Below are positions 1-64,000 of a DNA stretch of 64,000 bases, one piece after another. Made by a program: the position numbers and the translations under genes. The stretch is from Dolomitihabitans soli (GTDB lineage Bacteria; Actinomycetota; Actinomycetes; Streptosporangiales; Streptosporangiaceae), in NCBI RefSeq assembly GCF_022213955.1, contig NZ_JAKNTW010000006.1:1-64000 (forward strand), in the 5' to 3' direction. Under the pieces are notes generated by a model that had not been told where the DNA came from, searched no databases, and was given only the letters and a program-made list of their open reading frames with translations. Each line of letters opens with the position of its first letter. Position 1 is the stretch's first letter.

Positions 1-954
1 GACCTTCTGCGACAGACGCTCGAACTTGGCGTTGTTGTCGAGTCCAGTCGGGGCCGCGTTGTACACGGACTCGGTGACCTCGGCGCTCGTCAGCTTGATG
101 CCGTTGAAGCCATCAGCCGAGAGGTACTTGTCCAGGTTCTGCTGGGCGTCGGCCGGCTTGGCGACCGTCTCGACCTTCGGGTCCGCGGACTTGCGCTGGT
201 ACGGGCCGTTCTCGCCGTACTTCTTGACGCCCTCCTCGTACTCCTCCTTGGAGATCTCCTTGTCCTTGGTGTACTTCTCGCCCTTCCAGGCTTCGTACTC
301 GGACTTGAGGACCTGCTTGGTGGAGTCGAGGGAGAAGCCGTTGTACACGGTCACGAACGCGTAGTCGCGGTCGAAGTCCTCGAAGTTGCTGAAGTCGTAG
401 TGGGTGTAAGCAGTCTTACCCACGTAGACGCCGCGAGGAGCCTTGCCCTCGTGGTAGCCCGGGACGAACACCCAGTTCTGCATGACGTCACCGTTGGTGG
501 CGGTGTCGTAGACGCAGTGGCCGGCAGTCGCGACCAGGTTCTTGTACTTGGCGTCGATCGAGGTTCCGGTGCAGAACCCGAGGTCGCCCTTGCTGGTCTG
601 GAAGAACACCTTGCCAACCTGCAGCGGCAGGTTGATGTTCTTGACCACGCCGGGGGTGACCTTCTTGGCGCCGGTGGGGAGAACCAGGCCGGGCTTGCCG
701 TCGGGGCTGTAACCGCCGCCGGACTCCAGCTTCGCGCCGACGGCGCTGACCGCGGTCTCGTAGCTCTTGGCAGCCTTGAGGGCCTTGCCGTTGGAGTCGA
801 GCCAGAAGCTGGCGACCTTGGCGGCCGCAGCCGGTGCGGTGGCCAACGCGTCGCTGGCCAGCTTGGGGGCCGCCTGAGCGGTACCGGCCAGTCCAGCAGC
901 CAGCAGGCCGGTGGCGATGATCGCGCCACTGGCGGGGAGGAGGATGCGCTTCAA
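1..954 (-). CDS. Trypsin-like secreted serine peptidase, copy 1 (3' end beyond window)
   Basis: This is the N-terminal 318 codons of a secreted serine peptidase; the part holding the catalytic Ser lies outside the window. The start is TTG at 954 (TTGAAGCGC), with AAGGAG 6 nt upstream. A signal peptide ends near AQAAP. The catalytic His motif TAGHCVYD and Asp motif DRDYAF are visible, followed by the start of the inserted domain also found in the next gene. From window position 1 to about 710 it is nearly identical to bases 2532-3240 of copy 2; the mature N-terminus (residues about 30-75) differs. Recent duplication or gene conversion is inferred. Because the Ser region is missing, activity cannot be judged. 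Confidence 0.85.
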   Translation of the reverse strand, partial: MKRILLPASGAIIATGLLAAGLAGTAQAAPKLASDALATAPAAAAKVASFWLDSNGKALKAAKSYETAVSAVGAKLESGGGYSPDGKPGLVLPTGAKKVTPGVVKNINLPLQVGKVFFQTSKGDLGFCTGTSIDAKYKNLVATAGHCVYDTATNGDVMQNWVFVPGYHEGKAPRGVYVGKTAYTHYDFSNFEDFDRDYAFVTVYNGFSLDSTKQVLKSEYEAWKGEKYTKDKEISKEEYEEGVKKYGENGPYQRKSADPKVETVAKPADAQQNLDKYLSADGFNGIKLTSAEVTESVYNAAPTGLDNNAKFERLSQKV

Positions 955-975
955 GGTGACTCCTTGCGCCGTCGT

Positions 976-993
976 GAGACGCACTTGCGTCTC
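976..993. promoter_or_regulatory. Leader inverted repeat, peptidase copy 1
   Basis: GAGACGCA and TGCGTCTC form 8-bp perfect arms around CT, just upstream of the RBS. The same element is at 3507-3524 in front of copy 2. It may be an operator or an mRNA hairpin in the 5' leader. Confidence 0.5.
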
Positions 994-1209
994 ATGCGTC
1001 AGTAAAGGGATAGCCAGGACAATACATGGTTGATCATGGAGATTTGGTGGAAAGGGTCAGCACTTGTTGGCGTGCGACCCGTTAAGGGGTTTTCGCCCGC
1101 ACGGAGTGGGCAGGGGCCCAGCCCTCCTGTGGGGGCTGTTTCCGCAGATCAACATAAGAATGGTGTAAGTGGTGTCAATGTGAACCAAGGGGTGGAGCCG
1201 GCAGGCTTG

Positions 1210-1225
1210 TGTGACGCAAATCACA
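1210..1225. promoter_or_regulatory. CRP-type box TGTGA-N6-TCACA
   Basis: TGTGA CGCAAA TCACA is a perfect match to the CRP-family consensus used in many actinobacteria. It lies 256 bp upstream of peptidase copy 1, the only gene it could serve upstream-wise. An equivalent box sits upstream of copy 2. Confidence 0.55.
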
Positions 1226-1509
1226 CTTTGAAGTGGCACCGATTCGGCGCTCATCGCGTCTAACGCGACCACCTCACCGGCGGGCCCCACCTCGGGAGTC
1301 CGGACAAACAGGATTGAACCGGTCATGACTTGTGAGTCGCGGAACGCCTCCAGGCGCGAGCGGGTAGGCGTTCCGGGGTCTGCGGGTGACGCGCGCGCTC
1401 CGCAAAAGAGGCAAGCGGGGTTCTGCCGGAGCCGGGGCCCGCAAGGTGTTCAGAGCGGCTCATGCGCCCCGTGTTGGGGCGTAACCGGGGGCTGACCGGA
1501 GCCCAGCGA

Positions 1510-1835
1510 GTGGACCTACGGCGATGCGTGTGCCCCGCGAAGTGGCACAGGGCCCGACGGAAGCCGAGCCCTGCGATCGGACCCACGGCGATGCGTGTGC
1601 CCGCGAAGTGGCACAGGGCCCGGCTGTGACCGGAGCGGCGGGCTCGCTCGTGCACCCGGTGAGCGGCGAGTGCTTCGACATCCCGGAGGCGGACGCGGAA
1701 CCCTTATGGCAATGCGTGCGCCACCCCTGAACGGGTGCAGGGCCCGGCGGAAGCCGAGCCCTGCGATCAGGCTCACGGCGATGCGTGTGCCCCCTGAAAC
1801 AGGCGCAGGGCCCGGCCGAAGCCGAGCCCTGCGAT
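1510..1835. repeat. Array of degenerate repeat units with terminator-like hairpins
   Basis: A unit made of GATGCGTGTGCC, a small stem, then CAGGGCCCGG...CCGAGCCCTG recurs about four times, in degenerate form, downstream of peptidase copy 2. Clear hairpins are at 1548-1573, 1738-1763 and 1805-1832. The copy near 1611 has lost its partner arm. The copy nearest the gene (1805-1832, 12-bp stem with one non-Watson-Crick position, loop CGAA) is the likely terminator. Confidence 0.6.
1805..1832 (-). terminator. Terminator hairpin of peptidase copy 2
   Basis: GCAGGGCCCGGC and GCCGAGCCCTGC pair around a CGAA loop, 60 bp past the stop codon. The stem resembles those behind copies 4 and 5. Confidence 0.6.
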
Positions 1836-1892
1836 GGAACTGGTGTGAGTTCGAGGGTTGGACCCTCTCGCTCGAACGACGATCCTCGGGAT

Positions 1893-3485
1893 CTAGCGGA
1901 GGACGATGCCGTCCTTGGACACGATCGAACCGGACCACTTGTTCGCGGCGGAGTTGTAGACCGTGGCGGTCTCGCCGTCGAAGTAGGCGGTCGAGATCGC
2001 GTCAACGCGACCGTTCTGGTCCTGGTCGCCGAAGAGGCTGGTGACACCGTTGACGAAGCCGATGCGCTTGGCGTTGCTGTACTTGATGAGCCACGCCCCA
2101 CCGTCAGACCCAGCGGTCATGGCGCACTTGATCGCGATGTGCTCCTCGACCTTGTACGCGGCGGCGGTGTAGATCTTGCCGCTGGGCTTCTTGTTGTAGC
2201 AGTACTTCATGGTGACACCGGTGAACGGCTTGTTGCCGTCCGCGTGGGGCGCCGCCGGGAAGCCGAACACGAAGACCGGCTGGCCGCTCTTCTGGTTCCA
2301 CGCGAAGCCCTGGCCGCCGACCTGGGAGCCCAGGGAACCGCGGTCGACTGCCGAGACGATGAAGTAGTACTGGACGAAGTAGATCTCCTTGACGGAGGTC
2401 TTGACCCACTTCTTCACGAAGAACTGCTGCTTGAACCAAGCGGTCCCAGCGGCGTTCGTGGTCAGCGAGCCCAGGAACTTGCCGTCGCCCTTGGCAGTCT
2501 GGAGAGCCTTGTACTCGTCCTGGCTGATCGCGACCTTCTGCGACAGACGCTCGAACTTGGCGTTGTTGTCGAGTCCAGTCGGGGCCGCGTTGTACACGGA
2601 CTCGGTGACCTCGGCGCTCGTCAGCTTGATGCCGTTGAAGCCATCAGCCGAGAGGTACTTGTCCAGGTTCTGCTGGGCGTCGGCCGGCTTGGCGACCGTC
2701 TCGACCTTCGGGTCCGCGGACTTGCGCTGGTACGGGCCGTTCTCGCCGTACTTCTTGACGCCCTCCTCGTACTCTTCCTTGGAGATCTCCTTGTCCTTGG
2801 TGTACTTCTCGCCCTTCCAGGCTTCGTACTCGGACTTGAGGACCTGCTTGGAGGAGTCGAGGGAGAAGCCGTTGTACACGGTCACGAACGCGTAGTCGCG
2901 GTCGAAGTCCTCGAAGTTGTCGAAGTCGTAGTGGGTGTAAGCGGTCTTACCCACGTAGACGCCGCGAGGAGCCTTGCCCTCGTGGTAGCCCGGGACGAAC
3001 ACCCAGTTCCGCATGACATCGCCGTTGCTCGCCACGTCGTAGACGCAGTGGCCGGCGGTCGCGACCAGGTTCTTGTACTTGGCGTCGATCGAGGTGCCGG
3101 TGCAGAACCCGAGGTCGCCCTTGCTGGTCTGGAAGAACACCTTGCCGACGGTCAGCGGCAGGTTGATGTTCTTGACCACGCCGGGGGTGACCTTCTTGGC
3201 GCCGGTGGGGAGAACCAGGCCGGGCTTGCCGTCGGGGCTATAACCGCCGCCGGACACCAGCTTGGTCTTGGTGACGTTGGAGTCCCACTGGTACTCCTTG
3301 GCCTTCTTCATGGCCGCGCCGTTGGCCGCGTACCAGAAGTTCGCCACCGAGGCGGCGTCGGCGGGCTTGGCCGCCAGCGGGTCGGTCGCCTGGGTCGGCG
3401 CTGCCTGGGCGGCACCGGCCAGACCGGCGGCCAGCAGGCCGGTGGCGATGATCGCGCCAGTGGCGGGGAGGAGGATGCGCTTCAA
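1893..3485 (-). CDS. Trypsin-like secreted serine peptidase homologue, copy 2, with catalytic Ser replaced by Asp
   Basis: 530 residues from a TTG start at 3485 (AAGGAG 6 nt upstream). The order is: signal peptide 1-29, propeptide-like segment, His motif TAGHC (H146), Asp motif DRDYAF (D197), an inserted domain of about 170 residues (about 205-380), then the substrate-pocket half. Where paralogues read GSSGGP, this protein reads GSDGGA, so the nucleophile position is D461 (codon 2103-2105). Family knowledge says the second Ser of GxSGG is essential, so this copy should lack normal serine peptidase activity. It may be a decoy, inhibitor or binding protein; that role is inferred. It is nearly identical to copy 1 over the overlapping part. 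Confidence 0.9.
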   Translation of the reverse strand: MKRILLPATGAIIATGLLAAGLAGAAQAAPTQATDPLAAKPADAASVANFWYAANGAAMKKAKEYQWDSNVTKTKLVSGGGYSPDGKPGLVLPTGAKKVTPGVVKNINLPLTVGKVFFQTSKGDLGFCTGTSIDAKYKNLVATAGHCVYDVASNGDVMRNWVFVPGYHEGKAPRGVYVGKTAYTHYDFDNFEDFDRDYAFVTVYNGFSLDSSKQVLKSEYEAWKGEKYTKDKEISKEEYEEGVKKYGENGPYQRKSADPKVETVAKPADAQQNLDKYLSADGFNGIKLTSAEVTESVYNAAPTGLDNNAKFERLSQKVAISQDEYKALQTAKGDGKFLGSLTTNAAGTAWFKQQFFVKKWVKTSVKEIYFVQYYFIVSAVDRGSLGSQVGGQGFAWNQKSGQPVFVFGFPAAPHADGNKPFTGVTMKYCYNKKPSGKIYTAAAYKVEEHIAIKCAMTAGSDGGAWLIKYSNAKRIGFVNGVTSLFGDQDQNGRVDAISTAYFDGETATVYNSAANKWSGSIVSKDGIVLR

Positions 3486-3506
3486 GGTGACTCCTTGCGC
3501 TGTCGT

Positions 3507-3524
3507 GAGACGCACTTGCGTCTC
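3507..3524. promoter_or_regulatory. Leader inverted repeat, peptidase copy 2
   Basis: Same GAGACGCA-CT-TGCGTCTC element as at 976-993, with 21 bp between it and the TTG start. Confidence 0.5.
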
Positions 3525-3760
3525 ATGCGTCAGTAAAGGGACAGCCAGGAACATACAGCGCCGATCTTGAGTGCAGATAGCTGCTTTGATACGAAAAACG
3601 GGGCCTGAGAGTGCGTGACCTTTTCGTGATATTTGGGCGCTGAGTGTGAGTGGGGCCTGGACTCCTCGAGTGGCAACTGTTTCCGCAGGCCACTGTGAGG
3701 ATGGTGTCAGTGGGGCCAATGTGGCCCGACGGCTATGATCGCGCAGAGTGACCATTCTGG

Positions 3761-3776
3761 TGTGACTCAGATCACA
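3761..3776. promoter_or_regulatory. CRP-type box TGTGA-N6-TCACA
   Basis: TGTGA CTCAGA TCACA, perfect half sites, 276 bp upstream of peptidase copy 2. The six spacer bases differ from those of the box at 1210, while both half sites are intact, which is what a conserved protein-binding site would show. The rest of 3486-3895 holds the leader and no gene. Confidence 0.55.
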
Positions 3777-3831
3777 TCAAGCAGATGGCACCGATTCGGT
3801 GCCCAGCACGTCTAAGCCGACCCAAACGGCG

Positions 3832-3857
3832 GGGCCCCGGCGAATCCGCCGGGGCCC
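3832..3857 (-). terminator. Terminator hairpin of peptidase copy 3
   Basis: An 11-bp perfect GC-rich stem (GGGCCCCGGCG / CGCCGGGGCCC) with a 4-nt loop, 38 bp past the stop codon of the gene ending at 3896. No U-tract is obvious. Confidence 0.6.
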
Positions 3858-3895
3858 GCGTCACACGCAAGTGGGGACAAACACCATCTAACCGG

Positions 3896-5035
3896 TCACG
3901 CCGCCTTCAGGCTCTGGGCGTAGTTGTAGATGATCTGGGTGGACGCGTTGAAGTACGGCGAGGAGATCTCGTCGTTCTTCCCGTCGGCCTTCCGGTTCCA
4001 GCTGAGGCTGTTGATCCCATTGAGCAGGCCGGTGCCGGTGGCGGGGTTGTAGACGATCAGCCACGGACCGCCGCTGGCGCCGGCGGTGAACGTGCAGCCC
4101 TTGATGGCGATGCCGCGGTCGAGGAGGTAGGTGGGCGATCCCACCTTCCGGGTCTGGCCCGCGCACGACTTCAGCGAGTGACCGTTGTAGGGGCGGCTGC
4201 CGTCAGGCTGGGGTCCCGCCGGATAGCCGAAGGCGGTGGCCGCCACCGAAGCCCCCCGGCCGGCCGTGATGCCCTGGCCACCCACCTGGTCCTGGAGCAG
4301 GCCGACATCCACCTTGCGGTAGGTGCTCTGCCCCTTCGCGTCCTTGGTCGCCTCCCACTTGAACCCGCGGTGCACCGTGATGAAGGCGTAGTCGTAGTCG
4401 TAGTCGCCCTTGGCGTAATCGGTGTGCATGGTCAGCGTGTGGCCGACGTAGATGCCCTCGGGCTGCGACCCCTCGCGATAGGCCGGGACGAACACCCAGT
4501 AGTCGACGGCCTTGTTCTGGCGCAGGTCGAAGGCGCAGTGCCCGGCCGTCGCGACCAGGCTGCGGCTCTGCGCCCGCACGGCCGTGGCCGAGCACCAGTA
4601 CTCCTTCTGCCCGGTTCGGAAGTACACCTTCCCGACGGTGGCGGGGCTGGTGGAGGTCGCCGGCTTCTTGGTGGGCAGCGCCGGTTGAACGGTCCAGAGG
4701 GCGGCGGAGAGGGGGTTCGTCACCGCGGTCACCGCGGTCGCGGCGGTGTTCCCGGCCGATCGGGCGGCGGCTGCCGAGGAGGCGGCTTCGGCCTTCGGGT
4801 CGGCGGTCTTCGGAGTGGAGTCGTCGGCCTTCTTCAGGCGGTCGGGCTTCCAGAACTCCTCGACCGCGGTCACGTGGGCCTTGCTCTGCGCGAGAGGAAA
4901 GGACAGGACCGCGGATGGGACGCGAGCGGAGGGAGCCAGGGCGTACGCGGCTCCCGCGGATGCGGGCACGACGATCGCACCCACGACCAAGAGGCCGGCG
5001 AGTGCAGCCGTGAGCCGCCTTGCGCGGGGAGACAT
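3896..5035 (-). CDS. Trypsin-like secreted serine peptidase, copy 3 (diverged)
   Basis: 379 residues from ATG at 5035, with an AAAGG-type RBS. It has an N-terminal signal peptide (RRLTAALAGLLVVGAIV), an Ala-rich pro-region about 60-130, H166 in TAGHC, D215 in DYDYAF and S321 in GASGGPW, so the triad looks complete. It lacks the large insertion of copies 1, 2 and 4. It is the most diverged member of the cluster: different pro-region, ATG instead of TTG start, own terminator. It probably acts outside the cell as an endopeptidase; cleavage specificity cannot be read from the sequence. Confidence 0.88.
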   Translation of the reverse strand: MSPRARRLTAALAGLLVVGAIVVPASAGAAYALAPSARVPSAVLSFPLAQSKAHVTAVEEFWKPDRLKKADDSTPKTADPKAEAASSAAAARSAGNTAATAVTAVTNPLSAALWTVQPALPTKKPATSTSPATVGKVYFRTGQKEYWCSATAVRAQSRSLVATAGHCAFDLRQNKAVDYWVFVPAYREGSQPEGIYVGHTLTMHTDYAKGDYDYDYAFITVHRGFKWEATKDAKGQSTYRKVDVGLLQDQVGGQGITAGRGASVAATAFGYPAGPQPDGSRPYNGHSLKSCAGQTRKVGSPTYLLDRGIAIKGCTFTAGASGGPWLIVYNPATGTGLLNGINSLSWNRKADGKNDEISSPYFNASTQIIYNYAQSLKAA

Positions 5036-5239
5036 GTGGACCTGGCCTTTCCGCTGTCGTGGGGGGAACGAAAGCTGTGTTCGAGCGATTTTCCCAGATC
5101 AATTAGCTTTTCGGTATCGCGCTTGGTCGATCTGGCTCTGGTCCGTTACCTGATCAAGCGTGCCTTCGCTGGTATAAGGACTACGTCAACGGGGTTTCCG
5201 TCGTACGAGCACGTCGTGAAATCCGTTGGCAAAGAGAAC

Positions 5240-5269
5240 GAAGGGGCCCGGTCGGAACCGAGCCCCTTC
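5240..5269 (-). terminator. Terminator hairpin of peptidase copy 4
   Basis: GAAGGGGCCCGGT and ACCGAGCCCCTTC pair (one G-U) around CGGA, 20 bp past the stop of the gene ending at 5289. The stem and loop resemble those at 7316-7347 and 1805-1832. Confidence 0.7.
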
Positions 5270-5288
5270 GCGTTCAACCGATCAGTCC

Positions 5289-6854
5289 TCAGCCACCGAA
5301 CTTGCCGGTCCAGAGGTTGGCGGCGTACTTGTAGATGCCCGCGGTCTCACCGTCGAAGTACGGCGAGGAGACGCGGTCGTAACGCTTGTTACCGTCGGTG
5401 TCGAGAGCCAGGCTCACCACGCCGTTCAGGTAGCCGGTGCGCTTGCTGCTCTTGTACTGCAGCAGGAACGGGCCGCCGCTGGAGCCGGGGGTGAAGGCGC
5501 ACTTGATGGCGACCTGCTCCTCGACCTTGTACTTCGGCACGGCCGGACCCGCGTAGGTCTTGTTGTAGCACCACTTCATGGTCTCGCCGCTGTACGGCTT
5601 GTTGCCGTCGGGGTGCGCCGCGGTCGGGTAGCCGAACGCGAAGACCTTCTTGCCGAGCTTCTGGTTCCAGGCGAAGCCCTGACCGCCGACGTTGTCGCCC
5701 AGGCGGCCGGCGCTGGCGAAGGTCTTGATGAAGTAGCGAGACTGGTAGTACTCCTCCTTCACCGTGGTCTTGACCCACTTCTTGATGAAGAAGTTGGTCT
5801 TGTACCAGGCGGTCTCGTTGCCGTTGGTGTCCTTGTCGGCCTCGAGCTTGCCGAGGAACTTGCCGTCACCCTTGTCCTTGAGGAGCTGCTGGTACTCCTG
5901 CTGGGTGATCGGCTGCTTCTTCGACTTGCGCTCGAACTTGGCGTTGTTGTCCAGGCCACTGGGGGCGGCCTTGTAGACCGCCTCGGTGACCTCTTCGGCC
6001 GCCAGCTTGATGCCGTTGCGGCCTTCCTTGATGTACTCCTCAAGGTGCTGCTGGGCGTCGGCCGGCTTGGCGACGGTCTCGACCTTGGGGTCGGTCAGCT
6101 TCTTCCAGAACGGGCCGTTGAGGCCGTACTTGTCGATGCCCTTGGCGTACTCGTCGGCCGTGATCTTACGGTCGACGGTGTACTTGAAGCCCTTGTGCTT
6201 GTCGTACTCGGACTTGACGACTTCCTTCTCGCCGGTCTGCTTGATGCCGTCGTAGACGTTGACGAAGGCGTAGTCCCTGTCGTAGTCCTCGTAGACGTCG
6301 AAGTCGTAGTGCGTGTGCATCTTGGCGCCGACGTAGATGCCCCGGGCAGCCTTGCCCTGGTGGTAACCGGGGATGAACACGAAGTTCTGGACCGGCTTGT
6401 TCTTGTCGGTGTCGTAGACGCAGTGGCCCGCGGTGGCGACGAGGTTCTTGTACTTGGACTCGACGACGGAGCCGGAGCAGTAGTACGGCTTGCCGTCCAC
6501 CTCGAAGAAGACCCGGCCGACCGTGAGGGGCAGGTTGACGTTCTTCGACTTGCCGGCGCTGCCCTTGCCCTGGCCGGTGGGGGGAACGAGGCCCGCCTTG
6601 CCGTCGGCCGAGGCCTTCTTGGAGGTCGAGAGCTTGCCGGAAACGCCGGCGTCCTCGGTGTAGTGCTTCGCCGCCTTGAGGCGGGTCGCCGTCCAGTTGC
6701 CGGCGATGGACTTCGCGTCGCCCGATGTGGACATCGTGTGGGTCTTGCGGTCAGGTGCCGCCTCAGCAGAGGTGGCGAGCGACGCGCCCACCACGGTCGA
6801 GGCGATGAGAGCGCCTCCCAGCGGGAGGACCAGGCGCTTGGCTCGGGTGTTCAA
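5289..6854 (-). CDS. Trypsin-like secreted serine peptidase, copy 4 (with inserted domain)
   Basis: 521 residues from a TTG start at 6854 with AAGGAG upstream. Signal peptide 1-33 (ends SAEAA). Catalytic residues H144 (TAGHC), D194 (DRDYAF) and S459 (GSSGGP) are all present. Residues about 208-378 form an insertion between Asp and Ser, absent from copies 3 and 5. It carries two related segments, each with an ITxxEY core (near 231-236 and 316-321). Cys pairs C126/C145 and C429/C452 are placed to form the usual disulfides. Upstream DNA is shared with copy 5. Confidence 0.9.
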   Translation of the reverse strand: MNTRAKRLVLPLGGALIASTVVGASLATSAEAAPDRKTHTMSTSGDAKSIAGNWTATRLKAAKHYTEDAGVSGKLSTSKKASADGKAGLVPPTGQGKGSAGKSKNVNLPLTVGRVFFEVDGKPYYCSGSVVESKYKNLVATAGHCVYDTDKNKPVQNFVFIPGYHQGKAARGIYVGAKMHTHYDFDVYEDYDRDYAFVNVYDGIKQTGEKEVVKSEYDKHKGFKYTVDRKITADEYAKGIDKYGLNGPFWKKLTDPKVETVAKPADAQQHLEEYIKEGRNGIKLAAEEVTEAVYKAAPSGLDNNAKFERKSKKQPITQQEYQQLLKDKGDGKFLGKLEADKDTNGNETAWYKTNFFIKKWVKTTVKEEYYQSRYFIKTFASAGRLGDNVGGQGFAWNQKLGKKVFAFGYPTAAHPDGNKPYSGETMKWCYNKTYAGPAVPKYKVEEQVAIKCAFTPGSSGGPFLLQYKSSKRTGYLNGVVSLALDTDGNKRYDRVSSPYFDGETAGIYKYAANLWTGKFGG

Positions 6855-7315
6855 TCTAGCTCCTTCTCGATCGTCGTACGGAGGGGCATCAGGGGGTGCT
6901 GCGCCGCGCTGCCGTACGAGCGTTGGTCACGGCTTGTCTAAGGACGTTCCATGGCCGCGTAAAGAGACAAGAAGAGACCGTAGCCACCTGATCATGGTCT
7001 AAGCAGCCGAAAACCGGACAAATGGCCGGACCGTTACCGTGTTGTTATCAAAGCCATGGAACCGAACTGGGAACGGCTGCGTCTGATATTGCTGCGCTTT
7101 GGGGTGGCGTTCCCCCTGTGACCTGGAGTGATGGGTGAGACTGCGTGGTCGACGCGAGGCGCAGAGTCTCCGTGAAGAAGTTCGCCGACGAGGGAACCGG
7201 ATCGAGCGAGTCGCAGCCCGTTGCCGCATAGTTGCGGGCCGCGATCGGGAGGCGCGCGTCTCAGCCACTACAAGAGGTCTCGGCCAAGGTCATATAACAA
7301 GGTCATATAAGAGGA
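6855..7315. promoter_or_regulatory. Duplicated upstream region of peptidase copy 4
   Basis: No gene is seen. Much of 6855-7145 matches 8426-8705 upstream of copy 5, including a block around 6955-7000 (AAAGAGACAAGAAGAGACCG...) that probably holds the promoter; I cannot assign -10 or -35 boxes safely. A 12-bp direct repeat AAGGTCATATAA lies at about 7286-7297 and 7300-7311. Confidence 0.4.
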
Positions 7316-7347
7316 CGAGAGGGCTCGGTCGGAACCGAGCCCTCTCG
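7316..7347 (-). terminator. Terminator hairpin of peptidase copy 5
   Basis: A perfect 14-bp stem (CGAGAGGGCTCGGT / ACCGAGCCCTCTCG) with CGGA loop, 19 bp past the stop codon at 7367. Confidence 0.75.
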
Positions 7348-7366
7348 CACGTCACCTGATCAACAC

Positions 7367-8425
7367 TCAGCCGGCGAACTTACCGGTCCAGAGGTTGGAG
7401 GCGTACTTGTAGATCCCAGCGGTCTCGCCGTCGAAGTACGGCGAGGAGACGCGGTCATACCTCTGGTTGCCATCGGTGTCGAGAGCCAGGCTCACCACAC
7501 CGTTGAGGTAGCCGACGCGCTTGCTGTTGCTGTACTGCAGCAGAAGCGGGCCGCCGCTGGAGCCGGGGGTGAAGGCGCACTTGATGGCGACTCCTTCCTC
7601 GACCTTGTACTTCGGCACGGCCGGACCCGCGTAGGTCTTGCCGTAGCAGTGCTTCATGGTCTCGCCGGTGTAGGCCTTGTTACCGTCGAGGTGCGGACCG
7701 GTCGGGTAGCCGAACGCGAAGACGTTCTTGCCGAGCTTCTGGTTCCACGCGAAGCCCTGGGCGCCGACGTTGTCGCTCAGGCGACCGGCGTCGACCCAGC
7801 CCTTGTCCGTCTGCTTGATGCCGTTGTAGACGTTGACGAAGGAGTAGTCCCTGTCATAGTCCTCGAAGACATCGAAGTCGTAGTGCGTGTGCATCTTGGC
7901 GCCGACGTAGATCCCCCACGGCGCCTTGGTCTCGTAGTAGCCGGGGATGAAGACGAAGTTGTCTACCGGCTTGTTCTTGTCGGTGTCGTAGACGCAGTGA
8001 CCCGCGGTGGCGACGAGGTTCTTGAACTTGGACTCGATGGCGGAGCCGGAGCAGTAGTACGGCTGGCCGTCCACCTCGAAGAAGACGCGGCCGACCGTGG
8101 TCGGCAGGTTCACGTTCTTCGCCCTGCCCGCGGAGCGGTTGACGTCGGTCGGGGCGACGAGCCCTGACTTGCCATCCGCTGCGGCCTTCTTGGAGGTCTT
8201 GAACTTGCCTGACGCTCCAGCGTCTTCTGTGTAGTGCTTGGCGGCCTTGAGCTTGCTGGCCGTCCAGTTGCCCGCGACGGCTTTCGCACTCTTGGTCGAG
8301 GACAGCGAGTGCGTCTTCCGCTCAGGTGCCGCCTCTGCCGAAGTGGCGAGCGACGCGCCCACCACTGTCGAGGCGATCACGACGCCTCCGAGCGGGAGGA
8401 CCAGGCGCTTGGCTCGGGTGTTCAA
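7367..8425 (-). CDS. Trypsin-like secreted serine peptidase, copy 5 (no insertion)
   Basis: 352 residues from a TTG start at 8425 (AAGGAG upstream); longer in-frame starts lack an RBS and would extend past the signal peptide. Signal peptide 1-33, H143 (AGHC), D193 (DRDYSF) and S290 (GSSGGP) give a complete triad. It is close to copy 4 throughout, except that the 170-residue block between Asp and Ser is absent and the flanks join at IKQTDKGWVDAGRLSDN. Copy 4 and copy 5, with their promoters and terminators, are a segmental duplicate pair. Confidence 0.9.
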   Translation of the reverse strand: MNTRAKRLVLPLGGVVIASTVVGASLATSAEAAPERKTHSLSSTKSAKAVAGNWTASKLKAAKHYTEDAGASGKFKTSKKAAADGKSGLVAPTDVNRSAGRAKNVNLPTTVGRVFFEVDGQPYYCSGSAIESKFKNLVATAGHCVYDTDKNKPVDNFVFIPGYYETKAPWGIYVGAKMHTHYDFDVFEDYDRDYSFVNVYNGIKQTDKGWVDAGRLSDNVGAQGFAWNQKLGKNVFAFGYPTGPHLDGNKAYTGETMKHCYGKTYAGPAVPKYKVEEGVAIKCAFTPGSSGGPLLLQYSNSKRVGYLNGVVSLALDTDGNQRYDRVSSPYFDGETAGIYKYASNLWTGKFAG

Positions 8426-8743
8426 TCTTGCTCCTTCATGATCGTCGTGCGGCGTGGACGCCTTGCGCCGCGCAGCCGTACGAGCCTTGGTCAAGACTTG
8501 TCAAAGGACAGTCCATGGCCGCGTAAAGAGACAAGAAGAGACCGTAGCCACCTGATCATGGTCCAAGCAGCCCGAAACTGGGCAAACAGCCGGACCGTTA
8601 TCGCTTCGTTACTGAGCGGCAGGAACCGATTTGGTGATCATCGCGTCCCAATTAGCCAAATCTTGAAGTGTCGTTTCGCAGGTGAACTGGAGTGATGGGA
8701 GAGGCTGAGCGCGCAATCGATGTCAACCACAATCGGGGGATTG
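8426..8743. promoter_or_regulatory. Divergent intergenic region between peptidase copy 5 and the SSI gene
   Basis: No gene is seen. The left part repeats the upstream region of copy 4 (to about 8705). The SSI gene on the other strand begins right after the end of the duplicated block, so inhibitor and peptidase diverge from one intergenic region. Confidence 0.4.
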
Positions 8744-9214
8744 ATGCGTCGCTTCGCGCGCCTGGCCGCACTCGGCCCGGCCCTACTCATCGGTGCCACC
8801 CTGGCCACCGCCACGCCCGCCGCCGCAGCCACGGAGGGCGTCACCACGCCGCCGCCTGGTGACGTTTTCTCGTGGTGGCCCTGGCAGCCCGAATACAGCC
8901 CACGCCGTACGCTCACGCTCACCATCAGCGAGAGCTGGCAGTCGTATGACCAGCCCGATCGGCGCGTGCAGCTGGTCTGCTCGCCCAGGCACTCCGGGCA
9001 CCCGAACGCCTGGTCGGCGTGCATCCAGCTCGCCCGCGCGAACGGCAACCCGGCCTACCTCCGCCCGACCTGGGGACTCGCCTGCACCAGGGAGTACAAC
9101 CCGGTGACGGTCACCGCGAACGGCGTCTGGGACGGCAACTACATCCGTTACCAGCGCACCTTCGCCAACTCCTGCACACTCAACGCCACGACGGGCTCTG
9201 TCTACAGGTTCTGA
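8744..9214 (+). CDS. SSI-family (subtilisin inhibitor-like) secreted protease inhibitor
   Basis: 156 residues. A signal peptide (MRRFARLAALGPALL...AAAA) is followed by the SSI domain. The four conserved Cys are at 79, 93, 114 and 144, matching the two SSI disulfides. Family landmarks include HPNAWSAC, REYNPVTVTANGVWDG and the C-terminal SVYRF. The reactive site, CPM in classical SSI, is CTR here, so P1 is R116, which predicts inhibition of trypsin-like rather than subtilisin-like enzymes. The start was taken at 8744 because GGGGGA lies just upstream; ATG 8720 is in frame but has no close RBS. It lies head-to-head with the peptidase cluster and may restrain those enzymes (inference). Confidence 0.93.
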   Translation: MRRFARLAALGPALLIGATLATATPAAAATEGVTTPPPGDVFSWWPWQPEYSPRRTLTLTISESWQSYDQPDRRVQLVCSPRHSGHPNAWSACIQLARANGNPAYLRPTWGLACTREYNPVTVTANGVWDGNYIRYQRTFANSCTLNATTGSVYRF

Positions 9215-9229
9215 CAGATGTCGAATCAT

Positions 9230-9260
9230 GAGTCCGGGTCGTTATTTTCGACCCGGACTC
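9230..9260 (+). terminator. Terminator of SSI gene
   Basis: A perfect 12-bp stem GAGTCCGGGTCG / CGACCCGGACTC with a T-rich loop (TTATTTT), 15 bp past the stop codon. Confidence 0.8.
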
Positions 9261-9272
9261 TAATCTGTAGGG

Positions 9273-10301
9273 ATGAGCCGCCCCAGCCTGGCGCGCAGGG
9301 TCGCTGATGCGGCCGAAATCGCGCTCGCCAACCGAAAATATGTCACTTTCGTTGACGTGCTCACCGGTCTCCGCTGGTTGAAATCTCGCCATTTGGACAT
9401 GTGGCGTCAAGGCCGGGTGTCACACCTCGAAGAGCTGGCGGCGGTCGACGCAGACCGGCTCGCCTCGGCGGTCGACCTGCTCCGGCGATGGGCCGAGGAG
9501 AAAGGGCTCACCCCGGTCGAAACCCCCTATCCGGGTGGCACGCGCGACCGCCGGGAGCTCCGCTTCACCGCCACCGCCGACGATCACGTCGAACGCGCCT
9601 GCCGTACCCACTGGGTCACTCCCGGCGCCAAGCCGAGGCCGGCCAAGGTGCCCGACCTCGTCGTCGTCGCCCCCCTCGACGACTGGACCTGCGCCACCTG
9701 CCAGGGCACCGGCCCCTACCTGATCATGGAAGACGACGCCCCACACTGCCTGAGCTGCGCGGACATGGACCACTTGGTCTTCCTGCCGGCTGGGAACGCC
9801 GCGATGAGCCGCCGGGCCAAGAAGGAGAGCGGCCTGTCGGCCGTCGTCGTCCAGTTCAACCGCCGCCGGAAGGTCTACCAACGCCAGGGCGTGCTCATCG
9901 AAGAGGCGGCGCTGGCGCAGGCCGAGGAACAGTGCCTCGCGGACGAAGAGGTACGGCAGCGCCGCCGCGACCGTGACCGGGAACGCCGGGCCGACCAGGA
10001 CGTGGAGTTCCAGGCCCGGATGGCCGCCGAGATCCTGCGCCTGTTCCCCGGCATCGACGCCGCCCGCGCCGACTCGATCGCCGCCCACGCCGCGGTGCGA
10101 GGCAGCGGCCGCGTCGGCCGTACGGCTGCCGCCCGCGCGCTCGACGAGAACGCGATCACCCTCGCCGTGATCGCCTCCATCCGCCACCTCGACACCGACT
10201 ACGACCGGCTCCTGATGTCAGGCGTCCCCCGGATGACGGCCCGCGACCAGATCCGCCCTACGATCGACCGGATACTGGAGCGATTCCGTCACCTCATCTA
10301 A
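9273..10301 (+). CDS. DUF2293 domain-containing protein
   Basis: 342 residues. A CxxC-x16-CxxC pattern (CATCQG ... HCLSCAD, about residues 145-168) suggests a small zinc-binding knuckle. A charged coiled-coil stretch of Arg/Asp/Glu repeats (about 215-245) follows. The C-terminal part, with TDYDRLLMSGVPRMTARDQI, is the signature of DUF2293. The molecular function of this family is unknown to me. The ATG has a short GGG-only leader, so it may be translated from a near-leaderless mRNA. It seems to stand alone. Confidence 0.8.
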   Translation: MSRPSLARRVADAAEIALANRKYVTFVDVLTGLRWLKSRHLDMWRQGRVSHLEELAAVDADRLASAVDLLRRWAEEKGLTPVETPYPGGTRDRRELRFTATADDHVERACRTHWVTPGAKPRPAKVPDLVVVAPLDDWTCATCQGTGPYLIMEDDAPHCLSCADMDHLVFLPAGNAAMSRRAKKESGLSAVVVQFNRRRKVYQRQGVLIEEAALAQAEEQCLADEEVRQRRRDRDRERRADQDVEFQARMAAEILRLFPGIDAARADSIAAHAAVRGSGRVGRTAAARALDENAITLAVIASIRHLDTDYDRLLMSGVPRMTARDQIRPTIDRILERFRHLI

Positions 10302-10311
10302 GGTCCCGCGG

Positions 10312-10352
10312 GTCGCCTAGTTCACTAGGTGCGTTGTCGCCTAGTAGGCTAG
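10312..10352. promoter_or_regulatory. CTAG-rich operator-like repeats
   Basis: Four CTAG tetramers at 10317, 10325, 10341 and 10349 form two CTAG-N4-CTAG palindromes 24 bp apart, within a direct repeat GTCGCCTAGT (10312, 10336). CTAG is rare in such GC-rich genomes. The site ends 9 bp before the GTG of the next gene, the right place for autoregulation by the HTH protein of the pair. Confidence 0.55.
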
Positions 10353-10361
10353 ATTTCGTGG

Positions 10362-10598
10362 GTGACGCTGCGTACGTATCCCGAGATACGAGACAGGATC
10401 TATGAGTTGGCACGTCGGAAGGGTGTTCGTCCAGACTGGGTGGAAGACCATCCGACGGGCCGCACGCTTCTTCTTCTCGATTCGGAGCAGAAGGTCCTTG
10501 CCCGCGCGACTGTGCCCACGCGAGCATTGACCCCATCTCGACTGGCGCGGCTGAGCCAGGATCTGGAAGGCGTCTTCGGAAAGGATTGGCTGCAGTGA
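10362..10598 (+). CDS. Small protein of unknown function, first gene of a toxin-antitoxin-like pair
   Basis: 78 residues from GTG 10362 (the nearby GTG 10358 leads to an early stop). I do not recognise the family. It is basic at the N-terminus (REIRDRIYELARRKG-like composition) with a central LLLLDSEQKVLARA strand pair and no signal peptide. It overlaps the next gene by 4 nt (GTGA), so they are translationally coupled. Size and partner suggest the toxin side of a HicAB-like module, but HicA hallmarks (double-stranded RNA-binding fold with a catalytic His in a GSH motif) are not visible. Confidence 0.6.
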   Translation: MTLRTYPEIRDRIYELARRKGVRPDWVEDHPTGRTLLLLDSEQKVLARATVPTRALTPSRLARLSQDLEGVFGKDWLQ

Positions 10599-10975
10599 GC
10601 ATCACGGTACGGGTCAAGGTGATCCGGGAAGATGGCTACTGGATCGGCCTCCCGGTGGACGTTCCCGGCAGCTTCGCGGGCAAGACCCTCGACGAGATGA
10701 TGGACGAGGCACGTGCCGCCTTGCCACTGCTCGCCGACTGCGAGTCTGACGAACTGACGGTCGAGTATGTCTATGACATCGGAACTGAGGCGGCTCGCGC
10801 CCTAGACCGCTTCACAGAGCTGGCGGGGAGGGTCAAGGATGTCACCGCCGCCTATGACGATGCGGCGAAGTCAGCCGCCCGTGCCCTCACGGCCGAGGGA
10901 ATCACGGAGCGCGACGGAGCCAGGCTGATGGGGCTGTCGAAGCAGCGAGTCCATCAGTTGAAGCATGCCCAGTAA
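10595..10975 (+). CDS. HicB-like antitoxin/repressor with C-terminal HTH
   Basis: 126 residues from GTG 10595, overlapping the upstream stop by 4 nt. The N-terminal half (EDGYWIGLPVDVPGSFAGKTLDEMMDEARAAL pattern: aromatic, a PG turn, then a helix) fits the partial RNase-H fold of HicB. The C-terminal 40 residues (ITERDGARLMGLSKQRVHQL) look like a helix-turn-helix. HicB antitoxins often pair this fold with a DNA-binding domain and repress their own promoter, here possibly through the CTAG repeats. Confidence 0.65.
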   Translation: MSITVRVKVIREDGYWIGLPVDVPGSFAGKTLDEMMDEARAALPLLADCESDELTVEYVYDIGTEAARALDRFTELAGRVKDVTAAYDDAAKSAARALTAEGITERDGARLMGLSKQRVHQLKHAQ

Positions 10976-11014
10976 CCAGATGTCTCGGTGCCGTTTCTGC
11001 GCGCAGGAGTGTAA

Positions 11015-11395
11015 GTGATCGGCAATCTGCAGTGTGTGGTGCTCGACTGTCCCGATGCGCTTGCGCTCGCCCGGTTCTACCAGGTGCTGGTGGGCGGTGA
11101 GGTCAACAGGCCCGACCGCCGGTGGAGCCTCGACGAGCAGTGGGCGACCCTCCACACCGACACCGGCCTGGTCCTCGCCTTTCAGGGAGTCGACGACTAT
11201 CACCCGCCCCAGTGGCCGGACCCCACCCGGCCACAGCAGTTTCACCTCGACATCGACGTAGCCGATCTCGATGAGGCTTACCGGCAGGTCGTCGCCCTCG
11301 GGGCGACCCTTCTCGACGACGCCCAGTCATGGCGGATCTACGCCGATCCCGCAGGTCACCCCTTCTGCCTGGTTCCGGAGAGCCCGGCGAACTGA
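11015..11395 (+). CDS. VOC-family (glyoxalase/bleomycin-resistance fold) protein
   Basis: 126 residues from GTG 11015, with AGGAG 6 nt upstream. A single vicinal-oxygen-chelate unit is recognisable: the opening VVLDCPDALALARFYQ, the central QQFHLDIDVADLDEAYRQV with a metal-ligand-like His, and the ending IYADPAGHPFCLVPE. Members range from lyases to antibiotic-binding proteins; the substrate cannot be predicted. It follows the HicB-like gene by 39 bp but has its own RBS. Confidence 0.8.
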   Translation: MIGNLQCVVLDCPDALALARFYQVLVGGEVNRPDRRWSLDEQWATLHTDTGLVLAFQGVDDYHPPQWPDPTRPQQFHLDIDVADLDEAYRQVVALGATLLDDAQSWRIYADPAGHPFCLVPESPAN

Positions 11396-11516
11396 CCGGC
11401 CTGGTGACGCCGGCCTGGTTTGTCGGCTTGGGTTGCCGGCCTGGTTTGCCGGTCGCCTCATGGGAGGAATTCGCCTAGCCCTCTATGGATGAGGGCGAGG
11501 TGAGGTAGAGCTCTCT

Positions 11517-11548
11517 GCTTCGTCAGGACGGCATCGCCCTGACGAAGC
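11517..11548 (-). terminator. Terminator of the DUF397/XRE operon
   Basis: An 11-bp perfect stem GCTTCGTCAGG / CCTGACGAAGC with a 10-nt loop, 8 bp beyond the stop of the DUF397 gene. Confidence 0.7.
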
Positions 11549-11556
11549 ACCAGACC

Positions 11557-11769
11557 TCAGCCGAACTCGCCGGCCTTGGCACCGCTCAGGAAGGCGTCCC
11601 ATTCGGGCGGGGTGAAGAACAGCTTGGGGCCGTCGGGGTCCTTCGAATCACGCACCGCGATCAGCCCGGCATGGCCCGGCTCGCCGTTGATCCGGGCGAC
11701 CTCGACGCAGTTGCCGCCGTTACTTCCAGAGAAACTCGACTTGAACCACGTCGCATTACTCAGGTCCAT
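11557..11769 (-). CDS. DUF397 protein
   Basis: 70 residues. Characteristic DUF397 pattern: WFKSSFSGSNGGNCVEVA, then IAVRDSKDPDGP, then FTPPEWDAFLSG. DUF397 proteins are small actinomycete-specific partners of XRE/DUF5753 regulators in WhiJ-like developmental loci. The start ATG lies inside the 3' end of the XRE gene (10-nt overlap), so the pair is translationally coupled. Confidence 0.9.
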   Translation of the reverse strand: MDLSNATWFKSSFSGSNGGNCVEVARINGEPGHAGLIAVRDSKDPDGPKLFFTPPEWDAFLSGAKAGEFG

Positions 11770-12584
11770 CTTTCCTCTGCCGTCCTCTTGATCAGATCCA
11801 CGGACATGGCGAGCGGCAAGGCTTCGGTGCGAATGGCCTCGAAGCACTCCACTGCCGCTGCTACATCCTCCGGATCGCTCGTGGTGATACCTCGGATGGC
11901 CGTCTCCGCATACAGTATGTCGCTTCCTCCGTCGAACGTGGCGATTGCGAATCCCCCGAGTAGCCCCGAATGCATCCCGTGCGGAACGATCTGAACACTG
12001 AGCCGCGGGTTGATCGCCGAGATCAAGTGCTCTAGTTGTGCACGCATCACCGCAGGTCCGCCGATCGGACGATGGAGAACTGCCTCGTCGATCACGCACC
12101 GAAGAATTGGTGGGGCAGGATCATCGCGGGTGAGTATGGTCTGACGATCCAGACGGACTGCTAGAGCTGTTTCGTCACCCATTAGTAGGACACGGGCATA
12201 CGCCTCGGTTTGCAGTAGCCCAGGAATCACAAGCGCTTCGTGGGTTCGAAGCGTGGTGGCAGCCTGTTCCTTGTCTCTCCACCTGCCGAACCACGACGGG
12301 ATGTGCTGACCGCGTCGCCAGTCGAGCAGTCGATGGAGGCACCCCCCAGTCCCCAGGGCCTCGTCGCAGCTCTGGGCGAACTCGGGACTGGCCGGGAGTT
12401 GCCCTGTCTCCACCCCGCTGATCAGCGACTCGCTGAAGTGGATCTTCTGGCTGAGCTGGGCCTGCGTGAGGCTCGCCGCCTGGCGGTAGTGACGCAGTTC
12501 CCTGCCCCAGATCGCCTGAGGCGCATAAAGGTCGGCCACTATGCCCTTCCTGTCGGAGTTCAACGAAATCCGGACGGCCTTCAA
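11760..12584 (-). CDS. XRE-family regulator with DUF5753 (WhiJ-like)
   Basis: 274 residues from a TTG start at 12584; a GTG at 12539 (VADLYAPQ) is a shorter possibility. The HTH is near residues 30-85 (LRHYRQAASLTQAQLSQKI, ISGVETGQ). The DUF5753 sensor-like domain fills the rest (SWFGRWRDKEQAATTLRTHE, LVIPGLLQTEAYAR, MHSGLLGGFAIATF). It is followed by DUF397 and diverges from an ATP-binding protein gene, the standard trio that in Streptomyces tunes development and antibiotic production. Confidence 0.9.
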   Translation of the reverse strand: MKAVRISLNSDRKGIVADLYAPQAIWGRELRHYRQAASLTQAQLSQKIHFSESLISGVETGQLPASPEFAQSCDEALGTGGCLHRLLDWRRGQHIPSWFGRWRDKEQAATTLRTHEALVIPGLLQTEAYARVLLMGDETALAVRLDRQTILTRDDPAPPILRCVIDEAVLHRPIGGPAVMRAQLEHLISAINPRLSVQIVPHGMHSGLLGGFAIATFDGGSDILYAETAIRGITTSDPEDVAAAVECFEAIRTEALPLAMSVDLIKRTAEERWT

Positions 12585-12668
12585 GGGCTCACCCTGGTAG
12601 CCGATTCCTTACAGAGAGTAGTTCGCGGCGAGAGGATGAGCACAGGAAACCGGAAAGGAGCAGAGCGC

Positions 12669-13247
12669 ATGGAAAAGGCTCTCAAAACCAGGATGGTGTT
12701 CGCCGGCCACCCTTACACGCGGGAACCCACATCATGCGTCCTGGGCGAAAAGCGGATCCCCCGCGAGACCGCCGCCGTCGCCTCCCTCCGCCGTTTCGTC
12801 CACGACATCGCCGCAGACTGGAAAGCCGCCGAAGACATCCCCGAAACCGCCGCCCTCCTGGTCTCAGAACTCGCCACGAACGCCCTCACCCACGGCTCCT
12901 CCGACGCCCCCACCACCAGCACCATCCACGTCACCGTCACCCGTGAACGCTCCACCCTGAGAGTCGCCGTCCACGACTCCTCCACCGCCATCCCCCGAAT
13001 CCGCCGCCTCAACTACCTCGCCCAATCCGGCCGCGGCCTCACCATCGTCCAAACCCTCGCCGACAACTGGGGCTGGACTTTCACCCCCTCCGGCAAAACC
13101 GTCTGGTTCACCCTCCTCGCCTGGACCTTAAAGGACAAGTGCATCTCTCGATCGACAGCCGATTCCCTGACAGTTCGGCTACTCGGAGAGACGGGCTCGA
13201 CCGAAGTTGATAATTCTGGACGGAGTCAGATCGATCGCTCGGATTAG
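12669..13247 (+). CDS. HATPase-fold ATP-binding regulatory protein (RsbW/anti-sigma-like)
   Basis: 192 residues from ATG 12669, with AAAGGAG 9 nt upstream. GHKL ATPase boxes: N-box ELATNALTHG, G1-like VHDSSTAIP, and G2 SGRGLTIVQTLAD. The family includes anti-sigma kinases and the AbaA-orfA-like component of WhiJ loci. It is transcribed away from the XRE/DUF397 operon, with about 85 bp between starts. After about residue 160 (NLAWTLKDKC region) the tail loses family resemblance and GC content falls, suggesting that the C-terminus was changed by a recombination junction. Confidence 0.85.
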   Translation: MEKALKTRMVFAGHPYTREPTSCVLGEKRIPRETAAVASLRRFVHDIAADWKAAEDIPETAALLVSELATNALTHGSSDAPTTSTIHVTVTRERSTLRVAVHDSSTAIPRIRRLNYLAQSGRGLTIVQTLADNWGWTFTPSGKTVWFTLLAWTLKDKCISRSTADSLTVRLLGETGSTEVDNSGRSQIDRSD

Positions 13248-13329
13248 CTGCAAACATCACTGCCGACAACTCTGCCCGCGTCGGGCTACGCCAGCTCAAT
13301 GCATTTTCAGCATTTCTGCAATAGGCAGA

Positions 13330-13833
13330 TTAGAAGCCCTCACGACCACCATGAATAAGCGAATTTCGAATAAGGTCACGCTGGTATAGGATCACTGAAG
13401 TACACCTCCTATTATTACGCTCAGCATCGACACTGAGATCGGCGACTTCCTCTCTATCCATCGATCCTTCATAGCAGTAAGAAAGAACGTTGTACACCCC
13501 TTCTGCATGCAGGCCATCGGAAGCTTCGCAGCATTCCATTACAGCCGAAAGAAGATGGGCAGTACCAGGCTCTTCAGTCCCCTCGTATACGTCATCGAAG
13601 TCCTCAACTAGTTCCGGTTGCTCCGAAATGCCCCCCCTCTCTTCAGCTACAGCCTGGCGGCAAACCGTTAATGCCCTCTCCAAGAAAGCTAGCGTCGCAC
13701 CATCCTGGATTGGCGGAGACATCGTTTCCAATGTCCACTCAATTGCAGCCACTGCCAGCGCCAGTCGTTCAGCCGGATTGAGAGTGGCTAGCATCTCTCG
13801 CTCAGAAGCCATTTCATGGTCCCAGAGCAGCAT
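13330..13833 (-). CDS. Putative orphan immunity protein downstream of an Rhs remnant
   Basis: 167 residues, acidic and largely helical, no signal peptide, no family recognised. ATG 13833 has GGAGG 6 nt upstream, and overlaps the stop codon of the Rhs-remnant frame as TGATG. This is the arrangement of an immunity gene directly behind a polymorphic toxin. The gene is less GC-rich than its neighbours, which fits horizontal origin. The immunity role is an inference from position only. Confidence 0.6.
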   Translation of the reverse strand: MLLWDHEMASEREMLATLNPAERLALAVAAIEWTLETMSPPIQDGATLAFLERALTVCRQAVAEERGGISEQPELVEDFDDVYEGTEEPGTAHLLSAVMECCEASDGLHAEGVYNVLSYCYEGSMDREEVADLSVDAERNNRRCTSVILYQRDLIRNSLIHGGREGF

Positions 13834-13835
13834 CA

Positions 13836-14186
13836 GCACCCTCCAACTAAATCAACACCGGGATACTCGCCAATCCGTCCAGCACAGTTTTGCCGACTGG
13901 GTCCACACGGCGGACGAGAGGTCGCCATTCTACCCTGATCCGACAGACGCCCCTGGTCCACGGCATTTAGCATTACTTGCTCCGCGTCAGTCTGGCCGTT
14001 CGCTCCTTGGGTGGCGAGCTGTGAGCTCACGCCGGGCTGGCTGATCCCGGTGGTGAACTTCATGCCCTTGTGATAATTCGCTGCCCCCGTAGTGGCATCA
14101 CGTGCTGAGACTTCCCACTGATATGTCTTTCCCCATTCCATGAATCCAGCGGGAACCGGCCAGAACGGGTCGGTATAGTGTCGCCA
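13836..14186 (-). pseudogene. Remnant of an Rhs-family polymorphic toxin gene
   Basis: The stretch 13992-14186 encodes a typical Rhs N-terminal spacer sequence: DPFWPVPAG, MEWGKTYQWEVSARD, KFTTGISQPGVSS, QLATQGANGQ. In intact actinobacterial Rhs proteins, QGANGQ is followed by the GNYT/RSYN repeat section; here the frame jumps to unrelated sequence (TDAEQVMLNAVDQG...) and stops at 13833. Both the beginning and the long YD-repeat core are missing, so this is a deletion relic. Confidence 0.7.
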
Positions 14187-14306
14187 AGTCGACCTCGCGC
14201 ACGTAGCGCCAGGCGATGGTGGGCCTGGCGAAGCAGTTGGCCGGGTGGTGTAGGTGCTCCTGATCTGGATGGATCGCTTGCGATGCAACCTGGCTAGGCT
14301 CGCTGG

Positions 14307-15365
14307 GTGGCACGAGGGGTGAGGGAAGCGCGGGCGGTGGCGGCGCGGTGGGTTGTTGGGCAGGCCGCTGGGGCTCCTGGTTTTGCGGGCGCGTATTTCA
14401 GTGGGTCGTCGATTTGGTTGCCTGATGATGCCGAGTTGCCCGTTGGGTCCGACGTCGATGTGATGGTCGTGACCGACGGTGTGGAGGCGCCGCCGAAGTT
14501 GGGGAAGTTCCGTCACGAAGGTGTGCTCATTGAGGTCACCTATTTGTCCTGGGAACAGATCCGCTCGGCTGACCACATCCTGGCGTCCTATCATCTGGCC
14601 GGCAGTTTCCGGACGGACACCGTCATCGCCGACCCGACCGGCAGGTTGACCGAGCTGCAGAAGGCGACGGCCAGGGATTACGCGAAACTCCCGTGGGTTC
14701 GCCGCCGATGCCTGGACGCGGAGCGGCGGATTGTCGCCGGGATCGGCTCGCTCGACGCGTCGGCTGCGCCGTACGAGCAGGTGACGGGGTGGTTGTTTCC
14801 GGCGGGGGTGACCACGCACGTGTTGTTGAGCGCGGGGTTGCGTAATCCGACCGTGCGGCTGCGTTATCTGGCGGTTCGGGAGCTTCTCGTTGAGTACGGC
14901 ATGCCGGAGGTTCAGGAGGAGTTGCTGGGGCTGCTCGGTTGCGCAGACCTCACCCGGGCGGAGGTCGAGCGGTGGTTGGGGGCGATGACGGAGGTGTTCG
15001 ATGCCACGGTTCCCCTGGTCAGGACGCCGTTCTTCTTCGCGAGTGACATCACGGCCGAGGCCAGGCCGATCGCGGTCGACGGTAGTCGGCACCTCGTCGA
15101 GCGGGGGCGGCATCGGGAGGCGGTGTTCTGGATCGTCGCGACGTACGCTCGTTGTCTGAAGATTCTCGCGCATGACGCTTCGCCGGCCACGTACGCTCGC
15201 TTCGTCCCGGCCTTCGAGGAGTTGACGGCAGGGCTGGGGCTCACCGATCTCCAGCGGCGGGCGCAGGAGGTGATGGACTTCCTGCCTCGGCTCGGGGAGA
15301 TCACGGAAGCGATCCTGGCTAGGAACTCTGGCATCGATCGGGGACGGAGTGCCGATGACGGATGA
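14307..15365 (+). CDS. Nucleotidyltransferase-fold protein (aminoglycoside NTase/MNT-like)
   Basis: 352 residues from GTG 14307. The polymerase-beta-type NTase motif is clear near residues 30-55: SGSSIWLPDDAELPVGSDVDVMVV (GS, then the DxD metal pair), with a third acidic strand LIEVTYLSWE further on. The long helical C-terminal half resembles kanamycin nucleotidyltransferase-type proteins. It may AMP-transfer to a small molecule or protein; the substrate is unknown. No RBS is seen, so translation may be leaderless. It overlaps the next gene by 11 nt. Confidence 0.8.
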   Translation: MARGVREARAVAARWVVGQAAGAPGFAGAYFSGSSIWLPDDAELPVGSDVDVMVVTDGVEAPPKLGKFRHEGVLIEVTYLSWEQIRSADHILASYHLAGSFRTDTVIADPTGRLTELQKATARDYAKLPWVRRRCLDAERRIVAGIGSLDASAAPYEQVTGWLFPAGVTTHVLLSAGLRNPTVRLRYLAVRELLVEYGMPEVQEELLGLLGCADLTRAEVERWLGAMTEVFDATVPLVRTPFFFASDITAEARPIAVDGSRHLVERGRHREAVFWIVATYARCLKILAHDASPATYARFVPAFEELTAGLGLTDLQRRAQEVMDFLPRLGEITEAILARNSGIDRGRSADDG

Positions 15366-15846
15366 CATCGCGACGGAACGGCTTGATCTTCGGCCGCTGC
15401 TCGTGGAGCACGCCGAGGAGATGGCCGTCGTGCTCTCGGACCCGGCGCTGCACGTCTACATCGGTGGCAGGCCCGCGACCACGGACGAGCTGCGCGCCCG
15501 TTATGAACGCATGGTGGAGGGTTCACCCGATGTGAGGATCATCTGGCGCAACTGGGTGATCTGGTGCAAGGAGGAAGCGCGCCTGGTGGGTTATGTCCAG
15601 GCGACGATCGAGGGGCCGACGGCGGAGATCGCCTGGGTGGTGGGCACGCCCTGGCAGGGGCGCGGGTTCGCGAAGGAAGCCGCAGGCGGGCTCGTCGGCT
15701 GGCTGACGGGGGAGAAGGTCGACACGGTGATCGCGCACATCCATCCGGAGAACCTCGCGTCGGCTGCCGTGGCCGCCTCTGCCGGTCTTGTCCCCACTGA
15801 CCAGTGGCACGACGGAGAGCGACGCTGGAGCCTGGCAATCCGCTGA
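15355..15846 (+). CDS. GNAT-family N-acetyltransferase
   Basis: 163 residues from ATG 15355 inside the end of the NTase gene, so the two form an operon. RimJ/RimL-like start TERLDLRPL, then the acetyl-CoA loop GTPWQGRGFAKEAA and the strand IHPENLASAAVAASAGL. The acceptor is unknown. Overlap with the NTase gene suggests a joint role, perhaps drug modification (inference). Confidence 0.88.
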   Translation: MTDDIATERLDLRPLLVEHAEEMAVVLSDPALHVYIGGRPATTDELRARYERMVEGSPDVRIIWRNWVIWCKEEARLVGYVQATIEGPTAEIAWVVGTPWQGRGFAKEAAGGLVGWLTGEKVDTVIAHIHPENLASAAVAASAGLVPTDQWHDGERRWSLAIR

Positions 15847-16064
15847 TGGACGGGCTCCCGACCTCGATGAGAGTGTCGTTCTGCAGTGCGAACAGCGTGC
15901 TGACTGAGTCATCGGTGCTGATCCAGCGATCTCCGGGTAGGGGCCAGCACCCGGCGGGCGGCCTGTCGTCGGGCTGGGCGCATGCCGCTGCGGCTGTGAC
16001 GCGGACGCTTGCGGTCGGGCCCGCGTGGGTGAGACCGGGAGTCGGCTCACCCACGCGGGGTCGT
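15847..16064. other. Intergenic region between convergent genes
   Basis: 218 bp. It holds the strong hairpin at 16020-16059. On the minus strand a short open stretch (WISTDDSVSTLFALQND) looks peptide-like but has no start and no recognised homology, so it is not called. Confidence 0.4.
16020..16059 (-). terminator. Terminator of the GNAT gene ending at 16065
   Basis: A 14-bp perfect stem CCCGCGTGGGTGAG / CTCACCCACGCGGG with a 12-nt loop, immediately after the stop codon. It may also serve the convergent gene pair. Confidence 0.75.
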
Positions 16065-16814
16065 TCAGCGGAGTGAGATGTGCAGCATCTCGGTGACCGG
16101 CCGGTAGCCGGCGCGGTGGTAGATGCGTTCCGCGTCGTCGTCGAACGGCATCAGGAACGGCGTGGTGATCCCGGCGGCCGGGCAGGCCCTGGTCAGGGTC
16201 GAGGTGAGCGCTGCCGCGATGCCGCGACGGCGGTGGGATTCCCGTACGCCGATGCCGGCCAGTTCGCTGACCCCGTGCAGCGGTGGCCCGCACTCCCCGC
16301 CGCCCACGCCGGTCCCGGCCCCGGTGTCCACGGCGAGGGCGACCAGGCCGCCCCGGTCGAGGACGCCGCGTAGCCGGGCCACGTCGTGGTCGCCGGTTTC
16401 CGGCTGGCCGTACGCCTCGTTCTGGGCCTCGGCGACCTGCCTCAGTTGGCGGTCGGTGCGGGCCAGGACGAGTTCGACGGAGTCGATGGCCGGTGGTGCG
16501 GCCACGTCGGCGGGTGAGCAGGTGAGCAGCGGCAGCCGGGTCTCCACGGTGAAGCCCGCCGCCAGCAGAGCCGGCTCGACCTTCGGGGCGGCACCGGGGA
16601 GGTACTCCAGCCGCGGGACGCGGGAGCGGTTGGTGAAGGCGGTGATCAGCTCGGCGAGGTCGCCGGGGGTGGGGTCGGCGTCGTCGTCGGGCACGGCGTA
16701 GTTGCGGTACGGGCCCGCGTCGTGCTCGTCGAAGGTCGCCAGGAACGGTCCGGTACGGCGAGCTCGCTCCCCGGCCAGGGCGCGCAGATATGCATGGACA
16801 TCATGATCGAACAC
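16065..16814 (-). CDS. GNAT-family N-acetyltransferase, two-domain type
   Basis: 249 residues from GTG 16814 (AAGGA about 10 nt upstream). The C-terminal half is a clear GNAT domain: LAGIGVRESHRRRGIAAALTSTL is the acetyl-CoA-binding loop and helix, and ERIYHRAGYRPVTEMLHIS the last strands. The N-terminal half (RNYAVPDDDADPTPGDLAELITAF) resembles the degenerate first lobe seen in tandem GNAT proteins. Substrate unknown. It stands alone. Confidence 0.85.
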   Translation of the reverse strand: MFDHDVHAYLRALAGERARRTGPFLATFDEHDAGPYRNYAVPDDDADPTPGDLAELITAFTNRSRVPRLEYLPGAAPKVEPALLAAGFTVETRLPLLTCSPADVAAPPAIDSVELVLARTDRQLRQVAEAQNEAYGQPETGDHDVARLRGVLDRGGLVALAVDTGAGTGVGGGECGPPLHGVSELAGIGVRESHRRRGIAAALTSTLTRACPAAGITTPFLMPFDDDAERIYHRAGYRPVTEMLHISLR

Positions 16815-17036
16815 GGTGATGTGATCCTTCGTTGGAAACCGGAGTGAGAACGGTCGGCTGAACCGGGCCGCTCCAGTGACCAGCACCGGTCAACGGGACG
16901 ACAGGTCCCGGCCGGTGATGCGCAGCGGCCCGTGGGGGCTCGCCGGCATAGGCCTCAATCCTCCTCAATCTCCAGCTCCAGCGAATGATCTGTCGCAAAC
17001 GTATCCAGCACCCTCGAATCCGGTCAACCGAAATAT

Positions 17037-17157
17037 CGGCAACGCAACGGCAGGTGGAAGCGGCTCTTCGAGCAGGCCGACGCGAAGGGCCTGATCGCCT
17101 GGGACATCAGCGTCGACCCGACCGTGTGCCGGGCCCACCAGCACGTCAAGTGGTGGC
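17037..17157 (+). pseudogene. IS5-type transposase fragment
   Basis: About 40 codons read RWKRLFEQADAKGLIAWD, then SVDPTVCRAHQHVK, which is the catalytic DxxT/RAHQH region typical of IS5-family (IS427-like group) transposases. No start, no rest of the gene and no terminal inverted repeats are seen. The fragment ends where the 82-bp tandem repeat begins. Confidence 0.65.
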
Positions 17158-17446
17158 CCGGCGCGTTGAGCGCTCGGCTGTTGCGCGGGCGAGTTCCGCT
17201 CGACCGTGTGCCGGGCTCACCAGCACGTCAAGTGGTGGCCCGGCGCGTTGAGCGCTCGGCTGTTGCGCGGGCGAGTTCCGCTCGACCGTGTGCCGGGCTC
17301 ACCAGCACGTCAAGTGGTGGCCCGGCGCGTTGAGCGCTCGGCTGTTGCGCGGGCGAGTTCCGCTCGACCGTGTGCCGGGCTCACCAGCACATCAAGCGGT
17401 GGCCCGGCGCGTTGAGCGCTCGGCCGTTGGGCGGGCGCGTTCCGCT
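17121..17446. repeat. 82-bp tandem repeat, three near-perfect copies and one degenerate copy
   Basis: Copies start at about 17121, 17203, 17285 and 17367; the fourth has several substitutions. The unit begins with CGTGTGCCGGGCTCACCAGC and contains part of the transposase relic (RAHQHVKWWP). Because 82 is not a multiple of three, the frame changes in each unit, so it is not a protein repeat. It runs up to the stop of the regulator gene. Together with the relic it fills the 16815-17445 gap. Confidence 0.85.
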
Positions 17447-18141
17447 CAGCCGAGGATTCGCCGCCAGTGCTCGGCCGCCTGGAGCATGTCGTGGCTGAGG
17501 AACTGGAGGAACTGGTTCGTGGTGTGCATCCGGGCACCGGCCGAACTGTTGCGCCCGAGCAGTTCGGCGCCCTCCTGGGCGAAGTCCCGCCACAACGCCA
17601 TCGACCGGACGCTGGCCTGCCACGCCTGGTACCAGACGTGGTCGTCGATCACGTAGCGCTCGCGCCGGTCGTCTCGCTCGCGCCTGACCAGGCCGCGAGC
17701 TGTCAGCCAGCCGACGGCCTTGGAGATGGAGGCCGGGCTGACCTGCAGCAGGGCGACGAGCTCGGCGGCGGTGTAGCTCCCGGAGTCGCTGGTGAAGAGG
17801 CTGACGAACACCTTGGCCACCATCGGCGGAACGCCGGTCTCGATCATCATCCCGGTGAAGCGAACCTCGAAATCGCGCACCGCCGCCAGGTCACGCCCCG
17901 GGGTGTCGGCGGGGACCGGCGCTGCCGGATGCAGGCCGGGCTTGCGGCGGGCTCGCCAGCCGGTCGCCTGCTGTGCCAGGTTGGACCGATAGTGGCCCGC
18001 CCCGCCGTTGCGGGTGACCTCGCGGCTGATCGTCGACCTGGGCCGCCCCAGGTCGCGGGCGATCTCGGCGTAGCTGCGCCCAGCCGCCAGGCCTGCGGAG
18101 ATGCGCTGCCGATCCTCGTAGTTCAGCCGGCCTCCCGGCAT
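17446..18141 (-). CDS. GbsR/MarR-like transcriptional regulator with extra N-terminal HTH
   Basis: 231 residues from ATG 18141, which has GGAGG 5 nt upstream. The N-terminus (LNYEDRQRISAGLAAGRSYAEIARDLGRPRSTISREV) is an IS30-type HTH. The central part (GSYTAAELVALLQVSPASISKAVGWLTARGLVRRERDDRRERY) is a MarR/GbsR winged helix. Such two-HTH regulators are common in actinomycetes. It diverges from the P450-SDR pair with 143 bp between, so it probably controls that pair and itself (inference). Confidence 0.85.
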   Translation of the reverse strand: MPGGRLNYEDRQRISAGLAAGRSYAEIARDLGRPRSTISREVTRNGGAGHYRSNLAQQATGWRARRKPGLHPAAPVPADTPGRDLAAVRDFEVRFTGMMIETGVPPMVAKVFVSLFTSDSGSYTAAELVALLQVSPASISKAVGWLTARGLVRRERDDRRERYVIDDHVWYQAWQASVRSMALWRDFAQEGAELLGRNSSAGARMHTTNQFLQFLSHDMLQAAEHWRRILG

Positions 18142-18284
18142 CCCATCCTCCAAGTCGGTGCATTCAGCATCAATGTCATTGCACCCACAATATTGCCTCT
18201 AGCTGGGGTAATGACGATCGCATGTTGTCGATGTACGAAATGCCTGCCTAGCGTTCCCTGCGTCGCGACGAAAGGGGAACCGAC

Positions 18285-19457
18285 ATGACTGGATCATTGC
18301 CGACAGAGCGATTGGCTGAACGGCCGTTCGATCCGCCCGCCGGGCTGCGTGAGCGCGGCCCGCTGAGCCGGATGAGCTACCCCGACGGGCACGAAGGCTG
18401 GCTGGTGACCAGCCACGCCCTGGTGCGCGAGGTGCTGGCCGATCCGCGCTTCAGCGTGCGGCCCGAGCTGCGGCACCTGCCCATCCCCGGCGCCCCCGGC
18501 GGCAACGGGCCGCCGCCGCCCGGCATGTTCACCGCGATGGACGCGCCCGAACACACCACGTACCGGCGTCTGCTCACCGGCCAGTTCACCGTCCGCCGCA
18601 TGCGCATGCTCACCGAGCGGATCCAGGAAATCACCGCCGACCACCTGGACGCCATGGAGCAGGCCGGGCCGACGGCCGACCTGTTCGAGGCGCTCGCGCT
18701 GCCGGTCCCGGCTCAGGTGATCTGCGAGCTGCTCGGCGTGCCGTACGCGGCCCGCGCCCGATTCCAGGGCCACGCGCTCGATCTCCTCCGCCTGGGCGCC
18801 ACGCCCGAGGAGATGGCGACCGCCCTCACGGCCGTGCTGGGCTTCATGGGTGAGCTGGTGCAGGACAAGCGGGCCAACCCCACCGACGACCTGCTCAGCG
18901 GCCTGACCACGAGCGACCTCACCGACGAGGAACTGGTCAACATCGGCTTCACCCTGCTGGTCGCCGGCCTCGACACCACCGCCAACATGCTCGCACTCGG
19001 CACCTTCGCCCTGCTCGGCAATCCCCGCCAACTCAAGCTCCTGCGCGAGGACCCGGGCATCGCCGATCAGGCCGTAGAGGAACTGCTGCGCTACCTGAGC
19101 ATCATCCCGTTCACGGTCCGCACCGCGCTGGAGGATCTCGAGTTGTACGGCGAGCAGATCAAGGCCGGCGAAACCGTGACCGTCTCGGTCCCCGCGGCCA
19201 ACCGCGATCCCGCTCGGTTCGCCGATCCCGACACGCTCGACCTGCTCCGCTCGACCGCCGGGCACGTCGCCTTCGGCCACGGCGTCCACCAGTGCCTCGG
19301 TCAGCAGCTGGCGCGGGTAGAACTGCAGGTGGTGCTGCCCGCCCTGGTCACCAGGTTCCCCGCGCTGCGCCTGGCGGTCCCCGCCGAGGACATCGCCATG
19401 CGCTCCGACATGATCATCTACGGTGTGCACAGCCTGCCCGTCACCTGGGAGGTGTGA
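18285..19457 (+). CDS. Cytochrome P450
   Basis: 390 residues, soluble bacterial P450 size. I-helix AGLDTT (227-232), K-helix ExxR (E266, R269) and heme loop FGHGVHQCLG with the thiolate C337. B-C region MDAPEHTTYRRLL is typical of actinomycete CYP105/107-like enzymes. It needs ferredoxin and ferredoxin reductase, not encoded nearby. It is followed after 3 bp by an SDR gene, so the two probably oxidise one substrate in sequence. The substrate is unknown. Confidence 0.95.
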   Translation: MTGSLPTERLAERPFDPPAGLRERGPLSRMSYPDGHEGWLVTSHALVREVLADPRFSVRPELRHLPIPGAPGGNGPPPPGMFTAMDAPEHTTYRRLLTGQFTVRRMRMLTERIQEITADHLDAMEQAGPTADLFEALALPVPAQVICELLGVPYAARARFQGHALDLLRLGATPEEMATALTAVLGFMGELVQDKRANPTDDLLSGLTTSDLTDEELVNIGFTLLVAGLDTTANMLALGTFALLGNPRQLKLLREDPGIADQAVEELLRYLSIIPFTVRTALEDLELYGEQIKAGETVTVSVPAANRDPARFADPDTLDLLRSTAGHVAFGHGVHQCLGQQLARVELQVVLPALVTRFPALRLAVPAEDIAMRSDMIIYGVHSLPVTWEV

Positions 19458-19460
19458 ACG

Positions 19461-20270
19461 ATGAAGGTATGCCTCGTCACCGGCGCCTCGTCCGGGATCG
19501 GGCTGGCGACCGCACTGGAGCTCCAGCGTGCGGGCCACATCGTGTACGGCGCGGCCCGCCGCGTCGAGCGAATGGACGCGATCCGTGAAGCCGGTGGTCA
19601 CGCCCTGCCCACGGACGTGACCAAGCAGGAAGACCTCGAACGTGCCGTCCGCACCGTCCTCGACGAGCAGGGGCGGATCGACGTCCTGGTCAACAACGCG
19701 GGAACCGTCCTGCACGGCGCCGTCGAGGACGTGCCGCTGGGCCTCGCACGCGAGGAGTTCGAGGTCAACCTCTTCGCCCCGGCCAGGCTGGTCCAGCTCG
19801 TCCTGCCGTACCTGCGCGCACAGCGATCGGGCACGATCGTCAACGTCTCGTCCATCGGCGGCGAGATCGCGCTGCCGCTCGGCGCCTGGTACTACGCCTC
19901 CAAGCACGCCCTCGAGGCCTTCTCCGACACGCTTCGCATGGAGGTCGAGCCGTTCGGCGTCAACGTCGTGGTCATCCAGCCTGGCATCATCAAGACCGAG
20001 TTCGAGGACCAGACCGCCGCCCAGCTGCGCGAGTTCTCCGGCGGGGGCGCCTACAAGAACATGGCCGAGGCCATGGCCCGCCGCGGCGAGACAGGCCTGA
20101 GCGAGGGCTCCGACTCCGGCGTCGTCGCGGCGGCCATCCGCCAGGCCATCGAGTCCGACCGCCCTGACACCCGCTACGCCGTCGGCTGGCTGGCCGACAA
20201 GCTCCTGCAGCTCAACCGCGACCTGCCGGACCGCGAGTTCGACGAAATCGTCACACGCTCGATCAAGTAG
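19461..20270 (+). CDS. SDR-family oxidoreductase
   Basis: 269 residues. Rossmann motif TGASSGIG at the N-terminus, NNAG strand, catalytic Ser in VNVSSIGG, and YYASK holding the catalytic Tyr and Lys; PGIIKTEF follows. The C-terminal third (YAVGWLADKLLQLNRDLPDREFD) fits the classical 11-beta-HSD-like/retinol-type SDRs. It is 3 bp behind the P450 gene, in the same operon. Confidence 0.93.
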   Translation: MKVCLVTGASSGIGLATALELQRAGHIVYGAARRVERMDAIREAGGHALPTDVTKQEDLERAVRTVLDEQGRIDVLVNNAGTVLHGAVEDVPLGLAREEFEVNLFAPARLVQLVLPYLRAQRSGTIVNVSSIGGEIALPLGAWYYASKHALEAFSDTLRMEVEPFGVNVVVIQPGIIKTEFEDQTAAQLREFSGGGAYKNMAEAMARRGETGLSEGSDSGVVAAAIRQAIESDRPDTRYAVGWLADKLLQLNRDLPDREFDEIVTRSIK

Positions 20271-20272
20271 GC

Positions 20273-20560
20273 GAAGCCACGGAAGAGCCCGCCGCAGGCC
20301 ACAAGTGCCGGGTGCTGGGCGAACGCGACCGCGAACACCACGGCGGCGGCGATCGAGTACGCGGCCCAGCCCCGCCTCCCACCCGCGTCGGCACCAGGCA
20401 GGTGATGCCCCAGAGCACCTTGAGCGCCCGGCTCAGGCCGACGGCGAAGGCCACCGTTCAGCAGGCCGGCGACCAGCCCGCCCAACAGGAATCGCCTGGT
20501 GCCGCCTTCGGTGAGGGGATGGGCATGGAGGGTGTGATTGATGCGCGTGCGGGTCAGCCC
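20273..20560 (-). pseudogene. Decayed membrane-protein gene fragment
   Basis: On the minus strand, fragments in different frames look like a polytopic membrane protein: LTEGGTRRFLLGGLVAGLL (an opening seen in DUF998-like proteins), then WAAYSIAAAVVFAVAFA and CGGLFRGFAYL. No single frame connects them and most of the expected length is missing. This accounts for the gap between the SDR and esterase genes. Identification is tentative. Confidence 0.35.
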
Positions 20561-20581
20561 AGCCTGACGCGCACACGCCTG

Positions 20582-21748
20582 TCAACCCAGCTTTTTCAGC
20601 CTGACAGCCTGTTTGAGGAAGACGATGCCGTCGATCATGTCGAGCTGGGCCGGGTCCAGCGGGAAATAGGCGAAATCGTGGGAGGTACGCGGGGCGGGCT
20701 TCGTGACGGCCTCGGCCAGGCGGCGGGCGTCGATGAGAGAGTGGTCCGACGGGAGCGTGGACAGGAGGCCCTCGATGGTGTCCGGGGACGGAATGTCGTC
20801 GCCGACCGTGCCGAGGGCCGAGGCCAGGAAGGCGTACCGGTCGCCCAGGTGTGTTCCGGCGATCGCCCCCGCGCTCCACCACTCCAGCGTCTGGTCGCCG
20901 AACGACATGAGGCTCTTGTTCCGCTGCAGGTGAAGGTTGCTGGCGAAAACCAGGGCCGGGCCTTGCTCGGCGACGGCACGCAGGTTGGCGGCCATCATCG
21001 CGTCCCGCAGGGCCGACAGCCGGGTCCACCGTTCCGGGGAGGCGTCGGCCATCCAGTAGTGGTAGCGGAGCAGGCCGACGGCGGTGCGTCCGTACAGTGC
21101 CGCCTGTTCCCTGTCCTGCGCGCTCAGCCGCGGCGCCTGCGTGTCGAGCAGCGCCACCAGGTCGTCGGCGATCAGGCGCAGCCGCTGGGCGTCGGCGGAC
21201 TGGCCGATCGACTGGGACGGATCCATGGCCGTGGCCTCGTTCGTCCACCGGTCGTCCGGGCCGAGCAGCGTGTCGAGGGTTTCCATGGTGTAGGGGAGGG
21301 GGCCGTCGAGGAGGGCGTAGAGGGCGGTGAGCGCCTGGCGCGGGCTCTCCGCCCAATACTCCAGCGGGCCGTCGAAGCCGAAGAACCGGAGCTTTTCATC
21401 ATGCTCCTCGTTGTACGCCCGCATCCAGCGCACAAGCTCGCGGTTGGCCGGGGGCTCGCCGAAGTTGTGGCTGAAGCCGCGTTCCATGACGTCGTCGAGC
21501 GTGCCCGCGCCCGTCGTGACGTAGTCGTCGACCACGAGTCCCTTGAGGCAGTCGCTCTCGATGGCGAACGACCGGTAGCCCTCGTGCTCGACCAGATGCC
21601 GGAAGATCTCGTTGCGCAACTCGCCCAGCTCCCCCACGAAGTGCCTGGCCTCGCCCAGGCCGAGCAGCAGGGGCTGGGCGGGCAGCGACCGGAGGAACGC
21701 CGAGACGGCCGCGCCGTCCAGCGGACGGGCTGTGTCCTTGATGTCCAT
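20582..21748 (-). CDS. Erythromycin esterase family protein
   Basis: 388 residues. The family start LLLGLGEARHFVGE carries E33 and H36, equivalent to the catalytic Glu/His of Ere enzymes, and FAIESDCLKG holds a second conserved Glu (E64). HNFGEPPANRELVRWMRAYNEE and FASNLHLQRNK are further family blocks. Ere enzymes hydrolyse macrolide lactones, but many actinomycete members act on other substrates; resistance is not certain. No macrolide biosynthesis genes are nearby. Confidence 0.88.
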   Translation of the reverse strand: MDIKDTARPLDGAAVSAFLRSLPAQPLLLGLGEARHFVGELGELRNEIFRHLVEHEGYRSFAIESDCLKGLVVDDYVTTGAGTLDDVMERGFSHNFGEPPANRELVRWMRAYNEEHDEKLRFFGFDGPLEYWAESPRQALTALYALLDGPLPYTMETLDTLLGPDDRWTNEATAMDPSQSIGQSADAQRLRLIADDLVALLDTQAPRLSAQDREQAALYGRTAVGLLRYHYWMADASPERWTRLSALRDAMMAANLRAVAEQGPALVFASNLHLQRNKSLMSFGDQTLEWWSAGAIAGTHLGDRYAFLASALGTVGDDIPSPDTIEGLLSTLPSDHSLIDARRLAEAVTKPAPRTSHDFAYFPLDPAQLDMIDGIVFLKQAVRLKKLG

Positions 21749-21981
21749 GGCCTCAACGGTATCGTTGAACTTTCGATGTAAACTTTTCCCGAGAAATGCC
21801 TGCCTTCACCGCGAAAACCTTCAAACGGTGATGCATCCCACCCGCCTCGCATGTCCGGTCTCGGCTACCCGGGCCGGCCGGTCGAGATCACGGCCGAGTA
21901 GGACGCCTTCGGCGCACCGGAGGTGACTCCACCAGCCGGCCGGGGCCGGACGGCTGGTGAAGGCCCCCGCCGTACCGCGGG

Positions 21982-22413
21982 TCAGGGTTGTTTGAGCATG
22001 TCGCCCCAGCCGCCCTGGACCATGGTCTGGAAGACCCAGCGGCCGTTGTCCTTGACCAGCAGGTCGGCGTAGCGCGTCTGCTGGGTGGTGCCCTCATAGG
22101 TGACGGTGGCGTCGGTGATGACGACGACCAGGTCCTTGGTCAGGAAGTGGGGGGTGCGGGTCGAGTCCATCTTGACGTCTGACGATCCGGCCAAAGCCTG
22201 GTTCATGCCCTGGACGAACTCCTCGCGGGTCCACTGGCCCGCCACCCCGTTGCCGGTGGAGTCGTCGCTGACCACGCTGAGCGGGAACATCGCCATGTCG
22301 GCCATCTTCTCGACGTCGTTCGCCGCCGTGTGCCCGTCGTACTCCTCGAACCAGGCGGCCACGCTCTCCCTGTCCTGGTCGGTCGGTACGAATCCGCCGG
22401 AACCGATTTCCAT
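21982..22413 (-). CDS. SnoaL/NTF2-like protein
   Basis: 143 residues. Cone-shaped alpha+beta NTF2-like fold pattern: an opening helix with WFEEYDGHTAANDVEKMADM, then strands ending GRWVFQTMVQGGWGD. These proteins act as small isomerases, hydrolases or binding proteins; the ligand is unknown. It lies 58 bp behind the MarR gene on the same strand and has an operator-like repeat in front of it. Confidence 0.8.
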   Translation of the reverse strand: MEIGSGGFVPTDQDRESVAAWFEEYDGHTAANDVEKMADMAMFPLSVVSDDSTGNGVAGQWTREEFVQGMNQALAGSSDVKMDSTRTPHFLTKDLVVVITDATVTYEGTTQQTRYADLLVKDNGRWVFQTMVQGGWGDMLKQP

Positions 22414-22430
22414 GCCTGTGCCCCTAATCT

Positions 22431-22447
22431 CTCTACGGTGTATAGAG
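22431..22447. promoter_or_regulatory. Inverted repeat upstream of the SnoaL-like gene
   Basis: CTCTA-N7-TAGAG, in an AT-rich patch 18 bp upstream of the ATG at 22413. It is a candidate site for the adjacent MarR regulator. Confidence 0.4.
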
Positions 22448-22471
22448 TTATAGGCGTGAGCGGGAGGGATG

Positions 22472-22921
22472 TCAAGCGGGAGGCAGCCAGGCCTCGTCGT
22501 CGGTGGCCTGGGCGAGCAGGCGCTGGAGGAGGCCGCGCAGAGTCTCGGCCTCTTCGGCGGTGAGGTCGCCGAGGAAGTCGGCTTCGGCGTCGAGCAGGGC
22601 CGACTCGGCGTCGGCGAGCAGGCGGGCGGTGGCGGGAGTCACGACGAGTCTGCGGGTACGGCCGGACGCGCCGGGGGCGCGGCTGAGATGGCCGGCCCGT
22701 TCGAGGTCACCGACCATCTCGTGCAGCGACTGGCGGGTGATGCCGAGCTGGCGGGCGAGGTCGGACATGGTCAGCCCCGGTTCGAGCCGGAGCTGGATCA
22801 GGATGCCGTACTGCCTGGTGGTGAGGCCGTACGGGCGCAACTCCTCGTCGGCGCGGCGGGACGCGATGGTGAACGCGTACGCCAGCAGGTACGGGATGGG
22901 CGGGTTCGGCTGCTCATACAC
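22472..22921 (-). CDS. MarR-family transcriptional regulator
   Basis: 149 residues. Winged helix about 45-105: LTTRQYGILIQLRLEPGL, MSDLARQLGITRQSLHEMV, LERAGHLSRAPGASGRTR with the wing. It lies upstream of the SnoaL-like gene on the same strand and diverges from the ABC exporter operon (161 bp between), so it could control either or both. Confidence 0.9.
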   Translation of the reverse strand: MYEQPNPPIPYLLAYAFTIASRRADEELRPYGLTTRQYGILIQLRLEPGLTMSDLARQLGITRQSLHEMVGDLERAGHLSRAPGASGRTRRLVVTPATARLLADAESALLDAEADFLGDLTAEEAETLRGLLQRLLAQATDDEAWLPPA

Positions 22922-23082
22922 GTCGCCAGGCTACAAGTGTCAGGGAGCCTGACGGTAACGTCATATTTCGGTCTACGCTTCTTGAGCTTCGAAGCCCGGC
23001 GGACCGGGCCGAGCGAATCCCACTCATCACCGCGGTCAGGCAACTGACGGCGTAGCCATGCCCAAAACTCGAAGGAGCGGAC

Positions 23083-24036
23083 ATGATCCACAGCAGGGGG
23101 CTGACCCGAGAGTTCCGGGTCAAGAAGGAGACCGTCAAGGCGGTCCGAGGCCTGGACCTCGACGTCGGCGAGGGTGAGCTGGTCGCCTTCCTCGGCCCGA
23201 ACGGCGCGGGCAAGTCGACCAGCCTGCGGATGCTCACCACGTTGCTCCCGCCCAGCTCCGGCTCGGCCACCGTCGCCGGCTGCGACGTGCTCAAGGACCC
23301 GGCCGGGACGCGCAGGCGAATCGGTTACATCGGGCAGGGAACGGGATCCGGCGACAACTTCCGGGTCCGGGACGAACTGGTCACCCAGGGGCGCTGCTAC
23401 GGGCTGAGCCGTACGGACGCGCACAGCCGGGCCGACGAACTGCTCGCCGCGCTCGACCTCGAATCTCTGGCCAAGCGGAACGGGAGCACGCTGTCCGGCG
23501 GGCAGCGGCGCCGGCTCGACATCGCGCTCGGGCTGGTCCACCGGCCGCCGCTGCTCTTCCTCGACGAGCCCTCGACCGGGATGGACCCGCAGAACCGGGC
23601 CAACCTGTGGGAGCACATCCTGCGGCTGCGCAGGGAGTACGGCACGACGATCTTCCTGACCACGCACTATCTGGACGAGGCCGACGCGATGGCCGAGCGC
23701 GTCATGATCATCGATCACGGCAAGGTGATCGCCGACGACACCTCCGAGAAGCTCAAGGCCGACCTCGCGGGCGACCGTCTCACGATCACCGCGGAGGACG
23801 CCGGCCTGGCGGCGGAGATCGCCGGGCGGATCCCGTCGGCGCACGAGATCGCCGTCGACGGGATGACGGTGACCCTGCGGGTGCCGGGTGGCCCCGCCGT
23901 ACTGCCGGAGTTGCTGCGTCAACTGGAGGCGTCCGGGGTGAAGGTGCTCGCCGCGGAGGTCACCCGGCCCACGCTCGACGACGTCTTCCTCGCCCTCACC
24001 GGCCGCAGTCTGCGCGAATCCAGCGAAGGAGCCTGA
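23083..24036 (+). CDS. ABC transporter ATP-binding protein, DrrA-type drug exporter
   Basis: 317 residues. Walker A GPNGAGKST, signature LSGGQRRRLDIA, Walker B LLFLDEPSTGMD, switch His in TTHYLDEAD. The C-terminal extension after about residue 225 with VTRPTLDDVFLALTGRS is the DrrA-type regulatory tail. It pairs with the next gene to form an exporter for a hydrophobic compound. The MarR gene on the other strand is a likely regulator. Confidence 0.93.
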   Translation: MIHSRGLTREFRVKKETVKAVRGLDLDVGEGELVAFLGPNGAGKSTSLRMLTTLLPPSSGSATVAGCDVLKDPAGTRRRIGYIGQGTGSGDNFRVRDELVTQGRCYGLSRTDAHSRADELLAALDLESLAKRNGSTLSGGQRRRLDIALGLVHRPPLLFLDEPSTGMDPQNRANLWEHILRLRREYGTTIFLTTHYLDEADAMAERVMIIDHGKVIADDTSEKLKADLAGDRLTITAEDAGLAAEIAGRIPSAHEIAVDGMTVTLRVPGGPAVLPELLRQLEASGVKVLAAEVTRPTLDDVFLALTGRSLRESSEGA

Positions 24037-24792
24037 ATGATGAGTTTCGTAGCCAACACCGGGACCGTGTTCGCCCGGGAGATCCGGCCGGATCTGCGCA
24101 ATCCCGTCAGCATCCTCTTCGGGATGGCCCAGCCGCTGGTCTTCCTGCTGCTGTTCGGCCCGCTGCTCTCGGGGATGTCCGGCGGGCAGGAGACGCAGTG
24201 GCAGTGGTTCGTGCCGGGGATCGTGGTGATGCTCGGGTTGTTCGGGACGTTCTCGGCCGGTTACTACCTTCTGGTCGAAGGGGACAGCGGCACCCTGGAA
24301 AGGATGCTGGTCACCCCGCTGAGCCGGACCGCCATGCTGATCGGCCGGACGATGAAGGAACTGGTCACGCTGCTCGTGCAGGCGCTGCTGATCATCATCG
24401 TGGTGCTGCCGCTCGGCTTCGAGTTGCACCTGGTCGGCATCCTGGCGGGGCTGGTCGTGCTGGTCGTGCTCGGGGTCGGGCTGGGGTCGCTGTCCTTCGC
24501 GCTGGCACTGAAGGCGCGTAAGTCGCCGACGCTCTTCTACGTCGTGCAGCAGATGCTGCTGATGCCGTTGCTGCTGCTTTCCGGGGTGCTGCTGCCCATG
24601 GACACGGCTCCCGCCTGGCTCGCCACGGTGGCCGGGATCAACCCGCTGACGTACGTGGTCGAGGCGGAGCGGGCGCTGTTCGCCGGAGACCTCACGAATA
24701 TCACGGTGCTGTACGGGGTGGTCGCCGCCGTGGCGGTCGCGTCGATCGGGCTCTTCCTGGGGACCAGGGGAATGCGCCGCGCCTCGCTCTGA
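24037..24792 (+). CDS. ABC-2 type permease, DrrB-type
   Basis: 251 residues starting directly after the ATPase stop codon. About six membrane segments, with the ABC-2 signature blocks FVPGIVVMLGLFGTF, GTLERMLVTPLSRTAMLIGRT and INPLTYVVEAERALF. It forms the membrane part of the exporter with the preceding ATPase. Confidence 0.92.
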   Translation: MMSFVANTGTVFAREIRPDLRNPVSILFGMAQPLVFLLLFGPLLSGMSGGQETQWQWFVPGIVVMLGLFGTFSAGYYLLVEGDSGTLERMLVTPLSRTAMLIGRTMKELVTLLVQALLIIIVVLPLGFELHLVGILAGLVVLVVLGVGLGSLSFALALKARKSPTLFYVVQQMLLMPLLLLSGVLLPMDTAPAWLATVAGINPLTYVVEAERALFAGDLTNITVLYGVVAAVAVASIGLFLGTRGMRRASL

Positions 24793-24820
24793 GGCGCCAG
24801 GACCCATTACAGGTCCCCCG

Positions 24821-24849
24821 GACGGCGGCCGGGAAATCCGGCCGCCGTC
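24821..24849. terminator. Bidirectional terminator between convergent genes
   Basis: A 12-bp perfect stem GACGGCGGCCGG / CCGGCCGCCGTC with a 5-nt loop, between stops at 24792 (+) and 24857 (-). Confidence 0.8.
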
Positions 24850-24856
24850 TCCCTCG

Positions 24857-25456
24857 TCACCGGACGACGCGGTACATCAGGTGCGTGACGAGAGCGGTGC
24901 CCGACACGTCGCCGAGCGGTTCGAGGGTGATGTCGCCGACGGTGTCGAACAGCCGCTCGCCCCTGCCGAGGATCAACGGTGCCACGTGCAGGCGCAGTTC
25001 GTCGATCAGCCCCGCCGCCAGGTACTGGTTGACCGTCTGCGCGCCGCCCGCGATGGAGACGGTTCGATCGCCCGCTGCCTCGCGTGCCCGGGCCAGGGCG
25101 GCCTCGATCCCGTCGGTGACGAAGAAGAACGTCGTGCCGCCCTTCATCGGCAGCGGCTCACGCGGGTGGTGGGTGAGGACGAAGACCGGCGCGTGGTACG
25201 GCGGCTCCTCGCCCCACCAGCCGTGCCAGTCCAGGTCCCAGGCGTCGCGGCCGGGACCGAACATGTTGCGGCCCATGATGAAGGCTCCCGCCGCGGTGAT
25301 GTCCTCGATCACCGCGGCGTGCGCGTCGGGCTCGTCGAACATCCATCGGTGCAGGCGTTGTTCCGCGCCCTCGCCGATCGGGTTCTCCAGGCTCTGGTTC
25401 GGTCCGGCGACGTAGCCGTCGACGGACATCGCCATGTCACAGGTGACCTTGCTCAT
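24857..25456 (-). CDS. RibD/dihydrofolate reductase-like protein
   Basis: 199 residues from ATG 25456 with GGAGG upstream. DHFR-fold RibD_C domain: MAMSVDGYVAGPNQSLENP at the start, AFIMGRNMFGPGRDAW, VFVLTHHPREPL, VSIAGGAQTVNQYLAAGLIDEL and LILGRGERLF. These act as NADPH reductases of unknown substrates in most cases and are not true folate enzymes. Monocistronic. Confidence 0.9.
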   Translation of the reverse strand: MSKVTCDMAMSVDGYVAGPNQSLENPIGEGAEQRLHRWMFDEPDAHAAVIEDITAAGAFIMGRNMFGPGRDAWDLDWHGWWGEEPPYHAPVFVLTHHPREPLPMKGGTTFFFVTDGIEAALARAREAAGDRTVSIAGGAQTVNQYLAAGLIDELRLHVAPLILGRGERLFDTVGDITLEPLGDVSGTALVTHLMYRVVR

Positions 25457-25583
25457 CTCGCTGCCTCCAAGGTTCGGCGCTCGTCTCGCGCCGTTCACCA
25501 TGAAGTCGGAGCCGCCTGCCCGCTCTCTACATGTCAGCCGGATTTCTTTTCGCCCGGTGGCGAAGGTGCGAACCTGCCGCCCG

Positions 25584-25708
25584 CCGTGGTCGGTGGCGAG
25601 GGTGACGAGGACGGGCGTCGCGACACACCGTGGTCGGTGGCCAGGATGACGAGGACGGGCGTCGCGACACACCGTGGTCGGTGGCCAGGATGACGAGGAC
25701 GGCCGTCG
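25584..25708. repeat. 44-bp tandem repeat, about 2.8 copies
   Basis: Units start at 25584, 25628 and 25672 (CCGTGGTCGGTGGC(C/G)AGG...TGACGAGGACGG). The third is partial. It sits between the DHFR-like gene's promoter region and the end of selA. Confidence 0.85.
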
Positions 25709-25712
25709 GGTG

Positions 25713-27005
25713 TCAGCCGGAGACGTGGTTCACGGCGGCGGCGAGGAGATCGTCCTGCGCGGGGGCGACCGCGCGCAGGTCGAGCACCAACCGCCCGTCC
25801 GTGATCCGGCCGACGACCGCGGGATCGTGGTTCCGCAGCGGTACGGCCAGCCGCTCCGCGACCGCGATGCCGGCGCTGGGCAGTTCCACGCCGGGCGCGC
25901 CGCCGCCGCCCACCCGGGCGATCGTGGAGACGACCTCCGCCCGCCCGGGGAGGCGGCGGGCGAGGAGGCAGGCCCGGTCGCGCAGCTCGGCGGGGGAGAC
26001 GCGCAGAGCCCGGCGGATCGGCGGCTCGGGGCCCGACAGGGTCGCCTCGATCGCCGCCAGCGTCAGTTTGTCGACCCGCACGGCGCGGGCCATGGGATGG
26101 CGGCGCACCCGTTCCACCAGGTCGGCCCAGCCGAGCAGGAGCCCGGCCTGGGGTCCGCCGAGCAGCTTGTCGGCGCTGGCCGTGACCAGCGCCGCCCCCT
26201 CGCGCAGCGCGCCGGCGACGTCGGGCTCGCCGGGCAGGTACGGCTCCGCGTTCAGCAGCCCGGAGCCGACGTCGGCCACCACCGGAGGTCCAAGGGTGGC
26301 CAGTTCGCGCACGGGCGTCTCGGAGACGAAGCCCTCGATCCGGAAGTTCGACGGATGGATTTTCAGGATGAAGCCCGTCTCGGGCCCGCATGCCATGGCG
26401 TAGTCGGCGAGCTTCGTCCGGTTGGTGGTGCCGACCTCGCGGAGCCGGGCCCCGCTCGACGTGAGCAGCTCGGGGAGCCGGAACCCGTCGCCGATCTCGA
26501 CCAGCTCGCCACGGCTGATCACGATCTCCTTGTCCCGCGCGAGCGCGGTGGCGGCGAGCAGCAGCGCGGCGGCGTTGTTGTTGACGATGTGCACGTCCTG
26601 CGCCTCGGGCACCGCCCGCGCGAGCGCGGCGAGAGCCGTACGGCCACGCTCGGCCCGCCGGCCGTCCGCCAGGTCGAACTCGACGTCGGCGTAGCCCGAC
26701 GCCTGCCGAATCGCCTCGATCGCGGCTGCGGAGAGGGGAGCCCGGCCCAGGTTGGTGTGCACGAGGACGCCGGTGGCGTTGATCACGGCCCGGATGCCGC
26801 CCGCGTGCCCGGGCAGCAGGGTCAGCGCCACGTCCACGGCCTCTTCGGGAGCGGCCAGACCCTCGCGGATCCGCTGCTGGGCGTCGCGCACGGCGGCCTT
26901 GACGAGGTCGCGGCCGAGCGTCTCGCCGGCGGCCGTCAGCCGGGTGTCGGCCAGCATGGCGTCGGTGCGGGGCACGGCTCGGCGTCTGTCCACGATGGTG
27001 ATCAC
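25713..27005 (-). CDS. selA: L-seryl-tRNA(Sec) selenium transferase
   Basis: 430 residues from GTG 27005. SelA converts Ser-tRNA(Sec) to Sec-tRNA(Sec) with selenophosphate, using PLP. Family blocks: INATGVLVHTNLGRAPLS, NNNAAALLL, SRGELVEIGDGFRLPE, LREVGTTNRTKLADY, KIHPSNFRIEGF, and the PLP-lysine region TASADKLLGGPQAG. The C-terminal domain with ARVGGGGAPGVELPS is also present. The tRNA-Sec gene lies 18 bp upstream on the same strand. selB and selD are not in the window. Confidence 0.96.
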   Translation of the reverse strand: MITIVDRRRAVPRTDAMLADTRLTAAGETLGRDLVKAAVRDAQQRIREGLAAPEEAVDVALTLLPGHAGGIRAVINATGVLVHTNLGRAPLSAAAIEAIRQASGYADVEFDLADGRRAERGRTALAALARAVPEAQDVHIVNNNAAALLLAATALARDKEIVISRGELVEIGDGFRLPELLTSSGARLREVGTTNRTKLADYAMACGPETGFILKIHPSNFRIEGFVSETPVRELATLGPPVVADVGSGLLNAEPYLPGEPDVAGALREGAALVTASADKLLGGPQAGLLLGWADLVERVRRHPMARAVRVDKLTLAAIEATLSGPEPPIRRALRVSPAELRDRACLLARRLPGRAEVVSTIARVGGGGAPGVELPSAGIAVAERLAVPLRNHDPAVVGRITDGRLVLDLRAVAPAQDDLLAAAVNHVSG

Positions 27006-27023
27006 TTCTGGTCAGGTGGGCTG

Positions 27024-27116
27024 CGGAGGCGGACGGGAATCGAACCCGCCGCGCCGAGATGCTCGGCGCCACCGGTTTTGAAGACCGGGAGGGCCACCAG
27101 GCGCCTTGACGCCTCC
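27024..27116 (-). tRNA. selC: tRNA-Sec (anticodon TCA)
   Basis: 93 nt. Acceptor stem GGAGGCG / CGCCTCC, discriminator G, anticodon arm CCGGT-CTTCAAA-ACCGG with anticodon TCA, a long variable arm (GCGCCGA / TCGGCGC, 7 bp) and the T arm GCGGG-TTCGATT-CCCGT. The long variable arm and UCA anticodon identify tRNA-Sec rather than tRNA-Ser. CCA is not encoded. A TAGAGT -10-like box (27124-27129) precedes it by 7 bp. It is probably co-transcribed with selA. Confidence 0.95.
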
Positions 27117-27296
27117 GGCACAGACTCTAACGGTTGCCATCTCAGGCCGTCGGGTGCGAACCGCCGGAGCTTTTCCTGGGCATCAGGGTGACCGGGATGA
27201 CGCGGGGGACGTGCGGGCTGCCGCCCTCGATGCGCTGGACTCCGCCGGGGCGACCAGCGCTTACCTGCCGAACCTTGTTCTGGTAAGTATGGCCGG

Positions 27297-28769
27297 GTGA
27301 CGATCGATGCCCGCACGCCCTGCCTCGTCGGTGTGGCCCAGCACACCGTCCGCGACCAGCCCGGCCCCGAACCCCTCGACCTATGGGAACACGTCGCCCG
27401 CGAGGCGGCGGCAGACGCGGGCGTGCCGGGCGTCCTGGCGCGCCTCGACTCGATCCAGATCGTCTACACCGAGTCCTGGCAGTACGACGACCCGGTGGCC
27501 CGGCTTGCCGGCCGCCTCGGGGCGACGCCTCGGCACCGCGCCTACTCCAGGGTGAGCGGCACCGCGCCGCAGCTCCTGATCGGCGCCGCCGCGGCCCGCA
27601 TCCAGGCCGGCGAGCTGGACTCCGCCCTCGTCGCGGGGGCCGAGGCCCTCGCCACCCGCCGGGCCTGCCGCAGGTCGGGGGAGAAGGTCCGGTGGAGCCA
27701 CGCCGCCGACCCCAAGCCCCCGTACGGGTGGGAACGCCCGCCGCATCCCGCCGAGCTGGCCCACGAGCTGTTCCTGCCGGTGCACACCTACGCGATCATG
27801 GACGTCGCCCGGCGGGCCAGGGACGGCCAGACCATCGCCGGCGAGCAGGCGGAGCGCGGACGGATCATGGCGCCGATGACCTCGGTCGCCGCCGCCAATC
27901 CGTACGCGTGGCACCGTACCGTGCGGACCGCCGCGGAACTGGTGACGCCGAGCGCCGAGAACCGGTTCGTGGGCTGGCCGTACACCAGGAGGACCGTCGC
28001 GGTGATGGAGGTCGATCAGGCCGCGGCCGTGCTCCTGGTCAGCACCGAGCTGGCCGACCGGCTGGGGATCCCCGGCGAGCGGCGGCTCTACCTGCGGGGC
28101 TGGGCCTACGCCGAGGACACGTGGGAGGTCGCCGCCCGGCCCGACCTCGCCTCGTCGCCCGCCATGCGGGCCGCCGCCGAGCAGGCGTTCGCCCGGGCCG
28201 GGACGCGGCTGGAGGACATGACGGCGCTCGACCTGTACAGCTGCTTCGCGGTGGCCCTCCGGTACGCCTGCGCCGCGCTCGGCCTCGACCCGTTCGATCC
28301 GCGCGGGCTCACGGTCACCGGCGGGCTGCCGTACGCCGGCGGGCCCGCCAGCGACTATGTGCTGCACTCGACCGCGGCGATGGCCGTGCGACTGCGCGAG
28401 CAAGGCGGGCACGGGCTGGTCACGGGGGTCGGCATGCATCTGACCAAGCACACCTCCGCGGTCTGGTCCGGTGTGCCCGGCGGCGGGTCCGGTCTGCTCG
28501 CCGCGGCCGCCGTGCCGGTCCATGTGGCGGAGCCCGTCGCGATCACGGCCGCCTACGAGGGGACGGCGACCGTCGCGGGGTACACGGTCGCGCACGGGCG
28601 GGACGGCGCCGCCGAACGGGGCGTGCTGATCGCCGATCTGCCGGACGGCAGCCGGGCCCATGCCTGGTTCGTCGAGCCTGATCTGATCGCCGATGCCGAG
28701 TCGCGCGAGCTGACCGGCGAATCCGTACGGCTGGTCCCGAACGGCTCCGTCAACCTGGCGAGATGGTAG
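27297..28769 (+). CDS. Thiolase-like acetyl-CoA acetyltransferase family protein
   Basis: 490 residues from GTG 27297. Thiolase-superfamily pattern: VGVAQHTVRD at the start, SGTAPQLLIGAAAARIQAGELDSALVAGAEAL around the nucleophile loop, YSCFAVALRYACAALGLDP, and the glycine-rich VTGGLPYAGGPASDY. The usual nucleophile Cys is not at the expected position: the loop reads SRVSGTAPQ. This matches the SCP-x-like actinobacterial subgroup, whose catalytic status is unclear. A C-terminal beta domain follows. Confidence 0.85.
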   Translation: MTIDARTPCLVGVAQHTVRDQPGPEPLDLWEHVAREAAADAGVPGVLARLDSIQIVYTESWQYDDPVARLAGRLGATPRHRAYSRVSGTAPQLLIGAAAARIQAGELDSALVAGAEALATRRACRRSGEKVRWSHAADPKPPYGWERPPHPAELAHELFLPVHTYAIMDVARRARDGQTIAGEQAERGRIMAPMTSVAAANPYAWHRTVRTAAELVTPSAENRFVGWPYTRRTVAVMEVDQAAAVLLVSTELADRLGIPGERRLYLRGWAYAEDTWEVAARPDLASSPAMRAAAEQAFARAGTRLEDMTALDLYSCFAVALRYACAALGLDPFDPRGLTVTGGLPYAGGPASDYVLHSTAAMAVRLREQGGHGLVTGVGMHLTKHTSAVWSGVPGGGSGLLAAAAVPVHVAEPVAITAAYEGTATVAGYTVAHGRDGAAERGVLIADLPDGSRAHAWFVEPDLIADAESRELTGESVRLVPNGSVNLARW

Positions 28770-29059
28770 ACGCGTGCGGGGCCGGACGACGTCGGGACAC
28801 GGATGCCGGGTGGACGCGACGGGGTGACGCGAGATCATGTCGCATGGTCGCCGGCGCCTTCGAGCGCCTCGGTGAGGAGGGCGACGCGACCGGGAGGCCG
28901 GTCCGGTCGCGCTCTCGATCGAGCACGGTTGCGAATTCGTGACCCGTGATGCCGACTTCGCCGAGTTCGAGGGCTTGCGCTCGCGGCATCCGCTGAACTG
29001 AACTGGTGAGAGGGCGGGCACCGGCCAGGTGTGCGCGGTGCATCCCAGAGGATGGCCCA
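28770..29059. other. Intergenic region without a recognisable gene
   Basis: 290 bp. I find no hairpin, repeat or convincing short gene. Minus-strand open stretches here have no start with an RBS. Confidence 0.3.
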
Positions 29060-29989
29060 GTGGCCGGTGACGGGCGACGCGACATCATCGACGCGGGGCC
29101 ACGGCGGCGGCGTGTCGGCTGGATCGCCGTCGTGGCGCTCCTCGCGCTGATCGGGGTGCCGGTGATCGGGTTGCTGACCGGGCGGGAGAAGGAGCCCGAG
29201 CCCCAGCCGCCCTCGTCCTCCTCGTCGGTGCCGGCGCCGAGGTCGCAGCCGACGCTGAACCGGGTCGACGTACGGCCGAACGTGCTGATTCCCGACACCC
29301 GCAAGGACGGCGACCGAAGGGTGCTCGACGTCACCTTCCCCGACGGGACGCGAGCGAGGCTCAGCTACCCGGCCCGCCTGAAACTCGCCGAACTGGGCGT
29401 ACGGCCGGCGGTCGGCGTGCGGCCCGGGAAGAGCGGCGAACTGCGCAGGCTCTACGCGCCGTTGCTGGGCGAGGTGGAGATCTCCGGCGGCGAGCCCATG
29501 CTCCGCCGCCTCACCGGCACCGTCGGGCTGTGGCCGCAGCGGGCGGGCCGGCTGGGCGGCGGGGGATATGTCATGGTCTTCACCTTCGGCCGGTGGAGCA
29601 TGGCGATGGGTGACGACTACGCCCCCGAACTGACCTTCGAGCAGCGCATGGAGTTGGCGTTGGGAGTGCGCGGAAAGGTGGACCGTGCGGGATTCCTCGT
29701 GCTGACGGCCGGGGAGACCGCCTCGATCGGCCGGCCGGGCGAGCTGGCCGGCGGGGCGACGCTCGGGCCGCAACTCTGGTTCGGCGGCGGGATGGACCCG
29801 GTCGTGGTGCTCGCGCGCACTCCCGGGTGCGGGCCGCGATCGGTGCTGCCGCGTGTCGTCTCCGGCCGCGGCTACGCGGAGCGAAGCTGCCGGGGCGACA
29901 TCCTGGTGGCCGCCGGCGGCGACCGCGACTTCGTCCGCCGGATCGTCCGGGACCTACGAGTGGACCCCCTCCCGCCACGTGGGCGATGA
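29060..29989 (+). CDS. Membrane-anchored protein of unknown function
   Basis: 309 residues from GTG 29060 (AGAGGATGG upstream). A short basic cytoplasmic N-terminus (PRRRRVG), one membrane segment (WIAVVALLALIGVPVIGLLTG), a Pro/Ser linker (PEPQPPSSSSS) and an extracytoplasmic domain of about 250 residues without recognised family. The outside domain has strand-rich segments such as RVLDVTFPDGTRARLSYP and GYVMVFTFGRWSMAM. It may be a cell-surface protein; function unknown. Confidence 0.75.
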   Translation: MAGDGRRDIIDAGPRRRRVGWIAVVALLALIGVPVIGLLTGREKEPEPQPPSSSSSVPAPRSQPTLNRVDVRPNVLIPDTRKDGDRRVLDVTFPDGTRARLSYPARLKLAELGVRPAVGVRPGKSGELRRLYAPLLGEVEISGGEPMLRRLTGTVGLWPQRAGRLGGGGYVMVFTFGRWSMAMGDDYAPELTFEQRMELALGVRGKVDRAGFLVLTAGETASIGRPGELAGGATLGPQLWFGGGMDPVVVLARTPGCGPRSVLPRVVSGRGYAERSCRGDILVAAGGDRDFVRRIVRDLRVDPLPPRGR

Positions 29990-30032
29990 CCTCCCCACAC
30001 ATCCCCGGGATGGAGATGGGTAAGGTTCGGAA

Positions 30033-30989
30033 ATGTTTGCCGTTACCGCCGTACAGACCGATGCTGACAATCCGCTCGCGGGACTGGCTCTCGGAGAGCA
30101 TCCGGAGCCGAAGGTGCCCGAGGGCTGGACCACGGTGACCGTCAAGGCGACCGCGCTCAACCACCACGACCTCTGGACCCTCAAGGGGGTCGGCATCAGG
30201 CAGGACCGGTTGCCGATCGTGCTCGGCTGCGACGCGGCGGGGCTCGACGAGGACGGGAACGAGGTGATCGTGCACTCCGTGATCGGCACGGGCGCGGACG
30301 AGACGCTGGATCCGAAGCGGTCGCTGCTGTCGGAGACGTACGACGGCACCTTCGCGGAACGCGTGGTCGTGCCCCGTCGCAACCTGGTGCCCAAGCCCGC
30401 GACGTTGACCTTCGCCGAGGCGGCGTGCCTGCCCACGGCCTGGCTGACCGCGTATCGGATGCTGTTCGACAAGGCGGGTCTGGAGCCTGGTTCGACGGTC
30501 CTCGTGCAGGGGGCGGGCGGCGGGGTCGCGACCGCGCTGATCGCGCTGGGCCGGGCGGGCGGTTACCGGATGTGGGCCACCAGCCGTTCGGAGCAGAAGC
30601 GGGAACGGGCCCTGGAGCTGGGCGCCGACCAGGTGTTCCCGACCGGCGCCAGACTGCCGGCGCGGGTGGACGCGGTGATGGAGACGGTCGGGCAGGCCAC
30701 CTGGGACCACTCGCTGAAGTCGCTGCGCCCCGGCGGCCGGATCGTCGTCTCGGGCGCGACCTCGGGTCAGACCCCGTCGGCCGAGCTGAACCGGGTGTTC
30801 TTCCTGCAGCTCTCGGTGATCGGTTCCACGATGGGCACCCGTGACCAGCTCGCCCGGCTGGCGACCTTCCTCGATCAGACGGGGGTCAGGCCGGTGATCG
30901 ACCGGTCGATGCCCCTGACGGACGCCCGCGACGGTTTCGCCGCGATGCACGAGGGCGACCTGTTCGGCAAGGTGGTCTTCACGCAGTAA
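30033..30989 (+). CDS. MDR-family zinc-binding-type alcohol dehydrogenase/quinone oxidoreductase
   Basis: 318 residues. Opening GroES-like domain with VKATALNHHDLWTLKGVG and LPIVLGCDAAG, then the Rossmann nucleotide-binding domain with LVQGAGGGVATALIALGRAGG and ATSRSEQKRERALELGA. The Cys/His zinc ligands of true alcohol dehydrogenases are missing, so this is closer to NADPH:quinone reductase. Substrate unknown. Confidence 0.88.
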   Translation: MFAVTAVQTDADNPLAGLALGEHPEPKVPEGWTTVTVKATALNHHDLWTLKGVGIRQDRLPIVLGCDAAGLDEDGNEVIVHSVIGTGADETLDPKRSLLSETYDGTFAERVVVPRRNLVPKPATLTFAEAACLPTAWLTAYRMLFDKAGLEPGSTVLVQGAGGGVATALIALGRAGGYRMWATSRSEQKRERALELGADQVFPTGARLPARVDAVMETVGQATWDHSLKSLRPGGRIVVSGATSGQTPSAELNRVFFLQLSVIGSTMGTRDQLARLATFLDQTGVRPVIDRSMPLTDARDGFAAMHEGDLFGKVVFTQ

Positions 30990-31016
30990 GCAGTCGGTTA
31001 CTCCGGTCGGACTCCT

Positions 31017-31047
31017 GGTGATACAAAGGAGAGAAGGATGTATCACC
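31017..31047. promoter_or_regulatory. Candidate TetR operator
   Basis: GGTGATAC-N15-GTATCACC, perfect 8-bp arms, just upstream of (or across) the start of the MpaB-family gene whose operon ends with a TetR gene. This is the expected place for autoregulation. Confidence 0.6.
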
Positions 31048-31934
31048 GGGAGGTCGCCATGAGCGCAGAACCCGAACACGAGCTGAAGCCGTTCGGCCCG
31101 GACTCGCTCCTCTGGGAGGGCATGGGAGACGTCCGGCTCGTGTTCCTGCTCGGCGGGGCGCTGATCATGCAGGTCATGCATCCGGCGATCGGCGCCGCCG
31201 TCGGCGAGCAGTCGGTCTATCGCACCGACCCGTGGGGCAGACTCACCCGCTCCCTGACCTCACTGCAGAAATGGGTGTACGGCGGGCCCGCCGCGATCGA
31301 GGAGGGCCGGCGGCTCAGGGCGCTCCATCGTGACATCAAGGGCGTAGACCTACAGGGCAGGAAATATCATGCTCTAAGCGCTGAGCCGTACGCCTGGGTG
31401 CACCTGACGGCCTTCGAGCGGTCCGTCACCAGCGCCCGCTACTTCGGCGAGCCGGTCACCATGGAGCGACAGCGCCGGATGTATGCAGAGATCATGCACC
31501 TCGGCCGCATCCTCCAGGTGCCCGAGCGGATGTTCCCGCCGACCGTCGAAGACTACTGGCGCTACTTCGACCGCATGGTCGCCGACACTCTCGAAGACCA
31601 TCCCACCGCCCACGACGTGCTCGACGCGGTGTCGGGCGTCGGCCCGCCGCCGATGCTGCCCCCGGCCTTCGGCCCGCTCTGGCGCCCGCTCGGCCTGACC
31701 TCCGGGCGGATCAACCATTTCGTCACCGTCGGCACCCTGCCGCCCGCCGTACGGGAGAAGCTCGGCCTGTCGTGGAGCGCCCGTGACGAGCGGCGGTTGC
31801 GCGCCCTCGGGCGGGCGGTCGCGGCGCTGACCCCGCACCTGCCCGAACGGGTGCGTTATCTGCCGATCGCCTACCACGCCCGCCGCGCCGCGCGTTCCCG
31901 CGCGCGCCTGGAGCAGGCGCTGCGTGCGGCATGA
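31038..31934 (+). CDS. MpaB-family oxygenase (DUF2236)
   Basis: 298 residues from ATG 31038 (AAAGGAG upstream); ATG 31059 with GGGAGG upstream is an equally good start and would keep the operator outside the gene. DUF2236 landmarks: LLGGALIMQVMHPAIGAAVGEQSVY, then RTDPWGRLTRSL, EPYAWVHLTAFERSV and a histidine/tyrosine-rich region around YRRYFD/DYWRYFD, plausible metal or heme ligands. Related proteins (MpaB, latex-clearing-type) are oxygenases. It overlaps the TetR gene by 4 nt. Confidence 0.85.
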   Translation: MYHREVAMSAEPEHELKPFGPDSLLWEGMGDVRLVFLLGGALIMQVMHPAIGAAVGEQSVYRTDPWGRLTRSLTSLQKWVYGGPAAIEEGRRLRALHRDIKGVDLQGRKYHALSAEPYAWVHLTAFERSVTSARYFGEPVTMERQRRMYAEIMHLGRILQVPERMFPPTVEDYWRYFDRMVADTLEDHPTAHDVLDAVSGVGPPPMLPPAFGPLWRPLGLTSGRINHFVTVGTLPPAVREKLGLSWSARDERRLRALGRAVAALTPHLPERVRYLPIAYHARRAARSRARLEQALRAA

Positions 31935-32530
31935 ACCTCCTGCTGAGACTGGCCGCGACGGACAGCACGGAAGACGCCCCGGCGAACCGCATCCTCGACG
32001 CGGCCCTCGCCGGATTCCTCGACACCGGGCTCAGGCGTACCACCATGGAGGAGGTCGCCCGCCGCGCCGGCGTGTCCCGGATCACCGTCTACCGGCGCTT
32101 CCCCCGCAGGGACGACCTGGTCGAGGCCGTGATCATGCGGGAGCTGCGCGGGTTCCTCGCCGCGTTCGACGCGGTCGTCTCGCCGCTCCCCACGCTGGAG
32201 GAGCAACTGGTCGAGGGGTTCGTGGTCACGCTCAGGCATGTGCGCGGGCATCCCCTCCTCACCCGCGTCCTCGCCGACGAGCCCGACCTGCTGCTTCCGT
32301 ACCTCACCGTGGGCGCCGGTCCCGGCCTCGACCTCGCCACCGACTTCCTGATCGAACGCGCCGCCCGCTTCGGGGTGCCGGCCGAGGAGGCCGCCCCCGT
32401 CGCCGAGACCTGTGTACGGCTGGCGTTGTCGTTCGTGCTGACTCCCGGTGGCCGGGTGCCCCTCGGGGAGGAGGAGCAGGCCCGGCGGTTCGCCAGAAGT
32501 TGCCTGGTCCCGCTGTTGCGGCGGTCCTGA
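31931..32530 (+). CDS. TetR-family transcriptional regulator
   Basis: 199 residues. N-terminal HTH: NRILDAALAGFLDTGLRRTTMEEVARRAGVSRITVYRRFPRRDDLVEAV. The C-terminal ligand domain is not assignable. ATG overlaps the stop of the MpaB-family gene (ATGA), so it is in the same operon and may bind the 31017-31047 inverted repeat. Confidence 0.92.
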   Translation: MNLLLRLAATDSTEDAPANRILDAALAGFLDTGLRRTTMEEVARRAGVSRITVYRRFPRRDDLVEAVIMRELRGFLAAFDAVVSPLPTLEEQLVEGFVVTLRHVRGHPLLTRVLADEPDLLLPYLTVGAGPGLDLATDFLIERAARFGVPAEEAAPVAETCVRLALSFVLTPGGRVPLGEEEQARRFARSCLVPLLRRS

Positions 32531-32565
32531 TCGGAAGATCGGGGGGCGTAGGCCCGCCAGCATGA

Positions 32566-33372
32566 TCATCTGAGCGTGTCGCGGATGCGGGCGGCGGCCT
32601 CGTCGAGGATGACCTTGCACTCCTCGATCTTGGCCTCGGTCAGCGGGCCGTCGAAGGCGTCGCTCCTGACCTGAGCCACGAAGTCGGCCAGCGCCTCGCC
32701 CAGCGCGGTGTCCAGCTCGGCGCGCTGCGCGGAGTCCTGCACCCCGCCGAGCGTCGACCACGCGTCGGTCCAGAGGTGCCGCCACTCGCCGGCCCAGCGG
32801 CCGCCCTCGGCACGCCAGTCCTTCACGTGCTCGCGCCACTCCCCGGCCTGCTCACGCGCGATCCGCTGCCACTCCGACCGGTGCTCCTGCTGTGCGCGCT
32901 TCCACTCCGCCTGGTGCTCCTGCTGCGTGCGCTTCCACTCGGCCTTCTGCTCGCGCCAGGTGCCCGCGCTCGCGCCCCCTTCGCGCCGCACGTCGCGGGC
33001 CATCTGGGTGAGCTCCTCGCGCAGCGACTTGACCGTGTCGCGGACGTCCTCCTTGACCTCCCTGGCGATGTCGCGCACCGACTCGGAGATCTCCAGCTCC
33101 AGGTCCGCCAGCTCGTCCATCCGGCCGTTGAGCTCTGCCCGGCCCTTGTCGGTCAGCGAGAACACCTTCTTGCCGTCGATGACCTCATGGGTCACCAGCC
33201 CTTCCTCCTCCAGGCGGGCCAGGCGCGGGTAGATCGTCCCCGGCGAGGGGGAGTAGACCCCGAGGAACCGGTCCTGGAGCAGCCGGATCACCTCGTAACC
33301 GTGCCGGGGGCTCTCCTCCAGCAGCTTCAGCAGATACAACCTCAGACGGCCGTGGCCGAAGACCGGGCTCAT
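32566..33372 (-). CDS. PadR-family regulator with Trp-punctuated 11-residue repeats
   Basis: 268 residues. PadR winged helix at 1-75 (LLKLLEESPRHGYEVIRLLQ, YSPSPGTIYPRLARLEEEGLV). A long helical tail follows, with about five 11-residue units from about residue 143 that begin with EW or EGGRW (EWKRTQQEHQA, EWKRAQQEHRS, EWQRIAREQAG, EWREHVKDWRA). This hendecad pattern suggests a long amphipathic or coiled-coil helix. It overlaps the DUF4097 gene upstream by 4 nt. PadR proteins bind palindromes; one lies in front of the operon. Confidence 0.92.
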   Translation of the reverse strand: MSPVFGHGRLRLYLLKLLEESPRHGYEVIRLLQDRFLGVYSPSPGTIYPRLARLEEEGLVTHEVIDGKKVFSLTDKGRAELNGRMDELADLELEISESVRDIAREVKEDVRDTVKSLREELTQMARDVRREGGASAGTWREQKAEWKRTQQEHQAEWKRAQQEHRSEWQRIAREQAGEWREHVKDWRAEGGRWAGEWRHLWTDAWSTLGGVQDSAQRAELDTALGEALADFVAQVRSDAFDGPLTEAKIEECKVILDEAAARIRDTLR

Positions 33373-34172
33373 GACTTCTCCCCCTTGAGCAGAGTGACGT
33401 CCGCGGAGATGGTGGCCGCCGACAGGGACGCCATGCCGCCGCCGAGCCGCCCCGCCAGCGATCGGGATCCGGGGGCGGTGTGGTCACGGCCGTTCAGCGC
33501 GGCGAAGGTGCTGTCCAGACGCCCGGAGGTGGAGCGCAGGCTCACGTCCGTGTCGACGTCCGGCGGCAGCCGTACGACTATGGCGCCGGAGACGCTGTTC
33601 AGCGTCACGTGGCCGGTCGGCGGCAGCCTGAGGTCGGCGGTGATCCGCCCGGACATCGTCTTGGCGCGCAGCCTGCGCGGGGTGCCGTCGGCGACGGTTA
33701 GCTCGCCGGAGACGCTGGTGAAGGACAGGTCGCCGGTGAGACTGCGGCTCTCGACCGCGCCGCTGACGGTCTCGGCGTGCACGTCGCCGCTCACGCCGTC
33801 GAGGATGATCTCACCGGAGACGCTCTTCACCCGCGTCCGGTTCTCGAAGCCCGCGACCAGCGCGGAGGCCGAGATCACGCCCGCCTGGACCGGGCAGTCC
33901 TTCGGGACGGTGAGGGTCAGCGTCGTGGTGCGTTTGCCCGGCCGCAGCCAGCCGAGCATCCCCTCCCACGTCAGGTCCTTGTACGCCACGGTGAGTGTGC
34001 CGTCCTCGTCGTGTGTGACGATCAGCGGCGGTGTGCCGATCTCGGTGACCTCCAGGGTCGGCGGCCCGTCACTCGCCAGCACGGCCAGCCGACCGGCCAC
34101 GATCCGGACGTTGAGTGTCCGGACCGGCCCGAACGTGAGCTGTTCGGGCCCCTCTATCTCCCACTGGGACAT
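33369..34172 (-). CDS. DUF4097-family beta-repeat protein
   Basis: 267 residues. Repeated SVSG and SMSG/STSG turns (KSVSGEIILDGVSGDVHAETVSG, FTSVSGELTV, KTMSGRITADL, NSVSGAIVV, RSTSGRL) make the regular beta-solenoid strands of DUF4097 adhesin-like proteins. No signal peptide is seen. These genes commonly accompany PadR regulators in actinomycetes, perhaps in cell-envelope stress responses. First gene of the operon with PadR. Confidence 0.9.
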   Translation of the reverse strand: MSQWEIEGPEQLTFGPVRTLNVRIVAGRLAVLASDGPPTLEVTEIGTPPLIVTHDEDGTLTVAYKDLTWEGMLGWLRPGKRTTTLTLTVPKDCPVQAGVISASALVAGFENRTRVKSVSGEIILDGVSGDVHAETVSGAVESRSLTGDLSFTSVSGELTVADGTPRRLRAKTMSGRITADLRLPPTGHVTLNSVSGAIVVRLPPDVDTDVSLRSTSGRLDSTFAALNGRDHTAPGSRSLAGRLGGGMASLSAATISADVTLLKGEKS

Positions 34173-34204
34173 TGACTTCGCCCTTCGCTACGCGACACCC
34201 TACA

Positions 34205-34228
34205 CAAGACACGATATGTCGTGTCTTG
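34205..34228. promoter_or_regulatory. 24-bp palindrome, likely PadR operator
   Basis: CAAGACACGA-TATG-TCGTGTCTTG, perfect 10-bp arms, 33 bp upstream of the DUF4097 start. Confidence 0.7.
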
Positions 34229-34262
34229 GAAAAGTCAAGATGTATCGCGTTTTGGGGCCAGG

Positions 34263-34439
34263 CTACTCGTCCTCGTCGTCCAGCCGCGCGAGCCACGTGG
34301 CGAGCCGCTCCACCGGAGTCTCGAAGTCGGGGTTCAGATCGACGAACTCCCGCAGCCGCTCCGCCAGCCACCCGACACTGACCTCCTCCTCCCCTCGCCG
34401 CTCGACCAGCTCCTCGATGCCCCGATCCGTGAAGTACAT
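34263..34439 (-). CDS. DUF6104 family small protein
   Basis: 58 residues: MYFTDRGIEELVERRGEEEV then SVGWLAERLREFVDLNPDFE and a highly acidic end DDEDE. ATG 34439 has AGAGGAGAAGG directly upstream. This matches the short, acidic, conserved actinobacterial family DUF6104; function unknown. It lies downstream of a decayed fic gene and kgd on the same strand. Confidence 0.88.
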   Translation of the reverse strand: MYFTDRGIEELVERRGEEEVSVGWLAERLREFVDLNPDFETPVERLATWLARLDDEDE

Positions 34440-34448
34440 CCTTCTCCT

Positions 34449-34917
34449 CTATCTCCGACCCAGGCGATCCGCCAGGTCCGGTGCGGGAACCCACGCGTTC
34501 GCCCGCCCTCGTCTGACTCTAGCCAGCAAACCCCGCCCCTCCAGCTCCTGGAGGTCGGTACGGGCCGTCTGCAACACCACCCCGTGACCCGCCGCGTGCG
34601 AGGCGACGGTGTACTCGGCCGCCGGATGCTCGGCGGCATCCATCAACAGGGTGACCTGCCGGGAGGCCAGTACGGTCTGCATGCGCCGTACGGCCGTCGC
34701 CGTCCTCGAAGGGACGGACCATGAAGGGTACGCCGGTCACACGGGTGAGGGGGCGGGACGTACGAGGAGTCCGAGGCCGCATCGGCGAAGTCGCACAGCC
34801 GCTGGAGTGGCCTGGCAGGCTCTAGCGCTCGGTCGAGTCGACGGCGGAGAGCAGCCATAGGCTGTCGGCTTCGAGCCACAGTTCGCGCCAGGGAGGCGGT
34901 CGTTGCGGCATTCTCAT
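34449..34917 (-). pseudogene. Decayed Fic-family (AMPylator) gene
   Basis: Fragments in three frames: start MRMPQRPPPWRELWLEADSL, then a degenerate Fic motif VRPFEDGDGRTAHA (catalytic His replaced by Arg, compare HPFxDGNGR), then the C-terminal winged-helix tail SHAAGHGVVLQTARTDLQEL and ARVRRGRANAWVPAPDLADRL. The central core is deleted and a stop follows STER. It keeps its position between kgd and DUF6104. Confidence 0.75.
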
Positions 34918-34925
34918 CTCGTGAC

Positions 34926-34985
34926 CTGCCAAAATTAGCAGTTACTAGCAGCTACATAGCTGCTAGTAACTGCCAAATTTAGCAG
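34926..34985. promoter_or_regulatory. 36-bp perfect palindrome with flanking CTGCCAAATTAGCAG units
   Basis: GCAGTTACTAGCAGCTA-CA-TAGCTGCTAGTAACTGC (34938-34973) has 17-bp arms. It is flanked by CTGCCAAAATTAGCAG (34926 on) and CTGCCAAATTTAGCAG (34970 on). AT-rich against GC-rich surroundings; in front of the fic remnant, so a former operator is plausible. Confidence 0.6.
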
Positions 34986-35005
34986 GTGGTGGCCCGCGTC
35001 GGCCG

Positions 35006-35037
35006 CTCCCGGCTGAGTGGTGGTGCTCAGCCGGGAG
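35006..35037 (-). terminator. Terminator of kgd
   Basis: A 12-bp perfect stem CTCCCGGCTGAG / CTCAGCCGGGAG with an 8-nt loop, 6 bp beyond the stop codon. Confidence 0.8.
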
Positions 35038-35043
35038 ACGAGG

Positions 35044-38000
35044 TCAGCCGAAGATCTGCGTGGCGATCTGCTCCAGCTCGTTGTCGTGGGCGGCGTGTGA
35101 GCCGACCGCGGGAGAGGAGTTGGGCTTGCGGGAGACCCGGCGCAGGGTGCGCCCGCCGAGAGAGTCGGGGTGCTCGGTGAGCTTGAGGGTCAGGTAGGGC
35201 CACGGGCCCATGTTGACCGGCTCGTCCTGCGCCCAGATCAGCTCGACGTCGCTCGGGTAACGGGAGAGCTCGGCCTGGATCTCCTCGGTCGGGAACGGGT
35301 AGAGCCGCTCCAACCGGACGAGCGCCACGTCGTCACGCTCACGCTTGGTACGTGCGGAGGCCAGGTCGTAGTAGACCTTGCCGGAGCACAGCACCACCCG
35401 GCGGACCCGCGAGGGGTCGACCGTGCTGTCGCCGATGACCGGCTGGAAGGCGCCCGAGGTGAACTCGTCCACGCTCGACGCGGCCGCCTTGAGCCGCAGC
35501 AGCCACTTGGGCGTGAAGACCACCAGCGGCCGATGACGGTCGGACAACGCCTGCCACCGCAGCAGGTGGAAGTAGTTGGCCGGGGTCGTCGGCTGCGCGA
35601 CGGTCATGTTGTCCTGCGCGCAGAGCTGGAGGAACCGCTCGATCCTGGCGGAGGAGTGGTCCGGGCCCTGGCCCTCGTAGCCGTGCGGCAGCAGCAGCAC
35701 GACCGACGAGCGCTGGCTCCACTTCTGCTCACCGGCCGAGATGAACTCGTCGATGATCGTCTGAGCGCCGTTGACGAAGTCGCCGAACTGGGCCTCCCAG
35801 GCGACCAGCGCGTCCGGGCGGACCACGCTGTAGCCGTACTCGAAGCCCAGCGCCGCGAACTCGCTCAGCAGCGAGTCGTAGACGTAGAACTTCGTCGTAC
35901 CGTGGTTGAACGCCTTCAGCGGGGTGTGGTCCTCGCCGGTGACCCGGTCGACCAGCACGGCGTGCCGCTGGCCGAAGGTGCCTCGCCGGGAGTCCTGCCC
36001 GACGAGACGGACCGGGCGGCCGTCGATCAGCAACGAGCCGAATGCGAGCGTCTCGCCCATCGCCCAGTCGATCGAGCCCTCCGCCACCATCTGGCCGCGG
36101 CGCTGGATCACCGGCGCCAGCCTCGGGTGGATGGTGAAGCCCTCCGGCATGTTGAGCTGGGTCTCCACGACCCGCTTGACGGTCTCCTCGGAGATCGCCG
36201 TCGGGGTGTCGTTGTGCGACCAGGGGACCACCTCGTGGTCCACCGGACGGGAGAACTCGCCGGTGTGCTCCTTGAGCGCCTCGCGGGTCTCGGTGAAGGC
36301 CCGCTCCAGCCGCTCCTGGTAGTCGCGGAGCGCCTGCTCAGCCTCCTCCACCGTGATGTCGCCCCGGCCGATCAGCGCCTCGGTGTAGAGCTTCCTCGTC
36401 GACCGCTTGGCGTCGATCAGGTCGTACATCAGCGGCTGGGTGAACCCGGGGTTGTCGGTCTCGTTGTGACCGCGACGCCGGTAGCAGACCAGGTCGATGA
36501 CGACGTCCTTGCGGAACGCCTGGCGGTACTCGAACGCCAGCCGGCCGGCCCGGACGACCGCCTCCGGGTCGTCGCCGTTGACGTGGAAGATCGGCGCCTG
36601 GATCATCCGCGCCACGTCGGTGGCGTAGACGGACGAACGTGAGGACGCCGGGGAGGTGGTGAAACCGACCTGGTTGTTGACCACCACGTGGACGGTGCCG
36701 CCGGTGCGGTAGCCGCGCAGCTGAGACAGGTGCAGCGTCTCGGCCACGACGCCCTGGCCGGCGAAGGCCGCGTCGCCGTGGACGAGCAGCGGCAGGACCG
36801 TGAAGCCCTCCTCGCCCCGCTCCAGCAGGTCCTGCTTGGCGCGGACCACGCCCTCCAGGATCGGGTCGACCGCCTCCAGGTGGGAGGGGTTGGCGACCAC
36901 CGAAGCGGTGATCTTCTTCCCGTCGGGGGAGACGAAGTCGCCCTCGGAGCCCAGGTGGTACTTCACGTCGCCGGAGCCGTGCGCGCTGCGCGGGTCGAGG
37001 TTGCCCTCGAACTCGCCGAAGATCTGGCCGTAGGACTTGCCCACGATGTTGGCCAGCACGTTGAGCCGCCCGCGGTGCGCCATGCCGATGACGACCTCGT
37101 CGAGGTCCTCCGCCGCGGCCTCGGCGATCACCGAGTCGAGCAGCGGGATCAGCGACTCGCCGCCCTCCAGCGAGAACCGCTTCTGGCCGACGAACTTCGT
37201 CTGCAGGAAGGTCTCGAACGCCTCGGCCGTGTTGAGCCTGCGCAGGATGTGGAGCTGCTCCTCGCGGTCAGGCTTGGCGTGCGGCCGCTCCACCCGGGAC
37301 TGGATCCAGGCACGCTCCTCCGGACCCTGAATGTGCATGTACTCGATGCCGACGGTGCGGCAGTAAGTGTCACGCAGCACGCCGAGGATCTCGCGCAGCT
37401 TCATCAGCGGCTTGCCGCCGAAGCCGCCGGTGGCGAACTCCCGCTCCAGGTCCCACAGGGTCAGCCCGTGCGACTGGATGTCGAGGTCGGGGTGGCGACG
37501 CTGCTTGTACTCCAGCGGATCGGTGTCGGCCATCAGGTGACCGCGCACCCGGTAGGCGTGGATCAGCTCGATCACCCGGGCGGACTTGGCCACGTCATCG
37601 TCGTGCGTGGCCGAGACGTCACGGGTCCAGCGGATCGGCTCGTACGGGATCCGCAGCGCCTCGAAGATCTCGTCGTAGAAACGGTCCTCGCCCAGCAGCA
37701 GCCGGTGGATCTGCCGCAGGAAGTCGCCCGACTGGGCGCCCTGGATGATCCGGTGGTCATAGGTGCTGGTGAGCGTCATGACCTTGCTGACCGCGAGGCG
37801 CGACAGCGTGTCGGGCGAGGCCCCCTGGTACTCCGCGGGGTATTCCATCGCGCCGACGCCGATGATCGTGCCCTGCCCCGGCATCAGGCGCGGCACCGAG
37901 TGGACGGTGCCGATCGTGCCCGGGTTGGTCAGGCTGATCGAGGTGCCCGCGAAGTCGTCGACGCTCAGCTTGCCGCCGCGCGCCTTCCGGACGACCTCTT

Positions 38001-38712
38001 CGTACGCCATCCAGAACTGGCGGAAGTCCATCGTCTCCGCCGCCTTGATCGACGGCACCAGGAGCTGGCGTGAGCCGTCGCTCTTCTGCACGTCGATCGC
38101 GAGTCCGAGACCGACGTGCTCCGGCTTGACCAGTACCGGCTTGCCGTCGACCTCGGCGTAGGAGTGATTCATGTCCGGCATCGTCTGGAGCGCCTTGACG
38201 ATCGCGTAACCGATCAGGTGCGTGAACGACACCTTCCCGCCGCGCCCGCGCGACAGGTGGTTGTTGATGACGATCCGGTTGTCGACGAGCAACTTCGCCG
38301 GCACGGCCCGCACGCTCGTCGCGGTGGGAACCGTGAGCGAGGACTCCATGTTCGCCGCGGTGCGGGCGGCCGCGCCACGCAGGCGCACCTCTTCCGCACC
38401 CGCGGGAACGGGCGTGCTCTTCGCCGTGTCCTTGGCCGGGGGGGCCTTGACAGGAGCCGTCTGGGTGATCTTGGCCGCCGGGGGAGCTGGTGGAGCCTGG
38501 GGCTCGGCCGCGGCTGCAGAGCCGTTGGCCGAACTCGGAGCCGCGGCGGCGCGGCCAGGTCCGTTGTCGGGGTTGTAATCAGCGAAGAAATTCCACCAGG
38601 CCCGGTCGACAGACTCCGGGTCCTGAAGGTATTTCTGGTACAGCTCGTCGACAAGCCACTCGTTCTGCCCGAAGCTTGCCAGCGGGTTTGTCCGCGACGA
38701 CTCAGACGACAC
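35044..38712 (-). CDS. kgd: Multifunctional 2-oxoglutarate dehydrogenase/decarboxylase with E2 domain (Kgd/OdhA)
   Basis: 1222 residues from GTG 38712 ([23 protein letters not shown], the conserved family start); longer in-frame forms upstream look non-coding. Layout: N-terminal E1 helix 1-45, Ala/Pro linker to about 105, succinyltransferase (E2-like) domain to about 345 ([32 protein letters not shown]), then the ThDP-dependent E1 domain ([36 protein letters not shown], and the [14 protein letters not shown] segment). This is the actinobacterial fused E1-E2 enzyme of the TCA cycle that works with E3 and a separate E2. Monocistronic, with terminator. Confidence 0.97.
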
Positions 38713-39120
38713 GGCGGAAATCGCCCTCTTCCGCAGATCGGCGTTGATGATAGAGAACCTGTTCAAGGTTACTCGCCCTTGCAGGCGCCGAGTGCCGCTC
38801 GGCACCTGGGCCCAGGCTCGATCCTCCCAGGACACTCCAAAGAGGTCACCATCGGGTAGCCCATCAGGGGGGTTTCCTCCTACAGCGCATAGGACAGGCG
38901 GCTGTCACCGGGCGGTCATACCAGCGGAAAGTCTGTCGCGCGGGTTTGTAGCGAAGGGGCCACGGCAAGGCGGTGCTGTCACGGCGCCCGGCCGGGCGCG
39001 CCCGAGTGCCGTGGGTCCACGGACGGCGACCACCCCCCTGGCTGGGCGCCAAGGGGGCTTGCCGTACGGCTGAGGTCAGCGGTCCCGTCAGCCCCGCTGG
39101 CCGGCCTGCCAAAGCTCGGG
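38713..39120. other. Intergenic region kgd / cellulase
   Basis: No gene. A hairpin near 39031-39060 (CCCCCTGG / CCAAGGGGG with a bulge) could end the cellulase mRNA. CCGTGG-GT-CCACGG is at 39009-39022. The part nearest 38713-38850 must hold the kgd promoter; boxes are not clear. Confidence 0.4.
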
Positions 39121-41652
39121 TTAGCGGCAGGTTTTGCCGTTGAGGAGGAACAGGTCGGGGACGGGGTTCGCGGTGGGGGTGGTCTTGCCGACGAAGCCGA
39201 AGGTGGTGGATTGGCCGGGGCGGAGCCGCCCGTTGTAGGGGAGGCTCTTGGCGGTGACGGTGCCGGCCGACTGGGTCAGGGTGGCGCCCCAGTGGTTCTT
39301 CAGGGTCTGGCCGGCCAGGAAGGACCAGCGCAGGGTCCAGCCGTCCAGGGTGGTGCGGCCGGTGTTCTTGATGTCGACCTGGGTGGTGAAGCCGTCGGGC
39401 CACTGGCCGTGCCTGGTGTAGGTCACGCGGCAGTCGGCGGCCTCGGGGAGCGGAGCCGCGAGGTAGGCGGAGATCCAGGAGAGCGGCGAGTTCCAGTTGA
39501 TGGTCAGTTCGTTGGTCGCCCAGGACTCGATGTCGTCGATGTAGCAGAACTGCGGCTTGCAGTCCTTGAGGAGCCGTTGCGCGATCGGGTCCTGGATGGC
39601 GGAGTTGGGCCCGCCCGCCAGGGTGCCCTTGGGCGGGTTGGGCAGGGCGGGGTCGAGCTGGTTGGCGTACCAGCGGCTGTGCTGGTTCTTCGACGCCACC
39701 TCGCCGTAGCCGGTCACGTACGAGTGGTTGAGCGCGTTCCGGCCGAGCAGGTAGTCCATGCCCTCCAGCACGCCGTCGAGATACTTCCGGTCGCCGCTCA
39801 GGTCGTGGGCGACGGCCATCACCACCATGTTGTTCAGGATCAGGTTGTTGGAGCCCCAGTCGTAGGTGTTCTCCGCGGGCGCGTACGGCACGCCGTACGG
39901 GTGGGCCCGCTGGGTGGCGAGATACTTCCCGGCCCCGGCCAGCACCGAGGCCCGTACGGCGTCGCGGCCGGGCAGGGCGTTGGGCACCGAGGCGAGCTGG
40001 AGACGGCCGAGCTGCGCCGTGTTGCCCCAGTCGAAGCCGCGCTCGCGCCAGATGTCGGCGGTGTGGTGCGGCGAGGCGAGCACGTAGTCCTGGTACTCCT
40101 TCTCGCCGGTGCTGATGTAGAGCTCGGCGGCGGCCCAGTAGAACTCGTCGGTCACGTCGCCGTCGTTGTAGGCGCCGCCGCCGATGCCGTCGTTCGGGTC
40201 GGCGTAGCGGGCCGGGTTCGCCTTGGCGGCGGCCCACGCCTTGCGGGCCGCGGCGAGGTTCTCGGCGGCGAAGGCCGCGTCGTAGGGCGCGTAGAGGCGG
40301 GCCGCCTGCGCGGCGGTCGCGGCCAGGTTGAGCGTGGCGGCGGTGGAGGCGGGGTGCAGCTCGCGTTTCTGCGGGTCGAGGTGGGGGAGCAGCGGCAGCC
40401 CGGTCCACTGCGCGTCGTGGATCTTGTGATGCGCCATCCCCGCGTACGGCTCGCCGTCCGGGACCTGCATGCTGAGCAGGAACTCCTGTTCCCAGCGGGC
40501 TTCGTCGAGGATGTCGGGCACCCCGTTGCCGCTCTCCGGGATGGCCAGCTCGCCGTCCTTGAACAGGCCGAGCGTCTTGCCGCGTTCGAAGGCGGCCATC
40601 AGCTGGTGGACGGAGATGCCGCCGTTGACGACGTACTTGCCGTGGTCGCCGGCGTCGTACCAGCCGCCCTTGACGTCGAGGGTGTAGTCGCAGACGCCGG
40701 GCTGACAGGGGACCCGCACGTCACCCTGGTTGGGGGCGGTCCCCGCGTGCCCGGCCGGCCTGCCGTACCCGGGGCGGAGGCTGTCGAGGATCTCGATGCC
40801 GCTGCGCTGGGTGTAGTAGAACTTCAGCGCGTCGGTCCGCAGCGACTCGTACAGGCCGGCGCCGATGTCGAAGGGGCGGCTGGTCTCGCCGTCGGCCTCC
40901 AGCGTGTAGCCGGTGCCGGCGGTGCGGTAGGCGCCGAAGTCGATGGCGTGCACGTTCTGGCCCGAGCTCTGGTCGAGGCCGCGCGGCGTGGTCTGGCCGT
41001 CCGCCACGACGTCGCCGGCGGCGTCCTTGAGCCGCCAGGCCGTCGCCTCGGTCCGCTCGGTGACCACGGTGGCGTTCTTCGGGCCCGCGGGCCGGTAGCC
41101 GACCATGTTCACGCGGACGCGCGGGCCGGTGTCGGGTTCGTACACCTCGGGATCCGCTCCTCCCTTGAGCGAGACGTCGTCCACGCAGAATCGCCACGGT
41201 TCGGCGCTGCCGCCGAGTTGGAAGGCGACCTGGGCGTTGGGCAGGTCGACCGGTGCGGTGAAGGTGTAGTCGTAGGTGTCGCCGGAGACGCTGAGCACGG
41301 GGGAGGCGCCGAGATACTGGGTGTACGGGTCGGTGGGGAGCTGGATGAGGGCCTTGGCCGGCTTGGCGGAGCTCGCGGCGGCGGTGAAGGTGTAGGCGTA
41401 GGTCTCGCCCTGCACCAGCGGGACGCCGTCCTGGCCGATGATGACGTCCCACGGGTTGACGGTGCCGCCGGGGACGTCGGCGCAGAGCCGGCCGCCGTCG
41501 AGTTCGAGCCGCGTGTTGGCGGTGGCCCACCAGGGTTCCGTGGCGGTGTCGAAGGTGCCGTTGACGATCTGCTCGGGGGGATCGTCCGCTTGAGCGGGTG
41601 CGGTGGATAAGGCGGCCAGCAGGGCCGCGACGATGGCGAGAGAAGTGGTCAC
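39121..41652 (-). CDS. Secreted GH9 endoglucanase with CBM4/9-like, Ig-like and CBM2 modules
   Basis: 843 residues from GTG 41652. An upstream ATG (41685) would put the CebR box inside the gene, so GTG, with GAGG upstream, is preferred. Order: signal peptide 1-22 (ends AQA), CBM4/9-like domain about 25-160 (CVDDVSLKG), CelD-N Ig-like domain about 175-265, GH9 catalytic domain about 275-730 ([17 protein letters not shown] with the catalytic base; acid in [18 protein letters not shown]), and C-terminal CBM2 ([24 protein letters not shown]). It cleaves cellulose outside the cell and is under a CebR-type box. Confidence 0.95.
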
Positions 41653-41670
41653 GAGGGTCCTCGGGGGTTG

Positions 41671-41684
41671 TGGGAGCGCTCCCA
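41671..41684. promoter_or_regulatory. CebR-box (cellobiose repressor operator)
   Basis: TGGGAGCGCTCCCA is the exact Streptomyces CebR consensus palindrome. It lies 18 bp upstream of the GTG start, in the leader or promoter of the cellulase gene. The CebR regulator itself is not in the window. Confidence 0.85.
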
Positions 41685-41781
41685 TAGGCGCGCCCCTCGA
41701 TTGTTTCCACCGGGTTTCACCGCAGTCAATGAAGTCGCCCGCCGGGCCGGTCGTCCTGCGGGTGGGCCGCTGAAACTTACA

Positions 41782-41801
41782 TTGCAAGGGAACCTTTGCA
41801 A
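41782..41801. promoter_or_regulatory. Operator-like repeat upstream of ArsR-type gene
   Basis: TTGCAAGG and CCTTTGCAA flank GAA, with TTGCAA at both ends, about 30 bp before ATG 41833. It is a candidate site for the ArsR-type repressor. Confidence 0.45.
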
Positions 41802-41832
41802 ACTTCCCCTTGCGGTTCTACGATCAACCGGT

Positions 41833-42411
41833 ATGAGCGAGGTTTTCCGCGTCACCGACCCGCGAACTCTCAAGGCCGTCGCCCACCCGCTGCGCGCCCG
41901 GATGCTGAGCCTGCTCAGGTTCGACGGCCCGGCGACGGCCACCGAGCTGGCGCGAAAGGTCGGCGAGAGCTCGGGCCTGACCAGCTATCACCTCCGCGAG
42001 CTGGCCAGATACGGCTTCATCGAGGAGGACCCCGAGCAACGCGACGCCCGCGAGCGCCGCTGGCGGGCCGCACACATGTACACGTCGTGGCGGTCCGGCG
42101 AGATGTCGGCGACCCCCGAGGGACGCGAGGCCGACGAGTTCATGCGCCGTCGCCAGATCGCCAACCTTCTGCACGACCACGAAGCCTTCGGGCAGCGCAT
42201 GGACACGATGAGCAGGGAGTGGGTCGACGCGTCGGGCATGGCCGACGAGATCGTACGGCTGACGCCCGGCTCGATGGCCGCGCTCTGGGAACACTGGGCG
42301 CGATTCTCCAGCGCGCTCCAGGAGCTCGCGAGGAACGACGCGGGCGACCCGGCGGCCGAAGAGGTGGCCGTCTACATGTACGCCATCCCGCGCGACCCCG
42401 AAGGCGAGTGA
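41833..42411 (+). CDS. ArsR-type winged-helix transcriptional regulator
   Basis: 192 residues from ATG 41833 with no RBS; translation may be leaderless. HTH at 10-90: LKAVAHPLRARMLSLLRFDGPATATELARKVGESSGLTSYHLRELARYGFIEED. The rest is a helical domain often found on regulators next to MFS pumps. The MFS gene starts 3 bp after its stop codon, so they form an operon. No metal-binding Cys is visible. Confidence 0.9.
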   Translation: MSEVFRVTDPRTLKAVAHPLRARMLSLLRFDGPATATELARKVGESSGLTSYHLRELARYGFIEEDPEQRDARERRWRAAHMYTSWRSGEMSATPEGREADEFMRRRQIANLLHDHEAFGQRMDTMSREWVDASGMADEIVRLTPGSMAALWEHWARFSSALQELARNDAGDPAAEEVAVYMYAIPRDPEGE

Positions 42412-42414
42412 CCC

Positions 42415-43701
42415 ATGGGCTCCCACGTCCTGACCGCCCGGTCGGCCGGGCGGCGCTACGCGCTGATCAGCTTCCTGAACTGGCTCCCCAGTGGGCTGAT
42501 GATGGCCCCGATGGTCCTGCTGATGGCCGAGCGGGGCATCGGCATCGCCGAGATCGGCGTGATCACGGCCGTCTACTCGGCGGTGTGCATCGCGCTCGAA
42601 CTGCCGACGGGCGGACTGGCCGACGTGCTGAGCCGCCGGGTCGTGCTGGCCGCCTCGGCGGCGTTCGGCCTGGTGGGGCTGGCCGTGATGGCCTTCTCGG
42701 TCGCGCCGTGGCAGTTCCTGGTGGCCTCGGTGCTCAAGGGCGTGTCCCGGGCGCTGTCGAGCGGTCCCGCACAGGCGTGGTACGTCGACACGCTGCACGC
42801 CGTGGCGGGGCCGGACGCCGACCTGAAGCCGGGGCTGGCGCGGGGCGGGGCGGCGGGCTCGATCTCGCTCTGCGTCAGCATGCTGGCCGGCGGGTTCGTG
42901 CCGCTGGTCGTGCCGGAGGGACCGATCACGCCGCTGGCCGTACCGGTTCTGGCGGGCGCGGCGGCGTCGGGGCTGCTGCTGGTGGCCGCGCTGGTGGCGA
43001 TGCCCGAGCCGGCCCGCCCGCGCACCACGCTCGGCGCCGTGCTGCGCGACGTGCCGGTGACGATCCGTGCGGGCCTGCGGCTCGGGCTGCGTGACCGGGG
43101 CCTGAGCCGGCTGCTGCTGGTCGCCCTCACGGTGGGCGTCGTGCTCGGCGCGATCGAGCTGCTCACCCCCGGCCGGCTGGCCGAACTGACCGGGCGGCCG
43201 GAGACCGGCGGCACGGCGTACGCGGTCGTCGCGGCGCTGGGCTTCGGCGCCCACGCGCTCGGTAGCTCGCTCGTGCCCGCGCTCGCCCGGCTGGCCGGGA
43301 GTTCGGTCAGGGCGGCGATCGCGGCGACGGTGGTCACCGCGCTGGCCGCCGGCGCGCTGGCGGCGTCCACCGCGCTGGACGGCCCGCCCGGCGTCGTCGC
43401 CGCCGCCGTGGCCTATGTGGCGCTGTTCGCCGCGTTGTCGGTGCTCACCCTGCTGCGGACCGAGATGATGCACCACCGGGTGCCCTCCGCCCAGCGTGCG
43501 ACGCTCATGTCGGTCGACTCGCTCCAGCTCCAGTTCGGCGGCATGGTCGCCTCGGTGGCGGGCGGCCTGCTCGCCGCCGGTGCGGGCACGGGCCTCGTCT
43601 GGGGGATCGCCGCCGTGATCCTGCTGGCCGGGGCGTTGCTGTTCGTACGGCTGCCCGCTCCCGCCGTGGTGTCCTCGACGCCGGTGAACGCCCCCGGGTA
43701 G
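42415..43701 (+). CDS. MFS transporter
   Basis: 428 residues, 12 membrane segments predicted. Opening YALISFLNWLPSGLMMAPMVLL and the loop LPTGGLADVLSRRVVL, the MFS loop 2-3 motif. C-terminal half has SAQRATLMSVDSLQLQFGGMVASVAGGLL. It is the partner of the ArsR-type regulator 3 bp upstream and is presumably an exporter it controls. Substrate unknown. Confidence 0.9.
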   Translation: MGSHVLTARSAGRRYALISFLNWLPSGLMMAPMVLLMAERGIGIAEIGVITAVYSAVCIALELPTGGLADVLSRRVVLAASAAFGLVGLAVMAFSVAPWQFLVASVLKGVSRALSSGPAQAWYVDTLHAVAGPDADLKPGLARGGAAGSISLCVSMLAGGFVPLVVPEGPITPLAVPVLAGAAASGLLLVAALVAMPEPARPRTTLGAVLRDVPVTIRAGLRLGLRDRGLSRLLLVALTVGVVLGAIELLTPGRLAELTGRPETGGTAYAVVAALGFGAHALGSSLVPALARLAGSSVRAAIAATVVTALAAGALAASTALDGPPGVVAAAVAYVALFAALSVLTLLRTEMMHHRVPSAQRATLMSVDSLQLQFGGMVASVAGGLLAAGAGTGLVWGIAAVILLAGALLFVRLPAPAVVSSTPVNAPG

Positions 43702-43753
43702 AACATGATTCTGCGGGGAGGGCAGAATCGTAGCCTGCGAAAGGAGTTCGGGG

Positions 43754-44806
43754 ATGCGCATGGTGACACCGGCGAACGAGGCTCAGCGGGAAGCGTGGCG
43801 GACGGGAGGGTTCCCGGTCGTGGAGCGGGTCCGGCCGGGGGTGTGGTCGATCCCGGTGCCCATCCCGATCAACCCGTTGCGATACGTGCTGGTCTACGCC
43901 CTTGAGCTGCCCGACGGCGTCGCCATCATCGACGCCGGCTGGAACACCGAGGAGGCGTACTCCGGGCTCGTCGAGGGGCTCCGGATCGCCGGATACGAGA
44001 TCACCGACGTGCGGGCCGTACTCGTCACGCACATCCACCCCGACCACTACGGGCTGGCCGGACGGGTGCGCGAGGAGTCGGGGGCCTGGATCGGGCTGCA
44101 TCCGGCGGACGCGCGGCTGGTCCACGAGCGCTATGACGACGAGGCGATCGAGTCGCTGATCGACAAGGAGCGCGGGCTGCTGCTCAGGTGCGGCGTTCCC
44201 GAGCCGGCGGCCGAGGAGCTGGCGGGCGCCTCGAAGATGATCAGGTCGTTCGTCTCGATGGCCAAGCCCGACCGGTTGATCGAGGACGGCGAGCGGCTCG
44301 ACCTGCGCGGCTGGAACCTTCAGGCCGTGTGGACGCCCGGTCACTCGCCCGGTCACCTGTGCTTCGTCGAGCAGGACCGGCGGCTGCTGTTCTCCGGCGA
44401 CCACGTGCTCGCCAAGATCACGCCGATGGTGGCCGTGCATCCGCAGTCGGCGCCCAATCCGCTGGCCGACTACCTGGAGGCGCTGACCGCCATCCGGAAG
44501 TGGGAGGTGGACGAGGTGCTGCCCGCCCACGAGTACCGCTTCCTCGGACTCGCCGAGCGGGTGGACGACGTGCTGGCGCACCACGAGGAGCGGCTGACCG
44601 AGATCGAGGCGGTGCTCGCCTCGGCCGACGGCGTCAGCTGCTGGGCGACGGCCACCCGCCTCACCTGGTCGCGGCCGTGGGAGACGATCCCGTCGTTCAT
44701 GCGTCGCAGCGCCAACAACGAGACGCTCGCGCACCTCGTCTGGCTGGAGGCGCGGGGACGGGCCCGGCGGGTGATCGGGGAGCCGGATCTCTGGTATTCC
44801 CTATAA
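43754..44806 (+). CDS. MBL-fold metallohydrolase
   Basis: 350 residues from ATG 43754 (AAAGGAG upstream). Metal motif THIHPDHYG (HxHxDH), further ligands in TPGHSPGHL and FSGDHVL, and HEYRF. The C-terminal tail of about 90 residues is helical, as in several hydrolases of this family. It cannot be assigned to a substrate. The downstream region has no terminator before the sulfur leader. Confidence 0.88.
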   Translation: MRMVTPANEAQREAWRTGGFPVVERVRPGVWSIPVPIPINPLRYVLVYALELPDGVAIIDAGWNTEEAYSGLVEGLRIAGYEITDVRAVLVTHIHPDHYGLAGRVREESGAWIGLHPADARLVHERYDDEAIESLIDKERGLLLRCGVPEPAAEELAGASKMIRSFVSMAKPDRLIEDGERLDLRGWNLQAVWTPGHSPGHLCFVEQDRRLLFSGDHVLAKITPMVAVHPQSAPNPLADYLEALTAIRKWEVDEVLPAHEYRFLGLAERVDDVLAHHEERLTEIEAVLASADGVSCWATATRLTWSRPWETIPSFMRRSANNETLAHLVWLEARGRARRVIGEPDLWYSL

Positions 44807-44857
44807 ATCAAGTAGGTAATATTGACTTAGCCCTACGGGGTGCGTAGCTTTTCGGAT

Positions 44858-44935
44858 ATGAGCCAGGTCGTCCTCTATCTGACCCGGCGCGCGCATGTCG
44901 ACTTCTGCCGCGTCGGCAGCGCCCAGTGTCGCTGA
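44858..44935 (+). CDS. Cysteine-attenuator-type leader peptide
   Basis: 25 residues: MSQVVLYLTRRAHVDFCRVG then SAQCR. This matches the actinobacterial leader-peptide pattern RRxHVDxxRVxSAxC found before sulfur-metabolism operons. The two Cys codons (residues 17 and 24) near the end fit sensing of charged tRNA-Cys. It lies just upstream of the mutually exclusive hairpins and the sulfur-scavenging operon. Confidence 0.8.
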   Translation: MSQVVLYLTRRAHVDFCRVGSAQCR

Positions 44936-44967
44936 TCACGGCGCCCGCTTGCCCGTGACCGTGATCA
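44933..44967 (+). promoter_or_regulatory. Attenuator hairpin behind leader peptide
   Basis: TGATCACGG (44933-44941) pairs with CCGTGATCA (44959-44967). A competing pairing can use TCACGG with the inner CCGTGA (44952-44957). Two choices starting at the leader stop codon fit ribosome-dependent attenuation. Confidence 0.65.
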
Positions 44968-44984
44968 GCCCTCAGGAGTTTCGC

Positions 44985-45173
44985 ATGCCCGAAATCGCGC
45001 TGCCGCCCGAAGGCGACAAGCACTGGTACGACCTTCCCGACGACGAAACCGAACTCGACGACGATCCCCCCGCCCTTTCCGTCCCTCCCGTCGTCCCATG
45101 GGCGCGGACCCCGTTCCTCAAGCAGTTCCTCGTACGGCTGGAGCGCCGCTTCGCTATCTGGAGGACCACCTGA
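44985..45173 (+). CDS. Small protein in sulfur operon, unknown function
   Basis: 62 residues from ATG 44985, with AGGAG 7 nt upstream. The first half is very acidic (DLPDDETELDDDPPAL), the second basic and amphipathic (PFLKQFLVRLERRFAIW). It overlaps the monooxygenase gene by one base (TGATG). Not recognised. Position suggests a helper of the monooxygenase/reductase system. Confidence 0.7.
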   Translation: MPEIALPPEGDKHWYDLPDDETELDDDPPALSVPPVVPWARTPFLKQFLVRLERRFAIWRTT

Positions 45174-46495
45174 TGACCGGCAGGAAGATGCATCTCAACG
45201 CCTTCCTCATGGGCGTTGGACACCACGAGGCGGCCTGGCGGCACCCGCGCACCGAGCCGTCCCGGGTCACCGACGTGCGGCACTACCAGGACCTGGCGCG
45301 GACCGCCGAGCGGGGCAGGCTCGACTCCGTGTTCCTGGCCGACGGCCTGGCCGTGCGCGGGAACGTGCGCCACAACGCGTTCGGCGGTCTTGAGCCGCTG
45401 ACCCTGCTGGCGGCCCTGGCCACGGTGACCGAGCGGATCGGCCTGATCGCGACCGCGTCCACGACGTACAACGAGCCGTTCCACCTCGCGCGCAAGTTCG
45501 CCTCGCTGGACCACATCAGCGGCGGCCGGGCCGGCTGGAACATCGTGACCTCGGCGGGCGAGGCGGAGGCGCTCAACTTCGGCATCGAGCGCCCGGCCCA
45601 CAGCGAGCGGTACGACAGGGCGGAGGAGTTCGTCGAGGTCGCCACCAAGCTGTGGGACAGCTGGGCGGACGACGCCCTGGTGATCGACCGCTACACCGGG
45701 ATATTTTCGGACACCGAGAAGATTCGCCCGATCGAGCATCACGGCCGGCACTTCCATGTGCACGGGCCGCTCAACAGCTCGCGGTCGCCCCAGGGCCATC
45801 CGCTGCTGGTCCAGGCGGGCTCCTCCGAGGAGGGCAAGGAGTTCGCGGCCCGCCACGCCGAGGCCGTCTTCACCGCCCAGCAGACCCTGGAGGACGCCCA
45901 GGAGTTCTACGCCGACCTCAAGGCCCGCCTGCCCAAGTACGGCCGCCACGACGTGAAGATCCTGCCGGGCATCTCACCGATCATCGGCTCGACCGAGCGA
46001 GAGGCGCTCAGGCTGGAGCGCGAGCTGGAAGAACTGATCACCCCCGCGTACGGCGTGGCGCAGCTCTCCGGCATCCTCGGCGTCGACCTGTCGGACCAGC
46101 CGCTCGACGGCCCGCTCCCCGCCCTGCCCGCGAGCACGGAGGGCGCGCAGAGCCGGTTCAAGCTGGTCACCGACTTGGCGCGGAGAGAACGCCTGTCCAT
46201 CCGCGAGCTGATCGGGCGCCTCGCGGGCGGCAGAGGGCACCGGGTGATCGCCGGAACACCCGAGCAGATCGCCGACCAGCTCCAGGAGTGGTTCCAGTCG
46301 GGAGCCGCGGACGGCTTCAACGTGATGCCGCCGCACCTGCCCGGCGGGCTGGAGGACTTCGTCGACCACGTCGTCCCGGAACTGCAGGTGCGCGGCCTGT
46401 TCCGGTTCGACTACGAAGGGCGCACCCTGCGCGACCACTACGGGCTGCCGCGTCCGGCCGCCCGTCGTGACGAGGTCGCGGCGGTGGCCTCATGA
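45173..46495 (+). CDS. FMNH2-dependent monooxygenase, NtaA/DmoA group (bacterial luciferase-like)
   Basis: 440 residues from ATG 45173. Luciferase-like LLM fold: HLNAFLMGVGHHEAAWRHP, DSVFLADGLA, NAFGGLEPLTLLAALATVTERIGL, TASTTYNEPFHLARKFASLDHISGGRAGWNIVTS, HPLLVQAGSSEEGKEFAARHAE. This is the group of nitrilotriacetate and dimethyl-sulfide-type monooxygenases, most likely acting on an organosulfur compound here. It needs reduced FMN from the reductases encoded just downstream (overlap 4 nt). Confidence 0.92.
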   Translation: MTGRKMHLNAFLMGVGHHEAAWRHPRTEPSRVTDVRHYQDLARTAERGRLDSVFLADGLAVRGNVRHNAFGGLEPLTLLAALATVTERIGLIATASTTYNEPFHLARKFASLDHISGGRAGWNIVTSAGEAEALNFGIERPAHSERYDRAEEFVEVATKLWDSWADDALVIDRYTGIFSDTEKIRPIEHHGRHFHVHGPLNSSRSPQGHPLLVQAGSSEEGKEFAARHAEAVFTAQQTLEDAQEFYADLKARLPKYGRHDVKILPGISPIIGSTEREALRLERELEELITPAYGVAQLSGILGVDLSDQPLDGPLPALPASTEGAQSRFKLVTDLARRERLSIRELIGRLAGGRGHRVIAGTPEQIADQLQEWFQSGAADGFNVMPPHLPGGLEDFVDHVVPELQVRGLFRFDYEGRTLRDHYGLPRPAARRDEVAAVAS

Positions 46496-47016
46496 CCGTC
46501 GTCGCCCTGGTGGGCAACCCCCGCACGGGCTCCCGCACGTACGGCGCGGCGGTGGCGGCGGCCGAAGCGGTCGCGAGCAGGATCGGCGAGCCCGCCCCGC
46601 CCGACGTCGTCGACCTCTCCGCGCTGGCCCCCGTGCTGCTGGCGCCCGTCCCGTCGGCGGGCGTGGAGGTCGCCCTCGAACTGGTCACCGGAGCCGATGT
46701 GCTGGTGGTGGCGTCCCCGACGTACAAGGGCACCTACACGGGTCTGCTCAAGGCGTTCCTCGACCGGCTGCCCTCGGGCGCACTGTCGCGCACCGCGGCG
46801 CTCCCGCTGCTGGTCATGGGCGACCCGGCGCACAGCCTCGCGGTGGAGGTGCACCTGCGCCCGCTGCTGGTCGAACTGGGGGCCTTCGTCCCCACGCCCG
46901 GCCTGGCGCTGCTGGAGTCGCAGCTCGCCGATCTCGACGACGTGCTCGCCGCCTGGGCGGACAGGGTCGCCCCGCAGGTGGCGGGGGTAGTCCGAAGAGA
47001 AGGAGTGAGATCGTGA
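46492..47016 (+). CDS. NADPH-dependent FMN reductase (SsuE-like)
   Basis: 174 residues. Flavodoxin-like fold: ALVGNPRTGSRTYGAA at the start, and the flavin loop VASPTYKGTYTGLLKAFLDRLP. Supplies FMNH2 to the monooxygenase. Overlaps both neighbours by 4 nt. Confidence 0.9.
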   Translation: MTVVALVGNPRTGSRTYGAAVAAAEAVASRIGEPAPPDVVDLSALAPVLLAPVPSAGVEVALELVTGADVLVVASPTYKGTYTGLLKAFLDRLPSGALSRTAALPLLVMGDPAHSLAVEVHLRPLLVELGAFVPTPGLALLESQLADLDDVLAAWADRVAPQVAGVVRREGVRS

Positions 47017-47519
47017 CCGACATCGCCGCCGAGCAGGCCGTGCAGGCCGAGGGTTTCCGCAGGGCCCTCGCCGTGCACGCGGCCGGAGTCGTGGTCGTCA
47101 CCGCCAGATCGGGGGGCCTGCCCGTCGGGCTCACCGCCACCTCCTTCTCCTCCGTCAGCCTGAACCCGCCGCTGGTCTCCTTCTACGTGGACCAGTCGTC
47201 CACCACGTGGCCCTGGCTCCGCGAGGCCGGCCACTTCGCGGTGAACGTGCTCGCCAACCACCAGGCGGAGATCGCCTCCAGATTCGCCCGCAAGGGGATT
47301 GACCGGTTCGCCCCGCCCACCACCTGGCGTCCCGGCCCGCTCGGCGTGCCATTGATCGACGGCGCGTCGGCCCACCTCGTCTGTGCTCCGCACACCACGA
47401 TCGAGGTGGGCGACCATCACCTCGTGGTCGGCCTGGTCACCGAGGCCCGGCTCGGCCCGACCGGCCGCCCGCTGCTCTACCACCGCGGCCGGTTCGGCAG
47501 ATTCATCCCGTACGGCTAG
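47013..47519 (+). CDS. Flavin reductase (FMN-binding, HpaC/FlRed-like)
   Basis: 168 residues from GTG 47013. FMN-binding split-barrel signature: VVVVTARSGGLPVGLTATSFSSVSLNPPLVSFYV, FAVNVLANHQAEIASRFA, and the end HHLVVGLVTEA...LLYHRGRFGRF. Last gene of the operon; a second reductase beside SsuE-like suggests alternative electron supply or a separate partner. Confidence 0.9.
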   Translation: MTDIAAEQAVQAEGFRRALAVHAAGVVVVTARSGGLPVGLTATSFSSVSLNPPLVSFYVDQSSTTWPWLREAGHFAVNVLANHQAEIASRFARKGIDRFAPPTTWRPGPLGVPLIDGASAHLVCAPHTTIEVGDHHLVVGLVTEARLGPTGRPLLYHRGRFGRFIPYG

Positions 47520-47779
47520 CCGTACCGTTCCCGGCTTGTCGAGGGGGAGGCCGGGGCCGGTTTCCCCGGCGCGGCGGTGCATACGGCGCGTGTGCCGCCG
47601 CGCCGGCCGTACGGAATTCTCCCGGTGGTTTCGCATGGTTGACCGTGTGCCGCCGAGGGCGTCATTCACAGCCTTGGGGGACATCGGTACAGCCGTTGGC
47701 GCTCGCCCTCACCGCCGCCACGGCCCTCGGGCTGCTCCTCGGGGTTCGCGCCCCGGCTCGTCCTGTCCATCGCCGGCGG
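47520..47779. other. Intergenic region between convergent genes
   Basis: 260 bp. It holds a short open stretch (LALALTAATALGLLLGVRAPA) that looks like one membrane segment of a lost gene but has no start with an RBS. No clear terminator was seen for the sulfur operon. Confidence 0.3.
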
Positions 47780-48559
47780 TCAGCCGCGCACGTGCAGCCC
47801 GAAACCCGTGCGGCCCGCGGGCTCCAGGCCCTCCACCAGGTGCAGCGAGGGGATCTCGTAGTCACCGAAGTTCTGCCGCCGGAACGCGATCGGCTCGGTC
47901 GACTCCAGGGTGAGCAGGCGCTGCTCCCAGGCCTTGGCGATGTCCGGGTAGTCCTCGCTGGTCATCCGGTCGGTGCTGTACAGCACGAACGGCGGCAGCA
48001 CCTCGATGCCCGGGTAGTAGAGGATGCCGTGGTGGATCGGGAACAGCAGATCGTCGATGGGGCCGTTGATCCCGCGAGCGGCGTAATGCGACTCCGGGCC
48101 GCCGGCGGTCACCGACAGCAGAGCCTTCCTGCCCGCGAGGGTGCCTTCGCCGAAGCGCTCGCCGTACTTGGTGTCGCTGTGCTCGCCGACGCCGTACGCG
48201 AAGTGGTAGGTGAACACCCGGTCCACCCAGCCTTTGAGGATCGCGGGCATCGTGTACCACCACAGCGGGAACTGGAAGATGATCGTGTCGGCCCACAGCA
48301 GCTTCTCCTGCTCGGCGAGAATGTCCGGGGTGAGCGTCCCGGCGTCGAAGGCCCGGCCCGAGTCCAGGGCGACCTTCAGCGGACTTGAGGCGTCAGGGCC
48401 GTAGTCCGCGGCGTCCACGACCGCCTTCCAGTTCATCGCGTACAGATCGCTCACCCGTACCTCGTGCCCGGCGGTCTCCAATGTGGACACCGCGAGGTCC
48501 TTCAGCGAGCTGTTGAGCGACTTCGGCTCCGGGTGGGCGTAGACGATCAGCGTCTTCAT
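47780..48559 (-). CDS. NAD(P)H-dependent oxidoreductase, flavodoxin-like fold
   Basis: 259 residues. Quinone-reductase/MdaB-type: LIVYAHPEPKSLNSSLKDLA at the flavin phosphate site, DTIIFQFPLWWYTMPAILKGWVDRVF, and SVTAGGPESHYA. It reduces quinones or electrophilic compounds. The XRE/MmyB gene is divergent from it across 138 bp, a common pairing in which the regulator controls the reductase. Confidence 0.92.
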   Translation of the reverse strand: MKTLIVYAHPEPKSLNSSLKDLAVSTLETAGHEVRVSDLYAMNWKAVVDAADYGPDASSPLKVALDSGRAFDAGTLTPDILAEQEKLLWADTIIFQFPLWWYTMPAILKGWVDRVFTYHFAYGVGEHSDTKYGERFGEGTLAGRKALLSVTAGGPESHYAARGINGPIDDLLFPIHHGILYYPGIEVLPPFVLYSTDRMTSEDYPDIAKAWEQRLLTLESTEPIAFRRQNFGDYEIPSLHLVEGLEPAGRTGFGLHVRG

Positions 48560-48697
48560 GGGAACTCCTTCGGGTCGGGTGCCTTCGATTCTGGGAGTTG
48601 CGGCGCCCGGCGTTCAGGGGCGCCTCTTCCATCGGACGGGACTTCCTGGTAATGGCAGGACCACCTTCACGGGCACCACCGAGGCCATACTGGAGGC

Positions 48698-49546
48698 ATG
48701 GACGATCTCGCGGGCTTCCTGCGGACCCGGCGCTCCCGGGTCGACCCGGCGACCGTCGGCATCCCCACCGACAGCCGCCGCCGGGTCGAAGGGCTGCGCC
48801 GCGAAGAGGTCGCACACCTGTCCGGAGTCAGCGTCGACTACTACGTACGCCTGGAGCAGGGCCGCGCGACCCAGCCCTCCGAGCAGGTCCTCGACGCGCT
48901 CGCCCGCGTCCTGGGCCTCGACGAGACCGAACGCGGGCACCTCTACCGGCTCGCCCGGCAGCGCCGCCGCCGCGCGAAGGCGCCGGGCGGGCGGGTCCGG
49001 CCGGAGCTGCTGCGCGTCCTCGACCTGGTCGCCGACGCGCCCGCGCTGATCATGGATTACCGCCTGGACGTGCTCGCCGGGAACCGCCTCGCCGGGCTCC
49101 TCTACGGCCGGCCGATGCCGGGCCTGAACACCGCCCGGCACATCTTCCTTGAGGAGACCGAGCGCGGCCTTTACGCGGACTGGGAGAAATGCACCCTCGA
49201 CGTGGTCGGGCACCTGCGCCTGGCCGCCGGCAAATACCCCGAGGACCCCCGCCTGGCCTCGCTCATCGGCGAGCTGGCGATGGGCAGCGAGCGCTTCCGC
49301 CGCCTCTGGGCCCGCGCGGACGTGCGCGCCCGCACACATGGACGCAAGGCGTACCGGCACCCGCTGGTCGGACTGCTGGAACTGCACCAGGAGAATTTCG
49401 CACTACCGGACGAATCGGGCATGGAGCTGCTGGTGCTGTCCGCAGTCCCCGGCAGCCCCGCCGAGGACGGGCTGCGCCTGCTCGCGGGCCTGGGCGCGGA
49501 CAGCGGTGACGCGCATCCCACAGTGAACGCTCAGGTCCGCGAGTAA
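48698..49546 (+). CDS. XRE-family regulator with MmyB-like ligand domain
   Basis: 282 residues. HTH LRTRRSRVDPATVGIPTDSRRRVEGLRREEVAHLSGVSVDYYVRLEQGR, then the MmyB domain (ALIMDYRLDVLAGNRLAGLLYG, LVGLLELHQENFALPDESGMELLVLSAVPGSPAEDGL). Such regulators bind fatty acids in some cases. Divergent from the NAD(P)H oxidoreductase, its likely target. Confidence 0.92.
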   Translation: MDDLAGFLRTRRSRVDPATVGIPTDSRRRVEGLRREEVAHLSGVSVDYYVRLEQGRATQPSEQVLDALARVLGLDETERGHLYRLARQRRRRAKAPGGRVRPELLRVLDLVADAPALIMDYRLDVLAGNRLAGLLYGRPMPGLNTARHIFLEETERGLYADWEKCTLDVVGHLRLAAGKYPEDPRLASLIGELAMGSERFRRLWARADVRARTHGRKAYRHPLVGLLELHQENFALPDESGMELLVLSAVPGSPAEDGLRLLAGLGADSGDAHPTVNAQVRE

Positions 49547-49660
49547 CCCCGCTTCGGGGACGATCGCTGTGCGAGCCGATCATGATCATTCTCGGCGCCA
49601 ACGGCTGTACCGATGTAGTTCACGATCGTCGTTGTCCGATGCGCGCGGACACGGCCGCGA

Positions 49661-50518
49661 TCACGCCGAGATGAACGGCTCCGTCAGGTGCGGTGTCGCC
49701 AGGTGCAGCGTGGTGGCGGTTTCGCGGCCGAGCATGCGCTTCCTTGAGTGCCTGGCCGCCTCAGGGTCGATCTCGTGCGAGTAGGCGAGCTCGGGGTGGA
49801 GCAGTTGGAGCGCGTGCACCAGGAGGTCGCCGGTGACGAGCGCCAGCTCGCGCCCGTCGGCGACCAGCACGCTCTGGTGCCCGGGCGTGTGACCGGGCGT
49901 GGCGACCGTGCGCCCGGCGCGCAGCGGCGTGTCCCCGTCGAGGAGCCGGAGCCGACCGGCCGCCACGAGAGGGTCGGTGAGGGTCTCGCGAAGCTGCGGG
50001 TTGAGCGCGTCGAGGGCGTCGAACTCGGCCCGCTGGAGCAGGTATTCGGCGTTCGGGAAGTAGGGGCGGCGGTCGCCGGTCGCGCTGCCGGGCGCAGGGG
50101 CGCCGCCCGCTGATGGGACGGCCGCCTCGGTCACGACCGCCCATCCGACGTGGTCGGTGTGCAGATGCGTGAGCACCACGGTGTCGACCTCTGCCGGGTC
50201 GATGCCCGCGGCGGCGAGCGATTCGGGGAGCGCACCGGGCACGGGCGCCCACGAGCGGGCCGGGCTGTCCGCTGGACCGATCCCGGCGTCCACGATGGTG
50301 AGGCCCTTGTCGCTGCGGATCGCGTACGCGCGGAACTGGAGCCGCCAGCGGCCCTCGGCGTCGACCGCGCCCGGGTCGTAGCGGTCGGCCTCGGCCCACT
50401 GAGCGGCCGTGGCCTCGGGGAAGGCCTCGGCGCGCGGGGAGAAGAATGGGCCCTCGCCATCGGCGAGGGCAATGATCTCGGTCGAGCCGATTCGGACGCG
50501 GGGGACGCTGAGGGACAT
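49661..50518 (-). CDS. MBL-fold metallohydrolase (lactonase-like)
   Basis: 285 residues from ATG 50518. Metal motif TVVLTHLHTDHVGW (HxHxDH), then ATPGHTPGHQSVLVADGRELALVTGDLLVH and a final His in HLATPHLTE. Similar to AHL-lactonase-like/quorum-quenching hydrolases, though many relatives act on other esters. Unlinked to neighbours. Confidence 0.88.
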   Translation of the reverse strand: MSLSVPRVRIGSTEIIALADGEGPFFSPRAEAFPEATAAQWAEADRYDPGAVDAEGRWRLQFRAYAIRSDKGLTIVDAGIGPADSPARSWAPVPGALPESLAAAGIDPAEVDTVVLTHLHTDHVGWAVVTEAAVPSAGGAPAPGSATGDRRPYFPNAEYLLQRAEFDALDALNPQLRETLTDPLVAAGRLRLLDGDTPLRAGRTVATPGHTPGHQSVLVADGRELALVTGDLLVHALQLLHPELAYSHEIDPEAARHSRKRMLGRETATTLHLATPHLTEPFISA

Positions 50519-50903
50519 GGCCGCGATCTTGCCACGCCTTGCACGCGGGTGGTGACTCGCCCAGCACCGGCTCCTGAACGTGCTGCTCGACGAGACCGGT
50601 GGGACATGGAGCCGATACGCCCCTGGAGATCACGGAAAGTCACTGCCACGATCAACAGCACTGACAGTTGAGCGCAAGCTCCCTCTGTCTGCCAGTCGCG
50701 GCTCCCACGCTCCGGCTCGGACTCACTTGACGAAAACCGCCCGCGCAATCTCATCGGGGGCGGCGCTCGCTTCCGGGACCAGCTTCCCGTCGGCCTTTAT
50801 GGTGCTTCGGTCGGCTTTCTGCATTTCTAGGATGAGTGCATATATTAATTCGTTCGGGTGTCTCCGCTAAGAGCGACCGTTCTGCGTTGTTTGTCCAATG
50901 AGA
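50519..50903. other. Intergenic region with one small ORF
   Basis: 385 bp. Apart from the 33-codon ORF at 50723-50824 I see nothing convincing. The right part (50821-50880) is AT-rich (GCATATATTAATTCG), unlike its surroundings, and might hold a promoter for that ORF. Confidence 0.35.
50723..50824 (-). CDS. Possible 33-residue small protein
   Basis: Reading frame MQKADRSTIKADGKLVPEAS, then AAPDEIARAVFVK. Reasonable composition and codon use, AT-rich upstream region, but no clear RBS and no recognised family. It may be the beginning of a decayed gene. Confidence 0.3.
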   Translation of the reverse strand: MQKADRSTIKADGKLVPEASAAPDEIARAVFVK

Positions 50904-51962
50904 CTAGGCGAGCCGTACGGTTCCCCGGCCTGTGGCGAGGGGGAGGTCGAGGACGGTGCGGATGCCCGGGGCGGCGGCGCACACGGCGGCGATCGAGTTG
51001 ACCGCGTGCGCGGCCGCGCCGGCCAGGCCGTGCGACACCTCGTTCACGGTGACCGTCATCTGCGGCATGCCCTCGATGTGCAGGGTGAATCCGGGCTCCG
51101 CCCACCTGGGGACCCGGGCGGCGTCGGCCTTGTAGACGCACTCGATGGTCATGATCGGCCGGCCGCGGACCAGCCCGGAGAACACCCAGCGGGAGGCGCA
51201 CACGGTGCCGGGGAGGACCGTGCCCGCCGCGATCTCGAACTCCTCGCGGGCCAGCTCGAACTCGTCGCTCTCCTCCACCTCGTCGAGCGTGACCTCCAGC
51301 GCGTCGGCCACGAGCTGGACGCTCTCGGCGAACAGGGCCCGCTGGAAGGCGCGGAAGGGGCGCACCGCCGTCGCGTAGTCCTTGGGGGAGCGGGTGAACC
51401 CGATCAGGTCGACGACGATCTGCCGGGAGGGATGCCCGCTGAAGTCGGAGGACTCGCGGACGAAGATGTGGTCGACCCGGCTGGACAGGCCGGTGAGGGC
51501 CAGCGGGAGCAGGTCGCTCATGAACCCCGGGTTGATGCCGGTGCCGTGCAGGGTGCTGCACCCTGCCCGGCAGGCGGTCTCCAGGCGGTCGACCACGCCC
51601 GGACCGTAGGAGCGGGGATGGACGAACCCGGTGGTGGTGATGACGTTCTTGCCGGAGGCGAGCAGGGTGCAGATCGACTCCAGATCGCTGACGTGGTCGC
51701 CGCCGAAGTAGGACGCGGGCAACGGCATGTGCAGGACGCAGTCGGCGTCGAGTGCCAGCACCTGCTTGACGTCGTCGGTGCAGCGCACGCCGGTGTCCGG
51801 TAGGCCGACGAGCCGCCCGGCGTCCTGGCCCACCTTGTCGGGGTCGTATACGAGGACGCCCACCAGGTCGAACTCGGGGCGAGTGATCAGGTTGTGCAAC
51901 GAGCAACGTCCGACCGCGCCGGTGGCCCACTGGACCACGCGAAAGGGCGGCTGTACGGGCAT
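50904..51962 (-). CDS. NAD(P)-dependent dehydrogenase, dihydrodipicolinate reductase-like (amine dehydrogenase family)
   Basis: 352 residues. Rossmann start VVQWATGAVGRCSLHNLI, then VGVLVYDPDKVGQDAGRLVGLP and GTGINPGFMSDLLPL. This matches the actinobacterial DapB-like/2,4-diaminopentanoate dehydrogenase-like group, common in lipid and steroid catabolic regions. Diverges from the SDR gene at 52205. Confidence 0.85.
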   Translation of the reverse strand: MPVQPPFRVVQWATGAVGRCSLHNLITRPEFDLVGVLVYDPDKVGQDAGRLVGLPDTGVRCTDDVKQVLALDADCVLHMPLPASYFGGDHVSDLESICTLLASGKNVITTTGFVHPRSYGPGVVDRLETACRAGCSTLHGTGINPGFMSDLLPLALTGLSSRVDHIFVRESSDFSGHPSRQIVVDLIGFTRSPKDYATAVRPFRAFQRALFAESVQLVADALEVTLDEVEESDEFELAREEFEIAAGTVLPGTVCASRWVFSGLVRGRPIMTIECVYKADAARVPRWAEPGFTLHIEGMPQMTVTVNEVSHGLAGAAAHAVNSIAAVCAAAPGIRTVLDLPLATGRGTVRLA

Positions 51963-52166
51963 GCAGAGCCTCCAGCCCAGATGTGTGGCGGGGGCCGTGC
52001 TGGGAGGGGAGTCGACGCTGACCCACGCCCGTTCGGGGAGTGCGAAACTCTAGCAGGAATTTACTCGTCCGATCACTATCTGCAACGTTTCAGCGGAGTG
52101 ACCCCCTGTGACCTGCGTCTATCCGAAACGTTCCAGCGATGTCGCGAAAGGAGAAGGCAGGCTATT

Positions 52167-52183
52167 GTTCTGGTAACTAGAAC
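52167..52183. promoter_or_regulatory. Inverted repeat in divergent promoter region
   Basis: GTTCT-N7-AGAAC lies 21 bp upstream of ATG 52205, in an AT-rich patch. It may bind the regulator of the SDR or of the divergent dehydrogenase. A KstR-type assignment is not justified. Confidence 0.4.
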
Positions 52184-52204
52184 CTTATTCTTCTGGGAGG
52201 GCGC

Positions 52205-53101
52205 ATGGCAGCTCTGCGGTTTGACGGAAAGGTCGCGCTGGTGACCGGCGCCGGCCATGGTCTGGGACGCTCGCACGCGCTCCTGCTGGCCGAGCGCGGC
52301 GCCAAGGTGGTCGTCAACGACCTGGGCGGCTCACTCGACGGCACCGGCGCCTCGGCCGGGCCGGCCGCCGACGTGGTGGAGCTGATCAACAAGAACGGCG
52401 GCGAGGCCGTCGCGAACACCGACAACGTCGCCACTCCCGAGGGCGCCAAGGCGATCGTGGCCGCCGCCGTCGACGGCTTCGGCAGGCTCGACATCGTCGT
52501 CAACAACGCCGGCATCCTGCGCGACAAGTCGTTCGGCAAGATGTCCGTCGAGGAGTTCGACGCCGTGCTCGCCGTACACGTGCGGGGGGCGTTCCTGGTC
52601 AGCCGGGCGGCGTTCCCCTACCTCAAGGAGCAGGGGTACGGGCGGATCGTCAACACGTCGTCGCCGGCGGGCCTGTTCGGCAACTTCGGCCAGGCGAACT
52701 ACTCGACCGCGAAGATGGGTCTGGTCGGCCTGACCAAGACGCTCGGCATCGAGGGCGCGCGGGCGAACATCAAGGCCAACGCGATCGCGCCGATCGCCTG
52801 GACCCGGATGACCGAGGCGCTGCTCCCCGCCGAGTTCGAGGCGAAGTTCACTCCGGAGAGGGTGAGCGCCCTGGTCGCCTTCCTCGCCCACGAGACCTGC
52901 GGCGCCACCGGCGAGGTCTTCAGCGTGGGCGGTGGCCGGGTGGCCCGCGTGTTCGTCGCCGAAGGGCCCGGTTGGCGCCAGGACGACCACACCGTCGAGG
53001 ACATCCGCGACAACTGGGATGCCATCATGTCCGAACAGCCCTACCTGACCCCCACCACTCTCGGTGAGCAGGCCAGCGCCTCCATGAGGGCCATGCTCTG
53101 A
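52205..53101 (+). CDS. SDR dehydrogenase, peroxisomal MFE-2-like (3-hydroxyacyl-CoA type)
   Basis: 298 residues with GGGAGG upstream. Rossmann GAGHGLGRSHALLLAERGAKVVVNDLGG, NNAGILRD, catalytic region NTSSPAGLFGNFGQANYSTAK with the Tyr and Lys, and the FSVGGGRVARVFVAEG C-terminal part typical of MFE-2-type dehydrogenases acting on hydroxyacyl-CoA. Suggests beta-oxidation or steroid side-chain work with the divergent dehydrogenase. Confidence 0.92.
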   Translation: MAALRFDGKVALVTGAGHGLGRSHALLLAERGAKVVVNDLGGSLDGTGASAGPAADVVELINKNGGEAVANTDNVATPEGAKAIVAAAVDGFGRLDIVVNNAGILRDKSFGKMSVEEFDAVLAVHVRGAFLVSRAAFPYLKEQGYGRIVNTSSPAGLFGNFGQANYSTAKMGLVGLTKTLGIEGARANIKANAIAPIAWTRMTEALLPAEFEAKFTPERVSALVAFLAHETCGATGEVFSVGGGRVARVFVAEGPGWRQDDHTVEDIRDNWDAIMSEQPYLTPTTLGEQASASMRAML

Positions 53102-53173
53102 CCCCTGGCTCCATACGCGTCGCCGCATCACCTCAATGGACGGGTGGTGCGGCGTCCGGCCGTTATGGAGCGG

Positions 53174-53536
53174 TTATGACTTGTCCATCAGTTCGATCCA
53201 GTCGTTCACCAGCTTCTCCAGCACGTCCTTGTTGGCCTCGATCTCTTCCATGCTGTGGAACTTGGCGTAGGCGCGGCCCTTGGGACCCGCTTCGAGCAGG
53301 CCGGACTCGTCCTTGAGCAGGTCGCCCTTGTGGAAGATGACGGGCACGTAATTCTTGACCCGCGGGTTGAGGCTGGCCAGGTCCTCCTTGTAGAAGAAGC
53401 TGGGGCCGCCCCACTTGATATCTTCCTCGATCTTGGAGCTGGCCTTTACGAAAATGTCTCTGACGGCTGCTATCTCCGCCTTCATCGGGTGTTCGAGCTT
53501 GCCCAGGAACTCGTTTACCTTCTTTGTCTCGGTCAT
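53174..53536 (-). CDS. DUF1801 domain protein
   Basis: 120 residues from ATG 53536. Pattern: HPMKAEIAAVRDIFVKASSKIEEDIKWGGPSFFYK with the conserved KWG.PSF block, then VIFHKGDLL. This YdhG-like family has no known enzymatic function. No good RBS is visible. Confidence 0.85.
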   Translation of the reverse strand: MTETKKVNEFLGKLEHPMKAEIAAVRDIFVKASSKIEEDIKWGGPSFFYKEDLASLNPRVKNYVPVIFHKGDLLKDESGLLEAGPKGRAYAKFHSMEEIEANKDVLEKLVNDWIELMDKS

Positions 53537-53639
53537 GCTGCTAGTTTCTATCACCGCGCCATAAGATGATCAATCGCATTCGGCGTTTTCTGGGGTTCCG
53601 GACCACATTTAGGGGTGGTGGCCGGGGTGCCGGACGTGA

Positions 53640-54833
53640 TCAGGTGGCGATGGTCCGATCGACCGCGTCCGGGGCCAGCACGTGCTCGATGACCATGACC
53701 GCGGCGCCGATGACGCCCGCGCGGTCGCCCAGGTCGCTGGCGCGGATGCTGAGGTGCTGGGTGGCCAGGGGGAGCGACCGGCTGTAGATCACCTCGCGGA
53801 CTCCGGCGAGGACGTGCTCTCCCGCCTCGGCGATGTCGCCGCCGATCACGATCACGGCGGGGTTGAAGAAGTTGACGATCGAGGCGAGGACCACCCCGAC
53901 CTCGCGTCCGGCCTGCCGTACGAGCTGGACGGCCTGGGTGTTGCCGGCTCTGACCAGGCGGACCACGTCGCGGCTGCCGGTGGCCTCGACGCCTGCCGCC
54001 TTCAGCCGGCCGGCCAGGGCGCCGCCGCTGGCGACGGCTTCCAGGCAGCCGACGTTGCCGCAGCGGCAGACCACGTCGTCGAAGGAGGGCACCTGGATGT
54101 GGCCGATGTCGCCCGCCGCGCCCTGGGCGCCCCAGTGCAGCCGGCGACCCGCGATGATGCCGCAGCCGATGCCGGTGCCGATCTTGACGAAGATCAGGTG
54201 GTCGGTCTCGGGGCGGGCCGTCCAGTGCTCGCCCAGGGCCATGATGTTCACGTCGTTGTCGACCAGCACGGGGGCGCCGAGGCGCTCGCCCAGCCAGGCG
54301 GGCACGGGGAAACCGTCCCAGCCGGGCATTATCGGCGGGTTGACGGGCCGTCCGGTGCCGTGTTCCACCGGTCCGGGCAGGCCGACGCCGATGCCGCACA
54401 CCTCGGGCAGCCGGTGGCCGCACTCGGCGAGCAACTCCTCGAACGCCGTGGCCAGCCATCCGAGCACGTGCTCGGGACCTCTGTCTATGGCCAGGTCGGC
54501 GGTGTGCTCGCCGAGGACCGCTCCGGTGAGGTCGGTGACGGCCAGCCGGGCGTGGGTCGCGCCCAGGTCGGCGGCGAGCACGATCCGGGCGTCCCGGTTG
54601 AAGGAGAAGGCGACGGCGGGCCGTCCGCCCGAGGAGATGGCGTCGTCCGCCGGGACGATCCACCGCTGGGTGAGCAGTGCGTCGAGCCGCTGCGAAACCG
54701 TGGATCTCGCGAGGCCGGTGAGCTGGACCAGCTCGGCGCGCGTGCGCGCCTGGCCGTCGCGCAGGATCGAGAGCAGCGCTCCCGCTCCCGCAGCCGGGCC
54801 TCCGCCGGCCTCGCTCAGCGTGTCCTGGGCCAA
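53640..54833 (-). CDS. ROK-family transcriptional regulator (left of the sugar operon)
   Basis: 397 residues from TTG 54833 with AAAGGGGG upstream. Winged helix (TRAELVQLTGLARSTVSQRLDALLTQRWI) then the ROK sugar-kinase-like fold: ADLGATHARLAVTDL, GIGVGLPGPVEHGTGRPVNPPIMPGW, DNDVNIMALGE, IGTGIGCGI and the CRCGNVGCLE zinc motif. Back to back with a second ROK gene, sharing the promoter region 54834-55108. Confidence 0.92.
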   Translation of the reverse strand: MAQDTLSEAGGGPAAGAGALLSILRDGQARTRAELVQLTGLARSTVSQRLDALLTQRWIVPADDAISSGGRPAVAFSFNRDARIVLAADLGATHARLAVTDLTGAVLGEHTADLAIDRGPEHVLGWLATAFEELLAECGHRLPEVCGIGVGLPGPVEHGTGRPVNPPIMPGWDGFPVPAWLGERLGAPVLVDNDVNIMALGEHWTARPETDHLIFVKIGTGIGCGIIAGRRLHWGAQGAAGDIGHIQVPSFDDVVCRCGNVGCLEAVASGGALAGRLKAAGVEATGSRDVVRLVRAGNTQAVQLVRQAGREVGVVLASIVNFFNPAVIVIGGDIAEAGEHVLAGVREVIYSRSLPLATQHLSIRASDLGDRAGVIGAAVMVIEHVLAPDAVDRTIAT

Positions 54834-54888
54834 GACCGCCCCCTTTCGCGATGTCGCTTCCGATGATCCCAGATCTCATTATGGCCTA

Positions 54889-54935
54889 CGTCAACAGACT
54901 TTTGCTTGACCGCAATCATAAGTCGCGCTTAGCAT
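54889..54935. promoter_or_regulatory. Divergent promoters of the two ROK genes
   Basis: Plus strand: TTGACC (54906) and TAGCAT (54930), 18-bp spacing. Minus strand: TTGACG (54894-54889), with a weak TGGGAT 17 bp further on. An inverted repeat GTCAA-N11-TTGAC (54890-54910) covers both -35 boxes, which would let one repressor control both genes. Confidence 0.55.
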
Positions 54936-55108
54936 CCCGAAACATGAAGGACATAGGCCAGGCGTCCGCCGATGCTGTCGGTGCTCGCGGACTCACGCGA
55001 ACTTTCGCCGATCTGGGCGGAAGTTGAGGCTGGCGTGTCAAAAGGTCTTCACAAGGCGCCGCAGCCGGGGTTAGCTTCTGCTCAGGTCACTCCGATGTGG
55101 GGGGCACT

Positions 55109-56290
55109 GTGAAGCGGATGTCGCTGCGGCCGGAGAACGCGCAGCAGGCCGGCCTGCTCCTGCTGCTCCGGGACGGCCCCCGCTCCCGGGCCGAGCTGGG
55201 AGACCTGGGAGAGCTGTCGAGATCCAGGCTCACCCTGGAACTGGGCCGGCTGGTCGAACTGGGCCTGGTGGAATCGGCCGGTTTCGCCGCCTCCAGGGGC
55301 GGCCGCCGATCAGGCATGGTACGGCTGGCGGAGGGCCTGCGATTCGCCGGCGTCGACGTCGGCGCGACCTCGATCGACGTGGCCGTCACCAACGGCGAGC
55401 TGGAGATCATCGGCCACGCGAACGAGCCCTGCGACGTACGGCGCGGCCCGGCGTACGTCCTCGACCGCACGTTGGACCTGCTCGGCAAGTTGCGCGACGA
55501 AGGCCACTACCACCGTCTGCAGGGCGCCGGGATCGGCGTCCCGGGCCCGGTCAGCTTCCGCGACGGCCGGCCCGTCGCCCCGCCGATCATGCCGGGCTGG
55601 GACCGCTACCCGGTGCGCGAGACGATCGGCCAGCAACTCGGCTGCCCGGCCGTGGTCGACAACGACGTGAACATCATGGCCCTGGGCGAACTGCACGCCG
55701 GGCTCGCCAAGCAGGTGGGCGACTTCCTGCTCGTCAAGATCGGCACCGGCGTCGGCTGCGGGATCGTGGTGGACGGCAAGGTCTACCGCGGCGTGTCGGG
55801 CAGCGCCGGCGACATCGGCCACATCCGGGTCGACGACCACGGCCCGGTCTGCGCCTGCGGGAACACGGGTTGCCTTGAGGCCTATTTCGGGGGCGCCGCC
55901 CTTGCGAGGGAGGCACAGGCCGTCGCGAGCCGCTCGCCGTACCTGGCGGAGCGGCTCGCCGCGGCCGGTTCGCTCACCGCGCGGGACGTGGCCATCGCGG
56001 CGGACAAGGGCGACGCGGCGGCGGCCCGGCTCATCCGCGACGGAGGCAGGCGGGTCGGCGTGGTGCTGGCCGGCCTGGTCAGCTTCTTCAACCCCGGCCT
56101 CGTGATCATCGCAGGCGGTGTCGCCCGGCTGGGCCACGTGCTGCTCGCGGAGATCAGGAGCGTCGTCTACCGCCGTTCGCTGCCGCTCGCGACCGGCAAC
56201 CTGCCCATCGTGCTCTCCGAGCTCGGCGAGACCGCGGGCGTGATCGGCGCGGCCAGCCTCGCGAGCGACCACGTGTTCAGCGCGTCATGA
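55109..56290 (+). CDS. ROK-family transcriptional regulator (first gene of sugar operon)
   Basis: 393 residues from GTG 55109 (GGGGGG upstream). Winged helix (RSRAELGDLGELSRSRLTLELGRLVELGLV), ROK domain VDVGATSIDVAVTNG, GIGVPGPVSFRDGRPVAPPIMPGW, DNDVNIMALGE, and the CACGNTGCLE zinc motif. It starts the operon with the transporter genes and is the closest candidate for its repressor; the ligand is presumably the transported sugar or its phosphate. Confidence 0.92.
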   Translation: MKRMSLRPENAQQAGLLLLLRDGPRSRAELGDLGELSRSRLTLELGRLVELGLVESAGFAASRGGRRSGMVRLAEGLRFAGVDVGATSIDVAVTNGELEIIGHANEPCDVRRGPAYVLDRTLDLLGKLRDEGHYHRLQGAGIGVPGPVSFRDGRPVAPPIMPGWDRYPVRETIGQQLGCPAVVDNDVNIMALGELHAGLAKQVGDFLLVKIGTGVGCGIVVDGKVYRGVSGSAGDIGHIRVDDHGPVCACGNTGCLEAYFGGAALAREAQAVASRSPYLAERLAAAGSLTARDVAIAADKGDAAAARLIRDGGRRVGVVLAGLVSFFNPGLVIIAGGVARLGHVLLAEIRSVVYRRSLPLATGNLPIVLSELGETAGVIGAASLASDHVFSAS

Positions 56291-56305
56291 CCGATCGGAG
56301 GTCCC

Positions 56306-57820
56306 ATGTCTGAGGACGCCCCTCTCCTGGTGATGCGGGGGATCGTCAAGGAGTTCCCCGGGGTGCGCGCGCTGGACGGCGTGGACCTGGAGGTCCGCGC
56401 CGGCGAGGTGCACTGCCTGCTCGGCCAGAACGGCGCGGGCAAGTCGACCCTGATCAAGATCCTGGCCGGCGCCCAGCTGCCCGACAAGGGGACGATCACG
56501 CTGGGCGGCGCGCAGGTGCGCGCGGCGAATCCCACGGCCGCGATCCGGCTCGGCATCTCGACGATCTACCAGGAACTCGACCTGGTCGACGGGTTGAGCG
56601 CGGCCGACAACATCTTCCTGGGACACGAGAAGGCCAGCCTCGGGTTCACCCGCCGGGCGGAGAGCAACCGTGCCGCCCGCGAACTGCTCGACCGCCTCGG
56701 TCACGGCGAGATCCGGCCGGGCGGCGAGGTGGGCCGGCTGTCGCCGGCGGGCAAACAGGTGGTCAGCATGGCCCGTGCGCTGTCGCACGACGCCCGTCTG
56801 ATCATCATGGACGAGCCGTCCGCGGCGCTGTCCCACGACGAGGTGGGCAACCTGTTCCGGATCATCAGGGAACTGACCGCGCAGGGCGTGGCGGTGGTCT
56901 ACATCTCACACCGGCTGGAGGAGATCCGGGAGATCGGCGACCGGGTGACGGTGCTCAAGGACGGCCGGACCGCCGCCGTCGGGCTGCCCGCCAAGGACAC
57001 CCCGACCTCCCAGATCGTGTCGCTGATGACGGGCCGCAACGTGGAGTACGTGTTCCCGCCGCGCCGCACCGAGCCGCCGGGTGCCGAGGTGCTGAAGGTG
57101 ACGGACCTGGTGGTGCCGGGAGTCGTCTCCGGGGTGTCGTTCTCGGTGCGCGCGGGCGAGATCGTGGGGCTGGCCGGACTGGTCGGCTCGGGCCGCTCGG
57201 AGATCGTCGAGGCGATCTACGGCGCGCGCCGGGCCTCCGGCCGAATCCTGCTGGACGGCCATGCCGTACGGCCGGGCAGCACGAGCCGGGCGGTGCGACT
57301 GGGGATGGGACTGGCTCCGGAGGAACGCAAGGCGCAGGCCCTGCTGCTCGACCAGAGCGTGGCCCGCAACATCACCCTCGGCGGGCTGGAGCGCTTCTCG
57401 CGGTTCGGCTGGATCGATCGGCGGCGGGAACTGGCCGAGGCGCGGACGCTGGCGGAGACCCTGGACATCCGGCCCGGTGACGTGCGCAGGCCGATCAAGA
57501 CGCTGTCGGGCGGCAACCAGCAGAAGGCCGTCCTGGCGCGCTGGCTGGTGAACGGCCGCAAACTGCTGCTGCTGGACGAGCCGACCCGCGGCGTGGACGT
57601 GGGGGCGCGGGCGGAACTCTACGCCGTGATCCGGCGGCTGGCCGACGAGGGGATCGGCGTGCTGCTGGTCTCCAGCGAGGTACCCGAGGTGCTCGGCCTG
57701 GCCGATCGGGTGCTCGTCATCCGCGAGGGCGCGGTCGTGCACGAGGCCGCCGCCCGTGATCTCGACGAACACCAGGTGCTCGATCTGGTCATGGCCACAT
57801 CGACAGGAGGATTCCGGTGA
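56306..57820 (+). CDS. Sugar ABC transporter ATP-binding protein (RbsA/MglA type)
   Basis: 504 residues, two fused ABC domains. First: Walker A GQNGAGKST (40-48), IYQELDLVDGLS Q-loop, degenerate signature LSPAGKQ, Walker B LIIMDEPSAAL. Second: GLAGLVGSGRSEI in place of Walker A, intact signature LSGGNQQK, and DEPTRGVDVGA. Such a pair with one degenerate P-loop is normal for monosaccharide importers. 16 bp behind the ROK gene. Confidence 0.95.
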   Translation: MSEDAPLLVMRGIVKEFPGVRALDGVDLEVRAGEVHCLLGQNGAGKSTLIKILAGAQLPDKGTITLGGAQVRAANPTAAIRLGISTIYQELDLVDGLSAADNIFLGHEKASLGFTRRAESNRAARELLDRLGHGEIRPGGEVGRLSPAGKQVVSMARALSHDARLIIMDEPSAALSHDEVGNLFRIIRELTAQGVAVVYISHRLEEIREIGDRVTVLKDGRTAAVGLPAKDTPTSQIVSLMTGRNVEYVFPPRRTEPPGAEVLKVTDLVVPGVVSGVSFSVRAGEIVGLAGLVGSGRSEIVEAIYGARRASGRILLDGHAVRPGSTSRAVRLGMGLAPEERKAQALLLDQSVARNITLGGLERFSRFGWIDRRRELAEARTLAETLDIRPGDVRRPIKTLSGGNQQKAVLARWLVNGRKLLLLDEPTRGVDVGARAELYAVIRRLADEGIGVLLVSSEVPEVLGLADRVLVIREGAVVHEAAARDLDEHQVLDLVMATSTGGFR

Positions 57821-58836
57821 AAGAGGCGACACCCGTGCCGCCCGTGGAAGAGCGTGAAGTCAAGCCCAGGGCGCGGAGCGCCGGCGCGGTGCGGCTGGGC
57901 CGGATCAGCGAGGCACGGCACGTGGGCCTGGTCCTGGCGATCGTGCTGCTGGCGCTCGTCGGGCTGGTGACCAGGCCGGAGAACTTCGCCACGACGTCGA
58001 ACCTGGTCAGCATCCTGACTCTGGCCTCGACCATCGGCGTGATCACGGTCGGCATGACATTCGTGATCATCGGTGGCGGGATCGACCTGTCGGTGGGCGC
58101 GGTGATGGCGCTGGCGTCGGTGTGGGCCACGACACTGGCCACCCAGTCGTACGGGCCGGTGGTGATGGCCGTCTGCGCGATCCTGGTCGGGACCGGAGCG
58201 GGGCTGGTGAGCGGGTTCCTGATCGCCTACGGGCGGCTGGTGCCGTTCATCGCCACGCTGGCGATGCTGGTCGCCGCGCGCGGGCTCGCGCAGCGGATGT
58301 CGGACCGGAATAGCCAGCTCATCCCATCCGACAACGCGCTGGTGGAGTTGTCCACCACGCGGGTGCTGGGGGTGCCGCTGCTGGTCTACATCTTCGCGCT
58401 GGTGGTGGTGATCGGCTGGCTGGTGCTGAACCGGACCACCTTCGGCCGCCGTACCTACGCGGTGGGCGGCAACCCGGAGGCCGCGCGGCTGGCGGGCATC
58501 GACGTGCGCAGGCACACGATGTTGCTCTACGCCCTGTCGGGCCTGTGCTGCGGCATCGCGGCGATCATCATCATGGCCAGGACCACGAGCGGCGCCTCCA
58601 CCCACGGCGACTTGTACGAGCTGGACGCGATCGCGGCGGTGATCATCGGCGGCACCCTGCTGACCGGCGGCCGCGGCTCGATCATCGGCGCCATCCTCGG
58701 CCTGCTGGTCTTCACCCTGATCACCAACCTCTTCATCCTCAACGGTCTCGACACCGCTGACCAGCTCATCGCCAAAGGGCTGATCATCATCGTCGCCGTA
58801 CTGCTCCAGAGGCGAAGCCTCGAAACACGCACCTAG
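57817..58836 (+). CDS. Sugar ABC transporter permease (RbsC type)
   Basis: 339 residues from GTG 57817, overlapping the ATPase gene by 4 nt. Several membrane segments and the family blocks VGMTFVIIGGGIDLSVGAVMAL, NRTTFGRRTYAVGGNPEAARLAGI and LYELDAIAAVIIGGTLLTGGRGS. A short basic cytoplasmic N-terminus precedes the first helix. Confidence 0.95.
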   Translation: MKEATPVPPVEEREVKPRARSAGAVRLGRISEARHVGLVLAIVLLALVGLVTRPENFATTSNLVSILTLASTIGVITVGMTFVIIGGGIDLSVGAVMALASVWATTLATQSYGPVVMAVCAILVGTGAGLVSGFLIAYGRLVPFIATLAMLVAARGLAQRMSDRNSQLIPSDNALVELSTTRVLGVPLLVYIFALVVVIGWLVLNRTTFGRRTYAVGGNPEAARLAGIDVRRHTMLLYALSGLCCGIAAIIIMARTTSGASTHGDLYELDAIAAVIIGGTLLTGGRGSIIGAILGLLVFTLITNLFILNGLDTADQLIAKGLIIIVAVLLQRRSLETRT

Positions 58837-58844
58837 GAGAACGA

Positions 58845-59903
58845 ATGAGCGAGAGAGTCGGACGCCGTGGCTTCCTGCTCGGCGGGGCCGTGGTCGGCGC
58901 CGGTGCCCTGGTCACCGCGTGCACCAGCAACGAACCGGCGGCCGCGCCCGCCGCGAGCCAGGCGCCGCAGCCGGCCGCGACCGGCGCGAACGACCAGCCG
59001 GGGGAGAAGGTGCGGATCGGGTTCTCCGCCCCCGCGGCCGACCACGGCTGGATCGCCGCGATCGCCAAGAACGCGGAGGCCGCCGCGAAGGAATTCACCG
59101 ACGTGGAGTTCGTCCCGGTCGAGCCGACCAACGACATCAACCAGCAGATCTCTGCGGTGGAGTCGCTGATCCAGCAGAAGGTCAGCGCGCTGGTGGTGCT
59201 TCCCAACGACGGCGGGCAGCTCAACCAGGTGGCCCGCCAGGCGATGGACGCCGGAATCCCGGTGATCAACCTGGACCGGGTCTTCCCCGACAAGCTGTCG
59301 TACCGGACCTGGATCGGCGGCGACAACTACGGCATGGGCGTGGCCGCAGGCAACCACGTCGCGGCCAAGCTCAAGGAGAAGAAGGTCACCAATCCGGTGA
59401 TCGTCGAGATTCAGGGCATCGCGACCCTGCCGCTCACCCAGGACCGCAGCAAGGGCTTCGCCGACGCGCTCAAGTCGCACGGCTTCAGCGTCACGGCCAA
59501 GCAGGACGCCCAGTTCACCGTCGAGTCGGGGAACGAGGTCGCCAGCAGCCTGCTCCAGGCCCACAAGAAGATCGACGCGATGTGGAACCACGACGACGAC
59601 CAGGGCATCGGCGTGCTCGCGGCGATCAAGGAGGCCGGCCGCGACGAGTTCTTCATGGTCGGCGGCGCCGGCTCCGCCAACGCCATGCGTGACATCCAGA
59701 CGGGTGGCTCCGTGCTGGAGGCGACGGTGACCTACAGCCCCACCATGGCCTCCTCGGCGATCAAGCTGGCCCGGCTGGTCGCGCAGGGCAAGGGGATGAG
59801 CGACCTGGTGGAGAACCAGGTCCCGCAGTCGATCACGCTGGCCTCGGAGACCATCACCAAGGAGAACGTGGGGCAGTACCTGCCTTTGGGCTTCGAATCC
59901 TGA
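58845..59903 (+). CDS. Sugar-binding lipoprotein of ABC transporter
   Basis: 352 residues. The twin-Arg signal RRGFLLGG plus lipobox LVTAC with lipid-carrying C26 predict Tat export and a lipoprotein anchored outside. Periplasmic-binding-protein-like fold (Peripla_BP_4): IGFSAPAADHGWIAAIAKNAEAAAKEF, NQQISAVESLIQQKVSALVVLPNDG, IPVINLDRVF, and AMWNHDDDQGIGVLAAIKEAG. Supplies sugar to the permease. Confidence 0.94.
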   Translation: MSERVGRRGFLLGGAVVGAGALVTACTSNEPAAAPAASQAPQPAATGANDQPGEKVRIGFSAPAADHGWIAAIAKNAEAAAKEFTDVEFVPVEPTNDINQQISAVESLIQQKVSALVVLPNDGGQLNQVARQAMDAGIPVINLDRVFPDKLSYRTWIGGDNYGMGVAAGNHVAAKLKEKKVTNPVIVEIQGIATLPLTQDRSKGFADALKSHGFSVTAKQDAQFTVESGNEVASSLLQAHKKIDAMWNHDDDQGIGVLAAIKEAGRDEFFMVGGAGSANAMRDIQTGGSVLEATVTYSPTMASSAIKLARLVAQGKGMSDLVENQVPQSITLASETITKENVGQYLPLGFES

Positions 59904-59918
59904 TCGGGGGATCATTTC

Positions 59919-61100
59919 GTGCGTGACAACAGGCCGGCGCTGGGGGTCGGCATCGTGGGCTATGCCTTCATGGGCCGCGTTCACTCCCAGGCATGGCGCA
60001 GCGTGGACGCGTTCTTCGACCTGCCGGTACGGCCCGCGATGGCGGCGCTGTCCGGCAGGTCCGCCGACGCCGCCGACGCCGCCGGACGTCTCGGCTGGGC
60101 GGCTGTGGAGCATGACTGGAAGCAGCTGATCCGCCGCGACGACGTCCAGATCGTGGACATCTGCACCCCTGGCGACACGCACGCGGAGATCGCGATCGCC
60201 GCGCTGCAGGCGGGTAAGCACGTGTTGTGCGAGAAGCCGCTGGCCAACACGGTCGCTGAGGCCGAGGCGATGGCGGCCGCGGCCCGGGACGCCTCGGCCA
60301 GGGGAGTGCGTTCGATGGTGGCCTTCAACTACCGGCGGGTTCCGGCGATCGCGCTGGCCCGCCGGCTGGTCGCCGAGGGCAGGTTGGGCACGATCCGGCA
60401 CGTGCGGGCGCAGTACCTCCAGGACTGGATCACCGATCCCGAGTTCCCGCTGGTGTGGCGGCTGCGCAAGGATCGGGCCGGGTCCGGCGCGCTGGGCGAC
60501 ATCGGCGCGCACATCATCGACAGCGTCTCCTTCATCACCGGGGAGAACCTGGCCGGCGTCTCGGCGATCACCGAGACGTTCGTCAAGGAACGCCCGCTGG
60601 CGCAGGCGTCGGCCGGGCTCTCCGGCGACGGCCGGAGCGGATCGACCGGGCAGGTGACGGTGGACGACGCTGCGTTGTTCATCGGCCGGCTGGAGGGCGG
60701 GGCGCTGGCCTCCTTCGAGGCCACCCGGTTCGCCACCGGCAGGAAGAACGCGCTGCGGATCGAGGTGAACGGCTCCCGGGGCAGCCTGGCCTTCGACTTC
60801 GAGTCGATGAACGAGCTGTGGTTCCACGACGAGACCCTGCCCGCGGCCGAGGCCGGGTTCCGGCGGATCCTGGTGACCGAGGGCGACCATCCGTACATGG
60901 ACGCCTGGTGGCCGCCCGGGCACGGTCTGGGTTACGAGCACACCTTCACCCACGAGGTGAAGGATTTCCTGGAGGCCATCGTCGCCGACACCGACCCCAC
61001 CCCGTCCTTCGACGACGGCCTGCGCGTGCAGCGGGTGCTCGCGGCGGTCGAACACAGCGCTGCCCACGACAGCCGATACGTACCCGTGGAGGAAGTATGA
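59919..61100 (+). CDS. Gfo/Idh/MocA-family oxidoreductase
   Basis: 393 residues from GTG 59919. N-terminal Rossmann start [19 protein letters not shown], then [34 protein letters not shown] with the catalytic Lys in EKP. The C-terminal domain with [21 protein letters not shown] is the substrate-binding part. NAD(P)-dependent oxidation of the sugar taken up by the transporter is the likely job. Confidence 0.94.
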
Positions 61101-62104
61101 CCCGCCCCGTCACGTTGTTCACCGGCCAGTGGGCCGACCTGCCCTTCGAAGAGGTGTGCCGGCTGGCATCCGGCTGGGGCTACGACGGTCTGGAGATCGC
61201 CTGCTGGGGCGACCACTTCGAGGTCGACAAGGCCCTGGCCGACGACACCTACGTCGCCCGCAAGCTCGAAACCCTCGACAAGCACAACCTGAAGGTCTGG
61301 ACGATCTCCAACCACCTCCTCGGCCAGGCCATCTGCGACCACCCCATCGACCAGCGCCACGAGGCGATCCTGCCCGCCCGAATCTGGGGCTCGGGCGACC
61401 CCGAGGAGGTACGGCAGCGCGCCGCGGCGGAGATGAAGGACACCGCCCGCGCCGCCGCCCTGCTCGGCGTGGACACGGTGGTCGGCTTCACCGGCTCCTC
61501 CATCTGGCACACGGTGGCGATGTTCCCGCCCGTGCCGCCCGCCATGATCGAGGCCGGGTACGCCGACTTCGCCGCCCGCTGGAACCCGATCCTCGACGTC
61601 TTCGACGAGGTCGGCGTGCGGTTCGCGCACGAGGTCCACCCCAGCGAGATCGCCTACGACTACCACACCACGGTCGCCACCCTGGAGGCCATCGGGCACC
61701 GCCCGGCGTTCGGGCTGAACTGGGACCCCTCGCACATGGTGTGGCAGCAGATCGACCCGGTGAACTTCATCCTCGACTTCGCCGACCGGATCTACCACGT
61801 CGACTGCAAGGACACCAAGGTCCGCGTGGGCGACGGCCGCCGCGGCCGGCTCTCCTCCCACCTGCCCTGGGCCGACCTGCGCCGGGGCTGGGACTTCGTC
61901 TCCACCGGCCGGGGCGACGTCCCCTGGGAGGACTGCTTCCGCGCCCTCAACTCCATCGGCTACCAGGGCCCGGTCTCCATCGAATGGGAGGACGCCGGCA
62001 TGGACCGCCTCGACGGCGCCCCCGAGGCCCTCTCCTACATCCGCGAACTCAACGCGATCACACCGCCCACCACGTCCTTCGACGCCGCCTTCGCCTCCGA
62101 CTGA
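61097..62104 (+). CDS. Sugar phosphate isomerase/epimerase (xylose isomerase-like TIM barrel)
   Basis: 335 residues from ATG 61097, overlapping the oxidoreductase by 4 nt. AP-endonuclease-2-type TIM barrel: [46 protein letters not shown] with a metal-binding Glu and His, [21 protein letters not shown], and [12 protein letters not shown]. Probably isomerises the keto-sugar product of the previous enzyme. The operon has no kinase in it, so entry to central metabolism must use another enzyme. Confidence 0.92.
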
Positions 62105-62162
62105 CCCGCCGTCCACGCAGCGAGACCACGCCGGCCATACCTTCCGAACGGGTGTGGCCGGC

Positions 62163-63437
62163 TCACCTGTCCCACAGGGCACTGATCGGCAGGGCCGTCA
62201 GCCGATCGCCGAACGAGAGCGACCGCGGCCCGGTGTAGAAGACGAAGCCGTGGACGAAGTCGTCCCCGAGCATCTCCCGGAGGGCTGTGAGCCCGCGGAA
62301 GTCACGTTGGTCGATCGCGTCGGTGGACTTGCACTCCACCCCGATCACCAGCCCGTTCGTACGTTCGATCACGAGATCGACCTCGGGCCCCTGGCTGACT
62401 CTCCAGTGATTGAGACGCAGGGAAGCCGAGGACCAGGTCGCCTGCTTGGCGATCTCGTTGACGATGAAGGATTCGACAAGCGGACCCCTGGCGGGCGACA
62501 CGCGTGCGGTCAAACCTTCGGCGTCCACGGCGAGCAGATGTGCGGCCAAACCAGTGTCGGTCAGGTGAAGCTTCGGCCGCTTGAGCGCACGGGCCGCGAG
62601 ATTCCTCGACCATGCCGGGAGCAGCCGGACGAGGAACACGGTTTCGAGGAGACCGAGGTAGCGGTTGACCGTACTGCGGTGAAGCTGGAGGTCGCTCCCG
62701 GCCTTCATGCTGTTGAACTCCTGGCCGGTGTTCGCCGCCGACAACGCCATGAGCTGACGCAGGTTACTCGGCTCCTCGATCCGTGCCATCTCGCGGATGT
62801 CGGTATCGATCACAGACTGGACGTAAGTCTGGTACCACTGCCCGCGGGCGCGCTCCGAGCGCATCGTGATCGCCTCGGGATAGGAGCCCCGGCAGATCAG
62901 CTCGAAGTAGTCGCGGCGGCTGAGCTGAGAGGGCGCGCCCGTGCGGAGTGCCTCAGGTTCGGCGAACGCCGTGGCGAGGAACGACGTCGGCTTGCCCGAC
63001 AGTTCCGCTTCGGCGAACGGCCACACTTCGATGACCGCGGCGCGGCCTGCCAGCGACTCGCTCAGCGAGGGAGTGGAGAGAAACCGGGTGGATCCGGCGA
63101 GAACGAACTGGCTCCGTTGGGAGGCCACGTCCACCGCCGCCTTGATGGCCAGTACGAGATCGTCGCCGCCACGCTGGATCTCGTCGATCATCATCGGCCG
63201 TGGACCGTCCGAGATGAAGGTCGCCGGGTCGGTCTGGGCGGCGGCCCGCAGCGGGCCGTCGTCGAGGGTGAGATACGTCCCACCCCGGTCGTGCTTCATC
63301 TGTTTGAGCAGTGTCGTCTTGCCGGACTGACGAGGCCCGTTGATGATCAGCACCCTGAAGTCGTCGAGGAACTCGTGAGCGCGGTCGGTGATACATCGGG
63401 TGACCAGCCCACGGGTCGTACCTTCGTCAGCCATCAT
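62163..63437 (-). CDS. AAA-family ATPase with DUF4143 domain
   Basis: 424 residues from ATG 63437. Walker A INGPRQSGKTTLLKQM, Walker B PRPMMIDEIQRGGDD, sensor LAGSTRFLST. The DUF4143 C-terminal part (KPKLHLTDTGLAAHLLAV, ESFIVNEIAKQATW) carries a PD-(D/E)XK-like pattern: EVDLVIE ... VIGVECKST. Such ATPases are often solitary and mobile, with roles that are still unclear. The iteron array lies in front of it. Confidence 0.92.
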   Translation of the reverse strand: MMADEGTTRGLVTRCITDRAHEFLDDFRVLIINGPRQSGKTTLLKQMKHDRGGTYLTLDDGPLRAAAQTDPATFISDGPRPMMIDEIQRGGDDLVLAIKAAVDVASQRSQFVLAGSTRFLSTPSLSESLAGRAAVIEVWPFAEAELSGKPTSFLATAFAEPEALRTGAPSQLSRRDYFELICRGSYPEAITMRSERARGQWYQTYVQSVIDTDIREMARIEEPSNLRQLMALSAANTGQEFNSMKAGSDLQLHRSTVNRYLGLLETVFLVRLLPAWSRNLAARALKRPKLHLTDTGLAAHLLAVDAEGLTARVSPARGPLVESFIVNEIAKQATWSSASLRLNHWRVSQGPEVDLVIERTNGLVIGVECKSTDAIDQRDFRGLTALREMLGDDFVHGFVFYTGPRSLSFGDRLTALPISALWDR

Positions 63438-63494
63438 CGACCAGCCCCTACCGGTACTCCCAAGATCTGCGAACCAGCAGCTCAGTATGTCACG

Positions 63495-63624
63495 ACCGAC
63501 ATTTGACAGGGCTTCGAACCGACACTTCACAGATCTTGGACCGACATTTCACGGGGCTTCCAACCGACACTTCACAGACTCCGAACCGACATTTCACAGG
63601 GCTTCCAACCGACACTTCACAGGA
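63495..63624. repeat. Six iterons with alternating 22/23-bp spacing
   Basis: ACCGACAYTTCACAG-type units start at 63495, 63518, 63540, 63563, 63585 and 63608. Odd and even units differ slightly (ACATTTCACAGGGCTTC vs ACACTTCACAGA), so the higher-order period is 45 bp. The steps equal about two helical turns. It sits between the AAC(2') gene end and the ATPase start, where the ATPase promoter must be. Confidence 0.8.
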
Positions 63625-63638
63625 GGTTCGGTGGGGTC

Positions 63639-64000
<362 letters not shown>

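Follow-up and report, generated by a model that had tools for sequence, protein, structure and literature searches.

A Streptosporangiaceae Locus Joining Trypsin-fold Peptidases, Asp-for-Ser Paralogues and a Divergent SSI-family Gene as a Candidate Module of Extracellular Proteolysis

The window, a stretch of 64,000 nucleotides from Dolomitihabitans soli, opens with five related trypsin-fold open reading frames on the minus strand (p1–p5) and an SSI-family inhibitor gene on the plus strand, divergent from p5. With moderate confidence, we propose that such loci form a Streptosporangiaceae module of extracellular proteolysis, made up of active trypsin-fold peptidases, a divergent SSI-type inhibitor and, in most cases, non-cutting paralogues in which Asp takes the place of the catalytic Ser. 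The elements of this module are read from sequence, namely the divergent neighbourhood, a gradient from Ser to Asp along the arrays, an otherwise kept active site and a common leader.

Results

p1 (1..954, minus strand; ORF and alignment) is an insert-bearing trypsin-fold paralogue with a TTG start at 954, of which the N-terminal part only is present, the gene being truncated at position 1, the start of contig C66. The first 127 bases of contig C55 are identical to the window's end at p1, on the opposite strand, and the same 127-mer is present in p2, which points to an assembly break at a repeat. The C-terminal half of p1 is probably located on C55, where the putative remainder carries the nucleophile motif GGASGG. 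p2 (1893..3485, minus strand) is an insert-bearing paralogue of 530 residues with a TTG start, in which His146 and Asp197 are retained and Asp461 replaces the catalytic Ser. p3 (3896..5035, minus strand) is a short paralogue of 379 residues without the insert, with His166, Asp215, and Ser321 (GASGG). p4 (5289..6854, minus strand; 521 residues, TTG start) bears the insert and has His144, Asp194, and Ser459 (GSSGG), and p5 (7367..8425, minus strand; 352 residues) is a copy of p4 without the insert, with His143, Asp193, and Ser290 (GSSGG). An intergenic region of 294 nucleotides (8426..8719) separates p5 from the divergent SSI gene (8720..9214, plus strand; PF00720), which encodes 164 residues.

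The arrangement of five paralogues on one strand and an SSI gene on the other was thus found as described in the first-pass annotation, with p1 incomplete, and the extracellular action proposed there agrees with the Sec-type signal sequences judged by eye on the products of the locus. Its term "five peptidases" holds for the trypsin fold and is doubtful for function, because p2 is without the catalytic Ser. p3, p4, and p5 score above the cut-off for trypsin-type Pfam models, and p1 and p2 below it. At E 0.01, p1–p5 match these models alone, with no C-terminal P-domain, p1 having been searched without its C-terminal half. A role in anti-phage defence was considered and rejected, as PADLOC gave 0 families for p2, p3, p4, p5, and SSI at E 0.01.

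The pairs p1/p2 and p4/p5, earlier called nearly identical, are close paralogues, and the wording is too strong for DNA identities of 91.5% in p1/p2 (1,026 bases aligned; 89.6% protein identity over 326 residues) and of 82% (912 bases) and 88% (482 bases) in p4/p5 (81 and 85% protein identity in the two aligned parts), with p5 169 residues shorter than p4 because it is missing the inserted domain. That promoters and terminators are included in the likeness is borne out for p4/p5, where the DNA match extends 282–289 bases upstream of the starts and a terminator scan placed a 15-pair terminator-like stem 3′ of the stop in both genes (5238..5271 after p4 and 7315..7348 after p5, minus strand), against a background of 12 such sites versus 6.8 in shuffles. 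It does not extend to p1/p2, where only 72 bases match upstream, those of the leader, and p1 has no 3′ end within the window. A promoter scan was uninformative (2 matches versus 0.9 in shuffles).

The model of p4 (pLDDT 80, pTM 0.65) has the two-barrel trypsin fold (chymotrypsin-fold, S1, PA clan), with 3wy8 as the nearest solved structure (Z 28.9, r.m.s. deviation 2.1, 219 residues aligned), followed by 3cp7 (Z 28.7). The His-Asp-Ser catalytic triad is present in p3, p4, and p5, and position 189, at which trypsins with Arg/Lys specificity have Asp on the floor of the S1 pocket, would be Ala by counting back from the Ser in CAFTPGSSGG, a count made along the motif and not on a superposed pocket. 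A domain of ∼170 residues lies between the two trypsin barrels in p1, p2, and p4 and is absent from p3 and p5; it comprises 168 residues in p2 (2358..2861, minus strand) and 171 residues in p4, between the two β-barrels (5727..6239, minus strand). Searches with this domain gave only scattered weak matches in Pfam (best E 0.003, in at most 3 of 25 members), a best E of 0.12 against PDB sequences, a best E of 0.92 with Foldseek, and a best Z of 3.0 with VIA-align. None of these searches placed the domain clearly in a known fold, and a missing match does not in itself prove a new one. When the insert was sought outside the family, 11 of 394 genomes of the class were matched at E 1e-8, all 11 within Streptosporangiaceae. 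The inserted domain, the Ser to Asp change in p2, and a conserved leader had been overlooked in the first-pass annotation.

This leader, a hairpin of 75 nucleotides found upstream of p1 (954..1028, minus strand) and p2 (3485..3559, minus strand), is common to 71 of 100 insert-type Asp genes and, in the 21 genomes searched, is confined to these arrays. A known RNA family was rejected, with no Rfam match at E 1 in 850–9300, as was a coding extension. Of 100 unique leaders, 10 are without the conserved upstream ATG or GTG codon, 3 were unscored, and the 87 scored place that codon in frame 0 to the main start in 56 cases, frame 1 in 21, and frame 2 in 10; because all three frames occur, an in-frame N terminus from the leader is not conserved. 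A short Arg-rich upstream ORF is possible, and we regard the leader as a candidate for a new regulatory element.

The codon of p2 at the catalytic Ser position (2103..2105, minus strand) is GAC, which gives the motif GSDGG, and p2, having Asp461 in place of the Ser of a His-Asp-Ser triad, was regarded as a homologue of the fold and not counted as an active peptidase. Such substitution is widespread. An alignment of 383 rows was reduced to 322 after removal of copies and, once 12 rows incomplete at the triad columns were left out, to 310, and in these 310 paralogues the nucleophile position is occupied by Ser in 140, Asp in 136, Thr in 11, Asn in 9, Ala in 6, Leu in 4, Ile in 2, and Gly in 2. 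The triad His and Asp are retained in 133 of the 136 Asp-type paralogues, and the median retention is 0.99 over those columns that are almost invariant in the Ser-type (62 including the nucleophile). Of the residues fixed in the Ser-type, two cysteines fall to 0.78 in the Asp-type; an earlier row set, with copies still included, shows several other columns at which nearly all Asp-type members share a new residue. Median dN/dS is 0.48 for insert-type and 0.24 for short Asp-type genes, and 0.40 and 0.35 for the respective Ser-type genes. The Asp-type medians are thus well under 1 and similar in range to those of the Ser-type, and the insert-type Asp value is somewhat above that of insert-type Ser, with a range that reaches 1.03. 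Judged by their sequences, the Asp-type paralogues probably no longer cut.

The two types are not evenly placed. The gene adjoining the SSI gene, taken as the first, is Ser-type in 33, Thr-type in 10, and Asn-type in 1 of 44 arrays; the third gene is Asp-type in 28 of 40 arrays, the third to fifth genes are mostly Asp-type, and past the fifth place Asp is again a minority (2 of 7 sixth genes, 0 of 1 seventh). Compared across genomes, these placements indicate a gradient from the Ser-type close to SSI to the Asp-type farther out. One genus, with ten arrays, has no Asp-type member and shows Ser changed to Thr in the SSI-adjoining gene. Array size varies among genomes, and one array (L090) has a frame-broken member.

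An SSI gene was found within 10 kb of an insert-type peptidase gene in at least 45 of the 98 family genomes having that peptidase, covering 12 of 19 genera, and its orientation is divergent in all 45 nearest pairs. The neighbourhood is therefore conserved in relatives, and the objection that it might not be, raised when the locus was first annotated, fails. The remaining 53 genomes showed no SSI gene within 10 kb, 3 of them because their insert matches were not entered. Linkage in 14 of 17 named loci is no second sample, as all 14 are among the 45. Genomes carry about 1.8 SSI genes each, and 31 of the 45 linked genomes have at least one further SSI gene elsewhere. Array-linked SSIs cluster on a weakly resolved tree in which two rows are misplaced (4 label changes versus a shuffled mean of 21). 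In one array (G015) a gene pair reading like a toxin-antitoxin system occupies the place of SSI. A search of the open-licence literature returned no publication on this locus among the matches listed.

The SSI product scores 84.5 bits against PF00720 (curated cut-off 23.9), and an in-frame ATG at 8744 is a possible true start, giving a cleaner signal peptide by eye. It has cysteines at positions 87, 101, 122, and 152 and the reactive-site loop CTREYNP, whose P1 residue, Arg124 (9089..9091, plus strand), is aligned with Met in CPMVYDP of the founding SSI. Subtilisin is the target of the founding SSI, and trypsin-fold enzymes are inhibited by some members of the family only. The earlier phrase "its own type of inhibitor" is accordingly loose. 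Assignment to the SSI family is supported by the PF00720 match, the cysteines, and the loop. Several protease classes are inhibited by the family, so the target may sit elsewhere in the genome. The P1 residue of SSI is variable (R, K, H, M, T, A, L, or E). p4, p5, and all 14 insert-type peptidases that adjoin SSI in the named loci share an identical AFTPG motif immediately ahead of the nucleophile. No P1-to-pocket co-variation was seen in a weak comparison, in which the columns printed as 189–195 and 213–217 were gap-shifted; the statement on the pocket therefore rests on the AFTPG motif. The drift of P1 beside a constant AFTPG argues somewhat against a tight P1-to-pocket match.

Discussion

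In the proposed module, at least one active, secreted trypsin-fold peptidase would work beside an adjoining secreted SSI-type inhibitor transcribed in the opposite direction. In the way that Sti keeps the developmental extracellular protease cascade of Streptomyces in check (PMC4255298), SSI would hold the active peptidases back until needed. The Asp-type paralogues may tune the system as non-cutting binders of substrate, of the inhibitor, or of a partner, and the inserted domain could be a binding module. A further step, which we take only tentatively and regard as rather unlikely, is that the Asp-type forms a distinct old class with a His-Asp-Asp site on the trypsin fold, either with a new chemistry or as an internal regulator of the active sister enzymes that holds SSI or substrate.

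The peptidases could instead be ordinary secreted digestive enzymes, with SSI guarding against other proteases, such as subtilisins or metalloproteases, and tied to the array solely by when it is expressed, through the promoter region between the divergent genes. The drift of P1 next to a neighbour with unchanged AFTPG, the arrays without linked SSI in many genomes, and the additional SSI genes in 31 of 45 linked genomes are all consistent with this account, which is doubtful but retains an appreciable chance of being correct; it is opposed by the clustering of the linked SSIs on the tree and by a pairing that recurs across 12 genera (at least 45 of 98 genomes) and is divergent in every one of the 45 nearest pairs. 

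Two other explanations concern the Asp-type genes. We consider it highly improbable that these are functionless, decaying duplicates, temporarily maintained by frequent tandem duplication, since Asp is kept across many genera (136 of 310), together with the triad His and Asp and a median retention of 0.99 over the nearly fixed columns, dN/dS is well below 1, and the leader is kept by 71 of 100 insert-type Asp genes; varying array sizes, the frame-broken member in one genome, and the slightly faster evolution of insert-type Asp than of insert-type Ser genes would fit such decay. Retention of the triad His and Asp in 133 of 136 paralogues despite the lost Ser, with new residues at several almost invariant columns in the set with copies, could also mark enzymes with an altered His-Asp-Asp site that, for example, hydrolyse another bond using Asp as nucleophile or general acid. 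Such enzymes are unlikely, as we know of no chymotrypsin-fold enzyme with an Asp nucleophile, the two cysteines are missing from part of the Asp-type, and residue retention may merely reflect the fold.

Protease and inhibitor pairs are already known, as are arrays of secreted proteases. A module that joins an active protease, Asp-type paralogues, and a divergent SSI in one locus would be a testable case of the control of bacterial extracellular proteolysis, and its arrays offer a large natural series for studying pseudoprotease function. The most surprising part is the change from Ser to Asp with the remaining active site intact. If the Asp-type is indeed a distinct working class, this would be, to our knowledge, the first known bacterial protease-pseudoprotease-inhibitor module in one locus.

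Human protein Z is likewise a pseudoprotease of the trypsin fold in which Asp occupies the Ser position, and it acts as cofactor of a protease inhibitor; it differs in being a vertebrate clotting protein with a serpin as the inhibitor and in having also lost the His. The SERA proteins of Plasmodium are similarly encoded in a tandem cluster, with the pseudoprotease SERA5 described as regulating a proteolytic event, but are papain-like, have Ser replacing the catalytic Cys, and belong to a eukaryote (PMC7132891, PMC5500368, PMC4671257). Anisep (3wy8, Arthrobacter) and AL20 (3cp7, Nesterenkonia), secreted-type serine proteases, are the nearest solved structures to p4 and p5 (PMC6524800); both have ∼216–219 residues, no inserted domain, and a Ser nucleophile. 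The staphylococcal spl operon also places several secreted trypsin-fold peptidases at one locus, and its description in the opening of the abstract gives six proteases and names neither an inhibitor nor an Asp-for-Ser member (PMC7926377). Spl structures in the structure search with p4 have ∼200 residues and are without the insert. In staphylococcal sspABC (V8 protease, staphopain B, and staphostatin B), secreted proteases are likewise encoded beside a specific inhibitor, in an operon of three genes whose inhibitor is cytoplasmic and targets a cysteine protease (PMC4490255), unlike the divergent SSI gene with a signal sequence and the tandem serine-peptidase array found here. A further parallel is the Sti/SSI cascade of Streptomyces, in which a secreted SSI-family inhibitor and secreted proteases also occur in a sporulating actinomycete, and whose specific targets carry P-domains, with no head-to-head array in the section describing them (PMC4255298). 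Unlike Sti, the inhibitor here faces an array of trypsin-fold paralogues, many of which contain an inserted domain and lack the catalytic Ser.

Organization of the Array

The window, which covers positions 1–64,000 of contig C66 in a genome of 10.8 Mb, carries five related open reading frames on the minus strand (p1, 1–954; p2, 1893–3485; p3, 3896–5035; p4, 5289–6854; and p5, 7367–8425) and one gene of the SSI inhibitor family (PF00720) on the plus strand (8720–9214). Family membership and a predicted structure identify p1–p5 as trypsin-fold proteins; signal sequences on the products were judged by eye. Frames and strands are as described in the first-pass annotation, with the corrections that p1 is truncated by the start of the contig and that the pairs described as nearly identical are less alike: p1 and p2 share 91.5% of 1,026 bases, and p4 and p5 share 82–88%, with p5 shorter by 169 residues. 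Positions 1–127 of a second contig, C55, are identical to window 1–127 on the opposite strand and, because the same 127-mer recurs inside p2, the C66/C55 break is an assembly break within the p1/p2 repeat. An open frame of 259 codons on C55, with the motif GGASGG, probably completes p1, and assembly may have joined each of p1 and p2 to the other's 3′ half. Between p1 and p2 (1467–1860), a 69-nt element whose core is a GC-rich palindrome (AGGGCCCG...GAGCCCTG) occurs in four imperfect copies.

A domain of ∼170 residues is inserted between the trypsin barrels of p1 (110 residues visible), p2, and p4 (insert-type), where it separates the His/Asp half from the Ser half, and is absent from p3 and p5 (short). 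The p4 model (pLDDT 80, pTM 0.65) has a trypsin fold, with 3wy8 (Anisep; Z 28.9, 219 residues aligned with an r.m.s. deviation of 2.1) and 3cp7 (Z 28.7) as its nearest structures, followed by Bacillus and staphylococcal glutamyl endopeptidases (Z 19–22). Modelled alone, the inserted domain consists of strands alternating with helices (pLDDT 93.5, pTM 0.67). It gave only scattered weak matches in Pfam (best E 0.003, in at most 3 of 25 members), a best E of 0.12 against PDB sequences, and, in structure searches, a best E of 0.92 (Foldseek) and a best Z of 3.0 (VIA-align). A tree of 73 paralogue rows, built without the insert and nucleophile columns, pairs p5 with p4 as sisters (SH-aLRT 99), so that p5 looks like a p4 copy that has lost the insert. 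An additional short paralogue with a catalytic Ser (74–78% identity to p4) is found on contig C80 of the same genome (7105–8271 of stretch L099), which also holds the second SSI gene of the genome, ∼200 kb away.

Conservation of the Divergent Inhibitor Gene

The divergent placement of the SSI gene is conserved. A scan with p4 yielded 17 loci, a sample that favors the arrangement because the loci were found through p4, and SSI divergently adjoins the first insert-type peptidase in 14 of them (Thermocatellispora, Planobispora, Microtetraspora, Sinosporangium, three Spongiactinospora, and seven Sphaerisporangium), with no SSI found within the stretches examined for the three Nonomuraea loci. In a survey of 297 genomes of the family, drawn regardless of SSI presence, the inserted domain was found in 98 genomes and 19 of 68 genera (E 1e-12); a survey of 394 genomes of the class found it in 11 (E 1e-8), all within Streptosporangiaceae. 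Every insert-bearing genome has at least one SSI gene (60/60 and 38/38; ∼1.8 per genome). The first-pass proposal that peptidases and inhibitor form a unit, not a coincidence, is borne out: SSI lies within 10 kb of the inserted domain in at least 45 of the 98 genomes, representing 12 genera and including all 14 p4-scan loci, and the nearest pair is divergent in 45/45. The fraction is a lower bound, because insert matches were entered for 35 of the 38 genomes of the largest genus; chance linkage is estimated at roughly 0.5% for each genome (1.8 SSI genes in ∼9 Mb). The 53 genomes without a linked SSI include 29 of the 38 from the largest genus, together with genera having one or two weaker matches per genome. 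In stretch L096, the place of SSI (9300–10400) is occupied by a pair that we take to resemble a toxin-antitoxin.

Array-linked inhibitors (45 of 71 rows) cluster in an SSI tree, with 4 label changes where shuffled labels give a mean of 21, although stars mark only 12 of its 68 inner branches, and one linked row falls among unlinked and one unlinked among linked. Alignment of the reactive loop (CTREYNP) to that of the founding SSI (CPMVYDP) places P1 at Arg124. Across array-linked SSIs, P1 varies among R, K, H, M, T, A, L, and E, while the AFTPG preceding the nucleophile is identical in 14/14 SSI-adjacent insert-type peptidases of the p4-scan loci, as well as in p4 and p5, and the sequences consequently do not support a simple match of P1 to pocket. 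At least one further SSI is present in 31 of the 45 linked genomes.

Ser-type and Asp-type Paralogues

The paralogues split into Ser-type and Asp-type according to the residue at the nucleophile position. The His, Asp, and Ser triad is present in p3, p4, and p5; p2 has His146, Asp197, and Asp461, with GSDGG where GxSGG is expected. Among 310 paralogues (copies removed, all three triad columns present), the residue at the nucleophile position is Ser in 140, Asp in 136, Thr in 11, Asn in 9, Ala in 6, Leu in 4, Ile in 2, and Gly in 2. On the 73-row tree, four changes account for the Asp label, against a mean of 17 after shuffling, and one for the Thr label.

The triad His and Asp are retained in 133/136 Asp-type paralogues. 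Of 62 columns nearly fixed among the 140 Ser-type rows, those other than the nucleophile have a median retention of 0.99 in 134 Asp-type rows; least retained are one Pro (0.66) and two Cys (0.78). The rows are related by descent and hence are not independent events. Among insert-type genes, median dN/dS is 0.48 in the Asp class (79 comparisons, range 0.14–1.03) and 0.40 in the Ser class (39); among short genes it is 0.24 (Asp, 23) and 0.35 (Ser, 56). These values are used only for broad likeness between classes, as such estimates are rough in DNA of this G+C content. Each gene was compared with its nearest relative in another genome (70–97% identity, dS 0.1–2), with mutual pairs counted twice.

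The order of residues was surveyed in 71 stretches (69 from 68 genomes, plus two others), picked so that every SSI-linked array other than the window's own, 44 in number, was covered. In these 44, the peptidase closest to SSI has Ser (33 arrays), Thr (10), or Asn (1), and the next one has Ser (35) or Asp (9); counted onward from SSI, Asp accounts for 28/40 at the third place, 25/36 at the fourth, 16/21 at the fifth, and 2/7 at the sixth, the single seventh gene being Ala. At least one Asp-type gene occurs in 32 of the 44 arrays, and ten of the other 12 come from one genus, in which the first gene is Thr. Across all 71 stretches, 53 contain Asp-type, 56 Ser-type, and 44 both.

In the genus of the Sphaerisporangium loci, the SSI-adjacent peptidase has Thr for the catalytic Ser (GATGG) in all ten arrays (among L151–L170), which include the seven loci L084–L090. 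Six stretches (L171–L174, L176, and L177) hold one insert-type gene each, with Leu or Ile at the nucleophile position (GAIGS, GSLGS, GALGS) and no linked SSI. Short Ser-type genes that carry ATSAHC instead of ATAGHC (L079, 2938–4119; L080, 7973–9148; L081, 3807–5033) form a clade of their own, which in some arrays lies on the far side of SSI.

A Leader Shared by Insert-type Genes

A 75-nt leader with a hairpin, conserved across genera, directly precedes the ribosome-binding site of p1 (954–1028, minus strand) and p2 (3485–3559, minus strand) and of many insert-type genes of other genera; p3, p4, and p5 lack it. Allowing two mismatches and with copies removed, it precedes 71/100 Asp, 8/9 Asn, 7/8 Leu/Ile/Ala, 21/50 Ser, and 0/11 Thr insert-type genes, and 1/90 Ser and 0/36 Asp short genes. 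The 13 pairs of the hairpin are formed in 95.8% of cells (41 sequences). Its covariation score (0.121) is reached by 0/500 shuffles (mean 0.095), but only two pairs change on both sides, a count that 173/500 shuffles also attain, so that covariation lends the hairpin moderate support. No matching family was found in Rfam. Run against 21 genomes, with only 150 candidates scored in each, a leader model gave 24 matches in 13 of them, every match lying inside an array; the 8 genomes selected as insert-less gave none. The leader also contains a possible short Arg-rich upstream open reading frame (MGRKRRSTTAQG-like; MRRKCVSRRRKESP and MRRKCVSRQRKESP in the window).

Comparison with Known Systems

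Part of the array is probably not enzymatic, which the first-pass annotation overlooked. The Asp-type paralogues would act without cutting, and SSI may restrain the active enzymes outside the cell, by analogy with Sti, which holds proteases in check in Streptomyces development (PMC4255298). No published description of the protease/SSI locus was found among the matches listed from the open-licence literature. Its elements are known already: neighboring protease and inhibitor genes, multi-protease loci, and tandem families with pseudoproteases. For instance, sspABC places protease genes beside an inhibitor gene (PMC4490255), the spl operon gathers several secreted proteases at one locus (PMC7926377), and SERA is a tandem family containing pseudoproteases (PMC7132891, PMC5500368, PMC4671257).
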